DNA from: Gilliamella bombicola
GTDB lineage: Bacteria; Pseudomonadota; Gammaproteobacteria; Enterobacterales; Orbaceae
Direction of reading: 5' to 3'
NCBI RefSeq assembly: GCF_900094945.1
Contig: NZ_FMAQ01000004.1
Location: 39,213 to 103,212, forward strand
DNA length: 64,000 nt
Shown one piece after another: positions 1 through 64,000 of this stretch (its first letter is position 1; each line of letters opens with the position of its first letter). The notes beneath the pieces are model-generated. The model saw only the letters and a list, made by a program, of their open reading frames with translations. It was not told the DNA's origin and did no database searches. The translations under genes and the position numbers were made by a program.

Positions 1-148
1 GGGGCGGCGCGATTGTGGCTTCGCCGCAACAGCGCAACCCTAAGGGAAATGCCCCAACTTACGCGGGGGCGTTATTCTTTGTTAGATTGTCCTCTCAGGC
101 ATCATAACCGCCCCCGCGGCCCAAGGATTAAGGACTAAACGCTAAAAA
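1..148. other. GC-rich intergenic stretch at the window edge
   Basis: No coding frame could be supported here. The stretch is much richer in G and C than the rest of the window and contains several short inverted G/C runs, for example GCCCC near 52-56 against GGGGGC near 74-79, and CCGCCCCCGCGG near 110-121. It lies just beyond the 3' end of the large surface protein gene, so part of it may act as that gene's terminator. It could also be the end of a repeat continuing outside the window. Confidence 0.4.
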
Positions 149-1819
149 CTAAGGTACGGTGCAAACAGCAGCATTGATGAAGGAAGCACTGCGGTAGACA
201 ACTTCGCCGTTGACGTTGTACGAGGCGACAGAGAACCCACGGCTACCTGCCACGTCGCTTGTCCAGTAGCGGTCGTAGACGAAGCCCGCATCAGCGTAGC
301 CGTTCATGACGCCCCACTCCGTGAAAAAACCAGCATCTATCCTACGGGACCTATAATTATCAGATGAATGAGGCATGGCGCCATCTACGCCATTCTTACA
401 TGGGAACCAATTATTATTTACACCACACTTCGCGTTAGTTAAATCCCTTACCCTAGCAAGACAATAACCCAAACCACTACACCAAGATATTTGATTAGAC
501 TGAGAAACAGTTCTACCACCCCGATTGACGAACCACTGCTTTAACACAAACCCATACCGAACCTCATTACCATGACTATCCCTACCGACCAACTCAAATC
601 TCTGTGGCAAAGAGGGTACATCTAGAGGACTAGGATTATTTGAATTTATTTGAGCACTATCAGCCCTAGGACCGCTTAACGTTACCCGTGTTACATAACT
701 AAATTTATCAGGAATCCATCTATCGGCTTGGACAGTATTTCCTTTTAGGTCTGTGAATGAACCAGAACGCGGCCTTGTCCAACTCACCTCTGCCCCTAGA
801 CGACCACTTGTATTAACTGTCCAACTCAACTGACTTCCATCGATTCCACTTATGTCCAAATCAAAATACAATCCATCAGCACCAGTTGTAGGAAAATTTC
901 GGTCGTAAGAGGATGGACTTGTAGACTGAACAGAAAAACCCTTACCATTAACATTCGGCCTTGCGTAACAAACACGAGCAGCACTGTTATACGGATTAAT
1001 ATAATAATCCACCGTAGCTCCACTAAAACTGGTTCTATTAGGAACTCCGTACTGTGTCTGTAAATATCCCCCTGTACTACTTAAAGTTACCCTATAAGGA
1101 GACTTACATATATCCAATGCACCGTTACGATTAACAGTATTGCCATCCTTATCCCTAAACGATACTGATATATTCCCTGTAGCCGTTACTCCATTAGCTC
1201 CCTGTCCATCCCCATCATCATCACGCCAATTATTATATCGAGTGATTAAATCACTTATACTCACTGAACTAACCGATGACGGGACTATCATATCTATATC
1301 ATCCAAAGTATTCCCTGAATAAGGCAATTTTATTGGATTTGATACACTTGATGTATTAGTAGACGGCGTGATAACCCGACCATTGTGCAACCGAATAGAC
1401 AACAAACTATCCGTTGATGTGGCTTTTGTTCGACCATTGTCGAATGTTAAATATGGCGCACTACCCACGATATATTTTGATGTATAAGCCGTTAATGCCA
1501 CAGAACTCTGTGAATACGACAACAACAACAACAACAACACGAAGAACAACGCCGATTTAAGGAATCTAAATAATCTAAGTAAACTGAGTAAACCTGATAA
1601 GCTTGGTAAACTTGGTAAACTTGGTAAACCTGAAAATTTAAATAGAAGAGGTAAACGCCTTGACCTCGGAGATAACCCTGCCGATAACGTCTCCGATTTC
1701 GCTACGCGAAATGACCTCGGTGATGAAAATAAGAACTGTGTCTGATTTAGACTACGGTGAAATTGAAAAAGATTTTGGGCATAGGTTTGGCAGGCCAGAT
1801 GCCAGATGCCAGATGCCAT
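149..1819 (-). CDS. Large secreted/surface protein, function unknown
   Basis: I do not recognise this 556-residue protein as a named family. Residues about 87-108 form a signal-peptide-like segment (LKSALFFVLLLLLL ending in SVA), after which the chain is rich in Ser, Thr, Asn, Gly and aromatic residues, with several Cys in the last third, as in exported adhesin-like proteins. The C-terminal end (YWTSD, then G-F-S-V-A, then VCTV) loosely resembles the DUF1566/lectin-like ending of surface proteins. The roughly 85 residues before the signal segment are unusual: they include PSLPSLPSL from a 9-bp tandem repeat and a start inside a 7-bp tandem repeat. No ATG lies nearer the signal segment, so the true start is uncertain; a TTG or GTG start is possible. 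Confidence 0.6.
   Translation of the reverse strand: MASGIWHLACQTYAQNLFQFHRSLNQTQFLFSSPRSFRVAKSETLSAGLSPRSRRLPLLFKFSGLPSLPSLPSLSGLLSLLRLFRFLKSALFFVLLLLLLSYSQSSVALTAYTSKYIVGSAPYLTFDNGRTKATSTDSLLSIRLHNGRVITPSTNTSSVSNPIKLPYSGNTLDDIDMIVPSSVSSVSISDLITRYNNWRDDDGDGQGANGVTATGNISVSFRDKDGNTVNRNGALDICKSPYRVTLSSTGGYLQTQYGVPNRTSFSGATVDYYINPYNSAARVCYARPNVNGKGFSVQSTSPSSYDRNFPTTGADGLYFDLDISGIDGSQLSWTVNTSGRLGAEVSWTRPRSGSFTDLKGNTVQADRWIPDKFSYVTRVTLSGPRADSAQINSNNPSPLDVPSLPQRFELVGRDSHGNEVRYGFVLKQWFVNRGGRTVSQSNQISWCSGLGYCLARVRDLTNAKCGVNNNWFPCKNGVDGAMPHSSDNYRSRRIDAGFFTEWGVMNGYADAGFVYDRYWTSDVAGSRGFSVASYNVNGEVVYRSASFINAAVCTVP
1521..1538. repeat. (AAC)6 trinucleotide repeat
   Basis: Six tandem AAC units on the + strand encode the run of Leu codons (TTG) in the hydrophobic core of the signal peptide of the surface protein. 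Slippage would change the length of that core in whole residues without shifting the frame. Confidence 0.8.
1602..1628. repeat. Three tandem copies of a 9-bp unit
   Basis: CTTGGTAAA occurs three times in a row. It encodes the in-frame tripeptide repeat PSL in the N-terminal region of the surface protein. Confidence 0.8.
1795..1815. repeat. Three tandem copies of a 7-bp unit at the start of the surface-protein gene
   Basis: CCAGATG occurs three times in a row immediately inside the predicted start of the surface-protein gene. A 7-bp unit is not a multiple of three, so gain or loss of one copy would shift the reading frame. On the minus strand just upstream there are three ATG triplets, one in each frame, within 17 bp. 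Confidence 0.75.
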
Positions 1820-1821
1820 AC

Positions 1822-1850
1822 ATGGTAACGCATTTCGATCATCCTGTCAA
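1822..1850 (-). promoter_or_regulatory. Candidate sigma-70 promoter for the surface-protein gene
   Basis: On the minus strand, TTGACA (1845-1850) is followed after exactly 17 bp by TACCAT (1822-1827). The predicted transcription start, about 1815, lies at or just inside the first ATG of the reading frame. If this promoter is used, that ATG would not be translated normally and a later start would be needed. Confidence 0.5.
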
Positions 1851-2050
1851 GTAAATTTTTGTTTTATTTCGATTTTTTATAACTGACTGCTCTAATAATG
1901 AGCACTCCCTTGCTTTGTAAGCGATTAAATTATAACCGCTTGAGCAATAATGCGCTACCTTTTTTGTTAAAAATTTGTAAAGTTTTGTTAAAGGATGAGT
2001 CAGCTTATGTGTGTGTGCTTTGGGGGAGGGGTTGGGTGGTGGTTTTTGGC

Positions 2051-2108
2051 TAAAAACCAATAAACAAAAACTTCAATAAAATAAACACCTTTCCTGACCG
2101 ATTTTTGG
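2051..2108 (+). repeat. Dispersed intergenic repeat, copy A
   Basis: A copy of an approximately 45-bp A/T-rich repeat with core AAAAACTTCAATAAAAT followed by ACCTTTCCTGACCG. An inverted copy lies at 2749-2800 on the other side of phnA, and two more diverged copies lie at 25336-25382 and 25498-25545. Confidence 0.65.
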
Positions 2109-2316
2109 GCTCTTTAAATAGTGGTAATTAAATAAGTTCTGTTGATTAAATGTAATGTTTGAAAATAAGCTAGAGTAGTTTTATTTAGGGTTTGATGCTA
2201 GTGTGTAGGTTGTGTATAAAAACGTTTAATGGAAACTTAACGGTGAGTGCTATGACTTAATAGCATTTTTTGCTATAGTAAGCGCCATTTTATTTAATTT
2301 GGAAGAATAATAACCC

Positions 2317-2652
2317 ATGGAATCTATACCTAATTGCCCTGCTTGCCAATCAGAACATACTTATCACGATGGCACCTTTTATGTTTGCCCTGAATGCGCA
2401 CACGAGTGGGATCCAAACGAAGTTGCGGCTTCTGACGATGGATTGCAAGTTAAAGACAGTAACGGTAATTTACTGACTGATGGTGATGATATTATTTTGA
2501 TCAAAGATCTTAAATTAAAAGGCTCATCAACTGTCCTAAAAAAAGGCGCCAAAGCTAAAGGTATCCGTTTAGTCGAAGGCGATCACGAAATCGATTGTAA
2601 AGTTGACGGCATGAAAATTATGCTAAAAGCCTGCTTTGTTAAAAAGGCTTAA
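2317..2652 (+). CDS. yjdM: PhnA/YjdM family zinc-ribbon protein
   Basis: A 111-residue protein matching the full length of the PhnA/YjdM family. The N-terminus carries a zinc ribbon (CPAC at residues 8-11 and CPEC at about 24-27, then HEWDP), followed by the family's C-terminal KOW-like domain ([24 protein letters not shown]). E. coli YjdM was first named PhnA for its position near phosphonate genes; its molecular role is not established and it is not itself a phosphonate lyase. The gene stands alone, flanked by inverted copies of a short repeat, and ends at a clear hairpin terminator. Confidence 0.9.
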
Positions 2653-2668
2653 TAAAAACAACAAGCTA

Positions 2669-2716
2669 AATACTGTATCAATGTGGATTTATCGGCATTG
2701 ATATAAGTATTTTTAG
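2669..2716 (+). terminator. Intrinsic terminator after phnA/yjdM
   Basis: Two-part stem: AATACT and ATCAATG pair with CATTGAT and AGTATT around a loop of about 12 nt, followed by TTTTAG. It lies 17 bp after the stop codon. Confidence 0.7.
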
Positions 2717-2748
2717 ACATAACAACTTAATATGATTTATTACCAATA

Positions 2749-2800
2749 AAAAACGGTCAGGAAAGGTATTGATTTTATTGAAGTTTTTATTTTTAGCTTT
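2749..2800 (-). repeat. Dispersed intergenic repeat, copy B (inverted)
   Basis: Reverse complement of copy A at 2051-2108. The core matches AAAAACTTCAATAAAAT and ACCTTTCCTGACCG almost exactly. Together the two copies bracket phnA/yjdM. Confidence 0.65.
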
Positions 2801-2827
2801 TTCTTTTAATTCAATACGTTATCAACA

Positions 2828-3622
2828 TCATCCCTTCAAATACCACAGCACGCTCGAAATCCTTTCAAACATTTGTTCAAAAACAAACTCGGCAAATGCC
2901 GGTAGAGTTGTCATTAAGTAAGTAAGCATAAGCAACCCTAATAATAAGGTTGCTGGATAGCCGACAACAAATATTGATAGCTGTGGTGTCATTCGGTTAA
3001 GTAGCCCTAGTGATATATTGACAATTAACAACAAGGTCATTAACGGCAAGGCTAGCATGATGCCATTGATAAATAGTAGTTTGCTAACCTCAAGCACTAC
3101 CAAATAGCCATTTGCCTGTAATGACATTAGCCCTATGGGAATAATTTCGAAGCTGTTTGATATGCCATATAACAACCATAAATGGCCATCAAAATGCAAA
3201 AACGTCAATAATGCAATAACGTTTATTAGGCGCGATAATACCGATGTCGATGGCCCACCGATGGGGTCAAAAAAGGTCGCCATCCCCAGCCCCATTTGCA
3301 TTCCAATTAATTCACCTGCAAACCGCATCGCCATAAATGCCAACTGCATGGTAAACCCAATCACTGCGCCGATCATAATTTGTTGAGCGATGATCACAAT
3401 TCCCATTAAGGAGTAGATTTTGATGTTGTCATCAAGAGGGGAAGATGGCAATAAAATGGTAATTAGTAATGCTAGACCAATTTTGACACGGTTGGGGATT
3501 TCTTTTTCGCCCAAGAGGGGAGCGGTCATGATGAGCGCTAAAATACGAACAAAGGGGAAAAACCCATCCCGAATAAAAGAAAAGAAGTCAATATTAAGTA
3601 AAACGTTAATGTCAAAATCCAT
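2828..3622 (-). CDS. fliR: Flagellar export gate protein FliR
   Basis: A 264-residue polytopic inner-membrane protein (E. coli FliR has 261). With FliP and FliQ it forms the export gate at the centre of the basal body through which rod, hook and filament subunits pass. Recognisable features are the opening hydrophobic segment FFPFVRILALIMTAPLLGEKEIPNRVKIGLA and the conserved G-MATFFDP region near residue 110, followed by several more hydrophobic helices. It is the last gene of the minus-strand fliFGHIJKLMNOPQR block, 5 bp after fliQ. Confidence 0.95.
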   Translation of the reverse strand: MDFDINVLLNIDFFSFIRDGFFPFVRILALIMTAPLLGEKEIPNRVKIGLALLITILLPSSPLDDNIKIYSLMGIVIIAQQIMIGAVIGFTMQLAFMAMRFAGELIGMQMGLGMATFFDPIGGPSTSVLSRLINVIALLTFLHFDGHLWLLYGISNSFEIIPIGLMSLQANGYLVVLEVSKLLFINGIMLALPLMTLLLIVNISLGLLNRMTPQLSIFVVGYPATLLLGLLMLTYLMTTLPAFAEFVFEQMFERISSVLWYLKG

Positions 3623-3627
3623 TATCT

Positions 3628-3897
3628 TTAACGCGTTAAGTTAGGTATATCGGTAATGACAATTTGGAGATAGTCAATCATGGTCGATAGCATTGTTGGC
3701 CCCCATAGGATTAACACGACAATTACTGCGATGATTTTGGGTATAAACGATAATGTCATTTCGTTTATTTGTGTTGCTGCTTGTAATAAGCTAATAATGA
3801 GCCCAGTAACTAACGCTGCTAGCAGTATTGGCCCTGCTAGCGAAGCGGCAACTTTTATGGCTTGTATTGCTAAGGTACTTATGTATTCTGGCGACAT
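3628..3897 (-). CDS. fliQ: Flagellar export gate protein FliQ
   Basis: Small two-helix membrane protein of the type III export gate. I place the start at the ATG at 3897 (MSPEYISTLAIQ), which gives 89 residues, the usual family length. An upstream in-frame TTG at 3909 would add four residues and overlap fliP. Two long hydrophobic helices span residues about 15-40 and 50-75. It is in the operon between fliP and fliR. Confidence 0.93.
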   Translation of the reverse strand: MSPEYISTLAIQAIKVAASLAGPILLAALVTGLIISLLQAATQINEMTLSFIPKIIAVIVVLILWGPTMLSTMIDYLQIVITDIPNLTR

Positions 3898-3905
3898 GAT
3901 ATGAC

Positions 3906-4643
3906 TCAACTAAAAAAGCTTTGCGCTAGCGATCCGAGCAATAGATGCCATCCATCGGCCAATACAAATAGCATTAATTTAAACGGTAGAGATACGGTTG
4001 CTGGTGGTACCATCATCATACCTAATGCCATAAGTGTGCTGGCAACCACAAGGTCGATCACTAAAAAGGGAATAAAAATGGTAAAGCCAATTTGAAATGC
4101 TGTTTTTAATTCACTGACAACAAAAGCCGGAACAAGAACTTTTAAGGGAATGTCGTCACGCGTTTGGATGTCATTGGTGTGGGACATGTTAATAAATAGT
4201 GCTAAGTCGTTTTCTCGCGTTTGGGTGAGCATAAATTGTTGTAATGGCTTGCTTGCTTTGCTTAAACCTTCTTGCATGGTGATTTGGTTTTGTGAATAGG
4301 GGATATACGCATCTTGATAAATGTTGTCAATAACGGGCGACATAATAAAAAAGGTCATAAAAAGCGCTATCCCTAAAATGACTTGATTAGGCGGCGCCGA
4401 TTGTGTGCCAAGCGCGTTGCGTAGCAGTCCTAATACTATAATGATGCGCGTAAAGCTGGTCATCAAGAGTAATATAGCAGGGATAAAAGTAAGTAAGGTT
4501 AAAAAGACAAGTGTTTCAACTGGTAATGACCAAGCTTGTCCACTACTGAGCGGTTGTGCTATGTCTGGTAATATCGGTGTTTGAGCATAACTTGGTAAGC
4601 TAAACAACAATAAGCTTAGCACAATCATTAAATTTGACCGCAC
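3906..4643 (-). CDS. fliP: Flagellar export gate protein FliP
   Basis: A 245-residue protein, the same length as the E. coli protein. It has a cleavable signal peptide (residues 1-20, ending SYAQ), a first membrane segment [20 protein letters not shown], the conserved [16 protein letters not shown] motif, a periplasmic domain, and the C-terminal paired helices containing [13 protein letters not shown] and [21 protein letters not shown]. Five copies form the core of the FliPQR channel. It follows fliO by 6 bp. Confidence 0.95.
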
Positions 4644-4649
4644 TTGGTG

Positions 4650-5087
4650 TTACTCCTTTTTGGTTTTTAGCGCAGATTGTAGTATCTGTTGAAATGTGTT
4701 ACTTGACGGCAATTTTTTACTTACCTCACTTTGCGAAAATAGCGTTTGAGTGCGCTGTTCATCAATGGTGTGAAGTAATGTCATTTGTTGTGGCGTCACC
4801 CCAACCACTAATAGCTGATTATCAACGTGAACCACTATAATGCGTTCTTTTGGCGTAATGTTGTATGTGGCTTTGACATCGATCCATTGATGGGTCTTTT
4901 TTTTCCAACCCATTCGTTTAGCTAACCAAGCTAGCAATAATATAAAACCGATGACAACAATGAGCATTAGTCCCATGGATGTTCCCACTTCAGTATAAAT
5001 ATTCAATTCAGAAGAAGGAGACGATAAAGTGTTGGTGTTGGTTGCACCAACCACAGGTTGAGCTAAATGGGGGTGTTCGATTGCCAT
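4650..5087 (-). CDS. fliO: Flagellar protein FliO
   Basis: A 145-residue protein with one membrane segment (GLMLIVVIGFILLLAWLAKRMGW, about residues 38-60) and a cytoplasmic tail with the typical beta-rich stretch (ITPKERIIVVHVDNQLLVVGVT). FliO assists assembly of the FliP ring and is poorly conserved, so its place between fliN and fliP supports the call. It overlaps fliN by one base. Confidence 0.9.
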   Translation of the reverse strand: MAIEHPHLAQPVVGATNTNTLSSPSSELNIYTEVGTSMGLMLIVVIGFILLLAWLAKRMGWKKKTHQWIDVKATYNITPKERIIVVHVDNQLLVVGVTPQQMTLLHTIDEQRTQTLFSQSEVSKKLPSSNTFQQILQSALKTKKE

Positions 5088-5467
5088 TAGCGACTCAATC
5101 TTCTTACACGTTCTGCTGGAGTAATAATGTCGGTAATGCGTACACCATAATTATCACCAACAACCACAATTTCGCCCTGAGCAATTAAGTAGCCATTAAT
5201 TAATATATCTAATGGCTCGCCAACCTGACCATCTAAGGCAATAACCGATCCTTGCGTTAAATTTAATAAATCCTTAATGGCCATTTTTGTTCGGCCTAGT
5301 TCAACGCTCAAATTTACGGGGATATCAAGAATCAGGTTGATATCGTTTTTTTTATCTTCGATTTGTTGTGGTGATAGCGTTTCAAAAATAGCGTCTTGGG
5401 CAATAAGCTCGTCGCTAGTTAGGTTAGTGGATTGTTTGTCGTCACTATTTTGTTTGATATCAGTCAT
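5087..5467 (-). CDS. fliN: Flagellar motor switch protein FliN
   Basis: C-ring protein. The C-terminal SpoA domain (ILDIPVNLSVELGRTKMAIKDLLNL, then GSVIALDG and EPLDILINGYLIAQGE) is well conserved. I choose the ATG at 5467 because AAGGAG lies six bases before it; the in-frame ATG at 5482 would put that ribosome-binding site inside the gene. This gives 126 residues. It overlaps the end of fliM by 8 bp, as is common in this operon. FliN forms the bottom of the C-ring with FliM. Confidence 0.94.
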   Translation of the reverse strand: MTDIKQNSDDKQSTNLTSDELIAQDAIFETLSPQQIEDKKNDINLILDIPVNLSVELGRTKMAIKDLLNLTQGSVIALDGQVGEPLDILINGYLIAQGEIVVVGDNYGVRITDIITPAERVRRLSR

Positions 5468-6530
5468 TAAAAACTCCTTCATTCAATTGCTCTAATACAG
5501 GATTAATGACCTGTTCGACTTGAATTGCATATTGTTTGTTCGTTTTACCATAATGTCCTGTTACTATCGGCACTCCACCTACAGTAACATCAAGATTTGT
5601 GGGTTTTTCGATCATTAAGACATCATTGGTTTTTAGGGCTAATAATTTAGCTACAGTTGTGTGAATAGTGGCAAAATTAGCCACTAATTCGACCTCTGAT
5701 TGCTTGATTCCGCTAGTTAGTGAGCTCATCCAAACTTTATCATCTTGATAAGTTTGTTGCTCAATCGGCGGCTTGATAAGAAGCTCTTTGATGGGTTCAA
5801 CCATAGAATAAGGAATGCAAACACAGAAGGTTGCTTTGCTATTACCGACTTCGACTTTAAAGTTACTTGTTAAGACAATATCATCAGGTGAATTAGTGAT
5901 ATTGGTAAATTTACTTTGTATTTCAGATCGAACATATTCGGTTTCAATCGCGTAGACATCCACCCATGATTTTTGGTAAATGACTAATGCTAATTCTAAA
6001 ACTTTTTTAATAATTTGTTGCTCGGTGTGGGTAAATTCACGCCCTTCTGTTTCGATTTGAGTTGAATGTCCGTCACCACCAAATAAAGAATCCACAATAA
6101 TAAAAACCAATTCTGGCGAAAATGAGAACAAGCTTGTGCCTCTTAATGGGTTAAGGTGCACCAGATTTAAATGAGTTGCCGATGACAGTTCTGAAAACTC
6201 TTTAAACGTAAGCGGCTCAATGGGTGAAGCAATTACATCAGTATTGCGGCGTAATCGGTTAAATAAACCAATTCGAAATTGCCGAGCAAAACGTTCATTA
6301 ATGATTTCTAACGCGGTTAAACGCTCAGGGATAAAGCGATGTTTGACAGATAGATCATAAGGTTTTACATCGGGAGATTTTTCCAATGTAGGTACATTAA
6401 ATGAAGAATCAAAATTTGAATTCTTTTCAGAATTTTCTTTTGTTGTTGATGAATAATCTAAGATTTGTTCCTTATTGTCGTGCTTATCAACACTTGCTAC
6501 TGATTCATGCTTATCAGACATGTTAATCAC
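5460..6530 (-). CDS. fliM: Flagellar motor switch protein FliM lacking the CheY-binding peptide
   Basis: C-ring protein of about 353-356 residues. The start is either GTG at 6530, overlapping the fliL stop, or ATG at 6521. The middle CheC-like domain (FRIGLFNRLRRNTDV, LRGTSLFSFSPELVFIIVDSLFGGDG) and the C-terminal SpoA domain (VTVGGVPIVTGHYG) are present. FliM of chemotactic bacteria begins with a short peptide close to LSQAEIDALL that binds phosphorylated CheY. Here the first 70 residues are a low-complexity acidic and Ser/Asn/Lys-rich tail with no such motif. This fits the absence of che genes in the window. Confidence 0.93.
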   Translation of the reverse strand: MINMSDKHESVASVDKHDNKEQILDYSSTTKENSEKNSNFDSSFNVPTLEKSPDVKPYDLSVKHRFIPERLTALEIINERFARQFRIGLFNRLRRNTDVIASPIEPLTFKEFSELSSATHLNLVHLNPLRGTSLFSFSPELVFIIVDSLFGGDGHSTQIETEGREFTHTEQQIIKKVLELALVIYQKSWVDVYAIETEYVRSEIQSKFTNITNSPDDIVLTSNFKVEVGNSKATFCVCIPYSMVEPIKELLIKPPIEQQTYQDDKVWMSSLTSGIKQSEVELVANFATIHTTVAKLLALKTNDVLMIEKPTNLDVTVGGVPIVTGHYGKTNKQYAIQVEQVINPVLEQLNEGVFND

Positions 6531-6994
6531 CGTATAATAAAATCAGTAAATAACACTTCATCAATCTCTACAAAATTCTTTGCATTATATTGTCGCGATA
6601 AGGTGTTTTTTATCTGTTCTTGTAAATCAATTTTACCTACTTCTTGCTTCAGGGTATTAACGTACTGTTTTGAAGTTACAAGCAGAACGTTATTTCTTAC
6701 TTCAGGTAAATAATCTAATAGCACTGTTTTTTGATTTTCATTCGCTACCCGCAAAACGACACCAATATAAAGGGTTTTGTTGATGTCTATATTTTCTTCC
6801 GAAGCGGGTAATGAAATAGTAAATGGTTTTAATGTTATAAATACGGGGGAGGTAACTTCGGGCTCTTCAGGCTCTTTAACTGTGTTTTGTAAACTATTTT
6901 GAAACCATAAATAAGCTGCGGCACCTATCGCCAATAGCGTAATAAGAATAAGAACTAAATTTACAATACTTGATTTTTTTTTTGTTGTTGGCAT
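6527..6994 (-). CDS. fliL: Flagellar basal-body-associated protein FliL
   Basis: A 155-residue single-pass inner-membrane protein. It has a short cytoplasmic Lys-rich N-terminus, a membrane helix at residues about 11-30 (VLILITLLAIGAAAYLWF), then the periplasmic FliL domain with the usual FITLKPFTISL and TLYIGVVLRV strands. It sits around the stator and affects torque and motor stability. It overlaps fliM by 4 bp and is preceded by a 180-bp gap after fliK. Confidence 0.92.
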   Translation of the reverse strand: MPTTKKKSSIVNLVLILITLLAIGAAAYLWFQNSLQNTVKEPEEPEVTSPVFITLKPFTISLPASEENIDINKTLYIGVVLRVANENQKTVLLDYLPEVRNNVLLVTSKQYVNTLKQEVGKIDLQEQIKNTLSRQYNAKNFVEIDEVLFTDFIIR

Positions 6995-7174
6995 ATTTAT
7001 TCTTGTCTCTATAATATTTTAAAGGATCTATAATCCATTTAGTTGCTATAGTGGCATGAATGATAAATCATATTTTTAAAATCGATTTGAAGAATAGGCA
7101 ATAAAACATCACCTATTTAAGCGCTTTACTTTATTTAGATTAAAAAATTGACCAATAAATAACGATTTTAATCG

Positions 7175-8359
7175 TTAAGCAAGAACACTAAGCCCTGATC
7201 TAAGTGAGCGATGTTCTAATAAGATTGGTTCCATATGCTCATCGGTTGCATCAAGCGATATCACCTTCTGTGATTGGTTATTTTGGGATTGTTGATGCAT
7301 GGCTGATTGCGGCGAATCGTTCATCATTGAAAAATCACCAATATTAGCTTGTTCTAGTGTGATGCCTTGATCTTCTAATGATACCTTTAAAAAAGGTAAT
7401 GCTGATTCTAACATCCCTTTAACAACATGATGAGCTGCCATCATGTGAAGGTTCATTTTATCATCATTCATTTCAAGTTTAATGTGCAATGCACCTAATT
7501 CTTGTGGATGTAATTTTATTTCGGCAGTTTGAATACTTTGGCGGTTAAACATAATAATTTGTTCAGCTAATGATGTTTGCCATTGTGTGATATTTACTTG
7601 CGTTGGTAAGTGTATTGACGTTGTAGCTAATGTTGTACTCGCATGCGTTGGCGATAATAACAAGCTTTGCCCATTATTGGTATTATTTGTCAAAAATGAG
7701 TCTTGATTTGTGTTCATGATGGCATCTTTATTACGATTAGTGGTGATAAATTGACTTTGAAAAGTCGCCATTTTGTGCATCATATTATTAGCATATTGCT
7801 TATGGCTTGTTGGATTTGCATTAAAATTAATGTCATCGTCAATTGTTGATACTTGTTGATGAGCAAGTCCAGATTTTGCCTCTTTTTTATTTGTTAATGA
7901 TATAACGTCGTTTTGCGAGGTTACGTTATTAATTAAGTTTTCGCTGTCATAAATAGAAGAAAGTAACTGGGTTGCCTGCTCATTGATTGGTTTTTCTGTT
8001 AATAAATTATCCAATAAATCGCTATGTAAATTGGCCGTTAACAATGAGTTTTGTTCGATTGATGTATCACTATGTTGTGCACTACCAATCAAAGCTAAAT
8101 TTGTTTGTTCTGGCGTTGCTATATTAAAAGGGTGAATAGCTGTGATAACTATATCGACATCGTTACCATTTTCTTCGTGCGCATTATCCGTTCCATCTAG
8201 TTTGGTATTGAGAGTTTGTTTGCCTTGCTCTGTTTTGTTTTCATTGAGTCGCAATAATTGTTGAAAGCCATCATTGTCGTTAGCCATCACATCTGTTTCA
8301 ACAAGTTCTGACTGACGTGAAGAGGTCAGGTTCAAATCATTAATCAGATTAATATTCAT
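7175..8359 (-). CDS. fliK: Flagellar hook-length control protein FliK
   Basis: A 394-residue protein (E. coli 375). The long N-terminal part is rich in Asn, Thr, Ser and Gln and little conserved. The C-terminal FliK substrate-switching domain is clear (AEIKLHPQELGALHIKLEMNDDKMNLHMMA, then the PFLKVSLEDQGITLEQANI region at about 300-345). FliK is exported and acts as a molecular ruler; it then acts on FlhB to switch export from hook to filament subunits. It overlaps fliJ by 11 bp. Confidence 0.92.
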   Translation of the reverse strand: MNINLINDLNLTSSRQSELVETDVMANDNDGFQQLLRLNENKTEQGKQTLNTKLDGTDNAHEENGNDVDIVITAIHPFNIATPEQTNLALIGSAQHSDTSIEQNSLLTANLHSDLLDNLLTEKPINEQATQLLSSIYDSENLINNVTSQNDVISLTNKKEAKSGLAHQQVSTIDDDINFNANPTSHKQYANNMMHKMATFQSQFITTNRNKDAIMNTNQDSFLTNNTNNGQSLLLSPTHASTTLATTSIHLPTQVNITQWQTSLAEQIIMFNRQSIQTAEIKLHPQELGALHIKLEMNDDKMNLHMMAAHHVVKGMLESALPFLKVSLEDQGITLEQANIGDFSMMNDSPQSAMHQQSQNNQSQKVISLDATDEHMEPILLEHRSLRSGLSVLA

Positions 8360-8810
8360 TTAATATTCTCCTTGCTAATTGTAGCTGCGCAAATTCATCT
8401 GTCAGTTTTTGTTGTAAACGATTTTGTTGACGTAAATACTGGTTATGCTGTTTATTTAATAAAGTGCTATAAGTGTTTAAGCTCTTTTGTGATTGATTAA
8501 GATTTTTTATAATTTGCTTCTGTTTGATATCTAACGATAACAACAACTTTTTTTGTTGCTCAATGCCTTGCTCAATAGAAGCAATAAACAATGTAAAATT
8601 GTTTAACTCACTGCCTTTTATACCTTCAGATAAGGCTGAGTTTAATTTTTGTTGATATTCAGCATAATAATTAGTTAAGACATTAAGTTGTGATTGTGCA
8701 TTTTGCTGATTTTCATTCGCTTTTTTGAGCTTTATTAAGTAATCGTCGACCGACTTTTGTGCCAGTTTTTTTAATGTGGTAAAAGCAATTTTTGATGAAT
8801 TTTTATTCAT
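8349..8810 (-). CDS. fliJ: Flagellar export chaperone/stalk protein FliJ
   Basis: A 153-residue protein that appears almost wholly alpha-helical and coiled-coil, rich in Gln, Lys, Leu and Asn (FliJ is 147 residues in E. coli). FliJ is the central stalk of the FliI ATPase ring and helps escort export substrates. Identification rests on length, coiled-coil character and position between fliI and fliK. Confidence 0.88.
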   Translation of the reverse strand: MNKNSSKIAFTTLKKLAQKSVDDYLIKLKKANENQQNAQSQLNVLTNYYAEYQQKLNSALSEGIKGSELNNFTLFIASIEQGIEQQKKLLLSLDIKQKQIIKNLNQSQKSLNTYSTLLNKQHNQYLRQQNRLQQKLTDEFAQLQLARRILNEY

Positions 8811-8822
8811 TACGCAGTGTTC

Positions 8823-10196
8823 CTAACGAGCTAATTGCGGTTCAACAATGGCCGCTAATTGTTGATAGGCATCTTGGTAACTGCAGTGTTCGTCAATACC
8901 TTGTTGTAAAAATTTTTGCATAGTGGGGTATAGAGTTATCGCTTTATCCAATAATGGATCAGTACCTGCTACATAAGCACCAACATTGATTAAATCGCGG
9001 TTTCGTTGAAAGCTTGAAAACAGTTGTTTAAATAATCGCGATTTTTTTTCGTCTTCTGGTGCAGTAAGTTCAGTCATTACTCGACTAATTGAGGCTTCAA
9101 TATCAATGGCAGGATAGTGCCCTGACTCAGCAAGCGCTCGTGATAATACAATATGCCCATCTAAAATGGCGCGAGCAGAATCGGCAATCGGATCTTGTTG
9201 ATCGTCACCTTCAGTCAATACAGTGTAAAAGGCAGTAATAGCGCCTTTGCCGCTATCATCATTGCCGGCTCTTTCAACGAGCGCAGGCAATTTTGCAAAT
9301 ACTGAGGGTGGATAACCTTTAGTTGCTGGAGGCTCGCCGATTGCTAAGGCGATTTCTCGCTGTGCCATTGCATAACGTGTTAATGAGTCCATAATCAATA
9401 AAACGTTAAAACCTTGATCACGAAAGCTTTCGGCAATTCTAGTAGCATAGGCTGCGCCTTGTAAGCGCAATAAAGGAGATACATCGGCAGGAGCAGCAAC
9501 AACAACAGCTCGGGCTAAGCCTTCTTCGCCTAAAATATTTTCGATAAAGTCTTTCACTTCTCGCCCCCGTTCACCAATCAAGCCAACGACGATAATGTCT
9601 GCCTGTGTGTAACGCGCCATCATACCAAGTAAAACACTTTTACCCACGCCCGATCCGGCAAATAACCCCATCCGTTGCCCTTGCCCTATGGTTAACAAAG
9701 CATTTATCGCTCTTACACCAACATCTAATACTTGGTGAATCGGTGTGCGTTGCAATGGATTAAGTGATTTGCTGGCTAACCCTGCATGTTCAATATGTTC
9801 TGGTAGTGGTTTGCCATCTAGCGGTTTACCCATGGCATCAACCACTCGCCCTAATAACCCTATGCCTACCGGCAATACTTTATGGCTAAAGTGTGTTAGA
9901 TCATATTGTTCGGTGTAAACTCGTGCACCTAATAAAATGCCGTCCGTTGATTCAAAGGGCATTAAATAAAGCGTTTGGTCGTTAAAACCAACTACTTCAC
10001 ATTCAACCGGTTCAATTCGCCCCTCTGTTTGCCGTTCTACCAAGCAATTAGATCCTAATGGTAATTTTAATCCTATCGCTTCAAGAACTAATCCAGATGC
10101 TTTGACTAAACGTCCATATTGGCGAATTAAAGATAAGGACTCAAGCTTCTGTGTTGCTTGGTTAATTTTATCCGACCACGAAGAGGAGTATTTCAC
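8823..10196 (-). CDS. fliI: Flagellum-specific ATPase FliI
   Basis: Type III export ATPase. I place the start at GTG 10196, directly after the fliH stop, which gives 457 residues, the E. coli length. The longer frame to 10268 would overlap fliH by 71 bp. The Walker A motif is [15 protein letters not shown], the catalytic glutamate region is [15 protein letters not shown], and Walker B is [18 protein letters not shown]. FliI hexamers power or prime export with FliH and FliJ. Confidence 0.95.
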
Positions 10197-10197
10197 G

Positions 10198-10989
10198 TTA
10201 ATGATTATCCCTTTGTAAACAGCCAGACATAATTTGCCAATGGTTATTGACACTAGCATCAATTTCATTGGTATTAGTCAAAATTTTGCACCCCCCTATT
10301 TCAATATTGGGGTCAGCAATAAGTTGCCAGCGATATTGTTGGTTTTCTTCATTTAGCATGGGTTCTAACCATTGTAAATCGGTTGGGTTAAGGTGTAACG
10401 ACATAGGTTCGGACAAAATTGAACACTGTTCAACTAATGTTTGTATCGTATGAATTAACTGTTTTTGTTTTACTTTAGCAATACTGCCTACTGTTTTTTG
10501 TGCAGCAATTAACGCTAAATCAAATAATTTAGGTACGATTAACTCATCAATATCGTTAATTGATTGCTGAAAATTACTGATTAAATTGGTGATAGCATGA
10601 ACAGTTTTGCATTTTTCATCATTAAGTTGTTGTTCAATTTGCTTTCGCCCTTCTTGTTGCCCAAGAAGATACCCTTGTTCATAGCCCGCTCGTTTGCCTT
10701 CCTCAAAACCTGCTTCACGACCTAAATTAAACCCCTCCTGATAGGCTTGTGCTTCAACTTCTTGCTTTAGTTGTTCCAATGTTTGTTGAGTTTGAGCAAG
10801 CTCTGAGCTTACGGTATTTAGTTCTGGTTGTGAATCCAACTCAGGTTCAAGATCAGGCTGTGATTCGTTAACCTCGGCCTGTACTATTTCGTTACTTTCG
10901 CTCTGGTTTGCTAGCGTACTTGCAGCCAAGTCACGAAAGTCTAGCGGTTTCCAGTTTAATCTGTCAGGTTGGTTATACGTATTCATCAT
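10198..10989 (-). CDS. fliH: Flagellar assembly protein FliH
   Basis: Negative regulator and anchor of the FliI ATPase, about 262-265 residues. Four start codons stand in a row (GTG GTG ATG ATG, 10995 to 10984), so the exact start is open. A central region has the GxxxG-type repeats typical of FliH ([30 protein letters not shown]), followed by the helical C-terminal domain with LHLNPTD. It overlaps the 3' end of fliG slightly. Confidence 0.92.
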
Positions 10990-11971
10990 CACCACTAGTT
11001 AAGATCATTTCGCCACTTTCGGCTAATCGACGCGCAATAACCAAAATTTTCTTCTGCTCAGTTTCAACTTGTGATAAGCGTACTGGTGGTCTGTTTTCAA
11101 GATCTTCGCGTAAAATCGACGCGGCGCGTTGGGACATGTTACTTAATAGTTTGTCACGTAAGGCCGTCGATGCGCCTTTTAATGCAATGATTAATACTTC
11201 ATTATCGACTTCTTTAAGTAGACGTTGGATACTTCTATCATCAACTTCAACAAGATTTTCAAACAAGAACATTTCATCAATAATTTTCTGTGCAAGTTCG
11301 CCATCATAATCACGTAATGCACTGATAACCAACTCTTCTTGTTGCGATTTCATTAAGTTAATAATTTCAGCCGCTGTGCGGATTCCACCCATATTATTCA
11401 ATTTGATATTTTGACCATGTAATAACGTTGATAATGACGCCGACAAGACTTTAAGTGCCGATGGTTCAACACCACCAAAAGTGGCAATCCGCAACATAAC
11501 GTCATTACGTAATTCATCATCAAATAGGTTGAGAATTTCGGCCGCTAGATCACGGTTTAAATGCACCAATATCGTTGCAATAATTTGTGGGTGCTCTTTT
11601 TTAACAAGATCAACCGCTCGTGCTGCATCAACAAAGTTTAGCATTTCAAGACCATCGGTTGCCTCTTCGCGATCAGTATTTAATAGATCATCAAGTAAGC
11701 GTTCGGTTTTTTCGCTACCAATGGATTTTTCAAGTATTGAACGTAAATATCCATCGGTATCGGTATTTAAGGCAGCACAATCATCAAGCGTGCCTTGGCA
11801 CTCATTAAGTATATTTTTTAACTGTTCTTGAGACAATTGGGGCAACGACATCATTGCACTACTGATTTGTTGCACTTCTTTCGAACTTAAATACTGCATC
11901 ACTTTTGCAGCAAGCTCTTCGCCTAATACCATTAATACTGTGGCGGCTTTTTGAGATTCACTTAAATTCAT
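10973..11971 (-). CDS. fliG: Flagellar motor switch protein FliG
   Basis: A 332-residue rotor protein (E. coli 331). The N-terminal FliF-binding domain begins with SQKAATVLMVLGEELAAKVM, the middle EHPQIIATILVHL (EHPQ motif) binds FliM, and the C-terminal torque helix contains MFLFENLVEVDDRSIQRLL with the charged residues that face MotA. It overlaps fliF by 4 bp. Confidence 0.96.
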   Translation of the reverse strand: MNLSESQKAATVLMVLGEELAAKVMQYLSSKEVQQISSAMMSLPQLSQEQLKNILNECQGTLDDCAALNTDTDGYLRSILEKSIGSEKTERLLDDLLNTDREEATDGLEMLNFVDAARAVDLVKKEHPQIIATILVHLNRDLAAEILNLFDDELRNDVMLRIATFGGVEPSALKVLSASLSTLLHGQNIKLNNMGGIRTAAEIINLMKSQQEELVISALRDYDGELAQKIIDEMFLFENLVEVDDRSIQRLLKEVDNEVLIIALKGASTALRDKLLSNMSQRAASILREDLENRPPVRLSQVETEQKKILVIARRLAESGEMILTSGDDEYV

Positions 11972-13692
11972 TTTTCTGTGTCCTCCTTACTCATCCAACC
12001 ACGAATTATCAATGCCATAACACGAGGATCTTTTTCGACAATTTTGCGGATGTATTGCTGTTGCTGCATGTTATCTTCAAATATTTTTTGTTGCTGCTTG
12101 CTGTGCGCTTTATAATCTAATTTTTCTTCAACGTTAGTTGATGCATTAGTGGTTTTATCACTAAAAATGTGGTACTGCCGTTGTACTTTTATCCACAGTG
12201 AATGGAACACTTTGCGCCACAAGAACCAGATAACTAAAATGTAAATCAAGTACTTACCAGCAGTTTTAACTCCTTCATAAAACTCATGAGTTTTCCAAAA
12301 CGCTAAGCCGTTGCTTTCGTCCAATTCTTGATCGGTGAATTTTAAGTTAGCGACAGTGAGTGAATCACCGCGTAAATCTGAAAACCCCATCGCTTGGCGG
12401 GCTAAAAGTTCAATATTTTTCAGTTCATCATTATCTAGCTTTACCCACTGCTCAGTACTAGCTGGTGGTTGGCTATCGTCAGATGCAGCTTCTGCATTAT
12501 CTGGCTCGATTGTGACAAATTTATAATTCACTAAAACAGCGACAGATAAGCGTTTAATTCGTCCTTCAGGTATTTGACTGTGTATAACTTGTCGATTTAC
12601 TTCAAAGTTCACAGTATTATTTGATTGTAAATTGTAAGGCTGTTGTTTATCTGCCTTTTCAGTCGATGCAGTTTTTGTTTCGTTTTCATCAATCGGTGCG
12701 CTAGATGTTGGTACAGGTTGATTAGATAGTGCACCAGGCACTCCGCCAATACCGTAGCTTTTAGTTGATTGATGGTTTTCCATTTGTTGCTTACTGCGAA
12801 TTGTTTGATTCGCAATATCGCTATTAGGGTCATAAGTTTCTGATGTCGATTCTTGTCGGCTAAAGTCCACATCGGCATTGACTTGCACTTTAACATTATT
12901 TTTACCTAAAATAGGTGTGATAATTTTTTCTACTCGCTGACGAATACTGTTTTCAATCCGCTCACTAAATTCAAGTTGGGCGACATTTGTATTCCTATCA
13001 CGATAGCCTTCCCCTGTTAACAGATGACCATGCTGATCAATAATGGTTACTTTATCTGCTTGTAATTCTGGCACACTACTTGAAATTAAGTGAATAATGG
13101 CATCGATTTGGCCTTGTGATAAAGTTCGTCCTGGTAGTAATGTTAATGCGACCGAAGCTGAGGGAAATTTTCGCTCGCGAACAAATAACGACGGTTTAGG
13201 CATTGCTAAGTGCACTCTCGCATCATCAATACTACTGATAATAGATATTGTTCGGGATAATTCGCCTTCTAATGCTCGCTGATAATTGATTTGTTCATTG
13301 AATTGGCTCATACCAAAGCTTTCTTTATCGAGTAATTCAAAACCAACTGATCCGCCTTTAGGTAATCCCTGTTGTGCAATCCGTAAACGTGTGTCGTAAA
13401 CTTTGTCTTGCGGAATTAAGATAGCTGAGCCAGAAGCAGAAAATTGATAAGGAATATTCATCTTATCAAGCTGACTAATAATTTCGCCACCATCTTTATC
13501 ACTTAAATTACTGAATAAAACACTATATGATTCATCTTTAGCCCATAAATAGATAAAACTAATCATCGCTATCATAATGACACCAGCAATTAACAATGCC
13601 ATTTTTGTGTTTTGTTTTAACTGATTTGCAAAGGGTAACTTACTGAATATTGATTCACCTTTGTTATTGACTGTTTGACTAGTCATAGACAT
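11968..13692 (-). CDS. fliF: Flagellar MS-ring protein FliF
   Basis: A 574-residue protein with two membrane segments (residues about 31-50 and 453-470) bounding the periplasmic ring-building motifs, including YSVLFSNLSDKDGGEII and GVGFELLDKE-type sequence (GGSVGFELLDKESFGMSQFNEQ). The C-terminal cytoplasmic tail binds FliG. It is the first gene of the minus-strand export and switch operon and is divergent from fliE, with 168 bp between them. Confidence 0.95.
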   Translation of the reverse strand: MSMTSQTVNNKGESIFSKLPFANQLKQNTKMALLIAGVIMIAMISFIYLWAKDESYSVLFSNLSDKDGGEIISQLDKMNIPYQFSASGSAILIPQDKVYDTRLRIAQQGLPKGGSVGFELLDKESFGMSQFNEQINYQRALEGELSRTISIISSIDDARVHLAMPKPSLFVRERKFPSASVALTLLPGRTLSQGQIDAIIHLISSSVPELQADKVTIIDQHGHLLTGEGYRDRNTNVAQLEFSERIENSIRQRVEKIITPILGKNNVKVQVNADVDFSRQESTSETYDPNSDIANQTIRSKQQMENHQSTKSYGIGGVPGALSNQPVPTSSAPIDENETKTASTEKADKQQPYNLQSNNTVNFEVNRQVIHSQIPEGRIKRLSVAVLVNYKFVTIEPDNAEAASDDSQPPASTEQWVKLDNDELKNIELLARQAMGFSDLRGDSLTVANLKFTDQELDESNGLAFWKTHEFYEGVKTAGKYLIYILVIWFLWRKVFHSLWIKVQRQYHIFSDKTTNASTNVEEKLDYKAHSKQQQKIFEDNMQQQQYIRKIVEKDPRVMALIIRGWMSKEDTEK

Positions 13693-13860
13693 CCTAATTC
13701 TAAACTATTTAGATTAACTCGGTGGTTATTATCCATGTATTTGAAAAATTCAATGGCGAGAAAAGCGTGCAGTTTTTCCCTTACTTAAACCCTTTGGTTT
13801 TTTATTTATATGTTAAATTTAGCCATACAGTAACAAAAGAGCTAAAAAGCAGTTATCAAA

Positions 13861-14169
13861 ATGAATACAATCAACACATTCAATCCAATTGAATTCACTA
13901 ATTTAAATGAATCAACGTCAATATCTTCAAAAACGCATTTTGCAGATAAAAACTTTGTTGCAGAATTAAAAACCGCTTTAGATAACATCAGTCAACTACA
14001 AATACAGGCAAATAATGAAGCCAAAGCTTTTGAAATGGGAGAGGCGAATATTTCATTGAACGAGGTTATGGTTAATATGCAAAAATCATCGGTTTCATTA
14101 CAGTTTGGTATTCAAGTGCGCAATAAACTGGTTGCTGCTTATCAAGAAATTATGAATATGAATGTCTAA
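13861..14169 (+). CDS. fliE: Flagellar MS-ring/rod junction protein FliE
   Basis: A 102-residue protein (E. coli 104) with the typical conserved C-terminal half (ISLNEVMVNMQKSSVSLQFGIQVRNKLVAAYQEIMNM). FliE joins the MS ring to the proximal rod and is needed for export of rod proteins. It is transcribed alone, divergently from fliF, as in enterobacteria. Confidence 0.94.
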   Translation: MNTINTFNPIEFTNLNESTSISSKTHFADKNFVAELKTALDNISQLQIQANNEAKAFEMGEANISLNEVMVNMQKSSVSLQFGIQVRNKLVAAYQEIMNMNV

Positions 14170-14370
14170 TTAATGATATCGAATATAATTGCCATATCCT
14201 AAATTTTGCATTTTACTTTTACAAATAACCATTAATTTTAGTCTAAATGCGATAATCAACTCACCACACCATTCAATTTTAAAATAAGCATCGCTCATAT
14301 TGTTGATGCTTGTTGTACTGCTAAATATATTATTTTCGTTATCAACTGATGGCTCAAAAAACTTTACCAT
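14170..14370 (-). CDS. Doubtful small hypothetical protein
   Basis: A 66-codon frame whose stop codon abuts the fliE stop. The product is mixed in composition with no signal peptide and no motif I recognise. The ATG has no convincing ribosome-binding site. It may be a real small gene or chance; I list it only because nothing else explains this stretch. Confidence 0.25.
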   Translation of the reverse strand: MVKFFEPSVDNENNIFSSTTSINNMSDAYFKIEWCGELIIAFRLKLMVICKSKMQNLGYGNYIRYH

Positions 14371-14454
14371 TTTTACTATACTATTTAAAAAAATAACGAC
14401 ATAATGCCATCATTTAATAAAAAAACAATCAATGAAATACATAAAGGATTCAAA

Positions 14455-14802
14455 GTGATAACATTCAAAAAAACAATATTATTAACTAGCCTATTACTTA
14501 GCATAGTATCAATCAATTGCCATGCTCAATCCCCTGTTGTGAGTTGCCCTGCAACTTTTTCTGATGGACACCACGTTTACCAGCTTGATAATGCCAAACT
14601 ATTTGATGGTCCAATCTGTAATAAAGTAGATTTAGTACCCGAATTTAAAAAAGAAAAAGTAATATGGGAACTTACCCCACAAATAAAGCCGTATTTAGTC
14701 TGCGAATATGCGGGAACCAATCATTACATTGTTCTTTATGCCAAGGGAGCAGCTTATTGCGAAAGATACGAAGCACCAGTACAAGCACATTGTATGTCAT
14801 AA
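14455..14802 (+). CDS. Small exported protein, possibly STY0301 family
   Basis: I choose the GTG at 14455 because AAAGGA precedes it by about six bases; the ATG at 14404 would add 17 residues before the signal peptide. The product of about 115 residues has a signal peptide (FKKTILLTSLLLSIVSINCHAQ) and a small mature domain with spaced cysteines (SCPATF, GPICNKVDLVPEF, YLVCEYAG, AAYCERY, AHCMS). The pattern CPA, then D-LVP, W-L and VC-Y-GT resembles the uncharacterised STY0301 family. It lies inside the flagellar cluster between fliE and fliT but nothing ties it to flagella. Confidence 0.6.
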   Translation: MITFKKTILLTSLLLSIVSINCHAQSPVVSCPATFSDGHHVYQLDNAKLFDGPICNKVDLVPEFKKEKVIWELTPQIKPYLVCEYAGTNHYIVLYAKGAAYCERYEAPVQAHCMS

Positions 14803-15213
14803 CTGTTTTTCTGTACCACATTGGATAAAATTCACTAAGGAAATAAACCAAAATTTAAAAATGGTAATACTAAAAAAGCCAATACTTCCTTAAATGAACA
14901 GCATCTCAATTCCCCAATATTAGGACAATTCATTGTTCTAACATCACTTAATCGATTTTCTATAACAGAAGTAATTTATTATAAAAGGAGGGATTGTTAT
15001 TGCTGCTCATTTTTATCCACAAAAGAATTAGTGAGATCATCACAATCAAAGATTGCCAATTATACTGTTGCCTTTTTTTACGAAAAGAATAAGACAAACA
15101 CGCAAAGAACAAAGAATTAATTATTTTAAATCAAAATATTGGTCAAGGCGGTTTAATGAGGTGCTTGCTTGATTTTTATCGAAGAATAAAATTCAAGCAA
15201 AGCATCCACAAAC
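14803..15213. other. Intergenic region with a long hairpin
   Basis: This 411-bp stretch has no supportable gene. An AGGAGGGATTG near 14986-14996 looks like a ribosome-binding site, but the frame after it is only about 33 codons with poor spacing. The notable structure is an approximately 18-bp imperfect hairpin at 15162-15204, listed separately. Confidence 0.4.
15162..15204. other. Long imperfect inverted repeat upstream of the fliT stop
   Basis: TGCTTGCTTGA followed by TTTTTAT pairs with ATAAAA and TTCAAGCAAAGCA across a six-base loop (CGAAGA), with two mismatches. It lies just beyond the 3' end of the minus-strand fliD-fliS-fliT operon, so it may serve as its terminator, although no clear U-run follows. 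Confidence 0.55.
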
Positions 15214-15567
15214 TTACATTAAACAGGCAATTTTTTGATAGCTACCGATTTTAGTTTGATAATCGGCATGCTTACCAATCAACTCTCTAAGCTGAGAATG
15301 ACGAGTAATCATTAATTGAGTTAATTGCTGCTGATAGCTAAGTATATTTTTGATATACATTCGAATAATGTCTTGATGTTGCAATGGCATGTTTTCAATT
15401 TTCGAAAAATCATCAACCAACATAATACCTTTCGATAATTGAAGGTATTTCGCCTGCCAACTCAACAATAAATCCCAGTTTTCATTCTGGGCATTTATCA
15501 ACATTTGTTCAACAACATAATTAAATTGTTCGTATTGTTCTAATAATTTACTTCCTTTCATAATCAC
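15214..15567 (-). CDS. fliT: Flagellar protein FliT (FliD chaperone)
   Basis: A 117-residue helical protein (E. coli 121), third gene of the fliDST operon. In enterobacteria FliT binds the cap protein FliD as an export chaperone and, when free, inhibits FlhDC. Sequence identity is hard to judge by eye; the call rests on size, helical character (EQYEQFNYVVEQMLINAQNENWDLLL) and position 6 bp after fliS. Confidence 0.82.
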   Translation of the reverse strand: MIMKGSKLLEQYEQFNYVVEQMLINAQNENWDLLLSWQAKYLQLSKGIMLVDDFSKIENMPLQHQDIIRMYIKNILSYQQQLTQLMITRHSQLRELIGKHADYQTKIGSYQKIACLM

Positions 15568-15573
15568 CCTTTT

Positions 15574-15954
15574 TTATTTTGCAATTTCTCGCCAAGATTC
15601 GGCAATATTGTTTAACAAATCGTAACAAGATTGCAGTTTTTCTTTATCGTTATGTAAATTGGCTAAAACTAACTGTTGACTAATATAGTGATACAGACGA
15701 TCTAAATTTTCTGCGATTTCCCCCCCTTTTTCTAAATCTAAACAGCCTTTAAGACCATTATCAACAATGTTAATTGCTTTAGAAATTGCTGTTCCTTTAC
15801 CAGCAATATTACCTTTTTGAAGATATAAGCTCGCTAAGCGAATTGCCTGTAATGCACCATCAAATAATAATACAATCAATTGATGGGGCGAAGCTTGGCT
15901 AACACGTGTTTCTAAATTTACTTGCTCATAGGCTTTAGAACCTAACTGATACAT
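15574..15954 (-). CDS. fliS: Flagellin export chaperone FliS
   Basis: A 126-residue protein with the characteristic FliS N-terminus (AYEQVNLETRVSQASPHQLIVLLFDGALQAIRLA) and the central FKGTAISKAINIVDNGLKGCLDLEKGGEIAENLDRLY-like stretch. It keeps unpolymerised flagellin FliC soluble until export. It lies 9 bp after fliD. Confidence 0.95.
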   Translation of the reverse strand: MYQLGSKAYEQVNLETRVSQASPHQLIVLLFDGALQAIRLASLYLQKGNIAGKGTAISKAINIVDNGLKGCLDLEKGGEIAENLDRLYHYISQQLVLANLHNDKEKLQSCYDLLNNIAESWREIAK

Positions 15955-15963
15955 TATTCCCCT

Positions 15964-17394
15964 CTATTTTTTTAAGTTTGCCATCATGTCAAATTGTGTT
16001 GTTAAATAATTACTCATACTATCTAATGAGTTAATTAAGATATCTAATTTAGTAAATTGAACTCGATAACGTTCAACAGTTTGCTCAATAGAGCTACTTA
16101 CTTGTTCATGACGTTTATCTAATGACTTTAACGTAGAATTTAAGCCATTGGTTGCCGAATCAATCATGCCATCGCTATCAATAAATCCACTCACTTTTGT
16201 AAAAACCTCATTAGCTATCCCCGTCGTTTTACCATCACCAATAAATAATGTTGCAACAGCGTCACTGTTTTCATTAAGTGCCTTTTTTAGTTCATTTTCT
16301 TTGACTGTTAGCTGACCACTTTTATCCATGGTAATACCAATTTGCGACAATACTGAAAACTCGCCCGCTTGTCCTTTGGCAAAGATTGAACGAATACTCT
16401 GGTCAATATTACGTAGCGTTGAATCACCAATCAAAGGGCCATTACTACTGTTTAATTCGTTAGAGTTAGTCTCTCCTGCGGTGAATTTGGTTAGCGTTGA
16501 CATGGTTGTTTGCAGTTGATTAAAGGCTTCAACCCATTCTTTAATGGCCTCTTCTGCCTTTTCGTTATCTGCACTTATGGTAAGGTTTTGGCTAGTTGTT
16601 GTGGTTGCTTTTAATGTTATATCAACACCGGCAACAACCTCTTTGACGGTATTAGAACTACTTGTGATGGCAATACCATTAAACGTCAATTTAGCATCTT
16701 GCGCTTTTGCAACTTCGGTCATACCACTACTAGGCTGATTAATATCAAATCCAATGATATTATTTAACTTATCATCGTCTGACGAAATTGACGTAATGGT
16801 TTGCTTTTCACCCGTTTCTTTCGAGGTAATCACTAATTGGTAATTATCTGATCCAGAACGAACAACTGCAGCATTCATTGTTGAAGGGATTTTTTTGCCA
16901 TCCTCATTAATCACTTCGGCATTATTTATGGCGTTAGCTATTGCTTCTAACGATGTTTCATCTTTAGATAACGTTACATTAAGTTTGTCACCATTCGCCT
17001 GTTCAATAGTGATGGTTCGTGTTTCATTATCATTACCTAATAGCGCATTTTTGTCGTTGATTACCGATGTTGCAACACTATGCGATGTCGCCAATTGATC
17101 AACCGTCACAGCATAATCGCCTAAAACCGCTTTGCTATTTGTCTTTACTGAAAAATAATCATTATTACCTGTCGCTATACGACTTTGAAATAACTCTTTT
17201 TTTTGAAGTTTTGCCGTTGCTGTATTAAATGTTGTCAATGCACTTTTTAATTTACCAAAACCACTAATTTTTGCATTAATCGCTTTTTGTTGTGTGGTAA
17301 TTGGTGTTAAGCGTGTTTTTTCAGCCGCTTCTAATTGCTTTAAAATTTCACCAAGATCGATTCCCGAACCTATTCCTAATGCACTCATTGCCAT
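15964..17394 (-). CDS. fliD: Filament cap protein FliD
   Basis: A 476-residue hook-associated protein 2 (E. coli 468). The N-terminal IGSGIDLGEILKQLEAAEK and C-terminal coiled regions (RYRVQFTKLDILINSLDSMSNYLTTQFDMM) that form the cap legs are present. A pentamer caps the filament tip and folds incoming flagellin. A sigma-28 promoter lies 39 bp upstream. Confidence 0.95.
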   Translation of the reverse strand: MAMSALGIGSGIDLGEILKQLEAAEKTRLTPITTQQKAINAKISGFGKLKSALTTFNTATAKLQKKELFQSRIATGNNDYFSVKTNSKAVLGDYAVTVDQLATSHSVATSVINDKNALLGNDNETRTITIEQANGDKLNVTLSKDETSLEAIANAINNAEVINEDGKKIPSTMNAAVVRSGSDNYQLVITSKETGEKQTITSISSDDDKLNNIIGFDINQPSSGMTEVAKAQDAKLTFNGIAITSSSNTVKEVVAGVDITLKATTTTSQNLTISADNEKAEEAIKEWVEAFNQLQTTMSTLTKFTAGETNSNELNSSNGPLIGDSTLRNIDQSIRSIFAKGQAGEFSVLSQIGITMDKSGQLTVKENELKKALNENSDAVATLFIGDGKTTGIANEVFTKVSGFIDSDGMIDSATNGLNSTLKSLDKRHEQVSSSIEQTVERYRVQFTKLDILINSLDSMSNYLTTQFDMMANLKK

Positions 17395-17432
17395 AATTTA
17401 GTCTACCTATAACAAATTATTTAATAGTTTGT

Positions 17433-17459
17433 ATATCGGCCAACCTTGCTAAAAGTTTA
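17433..17459 (-). promoter_or_regulatory. Sigma-28 (FliA) promoter of fliDST
   Basis: On the minus strand TAAA (17456-17459) is followed after exactly 15 bp by GCCGATAT (17433-17440), against the class 3 consensus TAAA-N15-GCCGATAA. It lies 39 bp before the fliD start. Confidence 0.85.
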
Positions 17460-17628
17460 GTTATCATTTCAATATTTATTTAATAAGCAATAAAGTTACT
17501 ATTTTTTGCGCAAAAACAATTATTAAAAAATTAATTAATAAAATTCATAATAAAATGATTTATTTGAATATAATTGTTTTATTTTTACTGAATGGCTTTA
17601 TTTTTTAAAAGATAATCATTAAAAATAT

Positions 17629-17655
17629 TAAAGTTCCTAATTTTTCTACCGATAA
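17629..17655 (+). promoter_or_regulatory. Sigma-28 (FliA) promoter of fliC
   Basis: TAAAGTTC (17629-17636), 11 bp, then ACCGATAA (17648-17655), a near-perfect match to the class 3 flagellar promoter TAAAGTTT-N11-GCCGATAA. It ends 76 bp before the flagellin ATG. Confidence 0.92.
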
Positions 17656-17731
17656 GTTATTCATCAGCAAAAATGTTGAAACAAATTTCAATATCTAGTT
17701 GATTTTAATGTTTATATTATCGGAGATAAAA

Positions 17732-18544
17732 ATGGCACAAGTAATTAATACTAATACAATGTCTTTAATGGCAAAAAACAACCTTAACAATTCTCAAAGC
17801 GTTCTTAGCACATCTATCGAGCGCCTTTCATCAGGTATGCGTATTAACAGCGCAAAAGACGATGCAGCAGGTCAAGCAATCGCTAACCGTTTTTCATCAA
17901 ACATCAAAGGGTTAACGCAAGCTGCTCGTAATGCAAATGATGGTATTTCACTTGCACAAACAACAGAAGGTGCATTAAACGAAATCAACAACAACGTACA
18001 ACGTATTCGTGAATTAACCGTTCAAGCAGCAAATGGTACTAACTCTGAAAGCGATCTAGTATCAATTCAAAACGAAATCGATCAACGTTTAGATGAAATC
18101 GATCGTGTTTCTAAACAAACTGATTTCAATGGTTCTAAAGTATTATCTGAAGACAAAACCCTTAAAATTCAAGTAGGCGCAAACGACGGCGAAACCATTG
18201 AAATCAATTTGAAAAAAATTGATAGCACTGAACTTGGTTTAAATGCATTTAATGTATCAAGTTCACCAACAGAAGATCCATTAAAAACAATTGATGCTGC
18301 ATTATCAAAAATTGATGCATTACGAGGACAACTTGGTGCGGTGCAAAACCGTTTCGAATCAACAGTAACCAACATTAACAATACTGTAAATAACCTAAGT
18401 TCTGCTCGTAGCCGTATTGAAGATGCGGATTATGCAACAGAAGTATCAAACATGACTCGTGGTCAAATTTTACAACAAGCAGGTACATCTGTATTAGCAC
18501 AAGCTAACCAAGTACCACAATCAGTACTTTCTTTATTACAATAA
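17732..18544 (+). CDS. fliC: Flagellin FliC (short, D0/D1 only)
   Basis: Start at the ATG at 17732 (MAQVINTNTMSLMAKNNLN), as in enterobacterial flagellins; GGAGATAAAA precedes it. The product is 270 residues. The N-terminal coiled segment (SIERLSSGMRINSAKDDAAGQAIANRF) and C-terminal segment (ARSRIEDADYATEVSNMTRGQILQQAGTSVLAQANQVPQSVLSLLQ) are highly conserved, but the central variable D2/D3 surface domains of enteric flagellins are almost absent. It is monocistronic, with a sigma-28 promoter and a hairpin terminator. Confidence 0.96.
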   Translation: MAQVINTNTMSLMAKNNLNNSQSVLSTSIERLSSGMRINSAKDDAAGQAIANRFSSNIKGLTQAARNANDGISLAQTTEGALNEINNNVQRIRELTVQAANGTNSESDLVSIQNEIDQRLDEIDRVSKQTDFNGSKVLSEDKTLKIQVGANDGETIEINLKKIDSTELGLNAFNVSSSPTEDPLKTIDAALSKIDALRGQLGAVQNRFESTVTNINNTVNNLSSARSRIEDADYATEVSNMTRGQILQQAGTSVLAQANQVPQSVLSLLQ

Positions 18545-18582
18545 TTCTGATTATCTATTTTTGATCATTCTACCTTTGTCAT

Positions 18583-18621
18583 ATAGCTATAACGGTATTT
18601 TTATAATGCCGTTATGGCTAA
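18583..18621 (+). terminator. Hairpin terminator after fliC
   Basis: TAGCTATAACGGTA pairs with TGCCGTTATGGCTA around a short T/A loop, about 40 bp after the fliC stop. A T-rich stretch follows about 20 bp later rather than immediately. Confidence 0.65.
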
Positions 18622-18721
18622 TAATGATAATTAACTATTTTTTATCCCGTTATTCTGCCCATTAAATTTACCAACTATCGTCATAATACTGTGAAGCATT
18701 TTTATAGCATTGGTTCAAAAA

Positions 18722-19438
18722 ATGGATAATAGCTTGTATAACTCACAGGGTGTAATAAACCAAATCGATTGGAAACAATATATTCATTTGGTTCGCAATG
18801 AAGCATTAAAATTAGCGGTTCGTTTACCTGCAACGGTTGAACTTGATGATTTATTACAAGTTGGCTATATCGGTTTATTAGACTCAATAAAACGTTATGA
18901 CATCTCTCAAGGTAATACGTTTTCCACCTTTGCCGTACCAAGAATTAAAGGCGCCATGCTCGATGAACTACGTAGCCGTGATTGGTTGCCAAGGCAAACG
19001 CGTAAAAAAATAAAAGATGTCACAACTGCAATGAATGAATTAGAACAAAAGTTAGGTACACCACCTAACGATGAGCAAATTGCCCAATATTTACAATTGC
19101 CTATTAGTGAATACCACAAAATTTTATTAGATTCAAATACTAGCCAAATATGTTCATACGATGAAATTCATAAGAAATTGGGTGATAACATTGATTCCAT
19201 TATTGAATATGAAGAAGATAATAATCCTTTTTTGACCATAATAGATGAGGAAATTCGTAATACCGTTATCCACCAAATTGAAAACTTACCAGAAAAAGAA
19301 AAACTTGTTTTATCACTTTATTACCAAGAAGATCTAAATTTAAAAGAGATTGGTAATGTAATGAATATTAGCGAATCAAGAGTGAGCCAATTGCATAGCC
19401 AAGCAATAAAAAGAATACAAAGTAAGGTTACTTTTTAG
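18722..19438 (+). CDS. fliA: Flagellar sigma factor FliA (sigma-28)
   Basis: About 238 residues from the ATG at 18722 (MDNSLYNSQG, aligned with MNSLYTAEG in E. coli). Sigma region 2 is clear (LPATVELDDLLQVGYIGLLDSIKRYDISQGNTFSTFAVPRIKGAMLDELR), region 3 follows (NELEQKLGTPPNDEQIAQYL), and region 4 has the helix-turn-helix LKEIGNVMNISESRVSQLHSQAIKRI. It directs RNA polymerase to class 3 promoters such as those before fliC, fliD, flgK and flgM, and is held inactive by FlgM. It has no fliZ partner next to it. Confidence 0.96.
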   Translation: MDNSLYNSQGVINQIDWKQYIHLVRNEALKLAVRLPATVELDDLLQVGYIGLLDSIKRYDISQGNTFSTFAVPRIKGAMLDELRSRDWLPRQTRKKIKDVTTAMNELEQKLGTPPNDEQIAQYLQLPISEYHKILLDSNTSQICSYDEIHKKLGDNIDSIIEYEEDNNPFLTIIDEEIRNTVIHQIENLPEKEKLVLSLYYQEDLNLKEIGNVMNISESRVSQLHSQAIKRIQSKVTF

Positions 19439-19607
19439 AAACAATAAAAAAAGAAATTAAATAAAGTGTAATCAATCGAAAATAAATTGAAATGATTTTT
19501 TTATTGACCTTTTCAATTTAAAAATGTAATTTTAAGCGAAAAAAAATAATTTCTTTTTTAATTTTACCTGTTTTTCGTTTTTTTATGCGAAAACCAGCAA
19601 ATATAAA

Positions 19608-19949
19608 TTGGTGACTAAATTGGGCAATATATTAGACGACGATGTTCTTAAGTGTATACATCATTTAAACCTGTCAGCATTACTGTTGAGCCAGAAAATG
19701 ATTGAAAAAGATAAAGTTATGGCCATGTATCGATTGGGTATTGATGAAGAAACGGCAGATATACTTAGCGGTTTAAGTACCTCTCAAATGTTAGTTTTAT
19801 CAGAAACAAATCAATTAATTTTTCAACTACGATTTGAAAATGCAGAAATGATGAAAAAACTAACAGAAGAATCCCGCGTTAGAGATATAAAACAGATGCA
19901 TACAGGTATTCTTTTATCTAGTTTGCTATTAGATTCAATCAATAAATAG
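19608..19949 (+). CDS. flhD: Flagellar master regulator subunit FlhD
   Basis: About 113 residues (E. coli 116). Strong family match through VLKCIHHLNLSALLLSQKM, MYRLGIDEETADILSGLSTSQMLVLSETNQLIFQLRF and QMHTGILLSSLLLD. The start is either TTG 19608 or GTG 19611, both with weak ribosome-binding signals. FlhD4C2 activates class 2 flagellar operons. It begins the flhD-flhC-motA-motB operon. Confidence 0.93.
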   Translation: MVTKLGNILDDDVLKCIHHLNLSALLLSQKMIEKDKVMAMYRLGIDEETADILSGLSTSQMLVLSETNQLIFQLRFENAEMMKKLTEESRVRDIKQMHTGILLSSLLLDSINK

Positions 19950-19962
19950 CTAAGGAACTAAC

Positions 19963-20568
19963 ATGACAGGTACAAGTATTATTCAGAAATATCAAGAAAC
20001 CCAACTTGCTATCAAATTAATTTCTCTTGGTGGAAGAATCCAAATGTTGGAAAGTGAAACTAATTTGAGTCGAAATAAATTAATAAAACTTTATAAAGAA
20101 ATTCAAGGTTGCCCACCACCTAAAGGTTTATTACCTTTTTCAACCTCGTGGTTTATGACATGGGAACCGAATATTCATGCTAGTATTTTCTATAATGCTT
20201 ACTCTTTTTTAGTTAGAAATGGTTTAAAGTCAGGCATTCAAACGATCTTAAAAGCCTATCAACTTTATTTAGAACAATGCCCAGTTTCACATAAAGATGA
20301 ACCTATTTTAGGCTTAACCAGAGCTTGGATTTTAGTTAAATTTGTCGAAAAAAATATCATGCAACAATCATGTTGTACGGTATGTAGTGGGCTTTTTATT
20401 ACGCACGCTTATCACCCACAAAATACGTTTACATGCAGTTTATGTCAACCACCGTCAAGAGCAGATAAGAATAATAAAACCAAAAAAGAAAATGACGAAA
20501 AATGCCTGAAAGTATTATCAAAACAAAGTCATTTAAACTCATCAGTTTCACACCAGATAACTGCTTGA
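19963..20568 (+). CDS. flhC: Flagellar master regulator subunit FlhC
   Basis: A 201-residue DNA-binding partner of FlhD (E. coli 192). The N-terminus ([41 protein letters not shown]) and the four-cysteine zinc site (CTVCSG and CSLCQ at about 138-167) are conserved. The Lys/Asn-rich tail beyond the zinc site is slightly longer than in E. coli. It lies 13 bp after flhD. Confidence 0.95.
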
Positions 20569-20628
20569 ATAAATATTAAAAATAGTAAATCAATTTAACT
20601 GTTATTTTATAGATAAAGAAGAAAGTCA

Positions 20629-21516
20629 ATGCTAATAATTATAGGGTATATTGTCGTTATCGCCTCTGCACTACTGGGTTATGTACTAAGTGGCGGTTAT
20701 TTAGCCGTGCTGTTTCAACCACTTGAATTGTTAATTATTGGTGGTGCTGCTATTGGTGCTTTTATTGTCAGTAATGAACAAAAAACAATAAAAGCCACAC
20801 TCAAAGCGTTGGGGCAATTATTTAAAACATCTAAATATAATAAAAAACTGTATCTAACACTGATCAATTTAATGTATAGCATTTTGACAAAGATCCGCCA
20901 AAGTGGAGGGTTATCTATTGAAGCAGATATTGATAATCCGCAGGAAAGTGAATTGTTTAAACAGTATCCATTAATTTTAGCTAATCCAAGAATCTGCGAT
21001 TTTATTACTGATTACTTACGACTGATGATTAGTGGCAATATGGATGTATTTGAAATTGAAACACTAATGAGTGAAGAAATTGAAACATTCGTCCATGAAC
21101 TTGAAAAGCCTGTTGATGCTATTTCGGGAATTGGTGATGGCTTACCGGCGTTTGGGATTGTTGCAGCTGTAATGGGCGTTATAAATACACTTGCGCAAGC
21201 GGATAGGCCTGCAAGTGAACTTGGAGAGCTTATTGCCCATGCGATGGTCGGAACTTTTTTAGGGATCTTACTTGCTTATGGATTTGTTTCGCCACTAGCC
21301 GCCTTATTAAAGCAAAGAAATGCTGATATGGTCAAAATCCTAGAGTGTACAAAAGTGATACTTATTGCCAGTATGCATGATTATTCACCGCAAATTTGTA
21401 TTGAATTTGGACGAAAAACACTATTTTCTCATGAAAGACCATCATTCTTTGAATTGGAAAAATATATCCAAGAAATTAAAGATAAAAATCTCAATAAAAA
21501 TGAAAATAATCAGTAA
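20629..21516 (+). CDS. motA: Flagellar stator protein MotA
   Basis: A 295-residue inner-membrane protein, the E. coli length, with four membrane segments and the conserved fourth-helix GIGDGLPAFGIVAAVMGVINTL motif including the prolines that couple ion flow to rotation. The cytoplasmic loop carries the charged residues that meet FliG. MotA5MotB2 forms the ion-driven stator. It ends in TAATG, overlapping motB by one base. Confidence 0.96.
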   Translation: MLIIIGYIVVIASALLGYVLSGGYLAVLFQPLELLIIGGAAIGAFIVSNEQKTIKATLKALGQLFKTSKYNKKLYLTLINLMYSILTKIRQSGGLSIEADIDNPQESELFKQYPLILANPRICDFITDYLRLMISGNMDVFEIETLMSEEIETFVHELEKPVDAISGIGDGLPAFGIVAAVMGVINTLAQADRPASELGELIAHAMVGTFLGILLAYGFVSPLAALLKQRNADMVKILECTKVILIASMHDYSPQICIEFGRKTLFSHERPSFFELEKYIQEIKDKNLNKNENNQ

Positions 21517-22409
21517 TGAAAGATAAATCTGTAAGAATAATTATTAAGAAAAAATCAGGGCATGGCGGTGGTCATCATGGTGGTTCTTGGAAAATTGCTT
21601 ATGCCGACTTTATGACGGCGATGATGGCTTTATTTTTAGTTATGTGGTTGATTTCGACATCTACACCACAAGAATTAAAAGGTATTGCCGAATATTTTAG
21701 AACACCATTAATCCTTGGTCAAAATGGTGGCAAGAATATTAGTGATAGTGAAAGTCCTATTCCCGGTGGTGGCGATGATGTAAGCCAACAAATAGGTGAA
21801 GAAAAAAACAGTGTTTCAAACTCATTACACAATGAATTAGAAAAACAACAACTTGAAAAAATACAGCTAATCGAAACAGCAAAAAAAATCTTTGAAATGT
21901 TTGAAATCGACCCTCGTTTAAAAAAGTTAGCACCGAATTTGATTGTTGAATTAACTCAAATGGGATTACGAATTCAAATTTTAGCCTCTGACGATAAACC
22001 TATGTTTGACGTTGGCAGCACAACGATTGATCCCGATATGCAAGAAATTTTACATGCTTTAGCGCCGATTTTAAATTCATTACCTAATAAGATCACTTTG
22101 TCTGGTCATACCGATGAACGCCAATACACAACGGGTGATCGTGGCTACAGTAACTGGGAATTATCGGCAGATAGAGCTAACGCCTCAAGGAGGGAACTCA
22201 TTGTCGGAGGGTTAGATTCCAACAAAATTATTCGTATTATAGCCTTAGCCGATACCGTTAGTTTAAACAATCCTAACTACAGCAAAGATGCCAACCGGCG
22301 TATCAGTATCTTAATTTTAAATAAAACTGCACAACAGTATATTGAAGAAGAAAATAACATGACTGGTATCGATTTTTTAAGGCAATCACAACAGCTAAAA
22401 CCAGAATAA
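21516..22409 (+). CDS. motB: Flagellar stator protein MotB
   Basis: A 297-residue protein. The N-terminal Lys/His/Gly tail (KKKSGHGGGHHGGSWKIAYADFM) is followed by one membrane helix bearing the essential ion-binding aspartate (Asp31 in YADFMTAMMALFLVMW). A periplasmic plug and an OmpA-like peptidoglycan-binding domain follow (ITLSGHTDER, GYSNWELSADRANASRREL). The helix resembles proton-type MotB. In E. coli this operon continues into cheA-cheW; here it ends and flgK follows after 149 bp. Confidence 0.96.
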   Translation: MKDKSVRIIIKKKSGHGGGHHGGSWKIAYADFMTAMMALFLVMWLISTSTPQELKGIAEYFRTPLILGQNGGKNISDSESPIPGGGDDVSQQIGEEKNSVSNSLHNELEKQQLEKIQLIETAKKIFEMFEIDPRLKKLAPNLIVELTQMGLRIQILASDDKPMFDVGSTTIDPDMQEILHALAPILNSLPNKITLSGHTDERQYTTGDRGYSNWELSADRANASRRELIVGGLDSNKIIRIIALADTVSLNNPNYSKDANRRISILILNKTAQQYIEEENNMTGIDFLRQSQQLKPE

Positions 22410-22473
22410 CGACCATTTTTAAAAATAGAAATGGCATCATTTAAAAATTTTTCGAAATACTCGTAAAAATAAT

Positions 22474-22500
22474 TAAATTTTTGAGAATTTAAGCCGATAT
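22474..22500 (+). promoter_or_regulatory. Sigma-28 (FliA) promoter of flgKL
   Basis: TAAA (22474-22477), exactly 15 bp, then GCCGATAT (22493-22500), 59 bp before the flgK ATG. Confidence 0.85.
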
Positions 22501-22558
22501 AAAAAATAACTTATTTTTAATTGATGTTATTAACTAAAACGATATTGAGGGGATTTTT

Positions 22559-24202
22559 ATGGCGAATTCATTAATGAATACAGGTATTAGTGGATTGAAT
22601 GCAGCACAAAATATGCTTAATGTAATTAGCAATAATATCAGTAATGCTCATACAAAAGGCTACAATCGCCAGCAACAAGTTTTAAGCCAAGCCAATGGCA
22701 CTCAACATAGTTTTGGTTTTGTGGGTAATGGTGTTACTGTCTCATCAGTGAATCGTGCCTTTAACCATTTTGTGGTCGGGCAACTGCGTCAATCACAATC
22801 GCAAAATGGCGCTATTAAAACGTATTATAACGAATTATCAAAAGTCGATAACCTACTGGCAGAAAACGATAACAGCGTTTCATCACAACTTAACAACCTT
22901 TTTGCCAGCTTAAATAAGTTAGCTTCAAATGCTGGCGATGCTTCAACAAAGCAAACGGTGATTAGTGATCTTACCTCGTTAACAAGTCAATTTAATAAAA
23001 CAGAAACAAATTTAAAAAATCAAATCGCCAATATTAATACCGAATTAAACACGAATGTCGACAAAGTTAATGCTTACATTCAGCAAATTGCCGAACTCAA
23101 CCAAAAGATATCCAAACTACAGACAGTAGATGGTGGCAATGAACCCAACGCATTACTTGATCAACGAGATCAACTGGTTAATGACTTAAGTGAGATCATT
23201 GGTATTACCGTCACAGAGCAAAATGGGCAATATAATTTGTCGTTAGAAAATGGTTTAAATTTAGTGCAAGGCTCATGTGCTAACGTATTAACCGTACAAC
23301 CTTCGGCAGATGATCCAGCACTCAATACCATTATTTATACACACCCTTCTGGCGCTACTCAAGAACTGACTAGTCAGAACATCACATCAGGCTCATTAAA
23401 TGGACTATTAACGTTTCGTGATGGCCCACTAACTGAATCACGTAATCAACTGGGATTAATTGCTCTCAATTTAGCAGAACGTTTTAATGAAGTGCATATG
23501 TCAGGAGTGGATATTCATGGTAATCAGGGCGAAAAACTATTTGATTACAACAAACCAAGTTGTATAACTAACACTAAAAACCAAGGGAATGCCACGGCTA
23601 AAATTGAGTTTACATCAGTGACCGAAGTTAAAGCCTCGGATTATAAAATAGAATTCGATGGCAACAATTGGGTTGTAACAAGATTATCTGATCACAAACA
23701 AATCACACCTCAAATTGAAGAAGGTAAATTGGTTTTTGATGGCTTATCTATCGAGATAAATGGTAATGCTATGGCAGGCGATTCTTTTATGATTAAACCC
23801 GTTGCTGATATTGCCTCATCATTACAGTTATTAGTCAAAGATGTGAATAAACTGGCAACAGGTATTAATGATGATGAAAACGGTGCTGGTGATAACCGTA
23901 ATGTAGCAAAATTATTAGCTATTCAAAATGAAAAACTAGTGAATGGTACAACGACCTTAAAAAGTGCTTACACAACGTTAGTTAGTTACATCGGCAGTGA
24001 AACCCAAACAGCAAAAATTTCTGCACAATCAACAAAAAATATAACCCAACAAATTTACGAACAAAATCAATCAATATCTGGGGTTAATATTGAAGAAGAA
24101 TATATCTCAATGCAGGTCTATATGCAGTATTACCAAGCCAATGCAAAAGTGATTGATGCCGCCACAACACTATTTGATACCATTTTAGGTTTAACCAAAT
24201 AA
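22559..24202 (+). CDS. flgK: Hook-filament junction protein FlgK (HAP1)
   Basis: A 547-residue protein (E. coli 547). N-terminal rod/hook family motif (MNTGISGLNAAQNMLNVISNNISNAHTKGYNRQQ) and conserved C-terminus (GVNIEEEYISMQVYMQYYQANAKVIDAATTLFDTILGL). It forms the first of the two junction zones between hook and filament. GAGGGGATTTTT precedes the ATG. Confidence 0.95.
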   Translation: MANSLMNTGISGLNAAQNMLNVISNNISNAHTKGYNRQQQVLSQANGTQHSFGFVGNGVTVSSVNRAFNHFVVGQLRQSQSQNGAIKTYYNELSKVDNLLAENDNSVSSQLNNLFASLNKLASNAGDASTKQTVISDLTSLTSQFNKTETNLKNQIANINTELNTNVDKVNAYIQQIAELNQKISKLQTVDGGNEPNALLDQRDQLVNDLSEIIGITVTEQNGQYNLSLENGLNLVQGSCANVLTVQPSADDPALNTIIYTHPSGATQELTSQNITSGSLNGLLTFRDGPLTESRNQLGLIALNLAERFNEVHMSGVDIHGNQGEKLFDYNKPSCITNTKNQGNATAKIEFTSVTEVKASDYKIEFDGNNWVVTRLSDHKQITPQIEEGKLVFDGLSIEINGNAMAGDSFMIKPVADIASSLQLLVKDVNKLATGINDDENGAGDNRNVAKLLAIQNEKLVNGTTTLKSAYTTLVSYIGSETQTAKISAQSTKNITQQIYEQNQSISGVNIEEEYISMQVYMQYYQANAKVIDAATTLFDTILGLTK

Positions 24203-24224
24203 TAAAAGGATAAAGGAATAAAAA

Positions 24225-25181
24225 ATGCGCCTTAGCACCAATTCGCTATATCAAAAAAATTTACAAAGTATTTTAAACACCAATAGCAAATGGCAAAAAT
24301 CGGGTTTACATTTAGCCACTGGCAAGAAGATTTTAACGCCTTCTGATGATCCAATGGGCGTATCACAATCATTAATATTAAAACAAGCCCAAGCACAAAA
24401 TCAACAGTATCAAGCTACGCGTGAAAGCACCGAAAAGACACTAAGTCGCCAAGATACGCTCTTGTCAGAAGTGAATACCGTTATCCAAACGATCCAAGAA
24501 ACTTTAGTGTATGCAGCCAATGAAACGTTAAATGAAGAAAACAGACTTGATCTTGCCAATAAATTACAAGGCTTAAAAGATCAACTGCTCGCATTAGCTA
24601 ACTCAAAAGATACCAATGGCAACTATATTTTTGCCGGTCAAAAAAATGACACACCACCTTTTGTGGTAAGCGAATCTGGAGAAGTGAATTACATCGGCGG
24701 AACAACATCAGTAAATGTATTTATTGATGACTCAAGAGAAGTCGCAGCAAGCTTTACTGGTATAAAAGTCTTTATGACTGGGGCAAATGTCAAAAATGCT
24801 GATGGTTCACCTGCAGAAAGTAATATTTTTGCAAGCATTGATTATGCGCTTGAAGCGTTAAAAACAGACTTAGATTATGATAATGAAAAAAGCGTTGAAG
24901 AATTTAGAACTGGATTATCAAAAGCTCGCAATGGCATCGATAATTCGTTTAGCAATATCTCGACCGTAAGGGCTGAGGGCGGTTCGGTATTAGCCGAAAT
25001 CGATCGGTTAACCGCACTAGGTGAAACACTAGATATTGAATTTCAAACTCAAATAAGCCAGCTTGAAGATGTCGATTGGTACGATGCTATTTCAGAATAT
25101 GCGTTACTGCAAGCCAATTTACAAGCGGCACAATATACCTTTATGACAATGCAAAGTATGTCGCTGTTTCAAATGAAATAA
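24225..25181 (+). CDS. flgL: Hook-filament junction protein FlgL (HAP3)
   Basis: A 318-residue protein (E. coli 317) with the flagellin-like N-terminus (MRLSTNSLYQKNLQSILNTNSKWQKSGLHLATGKKILTPSDDPMG) and helical C-terminus (DWYDAISEYALLQANLQAAQYTFMTMQSMSLF). It joins FlgK to the filament. It follows flgK by 22 bp and ends before a strong terminator. Confidence 0.95.
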   Translation: MRLSTNSLYQKNLQSILNTNSKWQKSGLHLATGKKILTPSDDPMGVSQSLILKQAQAQNQQYQATRESTEKTLSRQDTLLSEVNTVIQTIQETLVYAANETLNEENRLDLANKLQGLKDQLLALANSKDTNGNYIFAGQKNDTPPFVVSESGEVNYIGGTTSVNVFIDDSREVAASFTGIKVFMTGANVKNADGSPAESNIFASIDYALEALKTDLDYDNEKSVEEFRTGLSKARNGIDNSFSNISTVRAEGGSVLAEIDRLTALGETLDIEFQTQISQLEDVDWYDAISEYALLQANLQAAQYTFMTMQSMSLFQMK

Positions 25182-25246
25182 AGCGTTGTTATTTTGATTG
25201 TGTAATGTGATTTTACCCAAAATCGTCAAAGCGATTCATTCCATTC

Positions 25247-25272
25247 AAGGAGGCGTAATGCCTCCTTTTTTT
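25247..25272 (+). terminator. Strong intrinsic terminator after flgL
   Basis: AAGGAGGC pairs perfectly with GCCTCCTT around a five-base loop and runs into seven consecutive T. Confidence 0.93.
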
Positions 25273-25335
25273 CTCTTTTTTGTTGTAAGGTTTGATGAGT
25301 GGGGTTATCTTGGATTTTGGGGATGTTTGTTTTTT

Positions 25336-25382
25336 ATAAAAAACTTTAATAAAATCAATACCTTTTCTAACCGATTTTTGAT
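25336..25382 (+). repeat. Dispersed intergenic repeat, copy C
   Basis: Core AAAAAACTTTAATAAAATC followed by AATACCTTTTCTAACCGATT, in the same orientation as copy A at 2051-2108 with a few substitutions. Confidence 0.6.
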
Positions 25383-25497
25383 GAAAAATAATGCCTTTTT
25401 GTTTTGGCGGATGGAATAGGTTGGCTGTAGCTATTTTGAATAGCTAAATCAAAAATGCCCAAAACCACTATCCCCAAACTCAATCCTCAATAAAAAA

Positions 25498-25545
25498 TGT
25501 CAGAAAAACCATTTATTTTATTCAAGTTTTTATTTGGTTATTTTT
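25498..25545 (-). repeat. Dispersed intergenic repeat, copy D (inverted, diverged)
   Basis: Reverse complement of the repeat, more diverged (AAAAACTTGAATAAAATAAA, then TTTTTCTGACA). With copy C it forms the second inverted pair in the window, about 115 bp apart. Confidence 0.5.
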
Positions 25546-25563
25546 AAACCTAGCAAACTACTG

Positions 25564-26595
25564 TTAATTAAACGCAATTTGCTTAAAGCCCATCACCTTT
25601 GTTGGCGGATTAGTTTCGGCGATTTGTTCAATGCGGCTGATGATTTGAATTAGTTTGTCGCCATAATTTGGATCAGTGGCATAATGTGCCGCTTGTAGAG
25701 CTTTAGCTGCCGTTCTGGCATCTGCCGCATTGACGACAGCACGATAACGAGGGCTTTGGGTTAATAAATGGATATAGTCAGTCAGTGCATGTTGTTTGCT
25801 ATTATAGACTCTAAAATCATCTTCGATTTTAATCATTTTATTATTCAAAAATTCTTGCGTGATTAACCGTGTAGAATCCCCACTCCATGATGCGGTTGCT
25901 TTGATACCAAAATAGTTATGGCTTGATTGGTTATTTGCGGTTTTGATCTGTTTTTGCCCCCAGCCAGTTTCTAATGCGGCTTGTGCAATAATGACTTCAT
26001 AAGGAATGCCAGAATTTTTTGCCGCCTGTTTGGCGGGCTCTAGCCAGTCTTTTACAAATTTAACAATGTGTTCTTCCTTATCACCTTTTATTGGTGTTTG
26101 TAATGATAATTCATGCGTAGAGCTAGTTTGCTTGGTAGTTTGAGTTTCTTTATGACTACGATAAAGCATTTGCCCCAACGCTTGGGGGGTGATGTTCGAT
26201 GCATTATCACTAAATAAAGATTGCGCTAAACGAAGATGTTGCTGGGTGTTACTTGCATTCGATTGTAAATTCACCTTTGTCGATGGCGATGTATTATGAG
26301 TTAATTGTTTGGTAATAATGTCGGCTAATCCAAATCCTTTTCCCGCAGCTTGTTGGGCAATTTGTTGATCAAACATGGAAGTAAACAGCTGTGTGGCAGA
26401 TTGGCTAAATAAGCCGCTTTCAGGCACTGCTTTACGCATAGATTGCATCATCATGTTGATAAACAGTGATTCAAATTGTTTAGCCACTTGTTTAACACTT
26501 TCTGATGAGCCATTTATTGCACTGCGTTTTAGTTGGTTTAGCCCAGATAAATCATAAGCAAAACGGTTAATTGATTGACCAATTGTATTATTCAT
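25564..26595 (-). CDS. flgJ: Flagellar rod scaffold and peptidoglycan hydrolase FlgJ
   Basis: A 343-residue two-domain protein. The N-terminal rod-cap scaffold (SVKQVAKQFESLFINMMMQSMRKAVPESGLFSQSATQLFTSMFDQQIAQQ) is followed by a glucosaminidase-type domain (PYEVIIAQAALETGWGQKQI with the catalytic glutamate, then NYFGIKATASWSG). It caps the growing rod and opens the peptidoglycan layer. Last gene of the flgBCDEFGHIJ operon. Confidence 0.95.
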   Translation of the reverse strand: MNNTIGQSINRFAYDLSGLNQLKRSAINGSSESVKQVAKQFESLFINMMMQSMRKAVPESGLFSQSATQLFTSMFDQQIAQQAAGKGFGLADIITKQLTHNTSPSTKVNLQSNASNTQQHLRLAQSLFSDNASNITPQALGQMLYRSHKETQTTKQTSSTHELSLQTPIKGDKEEHIVKFVKDWLEPAKQAAKNSGIPYEVIIAQAALETGWGQKQIKTANNQSSHNYFGIKATASWSGDSTRLITQEFLNNKMIKIEDDFRVYNSKQHALTDYIHLLTQSPRYRAVVNAADARTAAKALQAAHYATDPNYGDKLIQIISRIEQIAETNPPTKVMGFKQIAFN

Positions 26596-26607
26596 AAGCC
26601 ATATTCT

Positions 26608-27729
26608 TTAAATTGTTTCAAGCGTTGCGTGTAAACAACCTGCCGATTTCAGTGCTTCAAGAATCGACATTAATTCGGTCGGGTTTGCACCTAATAAGTT
26701 GAGTGAATTAATGACATGATTTAAGTCTGTTCCTTCCGCCAAATTGTGTAATGCACCACCACTTTGCTCAATGCCGATTTCTGTTTCAGGTGTTACCACA
26801 GTTGCACCACCCGCAAGTGGGGTGTTAGGTTGGCTTACGTTGAGTTTGTTATTCACTACAACAGATAAGTTGCCATGGGCTACCGAACAGTTATCAAGCT
26901 GTACTTTTTGATTCATGACAACAACGCCTGTTCGCGTATTGATAACTACTTTGGCAGAAATAGGTGTGCTACCTATTTCTAAATTTTGTATTTTAGATAA
27001 AAACTGTACGCGCGCTTGGCTTTCTTTGGGCATTTTTATAGACACTGTGGTGCCATCTAGGGCGACTGCGCTATTTTTTTGTAATCGGTTAATTGCATCT
27101 GTTATTTTGAGAGCTCGGGTAAAGTCGAATTGGTTAAGATGCAGGTGGATAGTATCTTGCTCATCTAAACGAGTGGCTAATTCACGTTCAATCGTTGCAC
27201 CATTAGGTATAGTTGCGCCTGCTGTTTGGTTAACACTGACACTGCTTCCTTTGCTACTTGCCCCCATTCCCCCTACAAAAAGGTTGCCTTGGGCAATGGC
27301 GTATACTTGATTGTCGGCGCCTTTTAGTGGTGTCATGATTAATGTGCCACCACGCAGACTTTTGGCATTACCGAGCGAAGACACTACAACATCAATTTGT
27401 TGTCCAACTCGTGAATAAGACGGCAATTTTGCCGTGACCATGACCGCTGCAACATTTTTTAATTGCATATTGCTGCCCGATGGTACGGTAATACCTAATT
27501 GAGATAGCATGTTAGTGATACTTTGAATAGTAAAAGGGGTCTGTGATGTTTGATCGCCAGTACCATCTAGCCCGACAACAATACCGTAACCGACTAGCGC
27601 GTTTTCCCTTACACCTTGAATGGTAACTAAATCGCGAATGCGTTCAGCATAGCTTGCTGGGACGATTAATATCATCATAAAGATAAAACAAACAAAAATA
27701 CGCAACTTTTTTAGCATAATGATACTCAT
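26608..27729 (-). CDS. flgI: Flagellar P-ring protein FlgI
   Basis: A 373-residue exported protein with a signal peptide ([23 protein letters not shown]) and the conserved start of the mature chain ([33 protein letters not shown]). It forms the periplasmic P ring around the rod. Its start overlaps the flgH stop by one base. Confidence 0.95.
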
Positions 27730-28418
27730 TAAAAAGGGGACAGATTTAAAAATAGGCGTTGTAGCCAGCCCATCGTTTGTGCTTCATCGATATACCCATT
27801 ACCAACATATTCAATACGTGCATCAGCAACTTGAGTCGAGATAACAGTATTATTGCCGTTAATGGTTCTTGGATTAACAATACCAGAAAAGCGAATAAAT
27901 TCGGTGCCTTGATTAATTGCTATCTGCTTTTCACCAATAACCTTTAAATTGCCGTTGATCATGACATCTTGAACGGTGACGGTAATGGTGCCATTAAAGG
28001 TGTTTTTTGCATTAGCGCCTCCAGCCCCTTTAAAGTCATTGCCGCCAGACATTTCGGTATTGGCTTTGCCCCTTCCGACTAAGCCATCTAAAAATTTAGG
28101 CACTGTTTTTACACCTAAATTCACCGAACCATTTCGTCCTGCATTAACCGATGAGCTTTTACTTGCGCTGACGTTTTCTTGTAAAACGATAGTTAATACA
28201 TCACCAATATTACGCGGACGGCGATCTTCAAACATAGGCTGATAGCCAAAACTCGTGGGCTGAGCAGCCTGATAAATTGATCCGCTGGTGTTCACAATTT
28301 CAGGCATTTGCGGAACAATACTCGTTTGCCCATCAACCAATGCTTTTTTAGGTAATTGAGCACAACCGATTAGGCACAATGCAATGAGAATATAAAAATA
28401 TTTCAATATGCTTATCAT
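27729..28418 (-). CDS. flgH: Flagellar L-ring lipoprotein FlgH
   Basis: A 229-residue lipoprotein with lipobox LIGC at residues about 16-19. Conserved [27 protein letters not shown] and the C-terminal [24 protein letters not shown]. It forms the outer-membrane L ring. It lies 10 bp after flgG. Confidence 0.95.
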
Positions 28419-28428
28419 GTTGTTAACT

Positions 28429-29211
28429 TTATAGTTGATTTAAGCGTTGTAGCATTTGATCGGATGCTGAGATCGCTTTGCTGTTAATTTCGTAAGCACG
28501 TTGGACTTGAATCATATTCACCAACTCTTCAGCAACATTAACGTTAGAGGTTTCGGTATAACCTTGATATAACAAACCTGCACCATTTAACCCTGGGGTG
28601 TTTTCGGTTGGTGAGCCTGAGCTTTCAGTTTCTAAATAAAGATTTTCGCCCATGCTTTCAAGACCTGTTTCATTAATGAAAGTATGTAATGTTAATTGAC
28701 CAACTTGTACTTGAGCTGATTGGTTGGCTAGGGTTACATTAACGATACCATCACGGGCAACGGTCATTTTGATGGCATTGGCTGGAATATTGATTGTTGG
28801 CTGTATTTCATATCCAGATGCGGTAACAAGTTGACCATTTTGGTTAACCTGAAATGCACCACTACGAGTATAAGCTTGCGTGCCATCGGGTAGTAGCACT
28901 TGGAAAAAACCTTGTCCATTAATAGCTATATCACTGCTGTTATCGGTTAATTCTAAATTCCCTTGGCTGTGAACCCGCTCTGTTGCAACAGGACGCACGC
29001 CAGTACCAATTTGTAATCCAGACGGTAATGTTGTTTGTTCTGAAGACTGAGCACCGGGTTGGCGAATGGTTTGATATAATAAGTCTTCAAATACTGCTCG
29101 TTGTCGTTTAAAACCGCTGGTGCTGACATTAGCTAAATTATTAGAGATGATATCCATATTCATTTGTTGTGCCGTTAATCCCGTTTTGGCAATCCATAAT
29201 GATTTAATCAT
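28429..29211 (-). CDS. flgG: Distal rod protein FlgG
   Basis: A 260-residue protein, the usual length. N-terminal [44 protein letters not shown], including the short FlgG-specific insert, and C-terminal [33 protein letters not shown]. It forms the straight distal rod. Confidence 0.96.
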
Positions 29212-29223
29212 TGTTATTCCTTT

Positions 29224-29979
29224 TTATGAAAGTGATAAAATTTGATTCGCTTTTTGTGCATTTTCGTCAGCAGTGATAATTTGTTTCATCTGCATTTCAA
29301 ATTGACGAGAATGGCTAATTAAATCCACCATCGCCGTAACAGGGTTAACATTACTGCCCTCTAATACGCCCGACATGAGTTTTGCTTTTGGGTTATCTTC
29401 TAATGTTGCACCTCGTGCATTACGAGCTTCTTCAGTTAATTGAAAAAAACCGTTGTCCCCACGTATTACTTCATGGCGCTCAAGATGTACTTTTTTGATT
29501 TTTCCTACTTGGGCAATAGTGGTTGGTTTATCACCTGCTCCCAATGCTGAGAGAGTTCCATCACTACTTATACTCACTTTAGATTGTTGAGGAACCGTTA
29601 AAACACCATTGTCACCAATTAATGGATAGCCTTGAACATTGAGTCCACCGTTTGCATCAATCTGGATTGCACCATTGCGAGTATAAGCTTCACTGCCGTC
29701 GGCTAATTGTACCGCTAGCCAATGATCTTCTTCTAAAGCGACATCCATATTCCGTCCAGTATAATTAAATGCCCCCATAGTCGAATCAAAAGTTGGAGTG
29801 GTTGCAGCAACCATCGTTCGTGTCGCCATACCATTGCCAACAATCGGTACCGCTTTCATTGCGGTTAACTGTGCTCGAAATCCCGAAGTCGATACATTAG
29901 CTAAATTATGTGTTGTTATCGATTGCTGATTGAGCGTTTGCCTCGCAGCCGACATAGCCGTATAAATAACCCTATCCAT
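29224..29979 (-). CDS. flgF: Proximal rod protein FlgF
   Basis: A 251-residue rod protein. It begins [38 protein letters not shown] and ends with the family's NPVTAMVDLISHSRQFEMQMKQI segment. It lies between flgE and flgG. Confidence 0.95.
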   Translation of the reverse strand: MDRVIYTAMSAARQTLNQQSITTHNLANVSTSGFRAQLTAMKAVPIVGNGMATRTMVAATTPTFDSTMGAFNYTGRNMDVALEEDHWLAVQLADGSEAYTRNGAIQIDANGGLNVQGYPLIGDNGVLTVPQQSKVSISSDGTLSALGAGDKPTTIAQVGKIKKVHLERHEVIRGDNGFFQLTEEARNARGATLEDNPKAKLMSGVLEGSNVNPVTAMVDLISHSRQFEMQMKQIITADENAQKANQILSLS

Positions 29980-29993
29980 AAATAACCCTTAAA

Positions 29994-31205
29994 TTAACGC
30001 AAATTAACTAACGTATTTAGGATCTGATCCTGTGTTTTGATTGTTTGTGAATTAGATTGGTAATTACGTTGAGCAACAATCATATTTACTAATTCTTGAC
30101 TCATATCAACATTTGACGATTCAAGCGCGCCACTGGCTAATGAACCAAATGTACCTGAATTCGCAACCCCCAAGACTTCACCGCCCGATTTGATGGTTGA
30201 TCGCCAATTGTTGTTACCTGCTGATTCTAATCCGTTAACATTGGCAAAATCCGCCATAGCAATTTGACCTAATAACATGGTTTGTTGATTTGAATAAACA
30301 CCATAAATTGAGCCGTCGTTATTAATGCTATAACCAATTAAATCACCCGGTGCATAGCCATCAACTATTGGTGTTTTAATGCTGCCCATTTCTTTACCCA
30401 TATTTTGTTGTGAGCTGTTCGCCAAGGATAAAGTAAAGGTGTTATCTGCAGATCCATTTAATCCATTAATGTTAATAGTCATTTCAGGATCACTAATTAA
30501 TTTTCCTGATGCGTCAAACTCCATTAGGCCAATTGTTTGTAAACTGCCATTAGGGTCACTACTATCAAGACAATGGACATCCCATTGGTTATCAGCCGTT
30601 TTTACATAAAAAAGCTGAACATTACGTTGATTACCTAAGGAGTCATAAGTTGTAATCGTTGTAGAATAATTAAATGTGTCTGCATCAAGGGCATTGACGG
30701 GTTGTTTTGTTGGTACTTTGCTATTTGAATTTAAATTGGTTTGCAAAGTGGCTTTTGTTGTTGCTGAAGCATTCAACATTTCTTGTGAAATTTTTAGTGG
30801 CCCCGGCGCTGCACCTTGTTGTACTTGGGGCGGAGTTCCAGTTGCAAGGTATCCTGTCAGTTGTAGTCCATCTGCCGAAATAATATTTCGTTCAGCATCT
30901 AATTGAAATTGTCCATTACGGGTATAGTAAATTTGTCCACTACTATCTACTAAACGGAAAAAACCATTACCAGAAATTGCGACATCTAAACTGTTGTTAG
31001 TTGTTGTGGTTATGCCATCATTGAAATTTTGCATCACGCTAGCGACTTTTACGCCCATTCCTACTTTTGAACCAGCATACATATCGGCAAATGAGATACT
31101 TGCGCTTTTAAACCCTACGGTTGCGGAATTAGCGATATTATTACCAATGACATCTAATTGTTTTGATGCCGCATTCATGCCACTTACTGCTTGAGAAAAT
31201 CCCAT
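29994..31205 (-). CDS. flgE: Flagellar hook protein FlgE
   Basis: Start at the ATG at 31205 (MGFSQAVSGMNAASKQLDVIGNNIANSATVGFKSA), preceded by AGAGGAGATAAA; the open frame runs 14 codons further upstream into flgD. The product is about 403 residues (E. coli 402), ending in the conserved VDMSQELVNMIVAQRNYQSNSQTIKTQDQILNTLVNLR. It polymerises into the flexible hook. Confidence 0.95.
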   Translation of the reverse strand: MGFSQAVSGMNAASKQLDVIGNNIANSATVGFKSASISFADMYAGSKVGMGVKVASVMQNFNDGITTTTNNSLDVAISGNGFFRLVDSSGQIYYTRNGQFQLDAERNIISADGLQLTGYLATGTPPQVQQGAAPGPLKISQEMLNASATTKATLQTNLNSNSKVPTKQPVNALDADTFNYSTTITTYDSLGNQRNVQLFYVKTADNQWDVHCLDSSDPNGSLQTIGLMEFDASGKLISDPEMTININGLNGSADNTFTLSLANSSQQNMGKEMGSIKTPIVDGYAPGDLIGYSINNDGSIYGVYSNQQTMLLGQIAMADFANVNGLESAGNNNWRSTIKSGGEVLGVANSGTFGSLASGALESSNVDMSQELVNMIVAQRNYQSNSQTIKTQDQILNTLVNLR

Positions 31206-31221
31206 GTGAACTTTATCTCCT

Positions 31222-31941
31222 CTAAAGAATTTGACGCACTTCGTCAATACTAATTGAACCGAGTATTCCTAAATCTAGTAATACTTTATTATTAACTTTG
31301 CTATTGATAACACCATATACCACTGAATAAGTTAATGATGTTGATGATACTTTTTGCCCGTCGTAACTGGCATTAACTGAAAAAGTATAGCTACCGTCTG
31401 GTGCGAGTGTGCCATCTGTGAGCATGCCGTCCCATGTGAAAGAGCTTACCCCTGCTGGGATCGCGCCTAAATCAACTTCGCGGACCACATTGCCATTTTT
31501 GTCTTGGATAGTAATAATCACTGAATCCGCATCACGAACTAATTCGAATCCAAATGGGGTTGTGATGGTTTCTTTTTCAGTATCTGCCCCATCGTGCTCT
31601 GTAGTTGCCACTAAAATTTTGTTACCTGGTACCATGACCCCTTTACCAATCATGTTGCTGGCATTAACCGATAAGCTGTCATCGATCTGTCCTGAAACCA
31701 TTCCTAACGTGGTATTAAGCCGCTCTATACCAGCTAAAGTATTAATTTGTGCTAGTTGTGATGTTAACTGGCTATTATCCATTGGGTTAGTCGGGTCTTG
31801 ATTTTTCATCTGGGCGATAAGTAGTGTTAAGAAGTTATCTTGTAACTCTTTGCTCGAATTGCCATCCGATGAGCTTTTTTGAATTGCTTGCCCACTTTTT
31901 ACTCCAGATGATTGTGAAACAGCAACATTAGCTATACCCAT
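31222..31941 (-). CDS. flgD: Hook capping/assembly protein FlgD
   Basis: A 239-residue protein (E. coli 231). The N-terminal FlgD motif (LQDNFLTLLIAQMKNQDPTNPMDNSQLTSQLAQINTLAGIERLNTTL) and the C-terminal FlgD Ig-like/tudor domain are present. It caps the growing hook and is discarded when the hook is finished. Confidence 0.95.
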   Translation of the reverse strand: MGIANVAVSQSSGVKSGQAIQKSSSDGNSSKELQDNFLTLLIAQMKNQDPTNPMDNSQLTSQLAQINTLAGIERLNTTLGMVSGQIDDSLSVNASNMIGKGVMVPGNKILVATTEHDGADTEKETITTPFGFELVRDADSVIITIQDKNGNVVREVDLGAIPAGVSSFTWDGMLTDGTLAPDGSYTFSVNASYDGQKVSSTSLTYSVVYGVINSKVNNKVLLDLGILGSISIDEVRQIL

Positions 31942-31954
31942 AAGTTATCCCTTT

Positions 31955-32359
31955 TTATTGCCCTAATGTGAGAGTTTTTAACATTAAATTTTTTGCCGTA
32001 TTAATCACTTCGACATTTGCTTGATAACTACGTGATGCTGAAATGGTGTTCACCATTTCAGCAACTACATCGACATTAGGCTTTTGAATATAGCCTTTTG
32101 CATCGGCCAAAGGATGATTAGGTTCATAAACTAAATTCATTGGTGCGGGATCTTCAATCACTTGCGAAACTTTAACGCCAGCCACTTGATTTGAATACCC
32201 ATTATCATCAACCTGAAAAACCACTTGCTTAGCACGATAAGCCTCACCTGAAGTGCTTGTGATACTATCCGCATTGGCTAAATTACTGGCACTGACATTC
32301 ATGCGTTGGGTTTGCGCCATTAACGCGGACCCCGAAATGGCTAAAATAGAAAAACTCAT
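31955..32359 (-). CDS. flgC: Proximal rod protein FlgC
   Basis: A 134-residue protein, the E. coli length, with [24 protein letters not shown] near the N-terminus and [40 protein letters not shown] at the end. Confidence 0.95.
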
Positions 32360-32364
32360 TATTA

Positions 32365-32775
32365 TTATCCTTGCTGTAACACCGATATTACATTTTTAAA
32401 TTGCTCACCTAAAAAGGTTAAATTGCTTTGGTAATGAATACTATTATCAATAAATGAGGTACGTTCTTGATCCATTTCGACTGTATTACCATCAGCCGAT
32501 GCTTGATAAGGAATACGATAAAGTATATTTTGATTAGGTGCGATTGGTGCTTTCATCTGGATATGGCGATTGGAGGTAGTATTCAATCTAACATGATTGA
32601 TGGTAGCCTGATTATTAAGTGCTTTACTTAACTCTGCATTAAAATCAATATCTCGAGCCTGATAATTAGGCGTATCGCTGTTTGCAATATTTGCCGCTAA
32701 TATATTTTGTCTCATTTCACGTATATTTAATGCTTGCTGGTGAAAATTAACCCATGTATCCAATTTATCAAACAT
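32365..32775 (-). CDS. flgB: Proximal rod protein FlgB
   Basis: A 136-residue protein (E. coli 138) with the family motif [30 protein letters not shown] and the conserved Asp/Gly-rich C-terminal region ending in [11 protein letters not shown]. First gene of the flgBCDEFGHIJ operon, divergent from flgA with a 153-bp control region between them. Confidence 0.95.
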
Positions 32776-32928
32776 AAAATCGTCTCACTTTTTTTTGATA
32801 ATTAGGATTTTAAGCGAATCAAAAAAAAGTCATTGAGAAAATAACGATAAAAATTGCCCTTATTTCAAGATTCATTTCATGTAATCATAAAGTAAAATCA
32901 GTTTATGAATAATTCCAAATAAGTAGAC

Positions 32929-33588
32929 ATGATTAAAACTGTAAAATTAATACTGGCCATTTTTATGCTTTTTAGCTGGAATACAGGTTTAGCTAATCCA
33001 CTTGATAAGCAGATAAATAATTTAATATCTCAAAAATTTAACTATGAAGTCGATAATATTGTAATTACTTATCCTACCGCTAAACCTAAATTAGATTGCG
33101 ATACACCAGTGCTTGCGTTATTGAATAAAAAGAAGCAGTGGGGCAACATGACGATTAGTGCTCAATGTGATAATAAGAAAAAATTTATCCAAATTCATGT
33201 TGCTGTTATAGGTAACTATATTGTAGCTAAGCAAACAATACATGCAGGAACAATAATTAGCAAAGATAACATACGCATTCAATCTGGTCGGCTAGATAAA
33301 ATATCTTCTGCGGTTATTGTCAATGAAGTCGATGCTCTTAATCATATTGCTTTACGAAATATCAATCAGGATGAGCCAATAAAAACAACAATGCTTCAAA
33401 ACAATTGGCTGGTTAAAGCAGGACAAATAATTAAAGTAATAATTCGTGGTGGGGGTTATGAGGTAGCGACTAGTGGAAAAACACTTGGCAATGCCGCATT
33501 AAACGAGAAGATTAGAGTTAAACTAAATTCTAACAAAATTGTTGAAGGTACGTTGACTCACCAAGGAGTCATAATTTTCAATAAATAA
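32929..33588 (+). CDS. flgA: P-ring assembly chaperone FlgA
   Basis: A 219-residue periplasmic protein (E. coli 219). A signal peptide covers residues 1-22 (ends GLA). The C-terminal SAF-like domain is recognisable (KQTIHAGTIISKDNIRIQSGRLDK, then VKAGQIIKVIIRGGGYEVATSGKTLGNAALNEKIRVKLNSNKIVEG). It escorts FlgI in the periplasm. Divergent from flgB. Confidence 0.94.
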   Translation: MIKTVKLILAIFMLFSWNTGLANPLDKQINNLISQKFNYEVDNIVITYPTAKPKLDCDTPVLALLNKKKQWGNMTISAQCDNKKKFIQIHVAVIGNYIVAKQTIHAGTIISKDNIRIQSGRLDKISSAVIVNEVDALNHIALRNINQDEPIKTTMLQNNWLVKAGQIIKVIIRGGGYEVATSGKTLGNAALNEKIRVKLNSNKIVEGTLTHQGVIIFNK

Positions 33589-33591
33589 TAT

Positions 33592-33618
33592 TAATGATTT
33601 TTTTATTATTGCCGATAA
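33592..33618 (+). promoter_or_regulatory. Sigma-28 (FliA) promoter of flgMN
   Basis: TAAT (33592-33595), exactly 15 bp, then a perfect GCCGATAA (33611-33618), 48 bp before flgM. The -35 element has one mismatch to TAAA. Confidence 0.8.
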
Positions 33619-33666
33619 TAAGACTAAGCAAAACACTTAAATCGTAAATTTGATTAAAGGTATTTT

Positions 33667-33960
33667 ATGAGTATAGATGCAACAAAATCCGTTAGAACCA
33701 TATCAAGACTACTTAACTGTGATGTAGTCAATGAACAACAAAAAAATCCGACCGCATCTGTACCCCCCCAAAACAGTGCCAATATCAGTACTAACGTGAG
33801 TATAACTCAAAATTCAACGGATCTTTTACATTCAACTGACAAAGATATTGATGTGGAAAAAATTGAAAAAATAAAACAAGCCATTACCAACGGTACATTG
33901 GCTATTGATACCAATAAAATTGCAGATAAATTAATTAAGCAATTGCTACAACATATTTGA
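33667..33960 (+). CDS. flgM: Anti-sigma-28 factor FlgM
   Basis: A 97-residue protein, the E. coli length. The disordered N-terminal half is Ser/Asn/Thr-rich, and the C-terminal helices (DVEKIEKIKQAITNGTLAIDTNKIADKLIKQLLQ) bind FliA. It keeps FliA inactive until the hook is complete and FlgM is exported. Confidence 0.94.
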   Translation: MSIDATKSVRTISRLLNCDVVNEQQKNPTASVPPQNSANISTNVSITQNSTDLLHSTDKDIDVEKIEKIKQAITNGTLAIDTNKIADKLIKQLLQHI

Positions 33961-33989
33961 AGATAAGTCAGAATTACAGGAATACAAAA

Positions 33990-34424
33990 ATGTTAGAACT
34001 CAATAACATCCTAAACAAAATAACAGAAATGTTACAAACACTGTCAGAAATTCTGCAAACAGAGCAAAAAATATTAATTGAAAATAGTCTAACAAGTCAG
34101 TTAAGTGAAATTATTAATAAAAAAAGTCAGTTATTAATTCAATTAAAGTTACTGGATGACAACCGCATAAAGTTAAGTAAAAAATTTAATGTTCAACCAC
34201 CTTATAAAGAGAATCCAACAATTGCGGCACATTGGCTATCAATCACTGATACAACAAAACTATTATCAAAAATAAATCGTGATAACGGATTAATTATTCA
34301 AAATCGTATGAATATAACCCAGCAATCGATCAATTACCTTAAAGGTATAAATAACCCTACTGTTTATACCAATAATGGCTATCAACAAACCGATGTTATC
34401 TCGTCAAAACGAGCTAAAGTTTAA
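33990..34424 (+). CDS. flgN: FlgK/FlgL export chaperone FlgN
   Basis: I start at the ATG at 33990 (MLELNNILNKITEMLQTL), which has AGGAATACAAAA before it; the open frame begins 11 codons earlier and overlaps flgM. About 144 residues (E. coli 138), almost all helical, with the FlgN-type N-terminal LNNILNKITEMLQTLSEILQTEQKIL. It keeps the hook-associated proteins export-ready. Confidence 0.88.
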   Translation: MLELNNILNKITEMLQTLSEILQTEQKILIENSLTSQLSEIINKKSQLLIQLKLLDDNRIKLSKKFNVQPPYKENPTIAAHWLSITDTTKLLSKINRDNGLIIQNRMNITQQSINYLKGINNPTVYTNNGYQQTDVISSKRAKV

Positions 34425-34451
34425 AGAGAATTGATATTTGTTGACTGTAAA

Positions 34452-34459
34452 GCGGATAA
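34452..34459 (+). promoter_or_regulatory. Weak candidate class 3 -10 element before flhBA
   Basis: GCGGATAA differs by one base from the FliA -10 consensus, but the tetramer 15 bp upstream is GATA rather than TAAA. It lies 108 bp before flhB. In enterobacteria flhBA is usually a class 2 operon, so this may be coincidence. Confidence 0.25.
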
Positions 34460-34566
34460 ATACCCCAAAAATGCCCTCTTATTAAGCCAATAACTCGTTA
34501 GTAATTAGTTCATACTGTTAGCATTGTAAATATTAATCAAACTATGCAGTTTTATTTAATTTCATC

Positions 34567-35697
34567 ATGGCTGACGATAATGATCTAGATAAAAGCGAAC
34601 ATCCCACCGATAGCAAAATAAAAAAGGCTAAAGAAAAGGGGCAGATCCCTCGATCTCGCGAATTAACTTCGTTGTTAATCTTGTTAATAGGTATCACGTT
34701 ATTTGAGTTTTTGGGCTCACACTTAGTTAACCAGTTAATCGCAGTCATAAGAACAGCAATAACAGTTTCGTATAAAACAAGTGATGATAAATTACTCGTC
34801 TTTAATTTAGTTGACTTGTTAACCAAGGGTTTTTGGTCAATAGTCCCAATTTTTTTGGGTTTGGTTATTGTTGCTATATTCGCGCCACTTTGTGTAGGTG
34901 GTTTACTATTTAGCTTTCAATCAATTAAGCCAAATTTTAAAAAACTAAATCCAATATCTGGATTTGGCAGAATATTTAGTACTAAAGTTTTTTCTGAATT
35001 GTTAAAAAGTATACTTAAAGTGATGTTAATTGCTATGACTTCAACATGGTTTTTAATGCACCATTTCCCTAATATGCTTTCGTTACCACATATGTATTTT
35101 AATAATGCTTTAGCTAAAGCAATACAGTTAGTCATTCTTTGTGGAATGCTAAGCGTTATATCGTTAATACCCATGGTGGGATTTGATATTTTTTATCAAA
35201 TTTGGAGTAATTTAAAAAAATTAAAAATGTCAAAACAAGAGATCAAAGATGAGTTTAAAGAGCAAGAGGGAAACCCGCAAATTAAAGGGCGAATTCGCCA
35301 AATGCAACAAGCGATCGCTAGACGAAGAATGATGAAAGATGTTACTAAAGCCAATGTTATTGTTACTAATCCAACTCATTATGCCGTTGCTTTGCAATAT
35401 GATGAAAAAACAATGATGGCACCAAAGTTATTGGCAAAAGGTACTGACAAACTTGCACTGCGCATTAAAGAAATAGCTAGTGAACATGACATTCCCCAAT
35501 TAGAAGCACCTCCGCTTGCACGAGCTTTATATCGACACGGCGAAATAGGTGAAACAATTCCAACCGAACTATATGCCGCTGTTGCTCAAATCTTAGCTTG
35601 GGTATATCAATTAAAACATTGGCATAAATATGGTGGGAATAAACCAGTAAAACCTAATAATTTACCCGTACCAGAGTCACTATCCGTAAATAAATAA
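34567..35697 (+). CDS. flhB: Flagellar export switch protein FlhB
   Basis: A 376-residue protein (E. coli 382) with four membrane helices and a cytoplasmic domain containing the autocleavage site NPTH at about residue 266 (KANVIVTNPTHYAVALQYD). The N-terminus SEHPTDSKIKKAKEKGQIPRSRELTSL is typical. Cleavage and FliK together switch export specificity from hook to filament proteins. Confidence 0.96.
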   Translation: MADDNDLDKSEHPTDSKIKKAKEKGQIPRSRELTSLLILLIGITLFEFLGSHLVNQLIAVIRTAITVSYKTSDDKLLVFNLVDLLTKGFWSIVPIFLGLVIVAIFAPLCVGGLLFSFQSIKPNFKKLNPISGFGRIFSTKVFSELLKSILKVMLIAMTSTWFLMHHFPNMLSLPHMYFNNALAKAIQLVILCGMLSVISLIPMVGFDIFYQIWSNLKKLKMSKQEIKDEFKEQEGNPQIKGRIRQMQQAIARRRMMKDVTKANVIVTNPTHYAVALQYDEKTMMAPKLLAKGTDKLALRIKEIASEHDIPQLEAPPLARALYRHGEIGETIPTELYAAVAQILAWVYQLKHWHKYGGNKPVKPNNLPVPESLSVNK

Positions 35698-35714
35698 AGG
35701 TAATAACTAATCTT

Positions 35715-37802
35715 ATGATTAAATCTAAACTACTTAATTTATTATCAATTAATACATTAAAAAATGGCCACTATCAGATATTAGCTGGACCAATGCTCAT
35801 TTTATTGATTCTTTCAATGATGGTATTACCTTTGCCAGCATTTATTTTGGATCTGTTTTTTACATTTAATATTGCTTTATCAATTATTATATTAATTGTG
35901 GCATTATTTACTAAACGAGTGCTTGATTTTGCGGCATTTCCAACCGTTTTATTATTTGCAACTTTATTAAGGTTATCATTAAACGTTGCCTCTACACGAG
36001 TTGTTTTATTAAAAGGGCACACAGGTAGCGCTGCTGCTGGACGGGTGATTGAAGCTTTTGGGCACTTTTTAGTTGGCGGTAATTTTGCTATTGGTATTGT
36101 TGTATTTATTATTTTGGTCATTATTAACTTTATGGTTATCACCAAAGGTGCAGGCAGGATAGCCGAAGTAGGAGCACGCTTTGCATTAGATGGCATGCCA
36201 GGTAAACAAATGGCAATCGATGCCGATCTTAATGCAGGTTTAATTGGTGAAGATGAGGCCAAAGCTCGTCGTACAGAAGTCACTCAAGAAGCTGACTTTT
36301 ATGGTTCAATGGATGGTGCCAGTAAATTTGTGCGTGGAGATGCAATTGCCGGATTACTTATCATGGCAATTACCATTATTGGCGGTTTATTGGTAGGAGT
36401 TATGCAACATGATATGGCTCTTTCTGATGCGAGTAAAACCTATGTGTTGCTGACTATTGGCGATGGATTGGTTGCACAAATACCATCACTGATTATTTCA
36501 ACGGCAGCAGGGGTTATTGTGACTCGAGTCACATCACAAGACAATGTCAGTGAGCAGATGCTCAAGCAGCTATTTAATAATCCACAAGTTTTGATTTTAA
36601 CCGCTGTCGTAATTGGTTTACTTGGACTCATTCCGGGCATGCCAAATTTAGTATTTTTACTGTTCACAGCTTTTTTATCTATTATTGCTTGGTGGCTAAC
36701 TAAACAGAAAAAAACAGAACAGACAGCCACGCCCAAACAAGCTAATGTGCAAGCAACCACGCCGACCAATATAGAAGCGACATGGTCTGATGTTAATATT
36801 GAAGATACATTAGCAATGGAAGTTGGTTATGGATTAATTCCAATGGTCGATCAAACTCAAAACGGTGAGTTGTTAGGGCGAATTCGTAGTTTACGTAAAA
36901 AATTTGCTCAAACACTGGGTTTTTTACCCCCACAGGTGCATATAAGAGACAATCTTTCGTTAGCACCTTATCAATATAAAATATTTATCAAAGGTGGCGA
37001 AATAGGCAATGGGGAAATTGTTAATAACAAATGGTTAGCCATTAATCCGGGTAATGTAACAGAAACCATTGAGGGTATTGCAACGACTGAACCCGCTTTT
37101 GGATTGCCTGCAATTTGGATAGATGAAAACGATAAAGAAAATGCACAAATATTGGGATATACCGTTGTAGACACAAGTACTATGATCGCTACTCATTTTA
37201 ATCATTTACTACAACAATTTGCTGGCGATTTGTTAGGGCGCTTAGAAACCCAAGAACTTCTCGACAGAATAAAACAAGATATCCCTAAATTAGTGGAAGA
37301 CTTTATTCCTGGTGTTGTAACATTAACTACTTTTCATAAAATTTTACAAAACCTGATCGCCGAAAAAGTATCAATTCGAGATATGCGAACCATCATTGAA
37401 ACAATCTGCGAGCATGCACCAACCCAAAATGACGCTTATCAATTACTAAGTATAGTTAGAATAGCATTAGGCAGAGTGATTACACAGCAATGGTTCCCGG
37501 GCTATGCTCCAATTAATGTCATAGGGTTAAATATCAATTTAGAACGTTTGTTATTACAAGCGCTGCAAAATACCAGTAATTTTGAACCGGGACTTGCCGA
37601 ACACATTATTGAACAAATTAGACAAGCCATTAATCAACAAGATGCCATCGGCGCTCCACCAGTATTATTAGTGAATCATGCATTAAGACCGATGTTATCG
37701 CAATTTTTAAGACCGAGCTTTCCTCAATTAGTGGTGCTATCGAATTTAGAAATTACCGATAATCGAGAGATAAAAGTGAGCACGCAAATTGGTGCCCAAT
37801 AG
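35715..37802 (+). CDS. flhA: Flagellar export apparatus protein FlhA
   Basis: A 695-residue protein (E. coli 692). Eight hydrophobic helices are followed by the FHIPEP signature region (FPTVLLFATLLRLSLNVASTRVVL, then RIAEVGARFALDGMPGKQMAIDADLNAGLI) and a large cytoplasmic domain forming the nonameric ring that receives chaperone-substrate complexes. It lies 17 bp after flhB. No flhE follows; the next gene is the convergent cas6f. Confidence 0.96.
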   Translation: MIKSKLLNLLSINTLKNGHYQILAGPMLILLILSMMVLPLPAFILDLFFTFNIALSIIILIVALFTKRVLDFAAFPTVLLFATLLRLSLNVASTRVVLLKGHTGSAAAGRVIEAFGHFLVGGNFAIGIVVFIILVIINFMVITKGAGRIAEVGARFALDGMPGKQMAIDADLNAGLIGEDEAKARRTEVTQEADFYGSMDGASKFVRGDAIAGLLIMAITIIGGLLVGVMQHDMALSDASKTYVLLTIGDGLVAQIPSLIISTAAGVIVTRVTSQDNVSEQMLKQLFNNPQVLILTAVVIGLLGLIPGMPNLVFLLFTAFLSIIAWWLTKQKKTEQTATPKQANVQATTPTNIEATWSDVNIEDTLAMEVGYGLIPMVDQTQNGELLGRIRSLRKKFAQTLGFLPPQVHIRDNLSLAPYQYKIFIKGGEIGNGEIVNNKWLAINPGNVTETIEGIATTEPAFGLPAIWIDENDKENAQILGYTVVDTSTMIATHFNHLLQQFAGDLLGRLETQELLDRIKQDIPKLVEDFIPGVVTLTTFHKILQNLIAEKVSIRDMRTIIETICEHAPTQNDAYQLLSIVRIALGRVITQQWFPGYAPINVIGLNINLERLLLQALQNTSNFEPGLAEHIIEQIRQAINQQDAIGAPPVLLVNHALRPMLSQFLRPSFPQLVVLSNLEITDNREIKVSTQIGAQ

Positions 37803-37920
37803 TCCCTTATTGGAAAAGAGCCTATTGCACTTTACCCAATTTTTACCCTTTTTTTGTTTTTATTTTAATATCAATAATAATCAATATGTTAAAATCATCA
37901 TCAAAAAAAGGGTTTGAAAT

Positions 37921-38490
37921 TTAAAAATCAGGCACCGTTGCGGTTTGGCTTAGTCCATAGCTATTAAAGTTGCCTTGTACTGGCTCTAGGCATTTTTCTT
38001 GCTTTATCCACAAAATAAATTTTTGCCCTGTACTTTTACTATGCAAATGAAAGTGTGGATATTGCAAATGAACGCTTCCCCACTTTTCAATCATTTTATT
38101 TTTTACTTCAGGCGTCCATTTTCCTTGTGCTGTTAATCGTTGTTCGGCACGCCTTAATGCACTCTGACCTTTCGGATTAACACGGCTAAAACGTAAATAG
38201 CCTTTTATCGTCGTTGGTACTATAGTGATAGGCATCAATAAAGCATAATCACTAATTGTCGATTTTTGCTGTATATCTGCTTTGAGGTTTTGCAACTCCT
38301 TCTCAGTGCCCAATAGGCGAATCACTCCACCTAATGTTCGGTGCACTCTGTAACAAGGAAAGCTAATTGCGATATTGCCTTGGTGATTGACCAAAATTTG
38401 ATGTAATGATTGCATCACTTGATTCATCACATCCAATTCGGTTATCTCAATTTGCGAAATGGCTCGCAACTCTAAATAATGTGAGTGCAT
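37921..38490 (-). CDS. cas6f: Cas6f/Csy4, type I-F pre-crRNA endonuclease
   Basis: A 189-residue protein (P. aeruginosa Csy4 has 187). The catalytic His is His30 (SLHQIL, aligned with His29 of GKLHQAL), the serine-containing STGQKF motif is present at about residue 151, and an Arg-rich helix (QSALRRAEQRL) would grip the repeat hairpin. It ends in the family's YGLS and VPDF. It cleaves repeats at the 3' base of the stem-loop and stays bound. Last gene of the operon, 5 bp after csy3, convergent with flhA. Confidence 0.95.
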   Translation of the reverse strand: MHSHYLELRAISQIEITELDVMNQVMQSLHQILVNHQGNIAISFPCYRVHRTLGGVIRLLGTEKELQNLKADIQQKSTISDYALLMPITIVPTTIKGYLRFSRVNPKGQSALRRAEQRLTAQGKWTPEVKNKMIEKWGSVHLQYPHFHLHSKSTGQKFILWIKQEKCLEPVQGNFNSYGLSQTATVPDF

Positions 38491-38495
38491 CTTAT

Positions 38496-39506
38496 TTACT
38501 CCTTACCGCTGGCACCAAAGACACCACCACGAATTAATACCGCAATTACATAATGTTGCTGATCAAGCGATGGTTTTTCACCTTTTAAAACCCAATTATC
38601 AAATAAGGTATAAAAATCTAATTTCTGTTTTGGTTGGCGGAAAGCATGCCCCATTGAAGTAACCGAGCCATACGGTTCTATCGCTATTGGAAATTGTGCA
38701 TTATCTTCATACCAAGTATCGATAGTTCGAATTGCATTACTGACTTTTTGTGAATGCATAGCAGCTTGTTTGTTCTTCTCATACAATACTTTACTTTTAG
38801 TTTTGCCAGTATCTAGAATTAATTCTTGTGACGGGTAAACTTCTTGACCTAAGCCCATTTTCAGTTTGGCTTCAACGTTAAAAATCACAAACTCTTTACC
38901 GGATAATCCTGCTTCAATCAGTTTAGCAAGATCATTTACCGATTTATCATCATAATCAAATGCATTAAGCTGATATTGTTTAACATCACTGACTTCAATG
39001 AATGGTTTTTTATCATTTTTTCGAGTAACTGAAAGGCTAATTTGCTCCGCGGTCATACGATTACGCCATAACCAACGACCATTTAAGATATTAATGGCAT
39101 AACGCTTAGCTAGCGCTGTCATTCCTTGCGTTTGAATATAATCCTGCGTTGTTTTTTCTAGTTCTTTTTGATATTCGATATCATTACACACGGAAGGTTT
39201 ACCTAAAAATGGCAACACTTTACAGCTCCATGTCACGATCAAAGTATCTTTATCGGCATCTAACGCAGCAACATCAACTGTTTGTAAATTTGGCTTTTGT
39301 ATTTCAGCATCTAATTTGGTTGGATCGTTTGCAACTGCATTTTTAAGACGATTTGAAATAGTGCCTCGCACTGATTTTTCAGTGACTGTAACAGGAGATA
39401 ATTTAGTGGCATCTGCATTATCTTGCTGTGCAAAAATCGCATCAGAAATATCAAAACTACGTTCAAAAGCAAGTACGCTGGCGGTGGTGATTTTATCTTT
39501 ACTCAT
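38496..39506 (-). CDS. csy3: Cas7f/Csy3, Cascade backbone subunit
   Basis: A 336-residue protein (usual 330-345). The start SVLAFERSFDISDAIF and the EKSVRGTISNRL motif near residue 48 are diagnostic of Csy3. Six copies coat the crRNA spacer in the I-F Cascade. It begins 35 bp after csy2. Confidence 0.96.
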   Translation of the reverse strand: MSKDKITTASVLAFERSFDISDAIFAQQDNADATKLSPVTVTEKSVRGTISNRLKNAVANDPTKLDAEIQKPNLQTVDVAALDADKDTLIVTWSCKVLPFLGKPSVCNDIEYQKELEKTTQDYIQTQGMTALAKRYAINILNGRWLWRNRMTAEQISLSVTRKNDKKPFIEVSDVKQYQLNAFDYDDKSVNDLAKLIEAGLSGKEFVIFNVEAKLKMGLGQEVYPSQELILDTGKTKSKVLYEKNKQAAMHSQKVSNAIRTIDTWYEDNAQFPIAIEPYGSVTSMGHAFRQPKQKLDFYTLFDNWVLKGEKPSLDQQHYVIAVLIRGGVFGASGKE

Positions 39507-39541
39507 AATGTATTCCTTATTCTATAATTTTCTAAATTTAC

Positions 39542-40465
39542 TTAATTGGTTTCTTGATTAATAACATAAATTTCTGCATCATTAGATTGCAACTCACTGC
39601 ATTTATAACGCCAAAAAGCCTGTGATAAATTCTCTTTCAAGCGTAAAGGAAAGACCCATTTACCAAGCCCATAAATACACTCCACAAATTGCGTGGCATG
39701 CTCATTACTGCGCGCATGTTCAACCTTACCGGCTGAAAATAGTGGCGAAATAGCTTGATAGCCTAAATGTAAAGGCACAAGCCAACCGCGCCCTTGTTTA
39801 ACTGATGTAGTTTGCCAATGATCTTTTTCTTGAGGATGATGATGTAACATTGCGGTTTCAATCAAGGCATCAAGCGCTGTAGCATTAGGATCTTGTTGCT
39901 GTAATTCCGCAGTGATATCTTGTAAATCTTGTGGTGCTTCAACTAAAACAAATGCGGGTAATAGTGCATTGATTAAGTGTTTATTTGATTCTGATGCAGA
40001 ATATAGCGCGACTGATTCAATATCGACAACGTGCCCACCAGCAACACGTTGCTGGTAAAGTTTTTGTTTCATCTGTTGGATGAATGCTTGCTGCTCATCT
40101 GCATCATCTAATGTTTCACGATCTTCAATTTTTACCTCAACAAGTAATGAAACATCTAGATGAACTCGCCCTTCTTCAATAATTGAACGAGTACTACCAT
40201 TTTTAGCTAGTGGATTGCGTGTTAATCGAAAAGTATAATCCGCATAGTTGTTTGGCCGATAAATTTGTACATCACATTCATGACATGCAATTAACACACC
40301 ATCTAAGTAAATAGGATTTTCTGATTCAATTTTACGACTTAAAGCATGAATAGCGCCTAAAAACCCCGAAATAGCAGGAAAGCCATACGTTAATGGGCTA
40401 GAAATTGCATTAGCATTATGAATTTTGACATGATCAAATAATAAATAATAACGTAATGATGCCAT
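39542..40465 (-). CDS. csy2: Cas5f/Csy2, Cascade small subunit at the crRNA 5' end
   Basis: A 307-residue protein. Family features include YYLLFDHVKIHNANAISSPLTYGFPAISGFLGAIHALSRK at the N-terminus and the H-C-H/C-containing GVLIACHECDVQIYRPNN. It pairs with Csy1 and holds the 8-nt 5' handle of the crRNA. It overlaps csy1 by one base. Confidence 0.95.
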   Translation of the reverse strand: MASLRYYLLFDHVKIHNANAISSPLTYGFPAISGFLGAIHALSRKIESENPIYLDGVLIACHECDVQIYRPNNYADYTFRLTRNPLAKNGSTRSIIEEGRVHLDVSLLVEVKIEDRETLDDADEQQAFIQQMKQKLYQQRVAGGHVVDIESVALYSASESNKHLINALLPAFVLVEAPQDLQDITAELQQQDPNATALDALIETAMLHHHPQEKDHWQTTSVKQGRGWLVPLHLGYQAISPLFSAGKVEHARSNEHATQFVECIYGLGKWVFPLRLKENLSQAFWRYKCSELQSNDAEIYVINQETN

Positions 40466-41844
40466 TAAAAGATCCCCTCCCTTTTTCGTTGACTTGCTTT
40501 CACCGCAGCACTAAATTCGCGGCGCCATTCGCTAAATTCAGGATCGGCAAATTGCTGTTTAATATTTTTAAATTTTTCTTTTAAAGCATTTTGAACCCAA
40601 TTTGCAAAACTCTTTTCTAGACTTTGTTGCCAATCACCTTGTTCATACTGCTTTTTAAAATCCTCTTCATTCTCTAATTGGGCTCGCTGTGGATCAAGCC
40701 AAAGTTTTTCATGAAAATCGAGAGAATAATCACGGCTCCAACCGGCTGGTTGAGTAGTTTGAATATGGCGAGCAAACTTAAGTAGTAATGATAAAATCAC
40801 CGCAAACGCATCTTTACGATCATCTCTTTCTTCTACAATATTTTTTGGTGCTTCAACCATATCAAACAATAACCTAAAACCAAATCGACAAAAATATTGC
40901 AGTGCATTATTGAAAATTGTTTCTTGTTGTTTAGAAATGGATGGGAATTGAGATTTTTCAAATATAGGAGGCATAGAGGGTAATAAAAAATTGCGTCCTC
41001 CCTGATTACTGGTTAATTGACTTACTCCCTGTGGATTGCTACCGCCCAATTTAACTACCGCTAAATGATGAAATGAAAAATAAGACTGATGTTTAATATC
41101 TTTAATTCGTCGTTGTTCACGTGCTTTTTTATTTTCATCTGAAAATCGTGATTGTACTTTTTGATAAACCAAATGACACAATGAACTAGGATGTAACGGA
41201 ATTAACAATCGATAATTATTGTCTTGCTGTGATAAATAAGTTTCTTCACTATTGGGCCAATATAATTGCTTATTAAGCTCCGAGGCTTTAGGGTTATCGA
41301 AATCATTAAAGATTGCTTTTTTAAAATTAGTTAAATAAAGCAATGCTTTTTCTTTATCGTCAGAAAGCGCAGCTAAAACAGCAGGGTGATCATTTACAAT
41401 CAATTGCAAAAATGTCACATCTTCTATAACAAATTGATTTAATAAAGAAAAAACATCAAGAGCGGCAGCATTGCCTGAACAATCAAGCGGAAGGGTTGTA
41501 GGTGTAGCTGAAGAAACATATAGCTGCTCAATCGGTTGGGATTGTGTTGAATAATTGATATTATCGCCAAGACTTGAAGAATGTATGCTTTTGCTATTAT
41601 TAGTACCCATTGATATCCATGAGATCCTTCTGGTGGCAGCATCTTCCATCCACGTTTCAAAATCAAACCGTTTAGCGAGTTCAGCTAACTTTTGCTGAGC
41701 TTCATTCACTGCAACCTGATCTCCTAGCTCTTTTGCTTTTTCTAGCTTAGCGGTTTCGCTTTTATAGCTACTATTATTGGCAAGTCGCTGTTGCAGAAAA
41801 TCTACAATTATTTTTCTTATATCTTGCCAAGAAATATTATTCAT
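40465..41844 (-). CDS. csy1: Cas8f/Csy1, Cascade large (PAM-reading) subunit
   Basis: A 459-residue protein (P. aeruginosa Csy1 has 434). The VVKLGGSNPQGVSQL loop at about residues 266-280 corresponds to the conserved K-GG-NPQN-S region that reads the CC PAM in this family. AAGGAGGG stands a few bases before the ATG. Only 75 bp separate it from the preceding small gene, and those hold an intrinsic terminator. I see no promoter of its own there, so csy1-4 may depend on read-through. Confidence 0.95.
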   Translation of the reverse strand: MNNISWQDIRKIIVDFLQQRLANNSSYKSETAKLEKAKELGDQVAVNEAQQKLAELAKRFDFETWMEDAATRRISWISMGTNNSKSIHSSSLGDNINYSTQSQPIEQLYVSSATPTTLPLDCSGNAAALDVFSLLNQFVIEDVTFLQLIVNDHPAVLAALSDDKEKALLYLTNFKKAIFNDFDNPKASELNKQLYWPNSEETYLSQQDNNYRLLIPLHPSSLCHLVYQKVQSRFSDENKKAREQRRIKDIKHQSYFSFHHLAVVKLGGSNPQGVSQLTSNQGGRNFLLPSMPPIFEKSQFPSISKQQETIFNNALQYFCRFGFRLLFDMVEAPKNIVEERDDRKDAFAVILSLLLKFARHIQTTQPAGWSRDYSLDFHEKLWLDPQRAQLENEEDFKKQYEQGDWQQSLEKSFANWVQNALKEKFKNIKQQFADPEFSEWRREFSAAVKASQRKREGIF

Positions 41845-41871
41845 TGGCCCTCCTTATATTTTTGCAAATTT

Positions 41872-41906
41872 AAAATAAAAAAGGCTTATATCATCATATA
41901 TAAGCC
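41872..41906 (-). terminator. Intrinsic terminator between the small gene and csy1
   Basis: On the minus strand GGCTTATAT pairs with ATATAAGCC around a six-base loop and is followed by TTTTTTATTTTA. It lies 13 bp after the stop of the small gene and 27 bp before the csy1 start, so it could end the small gene's transcript or attenuate expression of csy1-4. Confidence 0.85.
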
Positions 41907-41919
41907 TCTTAATTTAATA

Positions 41920-42237
41920 CTATGCTGCTTTATATTTTAAATATAACTTCAATATATTTAATGCGTTGTTGTTATAAACCCATTTTTTATGAGAATTTAA
42001 AGAGCGATACTTAGATTGTTCTAGTTCTAAATTCTTAATTAGATATTTGACTTCTTTAGTCGTCGAAATATTTAGAATTTTCATTATATCTCGAATCAAA
42101 TAATATTTAACTTTACTACTTTGTTTGAGCGCATCGTTAGCTGATGATATATTGATATTAAATAATTTTAATTTAATTGACCAAATATTTTTTATTGAAA
42201 ATTGACATTCGATTGTTAACCTTTTATTCTTGAACAC
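41920..42237 (-). CDS. Small basic protein inserted between cas2-3 and csy1, function unknown (toxin or regulator candidate)
   Basis: Not a standard type I-F component and not a family I recognise. I place the start at GTG 42237 because GGAG stands nine bases before it, giving 105 residues; an in-frame TTG at 42252 lacks such a site. The protein is very Lys/Asn/Ile-rich and strongly basic, without a signal peptide or obvious membrane helix. Residues about 45-70 (YLIRDIMKILNISTTKEVKYL) and the later KKWVYNNNALNILKLYL are arranged a little like a MerR/excisionase-type winged helix, which is only a weak visual likeness. It has its own promoter, which carries a seed match to the nearby degenerate CRISPR guide, and its own terminator. 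It could be a toxin held off by Cascade, a DNA-binding regulator, or an unrelated passenger. Confidence 0.6.
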   Translation of the reverse strand: MFKNKRLTIECQFSIKNIWSIKLKLFNINISSANDALKQSSKVKYYLIRDIMKILNISTTKEVKYLIKNLELEQSKYRSLNSHKKWVYNNNALNILKLYLKYKAA

Positions 42238-42274
42238 AAATTTTTTCTCCAATTAGCGTTGTTGATGAAATTTT

Positions 42275-42305
42275 AAACCCTAGATGGGGGAACATCTGGG
42301 GTTTT
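42275..42305 (-). other. Stable stem-loop in the leader of the small gene
   Basis: AAACCC, one unpaired base and AGATG pair with CATCT and GGGTTT around a six-base G/C loop, on either strand. It lies in the predicted 5' leader about 40 nt before the small gene, directly after the stop of a 12-codon mini-frame (42304-42342, containing an ATA and a final AGA codon, with no ribosome-binding site). On the + strand it is followed by T-rich sequence and could instead be a plus-strand terminator. Confidence 0.6.
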
Positions 42306-42364
42306 ATCTTTTAATAAGCTGTTTTATTTTCATTTTTAACATAAAAAAACAAACAACTTTGATT

Positions 42365-42393
42365 AATATAAATACAAAAAAAGAAAATGTCAA
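42365..42393 (-). promoter_or_regulatory. Near-consensus sigma-70 promoter facing the small gene and csy1-4
   Basis: On the minus strand a perfect -35 TTGACA (42388-42393) is followed after exactly 17 bp by TATATT (42365-42370). The predicted start is about 42358, leaving a leader of roughly 120 nt before the small gene. The -35 box lies inside the protospacer matched by the degenerate guide. Confidence 0.8.
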
Positions 42394-42411
42394 ATATTAA
42401 TCGTAATGTGG
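42378..42411 (-). promoter_or_regulatory. Predicted CRISPR-guide operator: CC PAM plus 11-nt seed match over the -35 box
   Basis: Reading the minus strand, CC (42411-42410) stands directly before ACATTACGATT (42409-42399), identical to the first 11 nt of the pseudo-spacer at 42449-42479. CC 5' of the protospacer is the type I-F PAM. After these 11 positions the match stops apart from scattered bases. A 32-nt protospacer would cover 42378-42409 and so the whole -35 element. In known CreR/CreA guides such short PAM-proximal matches allow Cascade to bind without recruiting Cas3 cleavage. Confidence 0.8.
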
Positions 42412-42420
42412 GAATATTGA

Positions 42421-42507
42421 AAATGAAACCGCCTATTCGGCGGTGAAATAATTATAACGATTACACTCAATCGTAATGTTTTCTAAACTGCTTATACAGC
42501 AGTGTCA
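42421..42507 (-). CRISPR. Degenerate two-repeat mini-CRISPR (CreA/CreR-like)
   Basis: Read on the minus strand: repeat 1 (42507-42480) has stem CTGCT/AGCAG, loop GTATA and handle TTTAGAAA; a 31-nt pseudo-spacer follows (42479-42449); repeat 2 (42448-42421) has stem CCGCC/GGCGG, loop GAATA and tail TTTCATTT. The canonical I-F repeat has stem CTGCC/GGCAG and handle CTTAGAAA or CTAAGAAA. Both stems remain perfectly paired although their bases changed, and both keep the G before the Cas6f cut site. The handle is kept only in repeat 1, where it would be used. Spacing (28+31+28) is that of an I-F array, where spacers are usually 32 nt. Confidence 0.85.
42429..42487 (-). ncRNA. Predicted processed guide RNA from the degenerate mini-array
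   Basis: If Cas6f cuts after the stem of each degenerate repeat, the product is an 8-nt handle UUUAGAAA, a 31-nt guide and the 20-nt 3' hairpin of repeat 2, 59 nt in all; normal I-F crRNAs are 60 nt. The guide contains a 6-bp inverted repeat (ACGATT/AATCGT) that could fold on itself before loading. Expression and processing are predicted, not shown. Confidence 0.65.
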
Positions 42508-42543
42508 TCAAGTATAAAAGAATTACCTCACTTTTACTAGCAA

Positions 42544-42572
42544 CCATTATTCACCTGACGATATTTTGTCAA
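42544..42572 (-). promoter_or_regulatory. Candidate promoter of the mini-array
   Basis: On the minus strand TTGACA (42567-42572) is followed after 17 bp by TAATGG, or after 15 bp by the better AATAAT. Either would start transcription about 30 nt before repeat 1. A second possible -10 (TATACT, 42511-42516) lies closer but has no good -35. Confidence 0.45.
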
Positions 42573-42584
42573 AAAGTTTCAGGT
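42553..42584. promoter_or_regulatory. Inverted repeat over the mini-array promoter
   Basis: ACCTGA (42553-42558) and TCAGGT (42579-42584) form a dyad with a 20-bp centre that spans the candidate -35 box of the mini-array. Its size and position fit a protein operator, but the protein is unknown; the neighbouring small basic protein is one candidate. Confidence 0.35.
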
Positions 42585-42617
42585 AACTATATGTTTCAGT
42601 ATAAAAACAAGATTCTT

Positions 42618-45600
42618 TTATCCTTTCTTTTTATAAAATCCTAAATAAGGATGAAAATACCAACTGCAATTGCGATATAAGCTTACGCTACAAAATTCAT
42701 TCGCTAATCGATATGGCGTTTTATTTGGAAAATATTCGGCTATTTTTGCTATGGCTTGCTCGACACTATTAATTAGCCAAGGTTGGATGTTAGGATTAGC
42801 AAATGACCAGTCTTTATATTCAATTATACTATTTTGTGTATCTTTACAGCAGTCATCTGGCGTTTGCCATGCAATATCTGCATAGCTAAATTGGTGATTT
42901 CCATCATCGTCAAGTTGGCAAATATATTCATCTTGTGTCTTATCATTCCCTCTAAATGGTGAAATTGCCTGTAAATGCACGCAATGGTGATGAGCTAAGC
43001 CTTGTTGCCAATAGCTAGTCACATAATTACTTTTACGGGCATTAATTGCAAACAGATCTGCCATGACTTTATGTTCTAATTCAGCTAGCGTTAGTCCATC
43101 TTCAGGGCAAGAATGAATACGTGGAACCGCATCAACATTTACTAACTGATGCTCAGGAATTAGTTCATTTGTTTTATGGGTTTTCAGCAAGAATAATGGC
43201 TTTTCTTCAAAACCTGGTTTAGTAAAACAGGCTTGATCTGTTCGATAATTAGATTCAATTGCTTTTAAATTCGATCCTAATATGGCTACATTAGCTTTTT
43301 GTGCAATTTTTTGTGGCCGGTGACGCCATACCCGTCCAACTAACTGAATAATAGATCGCATGGATGAGGGTTCTACAATCGCCCAATCATAATCATGATC
43401 GCGCCCGACTTCGGTGACTGGCGTGCCTATCACAATAAAGATATGATTTTCTTTCTTGCTACTTTTTATAGCCTGGAAAATTTCGGGTTGGCTAAATAGT
43501 GCTTGTTCATCACTGCGATTTAAAATTCTATCGAGTTTTTCTTCTAATTGGCTACGCAATAACAGCAGTTGCCGAGCATGATAGACCACGATATGAAAAG
43601 CGGTATCATTAGGTAACTTCTTTTGTTCATAAATTTGTTGTGTAAGTGAAATAACATCTTCTATATGGGCAAAACGCATTAAACCAATACTAACTTTTTT
43701 TTGTGATTTTTTATCTATTTGATGATGATCTTGGTGAAATTGATAAGCTTGATCTAATAGTTGTTTAGCCAGTACAGCATAATTGAATTTTTGATTCTCT
43801 GTTTTATTTTCTTGGTAATTTAATAGATCTAAAATATGCCCTTGGCGACGGATTGCACTTTGTGCTAATTGATGAATGCGTGTTGCTACAAATTGTTGAT
43901 GGTGCTCGCTAAACGTTTTAGTATCAGCAATTTGTGATATCGACTGTTGATATTCATCAAACCAGCCACATACAATAGTATTATCGGCATATTGTTTATT
44001 TTGATTCCAAATTTTTCGCCCGGCTTGGTAAGCGTCAAATAATCCGGCAATTAAATCTGGTGTTAAAGTCGCCGATGACAGTAGTACTTTGCTCCCAAAC
44101 AATCCGGCTAAATGCACTAAACGCGCTAGCGCTGGCAAGTCGTGTTGATCAAAATCATCGGGTTCATCTAAAATCAGATCTGAGGTTAACAATCTTAACG
44201 TTGGTGCAATATATTTACCGCCTCGGCTACATTCGCTAGCTTGAATAATATGGTCAATTGTGCATGTCACAATAGGCGCATAAAGTAATTGCCGTGCTTT
44301 ACTATCTTCGATAATAGTACCTAATTCACAATCAGCAATACCACTTTCTGCTACATCAATATATTCATCAAGTAACGATTCGATAGATTCACTACCTTGG
44401 TTTTCTGATTTTTTTTGAGAATCGTTTTGTTCAATGTCTTCATTACTCAGTTCAAACAAGGTTTTTGTGGCTCGCCCACCCACTAAAATCGCCAGATGTT
44501 CATCACTTAAGTGTAATCTTTCTCTTAATGCTTTACCTGTTTGCAACGTTAAAACACGTAATCCCAATGCAATGGTAAAACGAACGCCCCGTTTTGGATT
44601 TGAAAGCGCATACATAATCCGCCCATTGGCTAAGGTTTTACCACAGCCAGTCGATGCCATGTTAACACCAAAAAAGCCACATTCCTCAGATTGTTGTTGA
44701 TAACTTTTTGCTAAATCAAAAGCATGATTTTGCCATTGGAATCGTTTTATAGTTGTTCGTTTGGTAAAAGGTTTATGTTGATTGATTGCGGGTAATTCCG
44801 TGGTTATTTTAGGTAATAAACGAGCAAAACGGGCTGAAAAATTAGCAACACCGACCAAATGATCATCCAAACACTGTTTGGCTTCTTTTTGGTAATTTGT
44901 GTTGGCAATCAGTATTGCCCTATTTTTTTTTGCCTCGTCATTTGATAAAGATAAACTTGAGTAGTTATGATCAGCCACCATTAAGCTTAAACGTGAAATA
45001 TGCAATAAAAACGCGTCAATATTAGACAATTGCATTAAAGGCACATGATTTAAGGCTTTGGCTGCATAGCGACTTAGTTTTTTCAGCCAAGGCTGACTTA
45101 AGGTAATATCACTTTTAAGCTGCCAAAAATCGTTGGGTGAAGTGTGTTGACTATGACTATTTTTAACCCATTTATCAATTGCCTTAAATGTTTTATAAAA
45201 ACTTCGGATAGTTAAACCAGATATATCAAAATCTATTTTCTGTAAATTTTTAATATCCCCCGTTAATGAATCTGGTAAAAACGGCATTCTATGATGCGAC
45301 ACAATGAGCCACGCAATCCATTGTGCCAATAATGGTAACTGCGTAAGATCATTTTTTTCAACTTTGGTAAGCTGCTTGTACCAATTAGGATGTTGTTGTT
45401 GATATTGAGTAAAATGCGCTAATCGATTAAATAAGGCTTCGTTGGTGGTGCAGTCTTGAATCATTAATAAAAATAATTGCAACGAAATCCATTCATGTCG
45501 GTAAGGATCAGCAGCCACAGCCGTTTCTGCTCGTAATTTAGATTGAAAACCAACCGTTGCTTTGCCTAAATCATGAAGTAGGGCTGCCATAGTTGTGATC

Positions 45601-45941
45601 AATTGAATAGCGGTTGCATATTGCCAACAATTTTCGCTGTCACTGCGCAAAATATTACGTTTAGTACGATTAGTTGGGACTCGTCCTTCTTGATTAAACT
45701 GACTGCGATCACCCACAATCCACAAAAGATCAGTTAAATTTTTACCATGTGTCCAATAACATGCAACAGCAGTATTTTTGCGTGCGGTTTTGCGTAATAA
45801 TTTATAAAGCGTTTGTAGCCCAGCTTCGGTCATTGGGCTTTGCCATGTTCGTTCACCGCAGCGCTCAGCGAACTGATCAATTATGCGACGCGTTTCGGTT
45901 AATGCATTCTTTTTGCATTGACTAACAAGTAAAATATTCAT
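42618..45941 (-). CDS. cas2-3: Cas2-Cas3 fusion nuclease-helicase, type I-F
   Basis: A 1107-residue protein with the fusion that defines type I-F. A Cas2-like domain fills residues 1 to about 90 (MNILLVSQCKKNALTETRRIIDQF), the HD nuclease motif is LLHDLGKA at 121-128, Walker A is TGCGKT at about 432, Walker B/DExx is LILDEPDDFD at about 594, and the C-terminal helicase half includes GTPVTEVGRDHDYDW and QLVGRVWRH. It joins Cas1 for spacer capture and is recruited by Cascade to degrade targets. It overlaps cas1 by 4 bp and ends 110 bp before the degenerate mini-array. Confidence 0.96.
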   Translation of the reverse strand: MNILLVSQCKKNALTETRRIIDQFAERCGERTWQSPMTEAGLQTLYKLLRKTARKNTAVACYWTHGKNLTDLLWIVGDRSQFNQEGRVPTNRTKRNILRSDSENCWQYATAIQLITTMAALLHDLGKATVGFQSKLRAETAVAADPYRHEWISLQLFLLMIQDCTTNEALFNRLAHFTQYQQQHPNWYKQLTKVEKNDLTQLPLLAQWIAWLIVSHHRMPFLPDSLTGDIKNLQKIDFDISGLTIRSFYKTFKAIDKWVKNSHSQHTSPNDFWQLKSDITLSQPWLKKLSRYAAKALNHVPLMQLSNIDAFLLHISRLSLMVADHNYSSLSLSNDEAKKNRAILIANTNYQKEAKQCLDDHLVGVANFSARFARLLPKITTELPAINQHKPFTKRTTIKRFQWQNHAFDLAKSYQQQSEECGFFGVNMASTGCGKTLANGRIMYALSNPKRGVRFTIALGLRVLTLQTGKALRERLHLSDEHLAILVGGRATKTLFELSNEDIEQNDSQKKSENQGSESIESLLDEYIDVAESGIADCELGTIIEDSKARQLLYAPIVTCTIDHIIQASECSRGGKYIAPTLRLLTSDLILDEPDDFDQHDLPALARLVHLAGLFGSKVLLSSATLTPDLIAGLFDAYQAGRKIWNQNKQYADNTIVCGWFDEYQQSISQIADTKTFSEHHQQFVATRIHQLAQSAIRRQGHILDLLNYQENKTENQKFNYAVLAKQLLDQAYQFHQDHHQIDKKSQKKVSIGLMRFAHIEDVISLTQQIYEQKKLPNDTAFHIVVYHARQLLLLRSQLEEKLDRILNRSDEQALFSQPEIFQAIKSSKKENHIFIVIGTPVTEVGRDHDYDWAIVEPSSMRSIIQLVGRVWRHRPQKIAQKANVAILGSNLKAIESNYRTDQACFTKPGFEEKPLFLLKTHKTNELIPEHQLVNVDAVPRIHSCPEDGLTLAELEHKVMADLFAINARKSNYVTSYWQQGLAHHHCVHLQAISPFRGNDKTQDEYICQLDDDGNHQFSYADIAWQTPDDCCKDTQNSIIEYKDWSFANPNIQPWLINSVEQAIAKIAEYFPNKTPYRLANEFCSVSLYRNCSWYFHPYLGFYKKKG

Positions 45942-46891
45942 ATTTGATCTGCTATCTGTTTTAAAGTATCAATAATCCTATCAAGTGCACCTAATTGGGC
46001 AAATTGCGCAATACATGCCATACGAAATTCTTTTTCACTGTCGCCTTGTTTGGCTGATAAAAAGGCTTGAGGTAACACAATGCCATCTTTAATAATATCT
46101 GCCGCATCAAAAACTAAGCCACCACGCCGAGTTTTTCCGTGTAAAATAGCCAGCCCATGTGGTAAACCTAATACCCAACAAGCCGTTGCGCCAAGGCCAT
46201 AGGCTAAATAGTTACCATGATCTAAAAATTGATTAGCGGGATCATGACTTTTGCCTCGTGTGCCTTGTTCTCGTTTAAATTTGTCATCTTGTAAGGTTAA
46301 TTGATTTGCCATGCCATAAAGACGTTTGCTAATTCGCCCTTCTGCAGCTAAAAGTGCTTGGCTTTTATCAACATCGGTAAATTGTTGTGTTGCATCAGTA
46401 AGAATATGCGCTAACTGCGTTGTATCAACATCCCAATCAAATTGCGGCCAACATTCACTAATAATATTAAGCCGTGTTTGTTGTAATAATTTAGCTGCTT
46501 GTAATCGACGTTTGTCATCAAACCAAAATTGACACCAACTTTGTAGGTATTCTGTCGGACGATATTCACTTTGTGGTGAAAAAAACTGACAGGCAAATTC
46601 AGATTCGGTTGATGAAAATAGAGGCGTTCCACCTCCACCACAAAAGCCAATCATAACACCTGCTCGTGAAAGCTCTCGCACTGCCGCTTGCGTCAATGAT
46701 GTTCCCGTACCTAATAAAATACAGGTGGTATTTGCTATTGGGATATTCCAATATAACGACTGCTGACCTTGCTCAGTCACATACTCAACTCGTCCACCAT
46801 TAACCAAAACACGACAATGCTCTAAATAATAAATATTGGCTCGCTTGGAATGCATGATCGTTTTTAGATCAGAAGCATGAATCATATCCAT
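45938..46891 (-). CDS. cas1: Cas1, type I-F spacer integrase
   Basis: A 317-residue protein, usual length about 325. The catalytic glutamate lies in LAAEGRISKRLYG, the histidine in LGLPHGLAILHGKTRRGG and the aspartate region in LVFDAADIIKDG. The N-terminus SDLKTIMHSKRANIYYLEHCRVLV is typical of subtype I-F. First gene of the operon; no CRISPR array is seen upstream. Confidence 0.96.
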   Translation of the reverse strand: MDMIHASDLKTIMHSKRANIYYLEHCRVLVNGGRVEYVTEQGQQSLYWNIPIANTTCILLGTGTSLTQAAVRELSRAGVMIGFCGGGGTPLFSSTESEFACQFFSPQSEYRPTEYLQSWCQFWFDDKRRLQAAKLLQQTRLNIISECWPQFDWDVDTTQLAHILTDATQQFTDVDKSQALLAAEGRISKRLYGMANQLTLQDDKFKREQGTRGKSHDPANQFLDHGNYLAYGLGATACWVLGLPHGLAILHGKTRRGGLVFDAADIIKDGIVLPQAFLSAKQGDSEKEFRMACIAQFAQLGALDRIIDTLKQIADQI

Positions 46892-47017
46892 GATGATAAC
46901 TGATTAAATTAATTGAAATATAACAAACAAATTAACATTATTTTATATTAAAAACGAGCATTTTATTGTCTATTACGAGCAATTGAGTGATTGCAAAGGT
47001 ATTAGATTATGGCGGGA

Positions 47018-47052
47018 ATTTTTAAAGACGAGCGATGCTCGTCTTTATCTTT
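47018..47052 (-). terminator. Intrinsic terminator after carB
   Basis: On the minus strand AAAGACGAGC pairs with GCTCGTCTTT around a two-base centre (AT), followed by TAAAAATT. It lies just after the carB stop. Confidence 0.85.
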
Positions 47053-47056
47053 GTGA

Positions 47057-50000
47057 TTAGCAATAAAGTTGCTGTAATGGCGTTACAGTTTGTGCCGGAT
47101 CGTAATTAAGTGCCGCAGTTGTGGCATAGGCAGCATTCATGGTGGTATCGTAATGTACCTTATATTGAATGGCACTTCGACGCAATACTTTTGAGGCTTC
47201 AATAGCTGCTCGTCCAGAGGTGGTATTAAGAATATAGCTGTATTCGCCATTTTTTATATAGTCATGAATATTTGGTCGGCCTTCGTTTTCTTTTTTTACA
47301 ATTTGGCATGGTAGATCTGCTTGTTGTAACACTTTTGCCGTGCCGATAGTTGCGTCAATACTAAATCCATGCGCAATTAATCGTTTAGCAACTTCTAACA
47401 GCCTTGTTTTATCCTGATCACGAACCGATAATAATGCTTTTCCTGATTTTTTCATATTCGATAGGCTACCAAGTTGCGCTTTAGCAAAGGCTTCAGCAAA
47501 GGTTTTACCGATTCCCATCACTTCCCCCGTTGAGCGCATTTCTGGACCTAAGATTGGATCAACTCCACTAAATTTATTAAATGGCAATACTACTTCTTTT
47601 ACTGAATAATAAGGAGGGATCACCTCTTTAGTCACATTTTGCTTGGCAAGTGATTGCCCTGTCATGACGCGAGCGGCAATTTTAGCCAGTGGTAAACCTG
47701 TTGCTTTTGAGACAAACGGTACGGTACGTGCTGCACGAGGATTAATTTCAATCAGATAAATTTGGTTATCTTTGATGGCAAATTGTCCATTCATTAAGCC
47801 TTTTACATTAAGTTCAAGTGCCAATTGTTTGGCCTGCTGGCGTAGTTTATCTAAAATATCTGCACTTAAGGTGTGAGTTGGCAGTGAGCAAGCGGAATCA
47901 CCAGAGTGAATGCCTGCTTGTTCAATATGTTCCATAATGCCACCAATCACAATTTGTTCGCCATCAGCAATCACATCAATATCAACTTCAATGGCATCAT
48001 CTAAAAAGTGATCGAGTAAAACAGGCGCATTATTTGATTCGCTTACGGCTGTTTTAAAATAACGACGTAAATCTTGTTCATTATAAACAATTTCCATTGC
48101 GCGACCCCCTAATACATAAGAAGGTCTAACCACTAATGGATAACCTATTTTTTCTGCTTTGATGACTGCCTCATTAATATCAGTCACTGTTGCGTTGACA
48201 GGTTGTTTTAATTTCAGTTTATCGACGACTTCTTGAAAGCGTTTGCGATCTTCGGCTTTATCGATAGCGTCAGGTGAGGTACCAATAATTGGTAGCCCAG
48301 CTGCTTCAAGTGCACGGGCGAGTTTTAGCGGTGTTTGTCCACCATATTGCACAATAACACCATTTGGCTTTTCAACATGCGCAATCTCAAGCACATCTTC
48401 AAGCGTGACTGGCTCAAAATAGAGGCGATCAGAAGTATCATAATCGGTTGACACAGTTTCTGGGTTACAGTTAACCATAATGGTTTCATAACCATCCTCA
48501 CGCAGAGCTAATGCCGCATGCACACAGCAATAATCAAACTCGATACCTTGACCAATTCGATTAGGACCACCACCTAGGATCATAATTTTTTTACGGTTAA
48601 ATTGAGGATTGGCTTCACACTCTTGCTCATAGGTTGAATAAAGGTAAGCAGTATCCGTTGCAAATTCGGCCGCACAGGTATCTACCCGTTTATAAACAGG
48701 ATGAATATGATATTGATAACGTAAATCGCGAACCGATTGCTCGGTGGTATTAAGTAGTTTGGCAATGCGTAAATCTGAAAAACCTTTACGTTTTAATTGC
48801 CATAATGTTTCTGGATCGAGTTGTGCAAGTGACTGCTCTTTTAGCTTGTTTTCAAAATTAACCAGCTCTTCAATTTGCACTAAAAACCAACGATCTATAT
48901 TGGTTAATGTAAAAATCTCATCTAAACTCAATCCAGCCCTAAAGGCATCGGCAATATACCAAATACGATCGGCACCCGCTTCTTGGAGTTCATAACGAAT
49001 TTTGGTGATATTTTTTTCATCGGTATAATCATCAATTTTAGGATCAAAACCTGAAGCGCCAACTTCAAGCCCTCGCAATGCTTTTTGTAATGATTCTTGG
49101 AAAGTACGCCCAATAGCCATGACTTCACCAACCGATTTCATTTGCGTGGTTAAACGATCGTTACAGCCCGCAAATTTTTCAAAATTAAAGCGTGGGATTT
49201 TAGTGACCACATAATCAATCGACGGTTCAAATGAGGCGGGGGTTTTACCGCCAGTAATATCATTAGATAATTCATCAAGAGTGTAACCAACTGCCAACTT
49301 AGCTGCAATTTTAGCAATTGGAAAACCGGTAGCTTTAGAAGCTAACGCTGATGAACGTGATACTCGCGGATTCATTTCAATAACAATTAATCGCCCTGTT
49401 TTAGGATCGACCGAGAATTGTACATTGGAGCCACCGGTTTCAACGCCAATTTCACGCAGTACGGCAATTGATGCATTACGCATGATTTGATACTCTTTAT
49501 CTGTCAATGTTTGTGCTGGCGCAACGGTAATTGAATCACCGGTATGAATCCCCATTGGATCGAAGTTTTCAATTGAGCAAACAATAATGCAATTGTCATT
49601 TTTGTCTCGCACCACTTCCATTTCGTACTCTTTCCAACCTATTAATGACTCATCAATGAGCAGTTCATTAGTCGGTGAAAGATCGAGCCCACGGGTACAG
49701 ATTTCTTCAAATTCTTCTGTGTTATACGCAATTCCACCCCCTGTTCCCCCCATGGTAAAAGACGGGCGAATAATACAAGGAAAACCAACCTGCTCAAGAA
49801 CGGCATACGCTTCTTTAAGCGAATGAGCAATGCCTGATCTTGCTGTATCAAGACCAATTTTTTTCATAGCCTCATCAAAACGTTTGCGATCTTCGGCTTT
49901 ATCTATAGCATCGGCTGTTGCGCCAATCATTTCGACATTAAACTCTTTTAATACGCCTTGCTTTTCGAGCTCTAATGCACAATTTAGCGCTGTTTGCCCG

Positions 50001-50272
50001 CCCATAGTAGGTAAAATAGCATCGGGTCTTTCTTGTTCAATAATCTTGCGAACGGATGTCCAATGAATTGGCTCGATATAAGTTGCATCGGCCATTTCAG
50101 GATCCGTCATGATAGTAGCAGGATTGGAGTTAACTAAAATAACGCGATAGCCTTCTTCACGTAGCGCCTTACATGCTTGTGCACCCGAATAATCAAATTC
50201 ACATGCTTGACCAATAACAATTGGGCCTGCGCCAATAATTAATATACTTTTGATATCTGTTCGCTTAGCCAT
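47057..50272 (-). CDS. carB: Carbamoyl-phosphate synthase large subunit
   Basis: A 1071-residue protein (E. coli 1073). Two homologous ATP-grasp halves are visible: the first begins [30 protein letters not shown] and the second [29 protein letters not shown]. The C-terminal allosteric domain follows. It makes carbamoyl phosphate from bicarbonate, ATP and ammonia delivered by CarA, for arginine and pyrimidine synthesis. It starts 2 bp after carA. Confidence 0.97.
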
Positions 50273-50274
50273 AA

Positions 50275-51438
50275 TTATTGCTCCTGCTTATAAATTTTAA
50301 TTAACTCAATAAAGTGATCAAAAAGAGGTGCGGCATCATGCGGCCCGGGACTGGCTTCTGGGTGACCTTGGAAGCTAAAAGCTGGTTTTTGGTTGTGATG
50401 AATACCTTGCAGTGAACCATCGAACAGTGATTTATGCGTCGCGCGTAAATGATCGGGTAAACTTGCTTCATCTACTGCAAAACCATGGTTTTGTGCGGTA
50501 ATCATCACCTGATTATTTTCCAGATCTTTCACAGGGTGATTTCCGCCATGGTGACCAAACTTCATTTTGATCGTTTTGGCACCACATGCCAGCGCTAAAA
50601 GTTGATGGCCTAAGCAGATGCCAAAGATAGGAATATCAGTGTTTAAAAACTGCTTAATAGCCTCAATTGCATAACTGCAAGGGGCGGGATCACCTGGACC
50701 ATTAGATAAAAATATTCCGTCGGGCTTTAATGCAAGGACTTCTTTGGCTGTTGTTTTAGCTGGTACGACTGTTAATTTACAACCACGCTCAACTAACATA
50801 CGCAAAATATTGCGTTTTACGCCAAAGTCATAGGCAACAACATGGTATGGTAATTGGGTATCTGGTATTGGATTAGTCTGCTGTTGTAGCCCTGTCCATA
50901 ATATTCCTTCAGTCCAAATATAACTTGTTGAACACGTCACTTCTTTAGCTAAATCAAGCCCACTTAATCCTTTAAAATTTATCGCCTGCTGTTTGGCTAT
51001 TTCGGCTTTTTCAAGTAAGGTCTTTTTATCCGTTGCCGTTATGATAACACCATGCTGTGCCCCTTTTTCACGCAAAATACGCGTTAAGCGCCGTGTATCA
51101 ATATCAGCAATGGCAATAACATTATGCTTTTTTAAATAGCTGGAAAGATCGAGTTCGCTTCTGTAGTTGCTAGCTAATAATGGCAAATCACGAATAACCA
51201 GCCCTTTTGCATAAACTTGACCGGATTCGGCATCATCATCATTTGTCCCTACATTACCAATATGAGGATAGGTCAATGTAACCAATTGTTCACAGTAAGA
51301 GGGATCGGTAAGAATTTCTTGATAGCCGGTCATTGAGGTATTAAAAACCACTTCTCCAACAGTTTGACCATCAGCACCAATGGATTTTCCGATAAATTGC
51401 GAACCATCTTGTAACATAAGCAGGGCATAAGTTTGCAT
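50275..51438 (-). CDS. carA: Carbamoyl-phosphate synthase small subunit (glutaminase)
   Basis: A 387-residue protein (E. coli 382). The class I glutamine amidotransferase triad is present: the cysteine in [15 protein letters not shown] and the His/Glu pair in [15 protein letters not shown]. It releases ammonia from glutamine for CarB. First gene of carAB; tandem ARG-box-like sites lie upstream. Confidence 0.97.
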
Positions 51439-51452
51439 GATTAAAAAGACCT

Positions 51453-51491
51453 TTTGAATAATTTATCGATATTTTTGAATATAAATTCAAA
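51453..51491 (-). promoter_or_regulatory. Tandem ARG boxes upstream of carAB
   Basis: Two 18-bp ArgR-type sites separated by exactly 3 bp. One (51474-51491) is the perfect palindrome type TTTGAAT-ATAA-ATTCAAA; the other (51453-51470) keeps one half, TTTGAAT. Pairs with 3-bp spacing are the normal ArgR operator arrangement. Confidence 0.8.
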
Positions 51492-51651
51492 TTCACTTAT
51501 CTATAAAGATACAATAATTGACCATTTTATTACACTTTTTTGTACAAAAGAAGCAATATTATAAAAATTATCTTAATAAATAAGTCTAATTTTTGAGACA
51601 CTTCTCAATATAAAGATAAAATATTGGGATTATTATAATGTTTAACTTGAA

Positions 51652-51690
51652 TTTGCATAATTATTCAAATAGAATTATTTGAATAATTAC
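51652..51690 (+). promoter_or_regulatory. ARG-box operator upstream of argF
   Basis: TTTGCAT-AATT-ATTCAAA (51652-51669) is a good ArgR site. A second, weaker and shifted site containing TTTGAAT follows at about 51673-51690. They lie downstream of a TATAAT (51634-51639) that probably is the argF -10 box, so ArgR could block transcription. Confidence 0.65.
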
Positions 51691-51709
51691 GGTTATTAGG
51701 AGCAATATT

Positions 51710-52720
51710 ATGTACGGTTTTTATCAGCGCCATTTTTTACGATTACTCGACTTTAGCCCTAGTGAAATCAATCAATTAATTAATCTTGCTATTGAATTAA
51801 AACAAGCCAAACAACAAGGGCAAGAACAACAACATTTGATAGGTAAAAATATTGCATTAATTTTTGAGAAAGACTCTACCCGTACTCGTTGTGCTTTCGA
51901 GGTTGGTGCATTTGATCAAGGTGCTAATGTCACTTATTTAGGACCAAGTGGTAGTCAAATTGGGCATAAAGAGTCAATTGCAGATACCGCGCGCGTACTG
52001 GGTCGAATGTATGACGGAATTGAGTATCGTGGTTATGGTCAACAAATTGTTGAAATGTTAGCAAAATATGCAGGGGTGCCAGTTTGGAATGGTCTGACGA
52101 CCGAAGCACATCCAACCCAAATATTAGCTGATTTTATGACAATGAAAGAGCATATAGGAGATCGCCCATTAAGCAGTATTAAATTTGCCTATTTAGGCGA
52201 TGCTCGGAATAATATGGGAAATTCATTAATGGAAGGTGCTGCGTTAATGGGGATGGAAATTCGATTAGTGGCCCCAAAAGCTTGTCAGCCGGAAGCCGAA
52301 CTTGTGCAAAAATGCCAAGATATTGCCAAAACAACCGGTGCCAAAATTATCTTAACTGAAGATGTTACTTTGGGCGTTAAAGATGTTGATTTTTTATACA
52401 CTGATGTATGGGTCTCAATGGGGGAGCCAAAAGAAGTCTGGGATGAACGAGTTAAATTATTAACGCCTTATCAAGTAAATGAAAATGTAATCAAACTTAC
52501 CAATAATCCCAATGTCAAATTCATGCACTGCTTGCCAGCTTTTCATGATACCAATACGACAGTGGGCAAACAGATGGCAGCACAATATGGTTTAATCAAT
52601 GGGCTTGAAGTAACTAATGACGTATTTGAATCTGAGCATAGTATTGTATTTGACGAGGCGGAAAACAGGCTACATACCATTAAAGCGGTAATGGTTGCAA
52701 CATTAACCAAAGACGAATAA
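51710..52720 (+). CDS. argF: Ornithine carbamoyltransferase
   Basis: A 336-residue protein (E. coli 334). The carbamoyl-phosphate motif [11 protein letters not shown] lies near residue 56, HPTQ near 134, and the ornithine-loop motif HCLPAFHD near 273. It makes citrulline from ornithine and carbamoyl phosphate and is divergent from carAB, which supplies the latter. TTAGGAGCAATATT precedes the ATG. Confidence 0.96.
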
Positions 52721-52738
52721 TATTATCACAATCAATAC

Positions 52739-52800
52739 AAAGGTGTTTTGTTAAAATAAGCGCCTTTCTTTTTGCCGACTTAATGTCGGCATAATTTTAT
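52739..52800 (+). terminator. Two hairpins after argF
   Basis: AAAGGTG pairs with CGCCTTT and is followed by CTTTTTG. A second stem GCCGAC/GTCGGC with a five-base loop follows at once (about 52775-52791) with ATAATTTTAT after it. The first is the likely argF terminator. Confidence 0.7.
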
Positions 52801-52819
52801 CTAACAAGAATATTGAATC

Positions 52820-53317
52820 ATGACCAAACAAGAGCGAAATAAAGATTTTAAAAAATACCTAAAACTGACCAATCCCATTCATTTCTTAGCAGTAGGATTG
52901 GGTAGTGGCATGTCACCGATTATGCCAGGTACCATGGGTTCATTAATGGCAATCCCGTTATGGCTTTTGTTTTATGGATTACAGCCAGCTTTATACTGGA
53001 TATTTATTTTAGTGACTTTTATTTTTGGTTGTTTTATTTGTCAAAAAACCTCGGATGATACACATACTCACGATTCAGGGCATATCGTTTGGGATGAATT
53101 TGTCGGCATGTGGATCACCTTATTTTTTATTCCGCAACTTTCAGTTATGTGGGTTGCCATAGCTTTTGTGGCATTTAGAGTGTTTGACATGGCAAAACCT
53201 TGGCCAATTCGCTGGTTTGATAAACGTGTACCGGGTGGATTTGGCATTATGGTAGATGATGTGCTTGCTGCTATCTTTTCATCATTCACCGTTTATGCCA
53301 TGACATTGATTATTTAA
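52820..53317 (+). CDS. pgpA: Phosphatidylglycerophosphatase A
   Basis: A 165-residue membrane protein (E. coli 172) with LNPIHFLAVGLGSGMSPIMPGTMGS-like N-terminus (GSGMSPIMPGTMGSL), the conserved WDEFVGMW motif near residue 91 and AMAKPWPIRW-like FDMAKPWPIRWFDKRVPGGFGIMVDDVLA. It removes the phosphate from phosphatidylglycerophosphate in phosphatidylglycerol synthesis. It is often next to thiL; here it stands alone. Confidence 0.94.
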   Translation: MTKQERNKDFKKYLKLTNPIHFLAVGLGSGMSPIMPGTMGSLMAIPLWLLFYGLQPALYWIFILVTFIFGCFICQKTSDDTHTHDSGHIVWDEFVGMWITLFFIPQLSVMWVAIAFVAFRVFDMAKPWPIRWFDKRVPGGFGIMVDDVLAAIFSSFTVYAMTLII

Positions 53318-53372
53318 GATGAAATTTTATACTAAAACAAATGTTTTCCTGAAAGTTTTTGACAAAATTAGA

Positions 53373-54251
53373 CTAAAACATCTTTTGTGACCAACCTAAT
53401 TTAGTTGAAAGATTATTAAAGTAATCATAATCTTTGGTATGAATCAAATTAAATTCATACGATGAACGACGAATAATTACATCCTGTGTTGGTTTGACCG
53501 GTAAAATAATTTGGCTATCACAGGCAATATTTATATCAAGCGCAGTCGTTGGAAATTTAAGATGAATAGGATTATCTCCCTTAATAACTAATGGCCTAAC
53601 TGCTAACGAATGCGGAAACATTGGCGTAATAATTAATGCGTCTAAATGAGGCGCTAAAATAGGTCCACCCGCTGATAGTGAATAAGCAGTAGAGCCTGTC
53701 GGTGTTGCAATAATCAATCCATCAGCTCGCTGTGAAAACGCATTGCGTTCATTAATGTAAACATCGTAGTCAATCATATGGGCAACCGTATTGGGGGTCA
53801 CAACAATTTCGTTCACAGCAAAACTTGAATTAATTAAATTGCCTTCATCATAAATAGAAACTTCTAGTAAAAAGCGAGGATCATTGTCATATTCGCCGGC
53901 AATCACTGGGCTTAATTGTTCAATCACTTGTTCGTGTGATATGTCGGTTAAAAAACCTAAATTGCCACGATTGACCCCGATCACTTTAATTTTATATGGT
54001 GATAAGTAACGCGCAGAACGTAACATATTACCATCCCCTCCCACAACAATGGCTAAGTCAGCTTGCTGGCCAATTGTTTCTAAAGAAGCATAATGGCTAA
54101 CGGGAAATTGAATATGGTCCGCCAAGCGCTCTTCAACTAACACACGAATGCCAAGTTTAACAAGCCAATCATAAAGCACTTGATGAGTTTCAATTGCTTC
54201 TAACTTACGCGGAAGTCCAATTAGACCAATGCATTTAAACGGTGTTCGCAT
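53373..54251 (-). CDS. nadK: NAD kinase
   Basis: Start at the ATG at 54251 (MRTPFKCIGLIGLPR), preceded by AAGGATATTTT; this gives 292 residues, the E. coli length. The open frame continues 42 codons upstream without family similarity. Motifs: GGDGNML at about residue 72, NEIVVTP and GSTAYSLSAGGPI. It phosphorylates NAD to NADP. Divergent from grpE, as in E. coli. Confidence 0.95.
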   Translation of the reverse strand: MRTPFKCIGLIGLPRKLEAIETHQVLYDWLVKLGIRVLVEERLADHIQFPVSHYASLETIGQQADLAIVVGGDGNMLRSARYLSPYKIKVIGVNRGNLGFLTDISHEQVIEQLSPVIAGEYDNDPRFLLEVSIYDEGNLINSSFAVNEIVVTPNTVAHMIDYDVYINERNAFSQRADGLIIATPTGSTAYSLSAGGPILAPHLDALIITPMFPHSLAVRPLVIKGDNPIHLKFPTTALDINIACDSQIILPVKPTQDVIIRRSSYEFNLIHTKDYDYFNNLSTKLGWSQKMF

Positions 54252-54409
54252 AAAATATCCTTGTAATTTGTTACATAAAAAAATCTGTATTTTTTTGTCA
54301 CAGGTCAAAAAATTACATATCAATGTGCCAATAAGCTTGTAATCATAAAAATTGTCCCCATAATAACCGTTATTCACTAAGTTTTCGACTACATTATTTG
54401 GAGTACCTT

Positions 54410-54994
54410 ATGACAGAACAAGATAAAAATACGTCAGAAAATGAAACTAGCATTGACACACCAGCAGAAGAAACAATCGAACAACAAGCAGCGTCACAGC
54501 CAAATCTTGAAGAGCAATTAAGTGCAAAAGATGCACGCATTGCAGAACTTGAACAAGCGTTGCAATTAGCTAAAAAAAATGAAAGTGAAGCGATGATTCG
54601 TGCTCGAGCTGAAATTGATAATGTTCGTAAACGTGTTGAGCAAGATGTTGATAAAGCACGTAAATTCGCATTGGAAAAATTCTCTAATGAATTATTACCA
54701 GTTATTGATAATCTAGAACGCGCTTTAGAATCAACAGACAAAGCTAATCCAGAACATAAGGCCACTGTGGAAGGGTTAGAATTGACATTAAAATCATTCT
54801 TAGATACGGTCAAAAAATTTGGTATTGAAGTGATTGATACCGAAGATTCACAATTAAATCCTGATGTGCACCAAGCAATTAGCATGGTTGAATCACCAGA
54901 ACATCAATCAGGTCAAATCGTTAATACGATTCAAAAAGGTTATACCTTAAATGGTCGTTTAATTCGTCCTGCGATGGTCATTGTTGCTAAATAG
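54410..54994 (+). CDS. grpE: GrpE, nucleotide exchange factor of DnaK
   Basis: Start at ATG 54410 (MTEQDKNTSEN) with TTGGAG six to seven bases before; the open frame begins at TTG 54398. About 194 residues (E. coli 197). Acidic N-terminal tail, long coiled-coil helix, then the conserved KFALEKFSNELLPVIDNLERAL and the C-terminal beta domain ending GYTLNGRLIRPAMVIVAK. Confidence 0.96.
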   Translation: MTEQDKNTSENETSIDTPAEETIEQQAASQPNLEEQLSAKDARIAELEQALQLAKKNESEAMIRARAEIDNVRKRVEQDVDKARKFALEKFSNELLPVIDNLERALESTDKANPEHKATVEGLELTLKSFLDTVKKFGIEVIDTEDSQLNPDVHQAISMVESPEHQSGQIVNTIQKGYTLNGRLIRPAMVIVAK

Positions 54995-55009
54995 TTTAGT
55001 TCAAAAGGG

Positions 55010-55046
55010 TTAACCGCCATCGCTTTGGCGGTTAATTTTATTTATT
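55010..55046 (+). terminator. Intrinsic terminator after grpE
   Basis: TTAACCGCCA pairs perfectly with TGGCGGTTAA around a six-base loop and runs into TTTTATTTATT. The T-tract overlaps the end of the convergent def gene, so the hairpin may serve both. Confidence 0.9.
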
Positions 55047-55550
55047 CCGTTGCTCTTCACGAGTAATTTTTTTCATTTTTTGCTCGATTCGTTGACGTTT
55101 TAATGGTGAAAGATAATCAACAAATAGTTTACCTTTTAAGTGATCCATTTCGTGTTGAATACAGATAGCAAGTAGTTCATCGGCGTCAATTTCATAAGGA
55201 TTACCATTACGATCAAGTGCTTTAATTTTGATTTTTTCAGCCCTTGGTACAAACCCGCGACAATCAGGTACTGATAGGCAACCTTCTTCTATACCGGTCT
55301 CACCTTCTTGGCTAATAACTTCTGGATTGATAATCACATAAACTTGACTTTTATCTTCTGATACATCAATCACAATAATTTGCTCATGCACATCCACTTG
55401 AGTTGACGCAAGGCCGATTCCGTTTTCGGCGTACATAGTTTCAATCATATTATCAATGATCGTTTGTAACTCTGGTGTGAACTGGGTAACAGGCTTAGCA
55501 ACTTTGCGAAGTCGCTCATCAGGAAAACGTAATACCGGTAAAATAGCCAT
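55038..55550 (-). CDS. def: Peptide deformylase
   Basis: A 170-residue metalloenzyme (E. coli 169). Motif 1 [10 protein letters not shown] (usually GxGxAAxQ), motif 2 EGCLSVPD with the metal-binding cysteine and motif 3 [12 protein letters not shown] with the two histidines are all present. It removes the formyl group from new proteins. Its usual partner fmt does not follow; grpE lies there instead. Confidence 0.96.
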
Positions 55551-55706
55551 AAATTATTCGATCTACTCCTCAAATTTTAGGTTTATTCAAACTTTTCCAC
55601 ATTGTAAACATTTATCATACTGATGAATAGTCTTTGTTGGCTATTGCTAGTATTTATCTTATCAATTCAAGATAGTTAAATTATTTAACATGAGTACAAA
55701 AAAGTT

Positions 55707-56813
55707 ATGATGAGTAAATATGAGTTCTTATTGCGAATTTCAATGCTTGGACATGGCAAACAAGCTATTTTTAAAAGAATTGGACAACTTGTTGCAAATG
55801 ATTTACCTGATAACATACAAAATGTGCCTTTTTTGTTAGATAAGCTAGGTTTATTAGATGTTCAATTAGCACGTTTTTATGAAACTTCATATCTTCATCT
55901 TGAACCAATACTTGAATGGTTAGATTCACCCGGCCCACAAAAATACCTTATTACCTATTGTGATAGTGATTATCCATTATTACTCAAACAAATTTGCTCC
56001 CCGCCTTTGTTACTGTTTGTTTTAGGTAATCGACAGTTATTACATTCTCCTCAATTAGCTATGGTTGGAAGCCGTGAATTTAGTGAATATGGGGCTCAAT
56101 GGGGGCGATATTTCGCAGGTGAATTGGCTATTAATGGTTTAACCATAACCAGTGGCTTGGCACTGGGGTTAGATGCAATTTGTCATCGTGGTGCACTTGA
56201 GGTGTCTGGCCATACAATTGCGGTGTTAGGTAGTGGTTTAGCAAAGATTGCACCAAGATCAAATTTAAACTTAGCAAATGATATTTTGGCGCAAAATGGT
56301 GCAATTGTGTCCGAATTTTTGCCATTTGAAAAGGCTAGATCAGTCTATTTCCCTCGTCGAAATCGAATTATTAGTGGATTAAGTTTAGGTACCTTTGTGG
56401 TTGAAGCTTCAGAAAAAAGCGGCTCGTTAATTACTGCGCGCTATGCACTTGAGCAAAATCGCGATGTGTTCGCCTTACCCGGTGATATTAATAATGAAAA
56501 CTGTAGTGGAACACACTATCTAATTAAACAAGGTGCCTATTTAGTTTCTAAACCAGCTGATATTTTAGAGCATTATTGTAGTTATTTATCAGTAGCCAAT
56601 AACTCGCATAATCAGTTTAAAAAAGAACAAAATAATTCTATTTTGTATCCTGAAATTTTTGCTGTGATTCATCATCAACCTATTCCGGTTGATATAATTG
56701 CCCGGCAAATTAATATGTCGATTTCAGAAGTCACGACCAAATTATTAGATATGGAATTAAAAGGATTAATTAAAACAGTGACTGGTGGTTATATTCGTAA
56801 TAGGACTTTTTAA
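55707..56813 (+). CDS. dprA: DNA processing protein DprA/Smf
   Basis: A 368-residue protein (E. coli Smf 374). The Rossmann-fold core has LAMVGSREFSEYGAQWGRYFAGELA, ITSGLALGLDAICHRGAL, TIAVLGSGLAKIAPRSNLNLA and the EASEKSGSLITARYALEQNRDVFALPGDI segment, then a C-terminal winged-helix-like domain. It loads RecA on incoming single-stranded DNA during transformation. Divergent from def, as in E. coli. Confidence 0.95.
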   Translation: MMSKYEFLLRISMLGHGKQAIFKRIGQLVANDLPDNIQNVPFLLDKLGLLDVQLARFYETSYLHLEPILEWLDSPGPQKYLITYCDSDYPLLLKQICSPPLLLFVLGNRQLLHSPQLAMVGSREFSEYGAQWGRYFAGELAINGLTITSGLALGLDAICHRGALEVSGHTIAVLGSGLAKIAPRSNLNLANDILAQNGAIVSEFLPFEKARSVYFPRRNRIISGLSLGTFVVEASEKSGSLITARYALEQNRDVFALPGDINNENCSGTHYLIKQGAYLVSKPADILEHYCSYLSVANNSHNQFKKEQNNSILYPEIFAVIHHQPIPVDIIARQINMSISEVTTKLLDMELKGLIKTVTGGYIRNRTF

Positions 56814-56868
56814 AAATAGAATTATTTTATTAAAAAATTTTAGAAAAGCATTTAGTTATGAATAAAAT

Positions 56869-56888
56869 CCGCCGATACCCATCGGCGG
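56869..56888 (-). terminator. Intrinsic terminator between dprA and rraA
   Basis: CCGCCGAT pairs with ATCGGCGG around a four-base loop. On the minus strand it follows rraA by 11 bp and leads into ATTTTATT; on the plus strand TATTTTTATTT lies a few bases further, so it may work in both directions. Confidence 0.75.
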
Positions 56889-56899
56889 TATGGCTATTT

Positions 56900-57391
56900 T
56901 TATTTATCTTCAATTTCAAGTGCAATTTCAGATAAGATAATACCCGTGTTGTCAGCATAGATAAAATCACCAGAAAAGAAGGTCACTCCACCAAAGTTTA
57001 CACGAATATCAATTTCACCAACCCCTTGATCTTCGGCTCCAACAGGAATGGCTGCAAGTGCTTGAATACCAATGTCAGCTTCTGCCAAATAATCAACTTG
57101 GCGAACCGCGCCATAAACAATAATGCCTGCCCATTGATTTTGAATAGCGATATCAATCAGTTCAGCATCAATTAATGCACGGCGAACAGAACCACCACCA
57201 TCAATTACCAAAATTTTACCTGAACCATCTGATTGTAAAATTTCGTATAGTAATCCGTTATCTTCAAAACATTTAACCGTTACTGCTTGACCTGAAAATG
57301 ATGTCACACCACCAAAATTACTAAATATCGGTTCAACGACATTAATATCTTCAGGGTAATAATCGCAAAGAATTGAAGTATCAAACTCCAT
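56900..57391 (-). CDS. rraA: RraA, regulator of RNase E activity
   Basis: About 163 residues from [23 protein letters not shown] (E. coli 161, [21 protein letters not shown]). Conserved [33 protein letters not shown] and [12 protein letters not shown] are present. A trimer binds RNase E and slows RNA decay. The ATG one codon upstream (57394) is possible. Confidence 0.94.
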
Positions 57392-57666
57392 CACCTACTC
57401 TCCTTTTGCTGTCATTTTTAATTAAATTTAGTATAACGCTAACATTAAGTAAAACGATATTAAATTTAAATAAACGTGAGCTAGCTCAAAATAATACCCA
57501 AACAATAAAGTAAATTAGTCAATAAAGCAAGTTTGAGCATCTGTAATAACAAAGGTATCTCATATTTATGTTTATTAAATTGTGAAATCACATCAATATG
57601 TTTAATAAATAGCGATAATGTTGGTATAAATAAGCCACTATATTATCTTTGCATTTTAACCGTTAA

Positions 57667-58824
57667 TTATGTTTTACTTATTATGTTACTTTGATAACCC
57701 TTTAAGAATCGTCTTACTCGACCTTCTCGCAATGCTGCAATAAAGAAGCCAAGTGAACCATATATGATCCCCAACAATAAAATCATAAAAACATTAAATA
57801 AATTATCTATTAAACCTAATCCCATTTGGTTTACGCCTGCAATCATATTGGTTGCCCAAGTTGATGGCAACATTTTGGAAACAATTTGTACCCAAAGAGG
57901 CATAGCATCAAGTGGCCAAATTGTGCCCGATAGATAAAACACTGGTGTTGTCAAAAATGCAAGTGTTAGATAAATCATTTCAGTTTTACGTAAACATTCT
58001 GTCAGTAATTTACTTAACCCTAAAACACCAAGTAACAATGGGAGTGTCATAATTAGAATTTCAGGTATATTTGCAAGCTGTCGATAACCAAGTACCCAAG
58101 GCCACAAACCAAATAGTACAATGGATAAAAATAACCATACCGGTATAAGACCACACAAGCTACCCAATATGACAATTTTTGGTGGTTTACCTTGTGGTAA
58201 CGAGTTTAATGTAATATTAGTACGTGTTGAGGCAATTAAAAATGAATGTTGCAATAACATTACTAATAAACCCGGAAAGGTAATAGCGGCAAAACTGACA
58301 CCAGGATTATAAAGTGGTTCTGTTTGACCATTTATTGGCGATAAAATAATATTGATCTGTTTATCTGAAAACCCACTATTACGCATTATTCGAGTATTAT
58401 ATTGAGTTAATATCTGTTGATAGATCCCTTTTATATCGACTTGTATTAAACCATTGGCTAAACGACTTGAAGCATCGCCATATGCTGGTATTGTCACTTC
58501 TTCACCATTTAACAGCCGTTTTTCAAAATCTCTTGGAATCGTAAATACCGCAAAGAGTCGGTGATTATTAATATCATCATAAGCTTGCAAAGAACTCTCA
58601 TATATAATGGTCTCTATTTTTGAACTAGTATTTAAAGAACGAATTAAACTTCGGCTGGTTGGAGTATGATCTTGATCGACTATCGCAACCGGCAAACTGG
58701 TAATAGTACCATTACTATAAACTAAGCTCATCAATGAAACAGACAATAGTAGCAACAACCACATTGGTCTAACTAATAAAAGCAAAAATATTTTTATAAA
58801 TGAAGACCAAAATATTTTAAGCAT
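57667..58824 (-). CDS. ABC-2 type membrane protein (efflux permease), second of two
   Basis: A 385-residue protein of the ABC-2/YhhJ-like family. One N-terminal membrane helix (residues about 15-35), a large periplasmic domain with VAIVDQDHTPTSRSLIRSLN and the DINNHRLFAVFTIPRDFEKRLLNGE segment, then five C-terminal membrane helices. Exports an unknown substrate with the adjacent HlyD-type protein. It follows the first permease by 14 bp. No ATPase gene is in the operon, unlike ybhGFSR or yhiI-rbbA-yhhJ of E. coli. Confidence 0.85.
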   Translation of the reverse strand: MLKIFWSSFIKIFLLLLVRPMWLLLLLSVSLMSLVYSNGTITSLPVAIVDQDHTPTSRSLIRSLNTSSKIETIIYESSLQAYDDINNHRLFAVFTIPRDFEKRLLNGEEVTIPAYGDASSRLANGLIQVDIKGIYQQILTQYNTRIMRNSGFSDKQINIILSPINGQTEPLYNPGVSFAAITFPGLLVMLLQHSFLIASTRTNITLNSLPQGKPPKIVILGSLCGLIPVWLFLSIVLFGLWPWVLGYRQLANIPEILIMTLPLLLGVLGLSKLLTECLRKTEMIYLTLAFLTTPVFYLSGTIWPLDAMPLWVQIVSKMLPSTWATNMIAGVNQMGLGLIDNLFNVFMILLLGIIYGSLGFFIAALREGRVRRFLKGYQSNIISKT

Positions 58825-58838
58825 CTTGGTGTTTCCTC

Positions 58839-59978
58839 TTACTGTGAATGTAGTCGTCTTACTAGACGTTTTCTCACTAACACAGTAATAATTATTGGGT
58901 AGACCATTAAAATACCACAGGTTTTTAATACTGAAAGATAACTAGAGTGACGTAAAAATAGATCAAACAGCTTATTGAGAGCATAAGTTAATGGTTCTAG
59001 TGATGAAATAAACCTTGCGATCCAAGGCATAGATAATTCGGGTACAACAACACCGGAATAAGTTAACGCAAGTCCAACTAAAATACCTATATAAGTATAA
59101 GCATCAATAGGGGTTTTAGTAAAGGTGTATAGCAAAATACCAATACTTTGAGCGGCAATCACATAGAAAAATACCACCGTTACCATGGCAAAAGGCGAAC
59201 CTGATACACGAGCATGAGAAAACAGAACAAGCATCGCAATTTCAAAAATAAGCAACATGGTAAACCAAATTGTGTAAGGTGCTAATTTTCCTAAAACAAA
59301 AGGATAATTAGGGCGAGTTCGCTTTGGTAATTGTGCTAATAAATGAATCGTTGTTGTGACAACAAACAGCTGTAGTAGATGAACGACAGCTGAGAATTGC
59401 TGAAAGTACATTGAGTTACCACTGGCATTAAATAACCCATCATAATTGAAGTTTACTTTTGCCAGTTTAGGTACCGGTATCCCAATACTAGTTGCCATGG
59501 TGCTACGGTATTGGGTATTTAATGCCGCAATTAGGCCAGAATAATCCATAATAGAATATAACCCAGCACTATAATATAACGCGTTATAATATAGCATTGG
59601 TGTTGGCTGGCGACCGGCTAATACATCTGCTTCAAAATTCGGTGGAATATAAAAAATGGCATAAATTTTTGCTTTTTGCAAATCACGTTCAGCCTCAGAA
59701 AGCTGGCTATCATAATTAACCAGATTGGCATGTGCTCCAGCATTAAGATCGCGCACAATTTCACGCGATAAAACACTTTTATCATTATCGATATAGCCAA
59801 CAGGGAGATCAAAAAGTACACCACGATAAAAGATACTACTGATTAATATAAAAATAATTAGCGGTAAAATCCACATTAACCAATGGAAAGTAAAACGCTT
59901 AAATATCACAGGTATTTCAGCATTAAACGCTTCTTTGAAGCGGTACCAAAAATCCCAAATTAGTTGTCTAATTTCCAT
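58839..59978 (-). CDS. ABC-2 type membrane protein (efflux permease), first of two
   Basis: A 379-residue paralogue of the following permease: an N-terminal helix (LMWILPLIIFILISSIFY), a periplasmic domain with VGYIDNDKSVLSREIVRDLN and KAKIYAIFYIPPNFEADVLAG, then a C-terminal block of membrane helices. It overlaps the hlyD-type gene by 19 bp, so the three genes are co-expressed. The pair would form the membrane channel, but the nucleotide-binding subunit must come from elsewhere or not be needed. Confidence 0.85.
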   Translation of the reverse strand: MEIRQLIWDFWYRFKEAFNAEIPVIFKRFTFHWLMWILPLIIFILISSIFYRGVLFDLPVGYIDNDKSVLSREIVRDLNAGAHANLVNYDSQLSEAERDLQKAKIYAIFYIPPNFEADVLAGRQPTPMLYYNALYYSAGLYSIMDYSGLIAALNTQYRSTMATSIGIPVPKLAKVNFNYDGLFNASGNSMYFQQFSAVVHLLQLFVVTTTIHLLAQLPKRTRPNYPFVLGKLAPYTIWFTMLLIFEIAMLVLFSHARVSGSPFAMVTVVFFYVIAAQSIGILLYTFTKTPIDAYTYIGILVGLALTYSGVVVPELSMPWIARFISSLEPLTYALNKLFDLFLRHSSYLSVLKTCGILMVYPIIITVLVRKRLVRRLHSQ

Positions 59979-60931
59979 AGTGTGCTCATACCTGCACGTA
60001 AACCAGCAATAGGAGTTGTTGGATAAAGTCTAACTTCAAAGGTTTTTAAGTCAAAATCACCGGTAGCTCGTGTTGCACGTTTTGTTGCATAATCACCCAT
60101 AGGTGCGATATAACGAACTTCAGCTTCAATTTCTTTATTACCAAGAGCAGGGACTTCAAGCTTAACATGTTCGCCTTTATGAATATTAGGCATAATATTT
60201 TCACGAAGATTAAATATAAAGTACGCTTTTGGTAGTTGAATTACAGTCAATAATGGACTATTGGCATTAAATAACTCGCCAACTTCGGCTGGTATTGAAC
60301 CAACCTCACCTTCAACGGGGGCCTTTACTTGTAAATCATCGTATTGAATTTGTAATTGTTTAAGTTGCTCTTCTGCCTCTTTTAATTTAGCATCATAAAT
60401 TTCTCGTTGTTCAATACGATCACCATTTTTGGCTTGATCTAAATTAGCCTGTGCTGACTGAACTTGTTGAAAGGCTGCATCACGCGTTTTTAATGCATTA
60501 TCTAAGATCGATTGAGAAACATAACCTTTGGCCGAAATAGCTTTGTTACGATCATATTCTTTGGATGCATTATCATAAGCAACTTTAGCTTGTTGAAGTA
60601 ACGCTTCATAGTAGCGAATGCTTTCTTCACGTGTTCCATGTTCAGAAAGTGCAACTTGAGCTCGTGCTTGGTCGCAAGCCGCTTGTGCCGCTTTGACTTG
60701 TGCTAATAACTCTGGACTATCAAGCGTTATCAATATATCGCTTGGTTTTACATCATCACCTCGATTGACGTGTATTACCTGCACACGCCCTTTCGCTTTT
60801 GACGAAATACTAACATTAGGTGCATCAACCTCACCTTGTAATATAAGTTGGCTATTATGTGATCGAATTAGAATTGTCATTGAAATTAAAATAACAATTA
60901 ACACAATAATAATAAAAATTTTTTTATTCAT
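59960..60931 (-). CDS. HlyD/EmrA family membrane-fusion (adaptor) protein
   Basis: A 323-residue periplasmic adaptor. One N-terminal membrane anchor (IFIIIVLIVILISMTILIRS), a biotinyl-lipoyl half motif (GEVDAPNVSISSKAKGRVQVIHVNRGDDV), a long coiled-coil hairpin (about residues 75-205) and the second lipoyl half (VKAPVEGEVGSIPAEVGELF). It resembles YhiI/YbhG of E. coli and would bridge the two ABC-2 permeases to an outer-membrane channel. First gene of the operon. Confidence 0.9.
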   Translation of the reverse strand: MNKKIFIIIVLIVILISMTILIRSHNSQLILQGEVDAPNVSISSKAKGRVQVIHVNRGDDVKPSDILITLDSPELLAQVKAAQAACDQARAQVALSEHGTREESIRYYEALLQQAKVAYDNASKEYDRNKAISAKGYVSQSILDNALKTRDAAFQQVQSAQANLDQAKNGDRIEQREIYDAKLKEAEEQLKQLQIQYDDLQVKAPVEGEVGSIPAEVGELFNANSPLLTVIQLPKAYFIFNLRENIMPNIHKGEHVKLEVPALGNKEIEAEVRYIAPMGDYATKRATRATGDFDLKTFEVRLYPTTPIAGLRAGMSTLWKLDN

Positions 60932-61278
60932 AAACTTTGCATGGAGTGATAATGATTAGATATGGCCTAAACAATTAGGATGATGGTATGCATTATAGAT
61001 CTCACATTTATAAATTGTAACGATTACTGTATTACAAATTATACGAAAAGTGCTTTATTTTAATGAATAAAGAAAAATTTTTATTAAAAAAAAGAATATA
61101 TCAACACGATCAATAATAAATACGACTATACTCCATTTGAGTTTTAAATAAATTTTAATAATAACAAAACATCAATTTAATAGGTTTTGTTTATAAATGA
61201 TATTCGTTAAAAGAAATAGATAAAAACCTACTTATTTAGTATGATATTTTTAGTTGATTACGATAAGGTTTGAAATTT
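60932..61278. other. Divergent control region, HlyD operon / ndh
   Basis: About 350 bp of A/T-rich DNA between divergent genes. It contains a 12-bp-arm inverted repeat listed separately. I see no gene and no certain promoter by eye. Confidence 0.5.
61009..61043. promoter_or_regulatory. Operator-like inverted repeat upstream of the HlyD efflux operon
   Basis: TATAAATTGTAA (61009-61020) and TTACAAATTATA (61032-61043) are inverted copies with one mismatch, 11 bp apart, about 80 bp before the hlyD-type gene. Operons of this kind are often controlled by TetR-family repressors, which bind such dyads. No regulator gene is adjacent in the window. Confidence 0.55.
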
Positions 61279-62568
61279 ATGAAAAAAATAATAATTATTG
61301 GTGGTGGAGCTGGGGGTTTAGAACTAGCTACAGACCTTGGCGATAAACTAGGAAAAGGAAACCAAGCTGAAATTACACTGATTGATAAAAATAGTTATCA
61401 CCTATGGAAACCTTTATTACATGAAGTTGCCACTGGTATTTTGAACGAACAAGCTGATAGAATTGACTATGCAAAACAAGGGCAACAACACAATTTCCAA
61501 TTTAATCAAGGTACTTTTACTAATCTTAATCGTGAAGAAAAGCAAGTTATTATTGAAAACTTAAATCACGAGTCTGTTTCTATTCCATATGATATTTTAG
61601 TTATGGCAATAGGCAGTACTTCAAACGATTTTGGTACGCCTGGTGTTAAAGAACATTGTATCTTTTTAGATGATCAAAATGCCGCTATTCGTTTACGTGA
61701 AACACTCATTGCAAAATTCTCTAGTTTTTGTTCGATTATTGATGAACATGAATCAACAACTGAAGATAAAATTCGTATAGCTATTGTTGGCGGCGGTGCG
61801 ACAGGTGTTGAATTGGCCTCAGAATTACCCCATATGGTTGAAACATTTGGTGCTTGTGGACGCAATAAAATGTGTTCAGATTTGCTAGATGTATCAGTTA
61901 TTGAAGCAACTGATCGTATTTTACCTGCATTACCTGAAAAAACAGCATTAGGTATTACCGAAACATTACAAAAACGTGGCATTCATGTGTTAACCAAAAC
62001 CATGATAACTAAAGCGGAAAGTGATGGTTTTTATCCAAAAGAAGGCGATACCATCAACGCTGATATTATGATCTGGACTGCGGGCGTAAAAGCACCTGAC
62101 TATCTAAAAGATATTGCTGGTTTAGAATCAAGTCGTTCTAATCAACTTGTTGTTAAACCAACACTACAAACAACACGCGATGATAATATTTTTGTTATTG
62201 GTGATTGTGCTTACGCGATGCAAGACAGCGGACGAGCCGCTCCCGCTACAGCACAAGCTGCACATCAGATGGCAAAAATCTGTTATGAAAACATTGTTAA
62301 CATGTTAAATAATAAATCAATGAAATCGTTTAATTATACCGATAATGGAACGATTATTTCCCTGCATGATACAGCACAAGGTGTGGTTAAAATTGCAGGA
62401 AAACGAGAAATGAATGTTAAAGGATTTTTTGCTTTAACTATTCATCGCCTATTGTATCGTATGCATCAAGCAAGCTTATTAGGTATTTTCAAAACAATTC
62501 GATTTGTTAAAGCTAGTAAAGAGATGTATAAAAATAAATTTGCTTCTATCTTTACTCACCAAGACTAG
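61279..62568 (+). CDS. ndh: Type II NADH dehydrogenase (NDH-2)
   Basis: About 429 residues from the ATG at 61279 (MKKIIIIGGGAGGLELATDLG); AAGG precedes it by about ten bases. The FAD-binding GGGAGG motif, the second dinucleotide motif (IAIVGGGATGVELASEL, about residue 168) for NADH, and the C-terminal FAD motif (NIFVIGDCAYAM) are present, with the membrane-binding C-terminal region. It passes electrons from NADH to quinone without pumping protons. Confidence 0.92.
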   Translation: MKKIIIIGGGAGGLELATDLGDKLGKGNQAEITLIDKNSYHLWKPLLHEVATGILNEQADRIDYAKQGQQHNFQFNQGTFTNLNREEKQVIIENLNHESVSIPYDILVMAIGSTSNDFGTPGVKEHCIFLDDQNAAIRLRETLIAKFSSFCSIIDEHESTTEDKIRIAIVGGGATGVELASELPHMVETFGACGRNKMCSDLLDVSVIEATDRILPALPEKTALGITETLQKRGIHVLTKTMITKAESDGFYPKEGDTINADIMIWTAGVKAPDYLKDIAGLESSRSNQLVVKPTLQTTRDDNIFVIGDCAYAMQDSGRAAPATAQAAHQMAKICYENIVNMLNNKSMKSFNYTDNGTIISLHDTAQGVVKIAGKREMNVKGFFALTIHRLLYRMHQASLLGIFKTIRFVKASKEMYKNKFASIFTHQD

Positions 62569-62660
62569 TTTCCCATTTAGATAGCTACTTACAAAATACT
62601 ATTTTATAAGTAGCTATTTTATTTTATAATTTATAGCATTATTTACAGGCAAAGGTATTA

Positions 62661-63094
62661 ATGCGTTTTATTATATTGTTTATGCTGTCTTTAGTTAGCT
62701 TTATTAGTATTGCTAGTTATAAACCTCAAGATAGTGATATTATTTTTCAATCCTCACAATCAAGAAAAAGCTTGGCAGTTGAACAAGCTACAAACTCTCC
62801 ATACAGTCATATGGGAATTATTTTCATTAAAAATGGCAAACCTTATGATATCTGGTTTGGTTGGGACAATAATTATATCTATTGTTCTGAGTTAATCTGG
62901 AAAATTTATGATAAAGCACTTAAATTGAAAATTGGTCAATTACAAACTATCAAAGATTTTAATCTTCATCACCTGCCGTGAAGCAAAAACTAAAAGAACG
63001 TTATGGAAACAAAATTCCTTATCAAGAAACGGTTATTTCACCAGTTTCTATTTTTAATTCCTCCTTGCTGATAACGGTTGACAAACAATGGTGA
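62661..63094 (+). pseudogene. Broken YiiX-like permuted papain-fold (NlpC/P60-like) hydrolase
   Basis: The signal peptide and start of YiiX are present (YKPQDSDIIFQSSQSRKSLAVEQATNSPYSHMG), but the frame jumps from KNGKPY directly to DIWFGWDNNYIYCSELIWKIYDKAL. In E. coli YiiX these two KPY-centred segments are about 60 residues apart, so an internal in-frame deletion between them is likely. The frame then stops after FNLHHLP at 62981, while the next frame from 62978 continues with VKQKLKERYGNKIPYQETVISP and ends at 63094, as in intact YiiX. So a frameshift has also occurred. Confidence 0.85.
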
Positions 63095-63095
63095 A

Positions 63096-63689
63096 TTAAA
63101 ATAATGCTAAACTCTTAACTGGTGCAAAACTTTTACGATATAAATGATTAATACCATGTTCTTTTATTGCCGCTAAATGTGCTTTAGTTGGATAACCTTT
63201 ATGCTTAGCAAGGCCATATTGTGGATACAACTTATCAAGCTCAACCATCTCACGATCACGTGTAACTTTAGCCAAAATTGAAGCAGCGCTAATCTCTGCC
63301 ACCAATAAATCGCCTTTAATGACCGCTTGAGTTTGAATACCAAAATCAGGGCAACGATTACCATCGACTAATACAAAATTAGGTTTAATAGTTAATCCAG
63401 ATACAGCACGCTGCATTGCTAGCATAGTGGCATGTAATATGTTTAATTTATCTATTTCATCCACTGAAGCGCGGGCAATATTCCACGCTAAAGCATCTTG
63501 TTTGATTATATCAAACAGCTGTTCTCGCTTTTTTTCGGTCAGTTTTTTAGAGTCAGTTAAGCCTTTAATTGGCTTGTTAGGATCTAAAATAACCGCAGCA
63601 GTCACCACATCACCACACAGTGGACCACGTCCTACTTCATCGACGCCTGCAATAAGTGTTATATCTGGATAAGTAAAGTCTAACAACAA
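63096..63689 (-). CDS. rnhB: Ribonuclease HII
   Basis: A 197-residue protein (E. coli 198). Catalytic residues lie in [16 protein letters not shown] and FVLVDGN, and the [16 protein letters not shown] and [15 protein letters not shown] motifs are conserved. It cuts RNA in DNA-RNA hybrids and removes single ribonucleotides. It overlaps lpxB by 10 bp, the usual lpxB-rnhB arrangement. Confidence 0.96.
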
Positions 63690-64000
63690 TGTACATCCTC
63701 TAATACATCGAGTACTGCTTTAGCCGCTTGTTCATCGGCATTACAACGGATTTGTTTATGCAAAGATAAAAATGTCTGTTTTAGCTCAGAATTATCATCC
63801 TCTAATAAGGGAATAATATGATTGGCGATATTTTCAGGTGTGCAATCTTGCTGTAATAACTCTGGAACCAAGGCTTTACCAGCTAAAATGTTAGGTAAAG
63901 AGACATAAGGAGTTTTAATTAATTTTTTAGCGAGCCAAAATGTGAAAGGTTTCATTTTATAACCAACAATCATAGGACATTTGGCTAACATACATTCTAG
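63680..64000 (-). CDS. lpxB: Lipid-A-disaccharide synthase, C-terminal part (runs off the window)
   Basis: The last 106 codons of lpxB; the frame is open to the window edge, so the ATG at 63991 is internal. It matches the LpxB C-terminus closely: [45 protein letters not shown] and [20 protein letters not shown]. The enzyme joins UDP-diacylglucosamine and lipid X in lipid A synthesis. Confidence 0.93.

Follow-up and report, generated by a model that had tools for sequence, protein, structure and literature searches.

The type I-F CRISPR-Cas locus of Gilliamella bombicola, a bee gut bacterium of the Orbaceae, raises the question of what function, if any, is served by two repeat-like hairpins, 59 nt apart, that lie on the minus strand in the gap between cas2-3 and csy1. 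The window, that is, the whole 64,000-nucleotide stretch of DNA analysed, encodes a complete I-F set (cas1f, cas2-3, csy1, csy2, csy3 and csy4), and the hairpins occur between the end of cas2-3 (42618) and the start of csy1 (41844), on the same strand as both genes. The original prediction described them as a two-repeat mini-CRISPR with a 31-nt spacer reading in the cas direction within this gap, and the sequence bears this out, except that the unit does not directly adjoin csy1, since a 105-aa ORF (hereafter X) and a terminator intervene. The features considered are the following.

42618 to 45941, minus strand: cas2-3, the gene upstream of the unit
42511 to 42516, minus strand: TATACT, -10-like element of the putative creR promoter, some 8 nt before the R1 stem begins, read from the sequence
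42480 to 42507, minus strand: pseudo-repeat R1, with Cas6f hairpin CTGCT/AGCAG and 5' handle TTTAGAAA, read from the sequence
42444 to 42479, minus strand: guide plus 5' flank of R2 (pseudo-spacer 42479-42449, R2 5' flank 42448-42444)
42429 to 42443, minus strand: stem-loop of pseudo-repeat R2, CCGCC-GAATA-GGCGG, its 3' handle gone
42410 to 42411, minus strand: target PAM, read from the sequence (CC in 17/19 loci, CT in L022 and L029)
42399 to 42409, minus strand: target seed ACATTACGATT, identical to guide nt 1-11
42365 to 42393, minus strand: predicted target promoter TTGACA-17-TATATT, directed toward X and csy1 (11/12 match)
42274 to 42305, minus strand: 5'-UTR hairpin before X, scored terminator-like on the plus strand only
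41920 to 42237, minus strand: ORF X, 105 aa, GTG start after GGAG, with a modelled C-terminal MerR-type winged helix
41879 to 41910, minus strand: intrinsic terminator between X and csy1, kept in 14/14 X loci folded
40465 to 41844, minus strand: csy1 (cas8f), first gene of the putatively regulated csy1-csy4 operon
37921 to 38490, minus strand: csy4 (cas6f), predicted cutter of R1 and R2

R1 (42507-42480) reads TGACACTGCTGTATAAGCAGTTTAGAAA, with the stem-loop CTGCT-GTATA-AGCAG followed by the handle at 42487-42480, while R2 reads ...TTTCA CCGCC GAATA GGCGG TTTCATTT. The pseudo-spacer between them is 31 nt long in its native register. Cleavage by Cas6f is predicted to release 42487-42429, a product of exactly 59 nt with the 5' end 5'-UUUAGAAA, matching the RNA of about this length that had been anticipated from the same interval. 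The true array of the genome, a two-spacer array on contig C20 located for comparison with R1 and R2, has the repeat GTTTACCGCCGAGTAGGCGGTTTAGAAA; judged against it, the R2 stem CCGCC/GGCGG is the local array stem unchanged and the R1 stem alone has diverged. Compensated changes had been proposed for both stems; the R1 stem is diverged yet paired. The two repeats are unlike each other, and it is the R1 stem and the missing R2 handle that depart from the array repeat. An ordinary array has repeats that are almost identical, a steady period of about 60 nt and an intact handle in each internal repeat. These features are not found here, the R1-R2 period ranging from 48 to 66 nt among relatives; what is found is a single pseudo-spacer flanked by two degenerate repeats at a cas locus, the organization of CreR units.

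As a chance control, CACTGCCNNNNNGGCAGTTTAGAAA was searched in the 2.32 Mb genome allowing up to three mismatches. This recovered five matches, of which one is R1 itself, three belong to the true array and the last is a repeat in a degenerate one-spacer array; the backward control gave 0. The 93-nt RNA folds with a z-score of -3.8, none of 200 shuffles being equally stable. Upstream of R1, the TATACT element is kept at the same place in 17 of 19 relatives, is replaced by TATAAT in one and is absent from G017, where an inserted repeat-spacer unit occupies that spot; its presence before R1 in nearly all relatives suggests that a transcript would start at or adjoining R1. A scan of the whole window against Rfam gave no match, and a search with the plain TTTAGAA-spaced pattern was uninformative. 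Exact 17-mer matches to the guide were found 19 times in viral contigs, none of them behind a repeat hairpin, and for this reason they were taken as chance; a second pattern gave no matches.

The guide itself (42479-42449) can fold on itself (ACGAUU with AAUCGU), a similar fold being kept in L030, and this might weaken the guide, tune its strength or be incidental. The degenerate one-spacer array (L017:1690-1775, corresponding to G000 contig C20:343189-343274) has a leader-like flank. A CC-flanked target for its spacer was sought elsewhere in the genome and only the spacer itself was recovered, and the remnant was accordingly not taken for another regulatory guide.

A promoter target for the guide, absent from the original prediction, lies 19 nt beyond the R2 stem on the same strand and reads CCC-ACATTACGATT-AATATTTGACA. 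The PAM of type I-F systems is CC (PMC10097628). The combined PAM and seed, CCNACATTACGATT, has no second copy in the 2.32 Mb genome, and none of 500 shuffled leaders reached the match of the window's guide to its own leader. The seed match ends 5 bp upstream of the -35 element of TTGACA-17-TATATT, the top promoter-like match in the region, and the -35 hexamer coincides with target positions 17-22, within the predicted Csy footprint; from the footprint of a 32-nt guide, a complex on 42411-42399 would be expected to cover it. A partly complementary, PAM-flanked site at the promoter that drives the effector cas genes is likewise characteristic of CreR, and it is this CC-flanked promoter site, reading toward csy1, that decides between the names CreR and CreA. 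X lies between the target promoter and csy1 in the window strain, and no gene does so in five relatives. Promoter matches near the target are weak (8/12) in two short-leader loci, L025 and L026.

The occurrence of the unit was analyzed in 44 genomes of the family, 23 of which carry csy1. A mini-CRISPR was found at the same place in 19 of these 23, with many different guides. Three csy1-bearing genomes, L034 (wkB178), L036 and L039, have no unit, indicating that it is dispensable, L036 having an ordinary array at that place; in L033 the contig end cuts the locus before the creR position. All five pairs of the R1 stem are kept in every distinct relative sequence; two pairs have changed on both sides and a third on one side only, and covariation is 0.51 versus 0.25 in shuffles. 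The R1 handle conforms to [CT]T[TG]AGAAA in 19/19 loci, whereas the flank 3' of the R2 stem shows 10 different sequences among the 19. This pattern corresponds to the needs of crRNA biogenesis, in which R1 provides the handle and R2 only a hairpin, and it upholds the earlier proposals that the handle survives only in the repeat supplying it and that the unit is a CreA- or CreR-type guide rather than a decaying array.

Guides and targets were compared at 17 non-duplicate loci, which are kin and do not represent 17 independent events. At each of them the guide pairs with the leader of its own locus, guide and target agreeing at 164 of 170 seed positions. When guides and targets were re-paired in 10,000 trials, the agreement averaged 91 and never exceeded 129. 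Many of the guide and target changes between relatives are paired changes; between the window and L030, for example, position 2 goes from C/C to T/T and position 9 from A/A to G/G. The CC-flanked match was unreached by shuffled leaders in 16 of 18 loci. L022 and L029 are the exceptions, the site used in both being flanked by CT; in L022, 64/500 shuffles reached the best CC-flanked match, which is therefore no better than chance, and good pairing occurs at the CT-flanked site only.

Matches were also counted by position in a leave-one-out manner, each position being judged at the site chosen without it. These counts revealed agreement in 160/170 cases at positions 1-5 and 7-11, in 10/17 at position 6 and in 3/17 at position 12, so that positions 6 and 12 together match in 13/34 cases versus 212/238 at the other positions from 1 to 16 (p = 2.5e-10). 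Past position 17 the matches drop toward background. Every sixth crRNA base is flipped out in type I Cascade, and mismatches at exactly positions 6 and 12 are what such a six-base register predicts, a clustering that would be hard to obtain from a cause other than Cascade. Selection thus appears to keep the PAM and seed positions 1-11 while ignoring positions 6 and 12, and not to keep pairing beyond about 18 nt, as avoidance of self-cutting needs.

On this evidence, it is very probable that the unit is a creR-type regulatory mini-CRISPR through which the Csy complex represses its own csy operon, the guide most likely steering the complex to the operon's own promoter rather than fighting viruses. 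The sequence directly shows the unit, the match of PAM and seed, a promoter-like site and the conservation of all of these together, and from them we infer transcription, processing, binding and repression in the following manner. A short transcript would start just upstream of R1 and be cut by Cas6f (Csy4) after the R1 and R2 stems, giving a 59-nt crRNA-like RNA with a 5' handle and a 3' hairpin. The Csy complex would load this RNA, bind the CC-flanked site at 42411-42399 and, since that site adjoins the -35 of the promoter feeding X and csy1-csy2-csy3-csy4, cover the -35 and block RNA polymerase. Strong pairing is limited to about 11 nt in the window and reaches no further than about 17 nt in relatives, for which reason cutting by Cas2-3 is not expected. 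The csy operon would in this way keep its own expression in check, with repression predicted to relax once the complex is taken up by ordinary crRNAs or anti-CRISPR proteins.

What counts against control of csy1 in the window strain is that ORF X and a terminator separate the target promoter from csy1, which could also be fed by a promoter inside X or by read-through from cas2-3. X (104-107 aa) lies between target and csy1 in 14 loci including the window, and its 15 full-length copies in the 44 genomes are all just upstream of csy1 and nowhere else in the Orbaceae; a copy without csy genes was never seen in these genomes, and X without creR occurs only in L033, whose contig ends before the creR place. 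The N-terminus is variable and unstructured in the model, and the C-terminal 60 residues (pLDDT above 90) are modelled as a winged helix near MerR-family DNA-binding domains, with Foldseek E-values of about 0.06-0.3 that denote fold resemblance and not homology. Sequence searches against Pfam, PHROGs, NCBIfam and PDB gave nothing convincing, PADLOC gave a weak mad1 match (E = 0.0025), and no relatives of X were found in viral contigs. The hairpin before X is kept in 14/14 X loci folded, in shape and not in sequence. A second stem in the X leader of many relatives would hide the Shine-Dalgarno sequence.

One way to accommodate these elements, which is possible though rather unlikely, is a three-part switch placed under the guide-bound Csy complex and formed by the target promoter, the structured leader before the MerR-like X and the terminator before csy1. 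X would then set the share of derepressed transcription that reaches the csy genes, with the leader hairpin, its own promoter or read-through as possible routes. If true, a dedicated protein regulator within the cas operon would be tied to RNA-guided autorepression. No published counterpart of a gene such as X, with structured leader and terminator, was found in the literature searched.

X and its terminator also make a CreA-type antitoxin the main rival in the window strain, the Csy complex then repressing a toxic X, or a small RNA from the same promoter, and the cell being addicted to CRISPR-Cas. The CreTA module of Acinetobacter sp. WCHA45, also type I-F, represses a toxic RNA that is read divergently and contains a 33-bp mini-ORF, and it closely resembles the present unit in its cas3-csy1 gap, its pseudo-R1/pseudo-spacer/pseudo-R2 order, its CC PAM and its partially paired target with a mismatch at position 6 (PMC10097628). 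The hairpin and terminator belonging to X, as well as its restriction to this locus in the Orbaceae and to genomes with csy genes, are also consistent with such a role. In contrast to the Acinetobacter mini-ORF, X and its promoter read toward csy1, no toxin is evident among ORFs of at least 35 codons, X matches no toxin family, and its C-terminus models as a MerR-type DNA-binding domain instead of a toxin fold. Furthermore, five relatives (L025, L026, L028, L035 and L038) retain creR and a target despite having no X; this target lies 131-141 nt ahead of csy1, and no gene separates the two. In one of them, L038 (Pra-s52), X is visibly deleted to its last codons, with the promoter fused to them (GCATCATAA) and the terminator decayed, and creR still pairs with its target at 15/15 counted positions; this natural deletion argues that X is not the reason for creR to exist. 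An antitoxin role is therefore improbable, and the unit fits CreR (cas autorepression) better than CreA.

Still less probable is a purely structural role of the DNA or RNA, for example in hairpins that terminate or attenuate transcription past cas2-3, with a guide match derived from local duplication. Although the R2 hairpin scores as terminator-like and a tandem duplication did occur in L019 and L021, simple duplication explains neither the CC before the copy nor the mismatches at positions 6 and 12, nor an 8-nt handle kept in R1 alone. That the unit is an ordinary array decaying after spacer loss is scarcely credible, for although terminal repeats of real arrays also degenerate and the genome has a one-spacer remnant on contig C20, such an array would not retain stems, handle, PAM and guide-target pairing over 19 genomes with different guides, and the mispairing control is strongly contrary.

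The favoured reading, CreR-type autorepression, is of a kind already known, the unit probably being an additional case in a type I-F system. Liu et al. (2023) reportedly described CreR as cas-regulating RNAs from mini-CRISPRs of types I-B, I-E and V-A. The unit shares with these the two degenerate repeats, the guide of limited complementarity and the PAM at the effector operon promoter; CreR needs no toxin, and here X combines a modelled DNA-binding fold with no toxin match. It differs in being type I-F, from the Orbaceae and predicted from sequence, and in that most of these genomes have a small winged-helix gene and a terminator between promoter and csy1. Shmakov et al. (2023, NAR 51:8150) are said to have found standalone repeats near cas8 with a partial match to its promoter, and to have shown that one I-F1 mini-array acts as a regulatory guide; gene X and the genus-wide guide-target series would go beyond those I-F mini-arrays. 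CreR has been reviewed in PMC12737573 and PMC12948488. Repeat mimics outside arrays, as here, are also represented by RNA anti-CRISPRs (Racr) and phage mini-arrays (PMC10651486, PMC11656645); these are phage-borne, Racr being solitary repeats, whereas the present unit is chromosomal and inside a cas locus. The literature searched, which did not cover the closest studies, contained no earlier account of I-F CRISPR in Gilliamella. If correct, the interpretation extends RNA-guided Cas autorepression to the I-F systems of bee-gut bacteria, in a case made unusually clear by the concerted change of guide and target throughout the genus. At least a dozen different guide-target pairs at one genomic position constitute a clean natural experiment, and natural loci in which X is deleted, or the unit is duplicated or absent, allow the roles of guide and regulator to be tested directly.

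Several loci carry further rearrangements. In L019 and L021, creR, target and promoter are duplicated in tandem, the second copy lying about 250-400 nt after R2. The 5' stem arm is lost from the R1 of that copy (CTGCT to ATTTT); the first guide matches the second target at 14/15 counted positions, and one guide thus appears to serve two sites. In L029 (G017), R1 is preceded by an additional repeat-spacer unit, possibly a newly inserted or a relic guide, whose stem is degenerate and whose spacer is 32 nt long; the PAM at the target of this locus is CT. In L040 and L041 (G018), csy1 is split into two frames and creR still pairs with its target at 15/15 counted positions.
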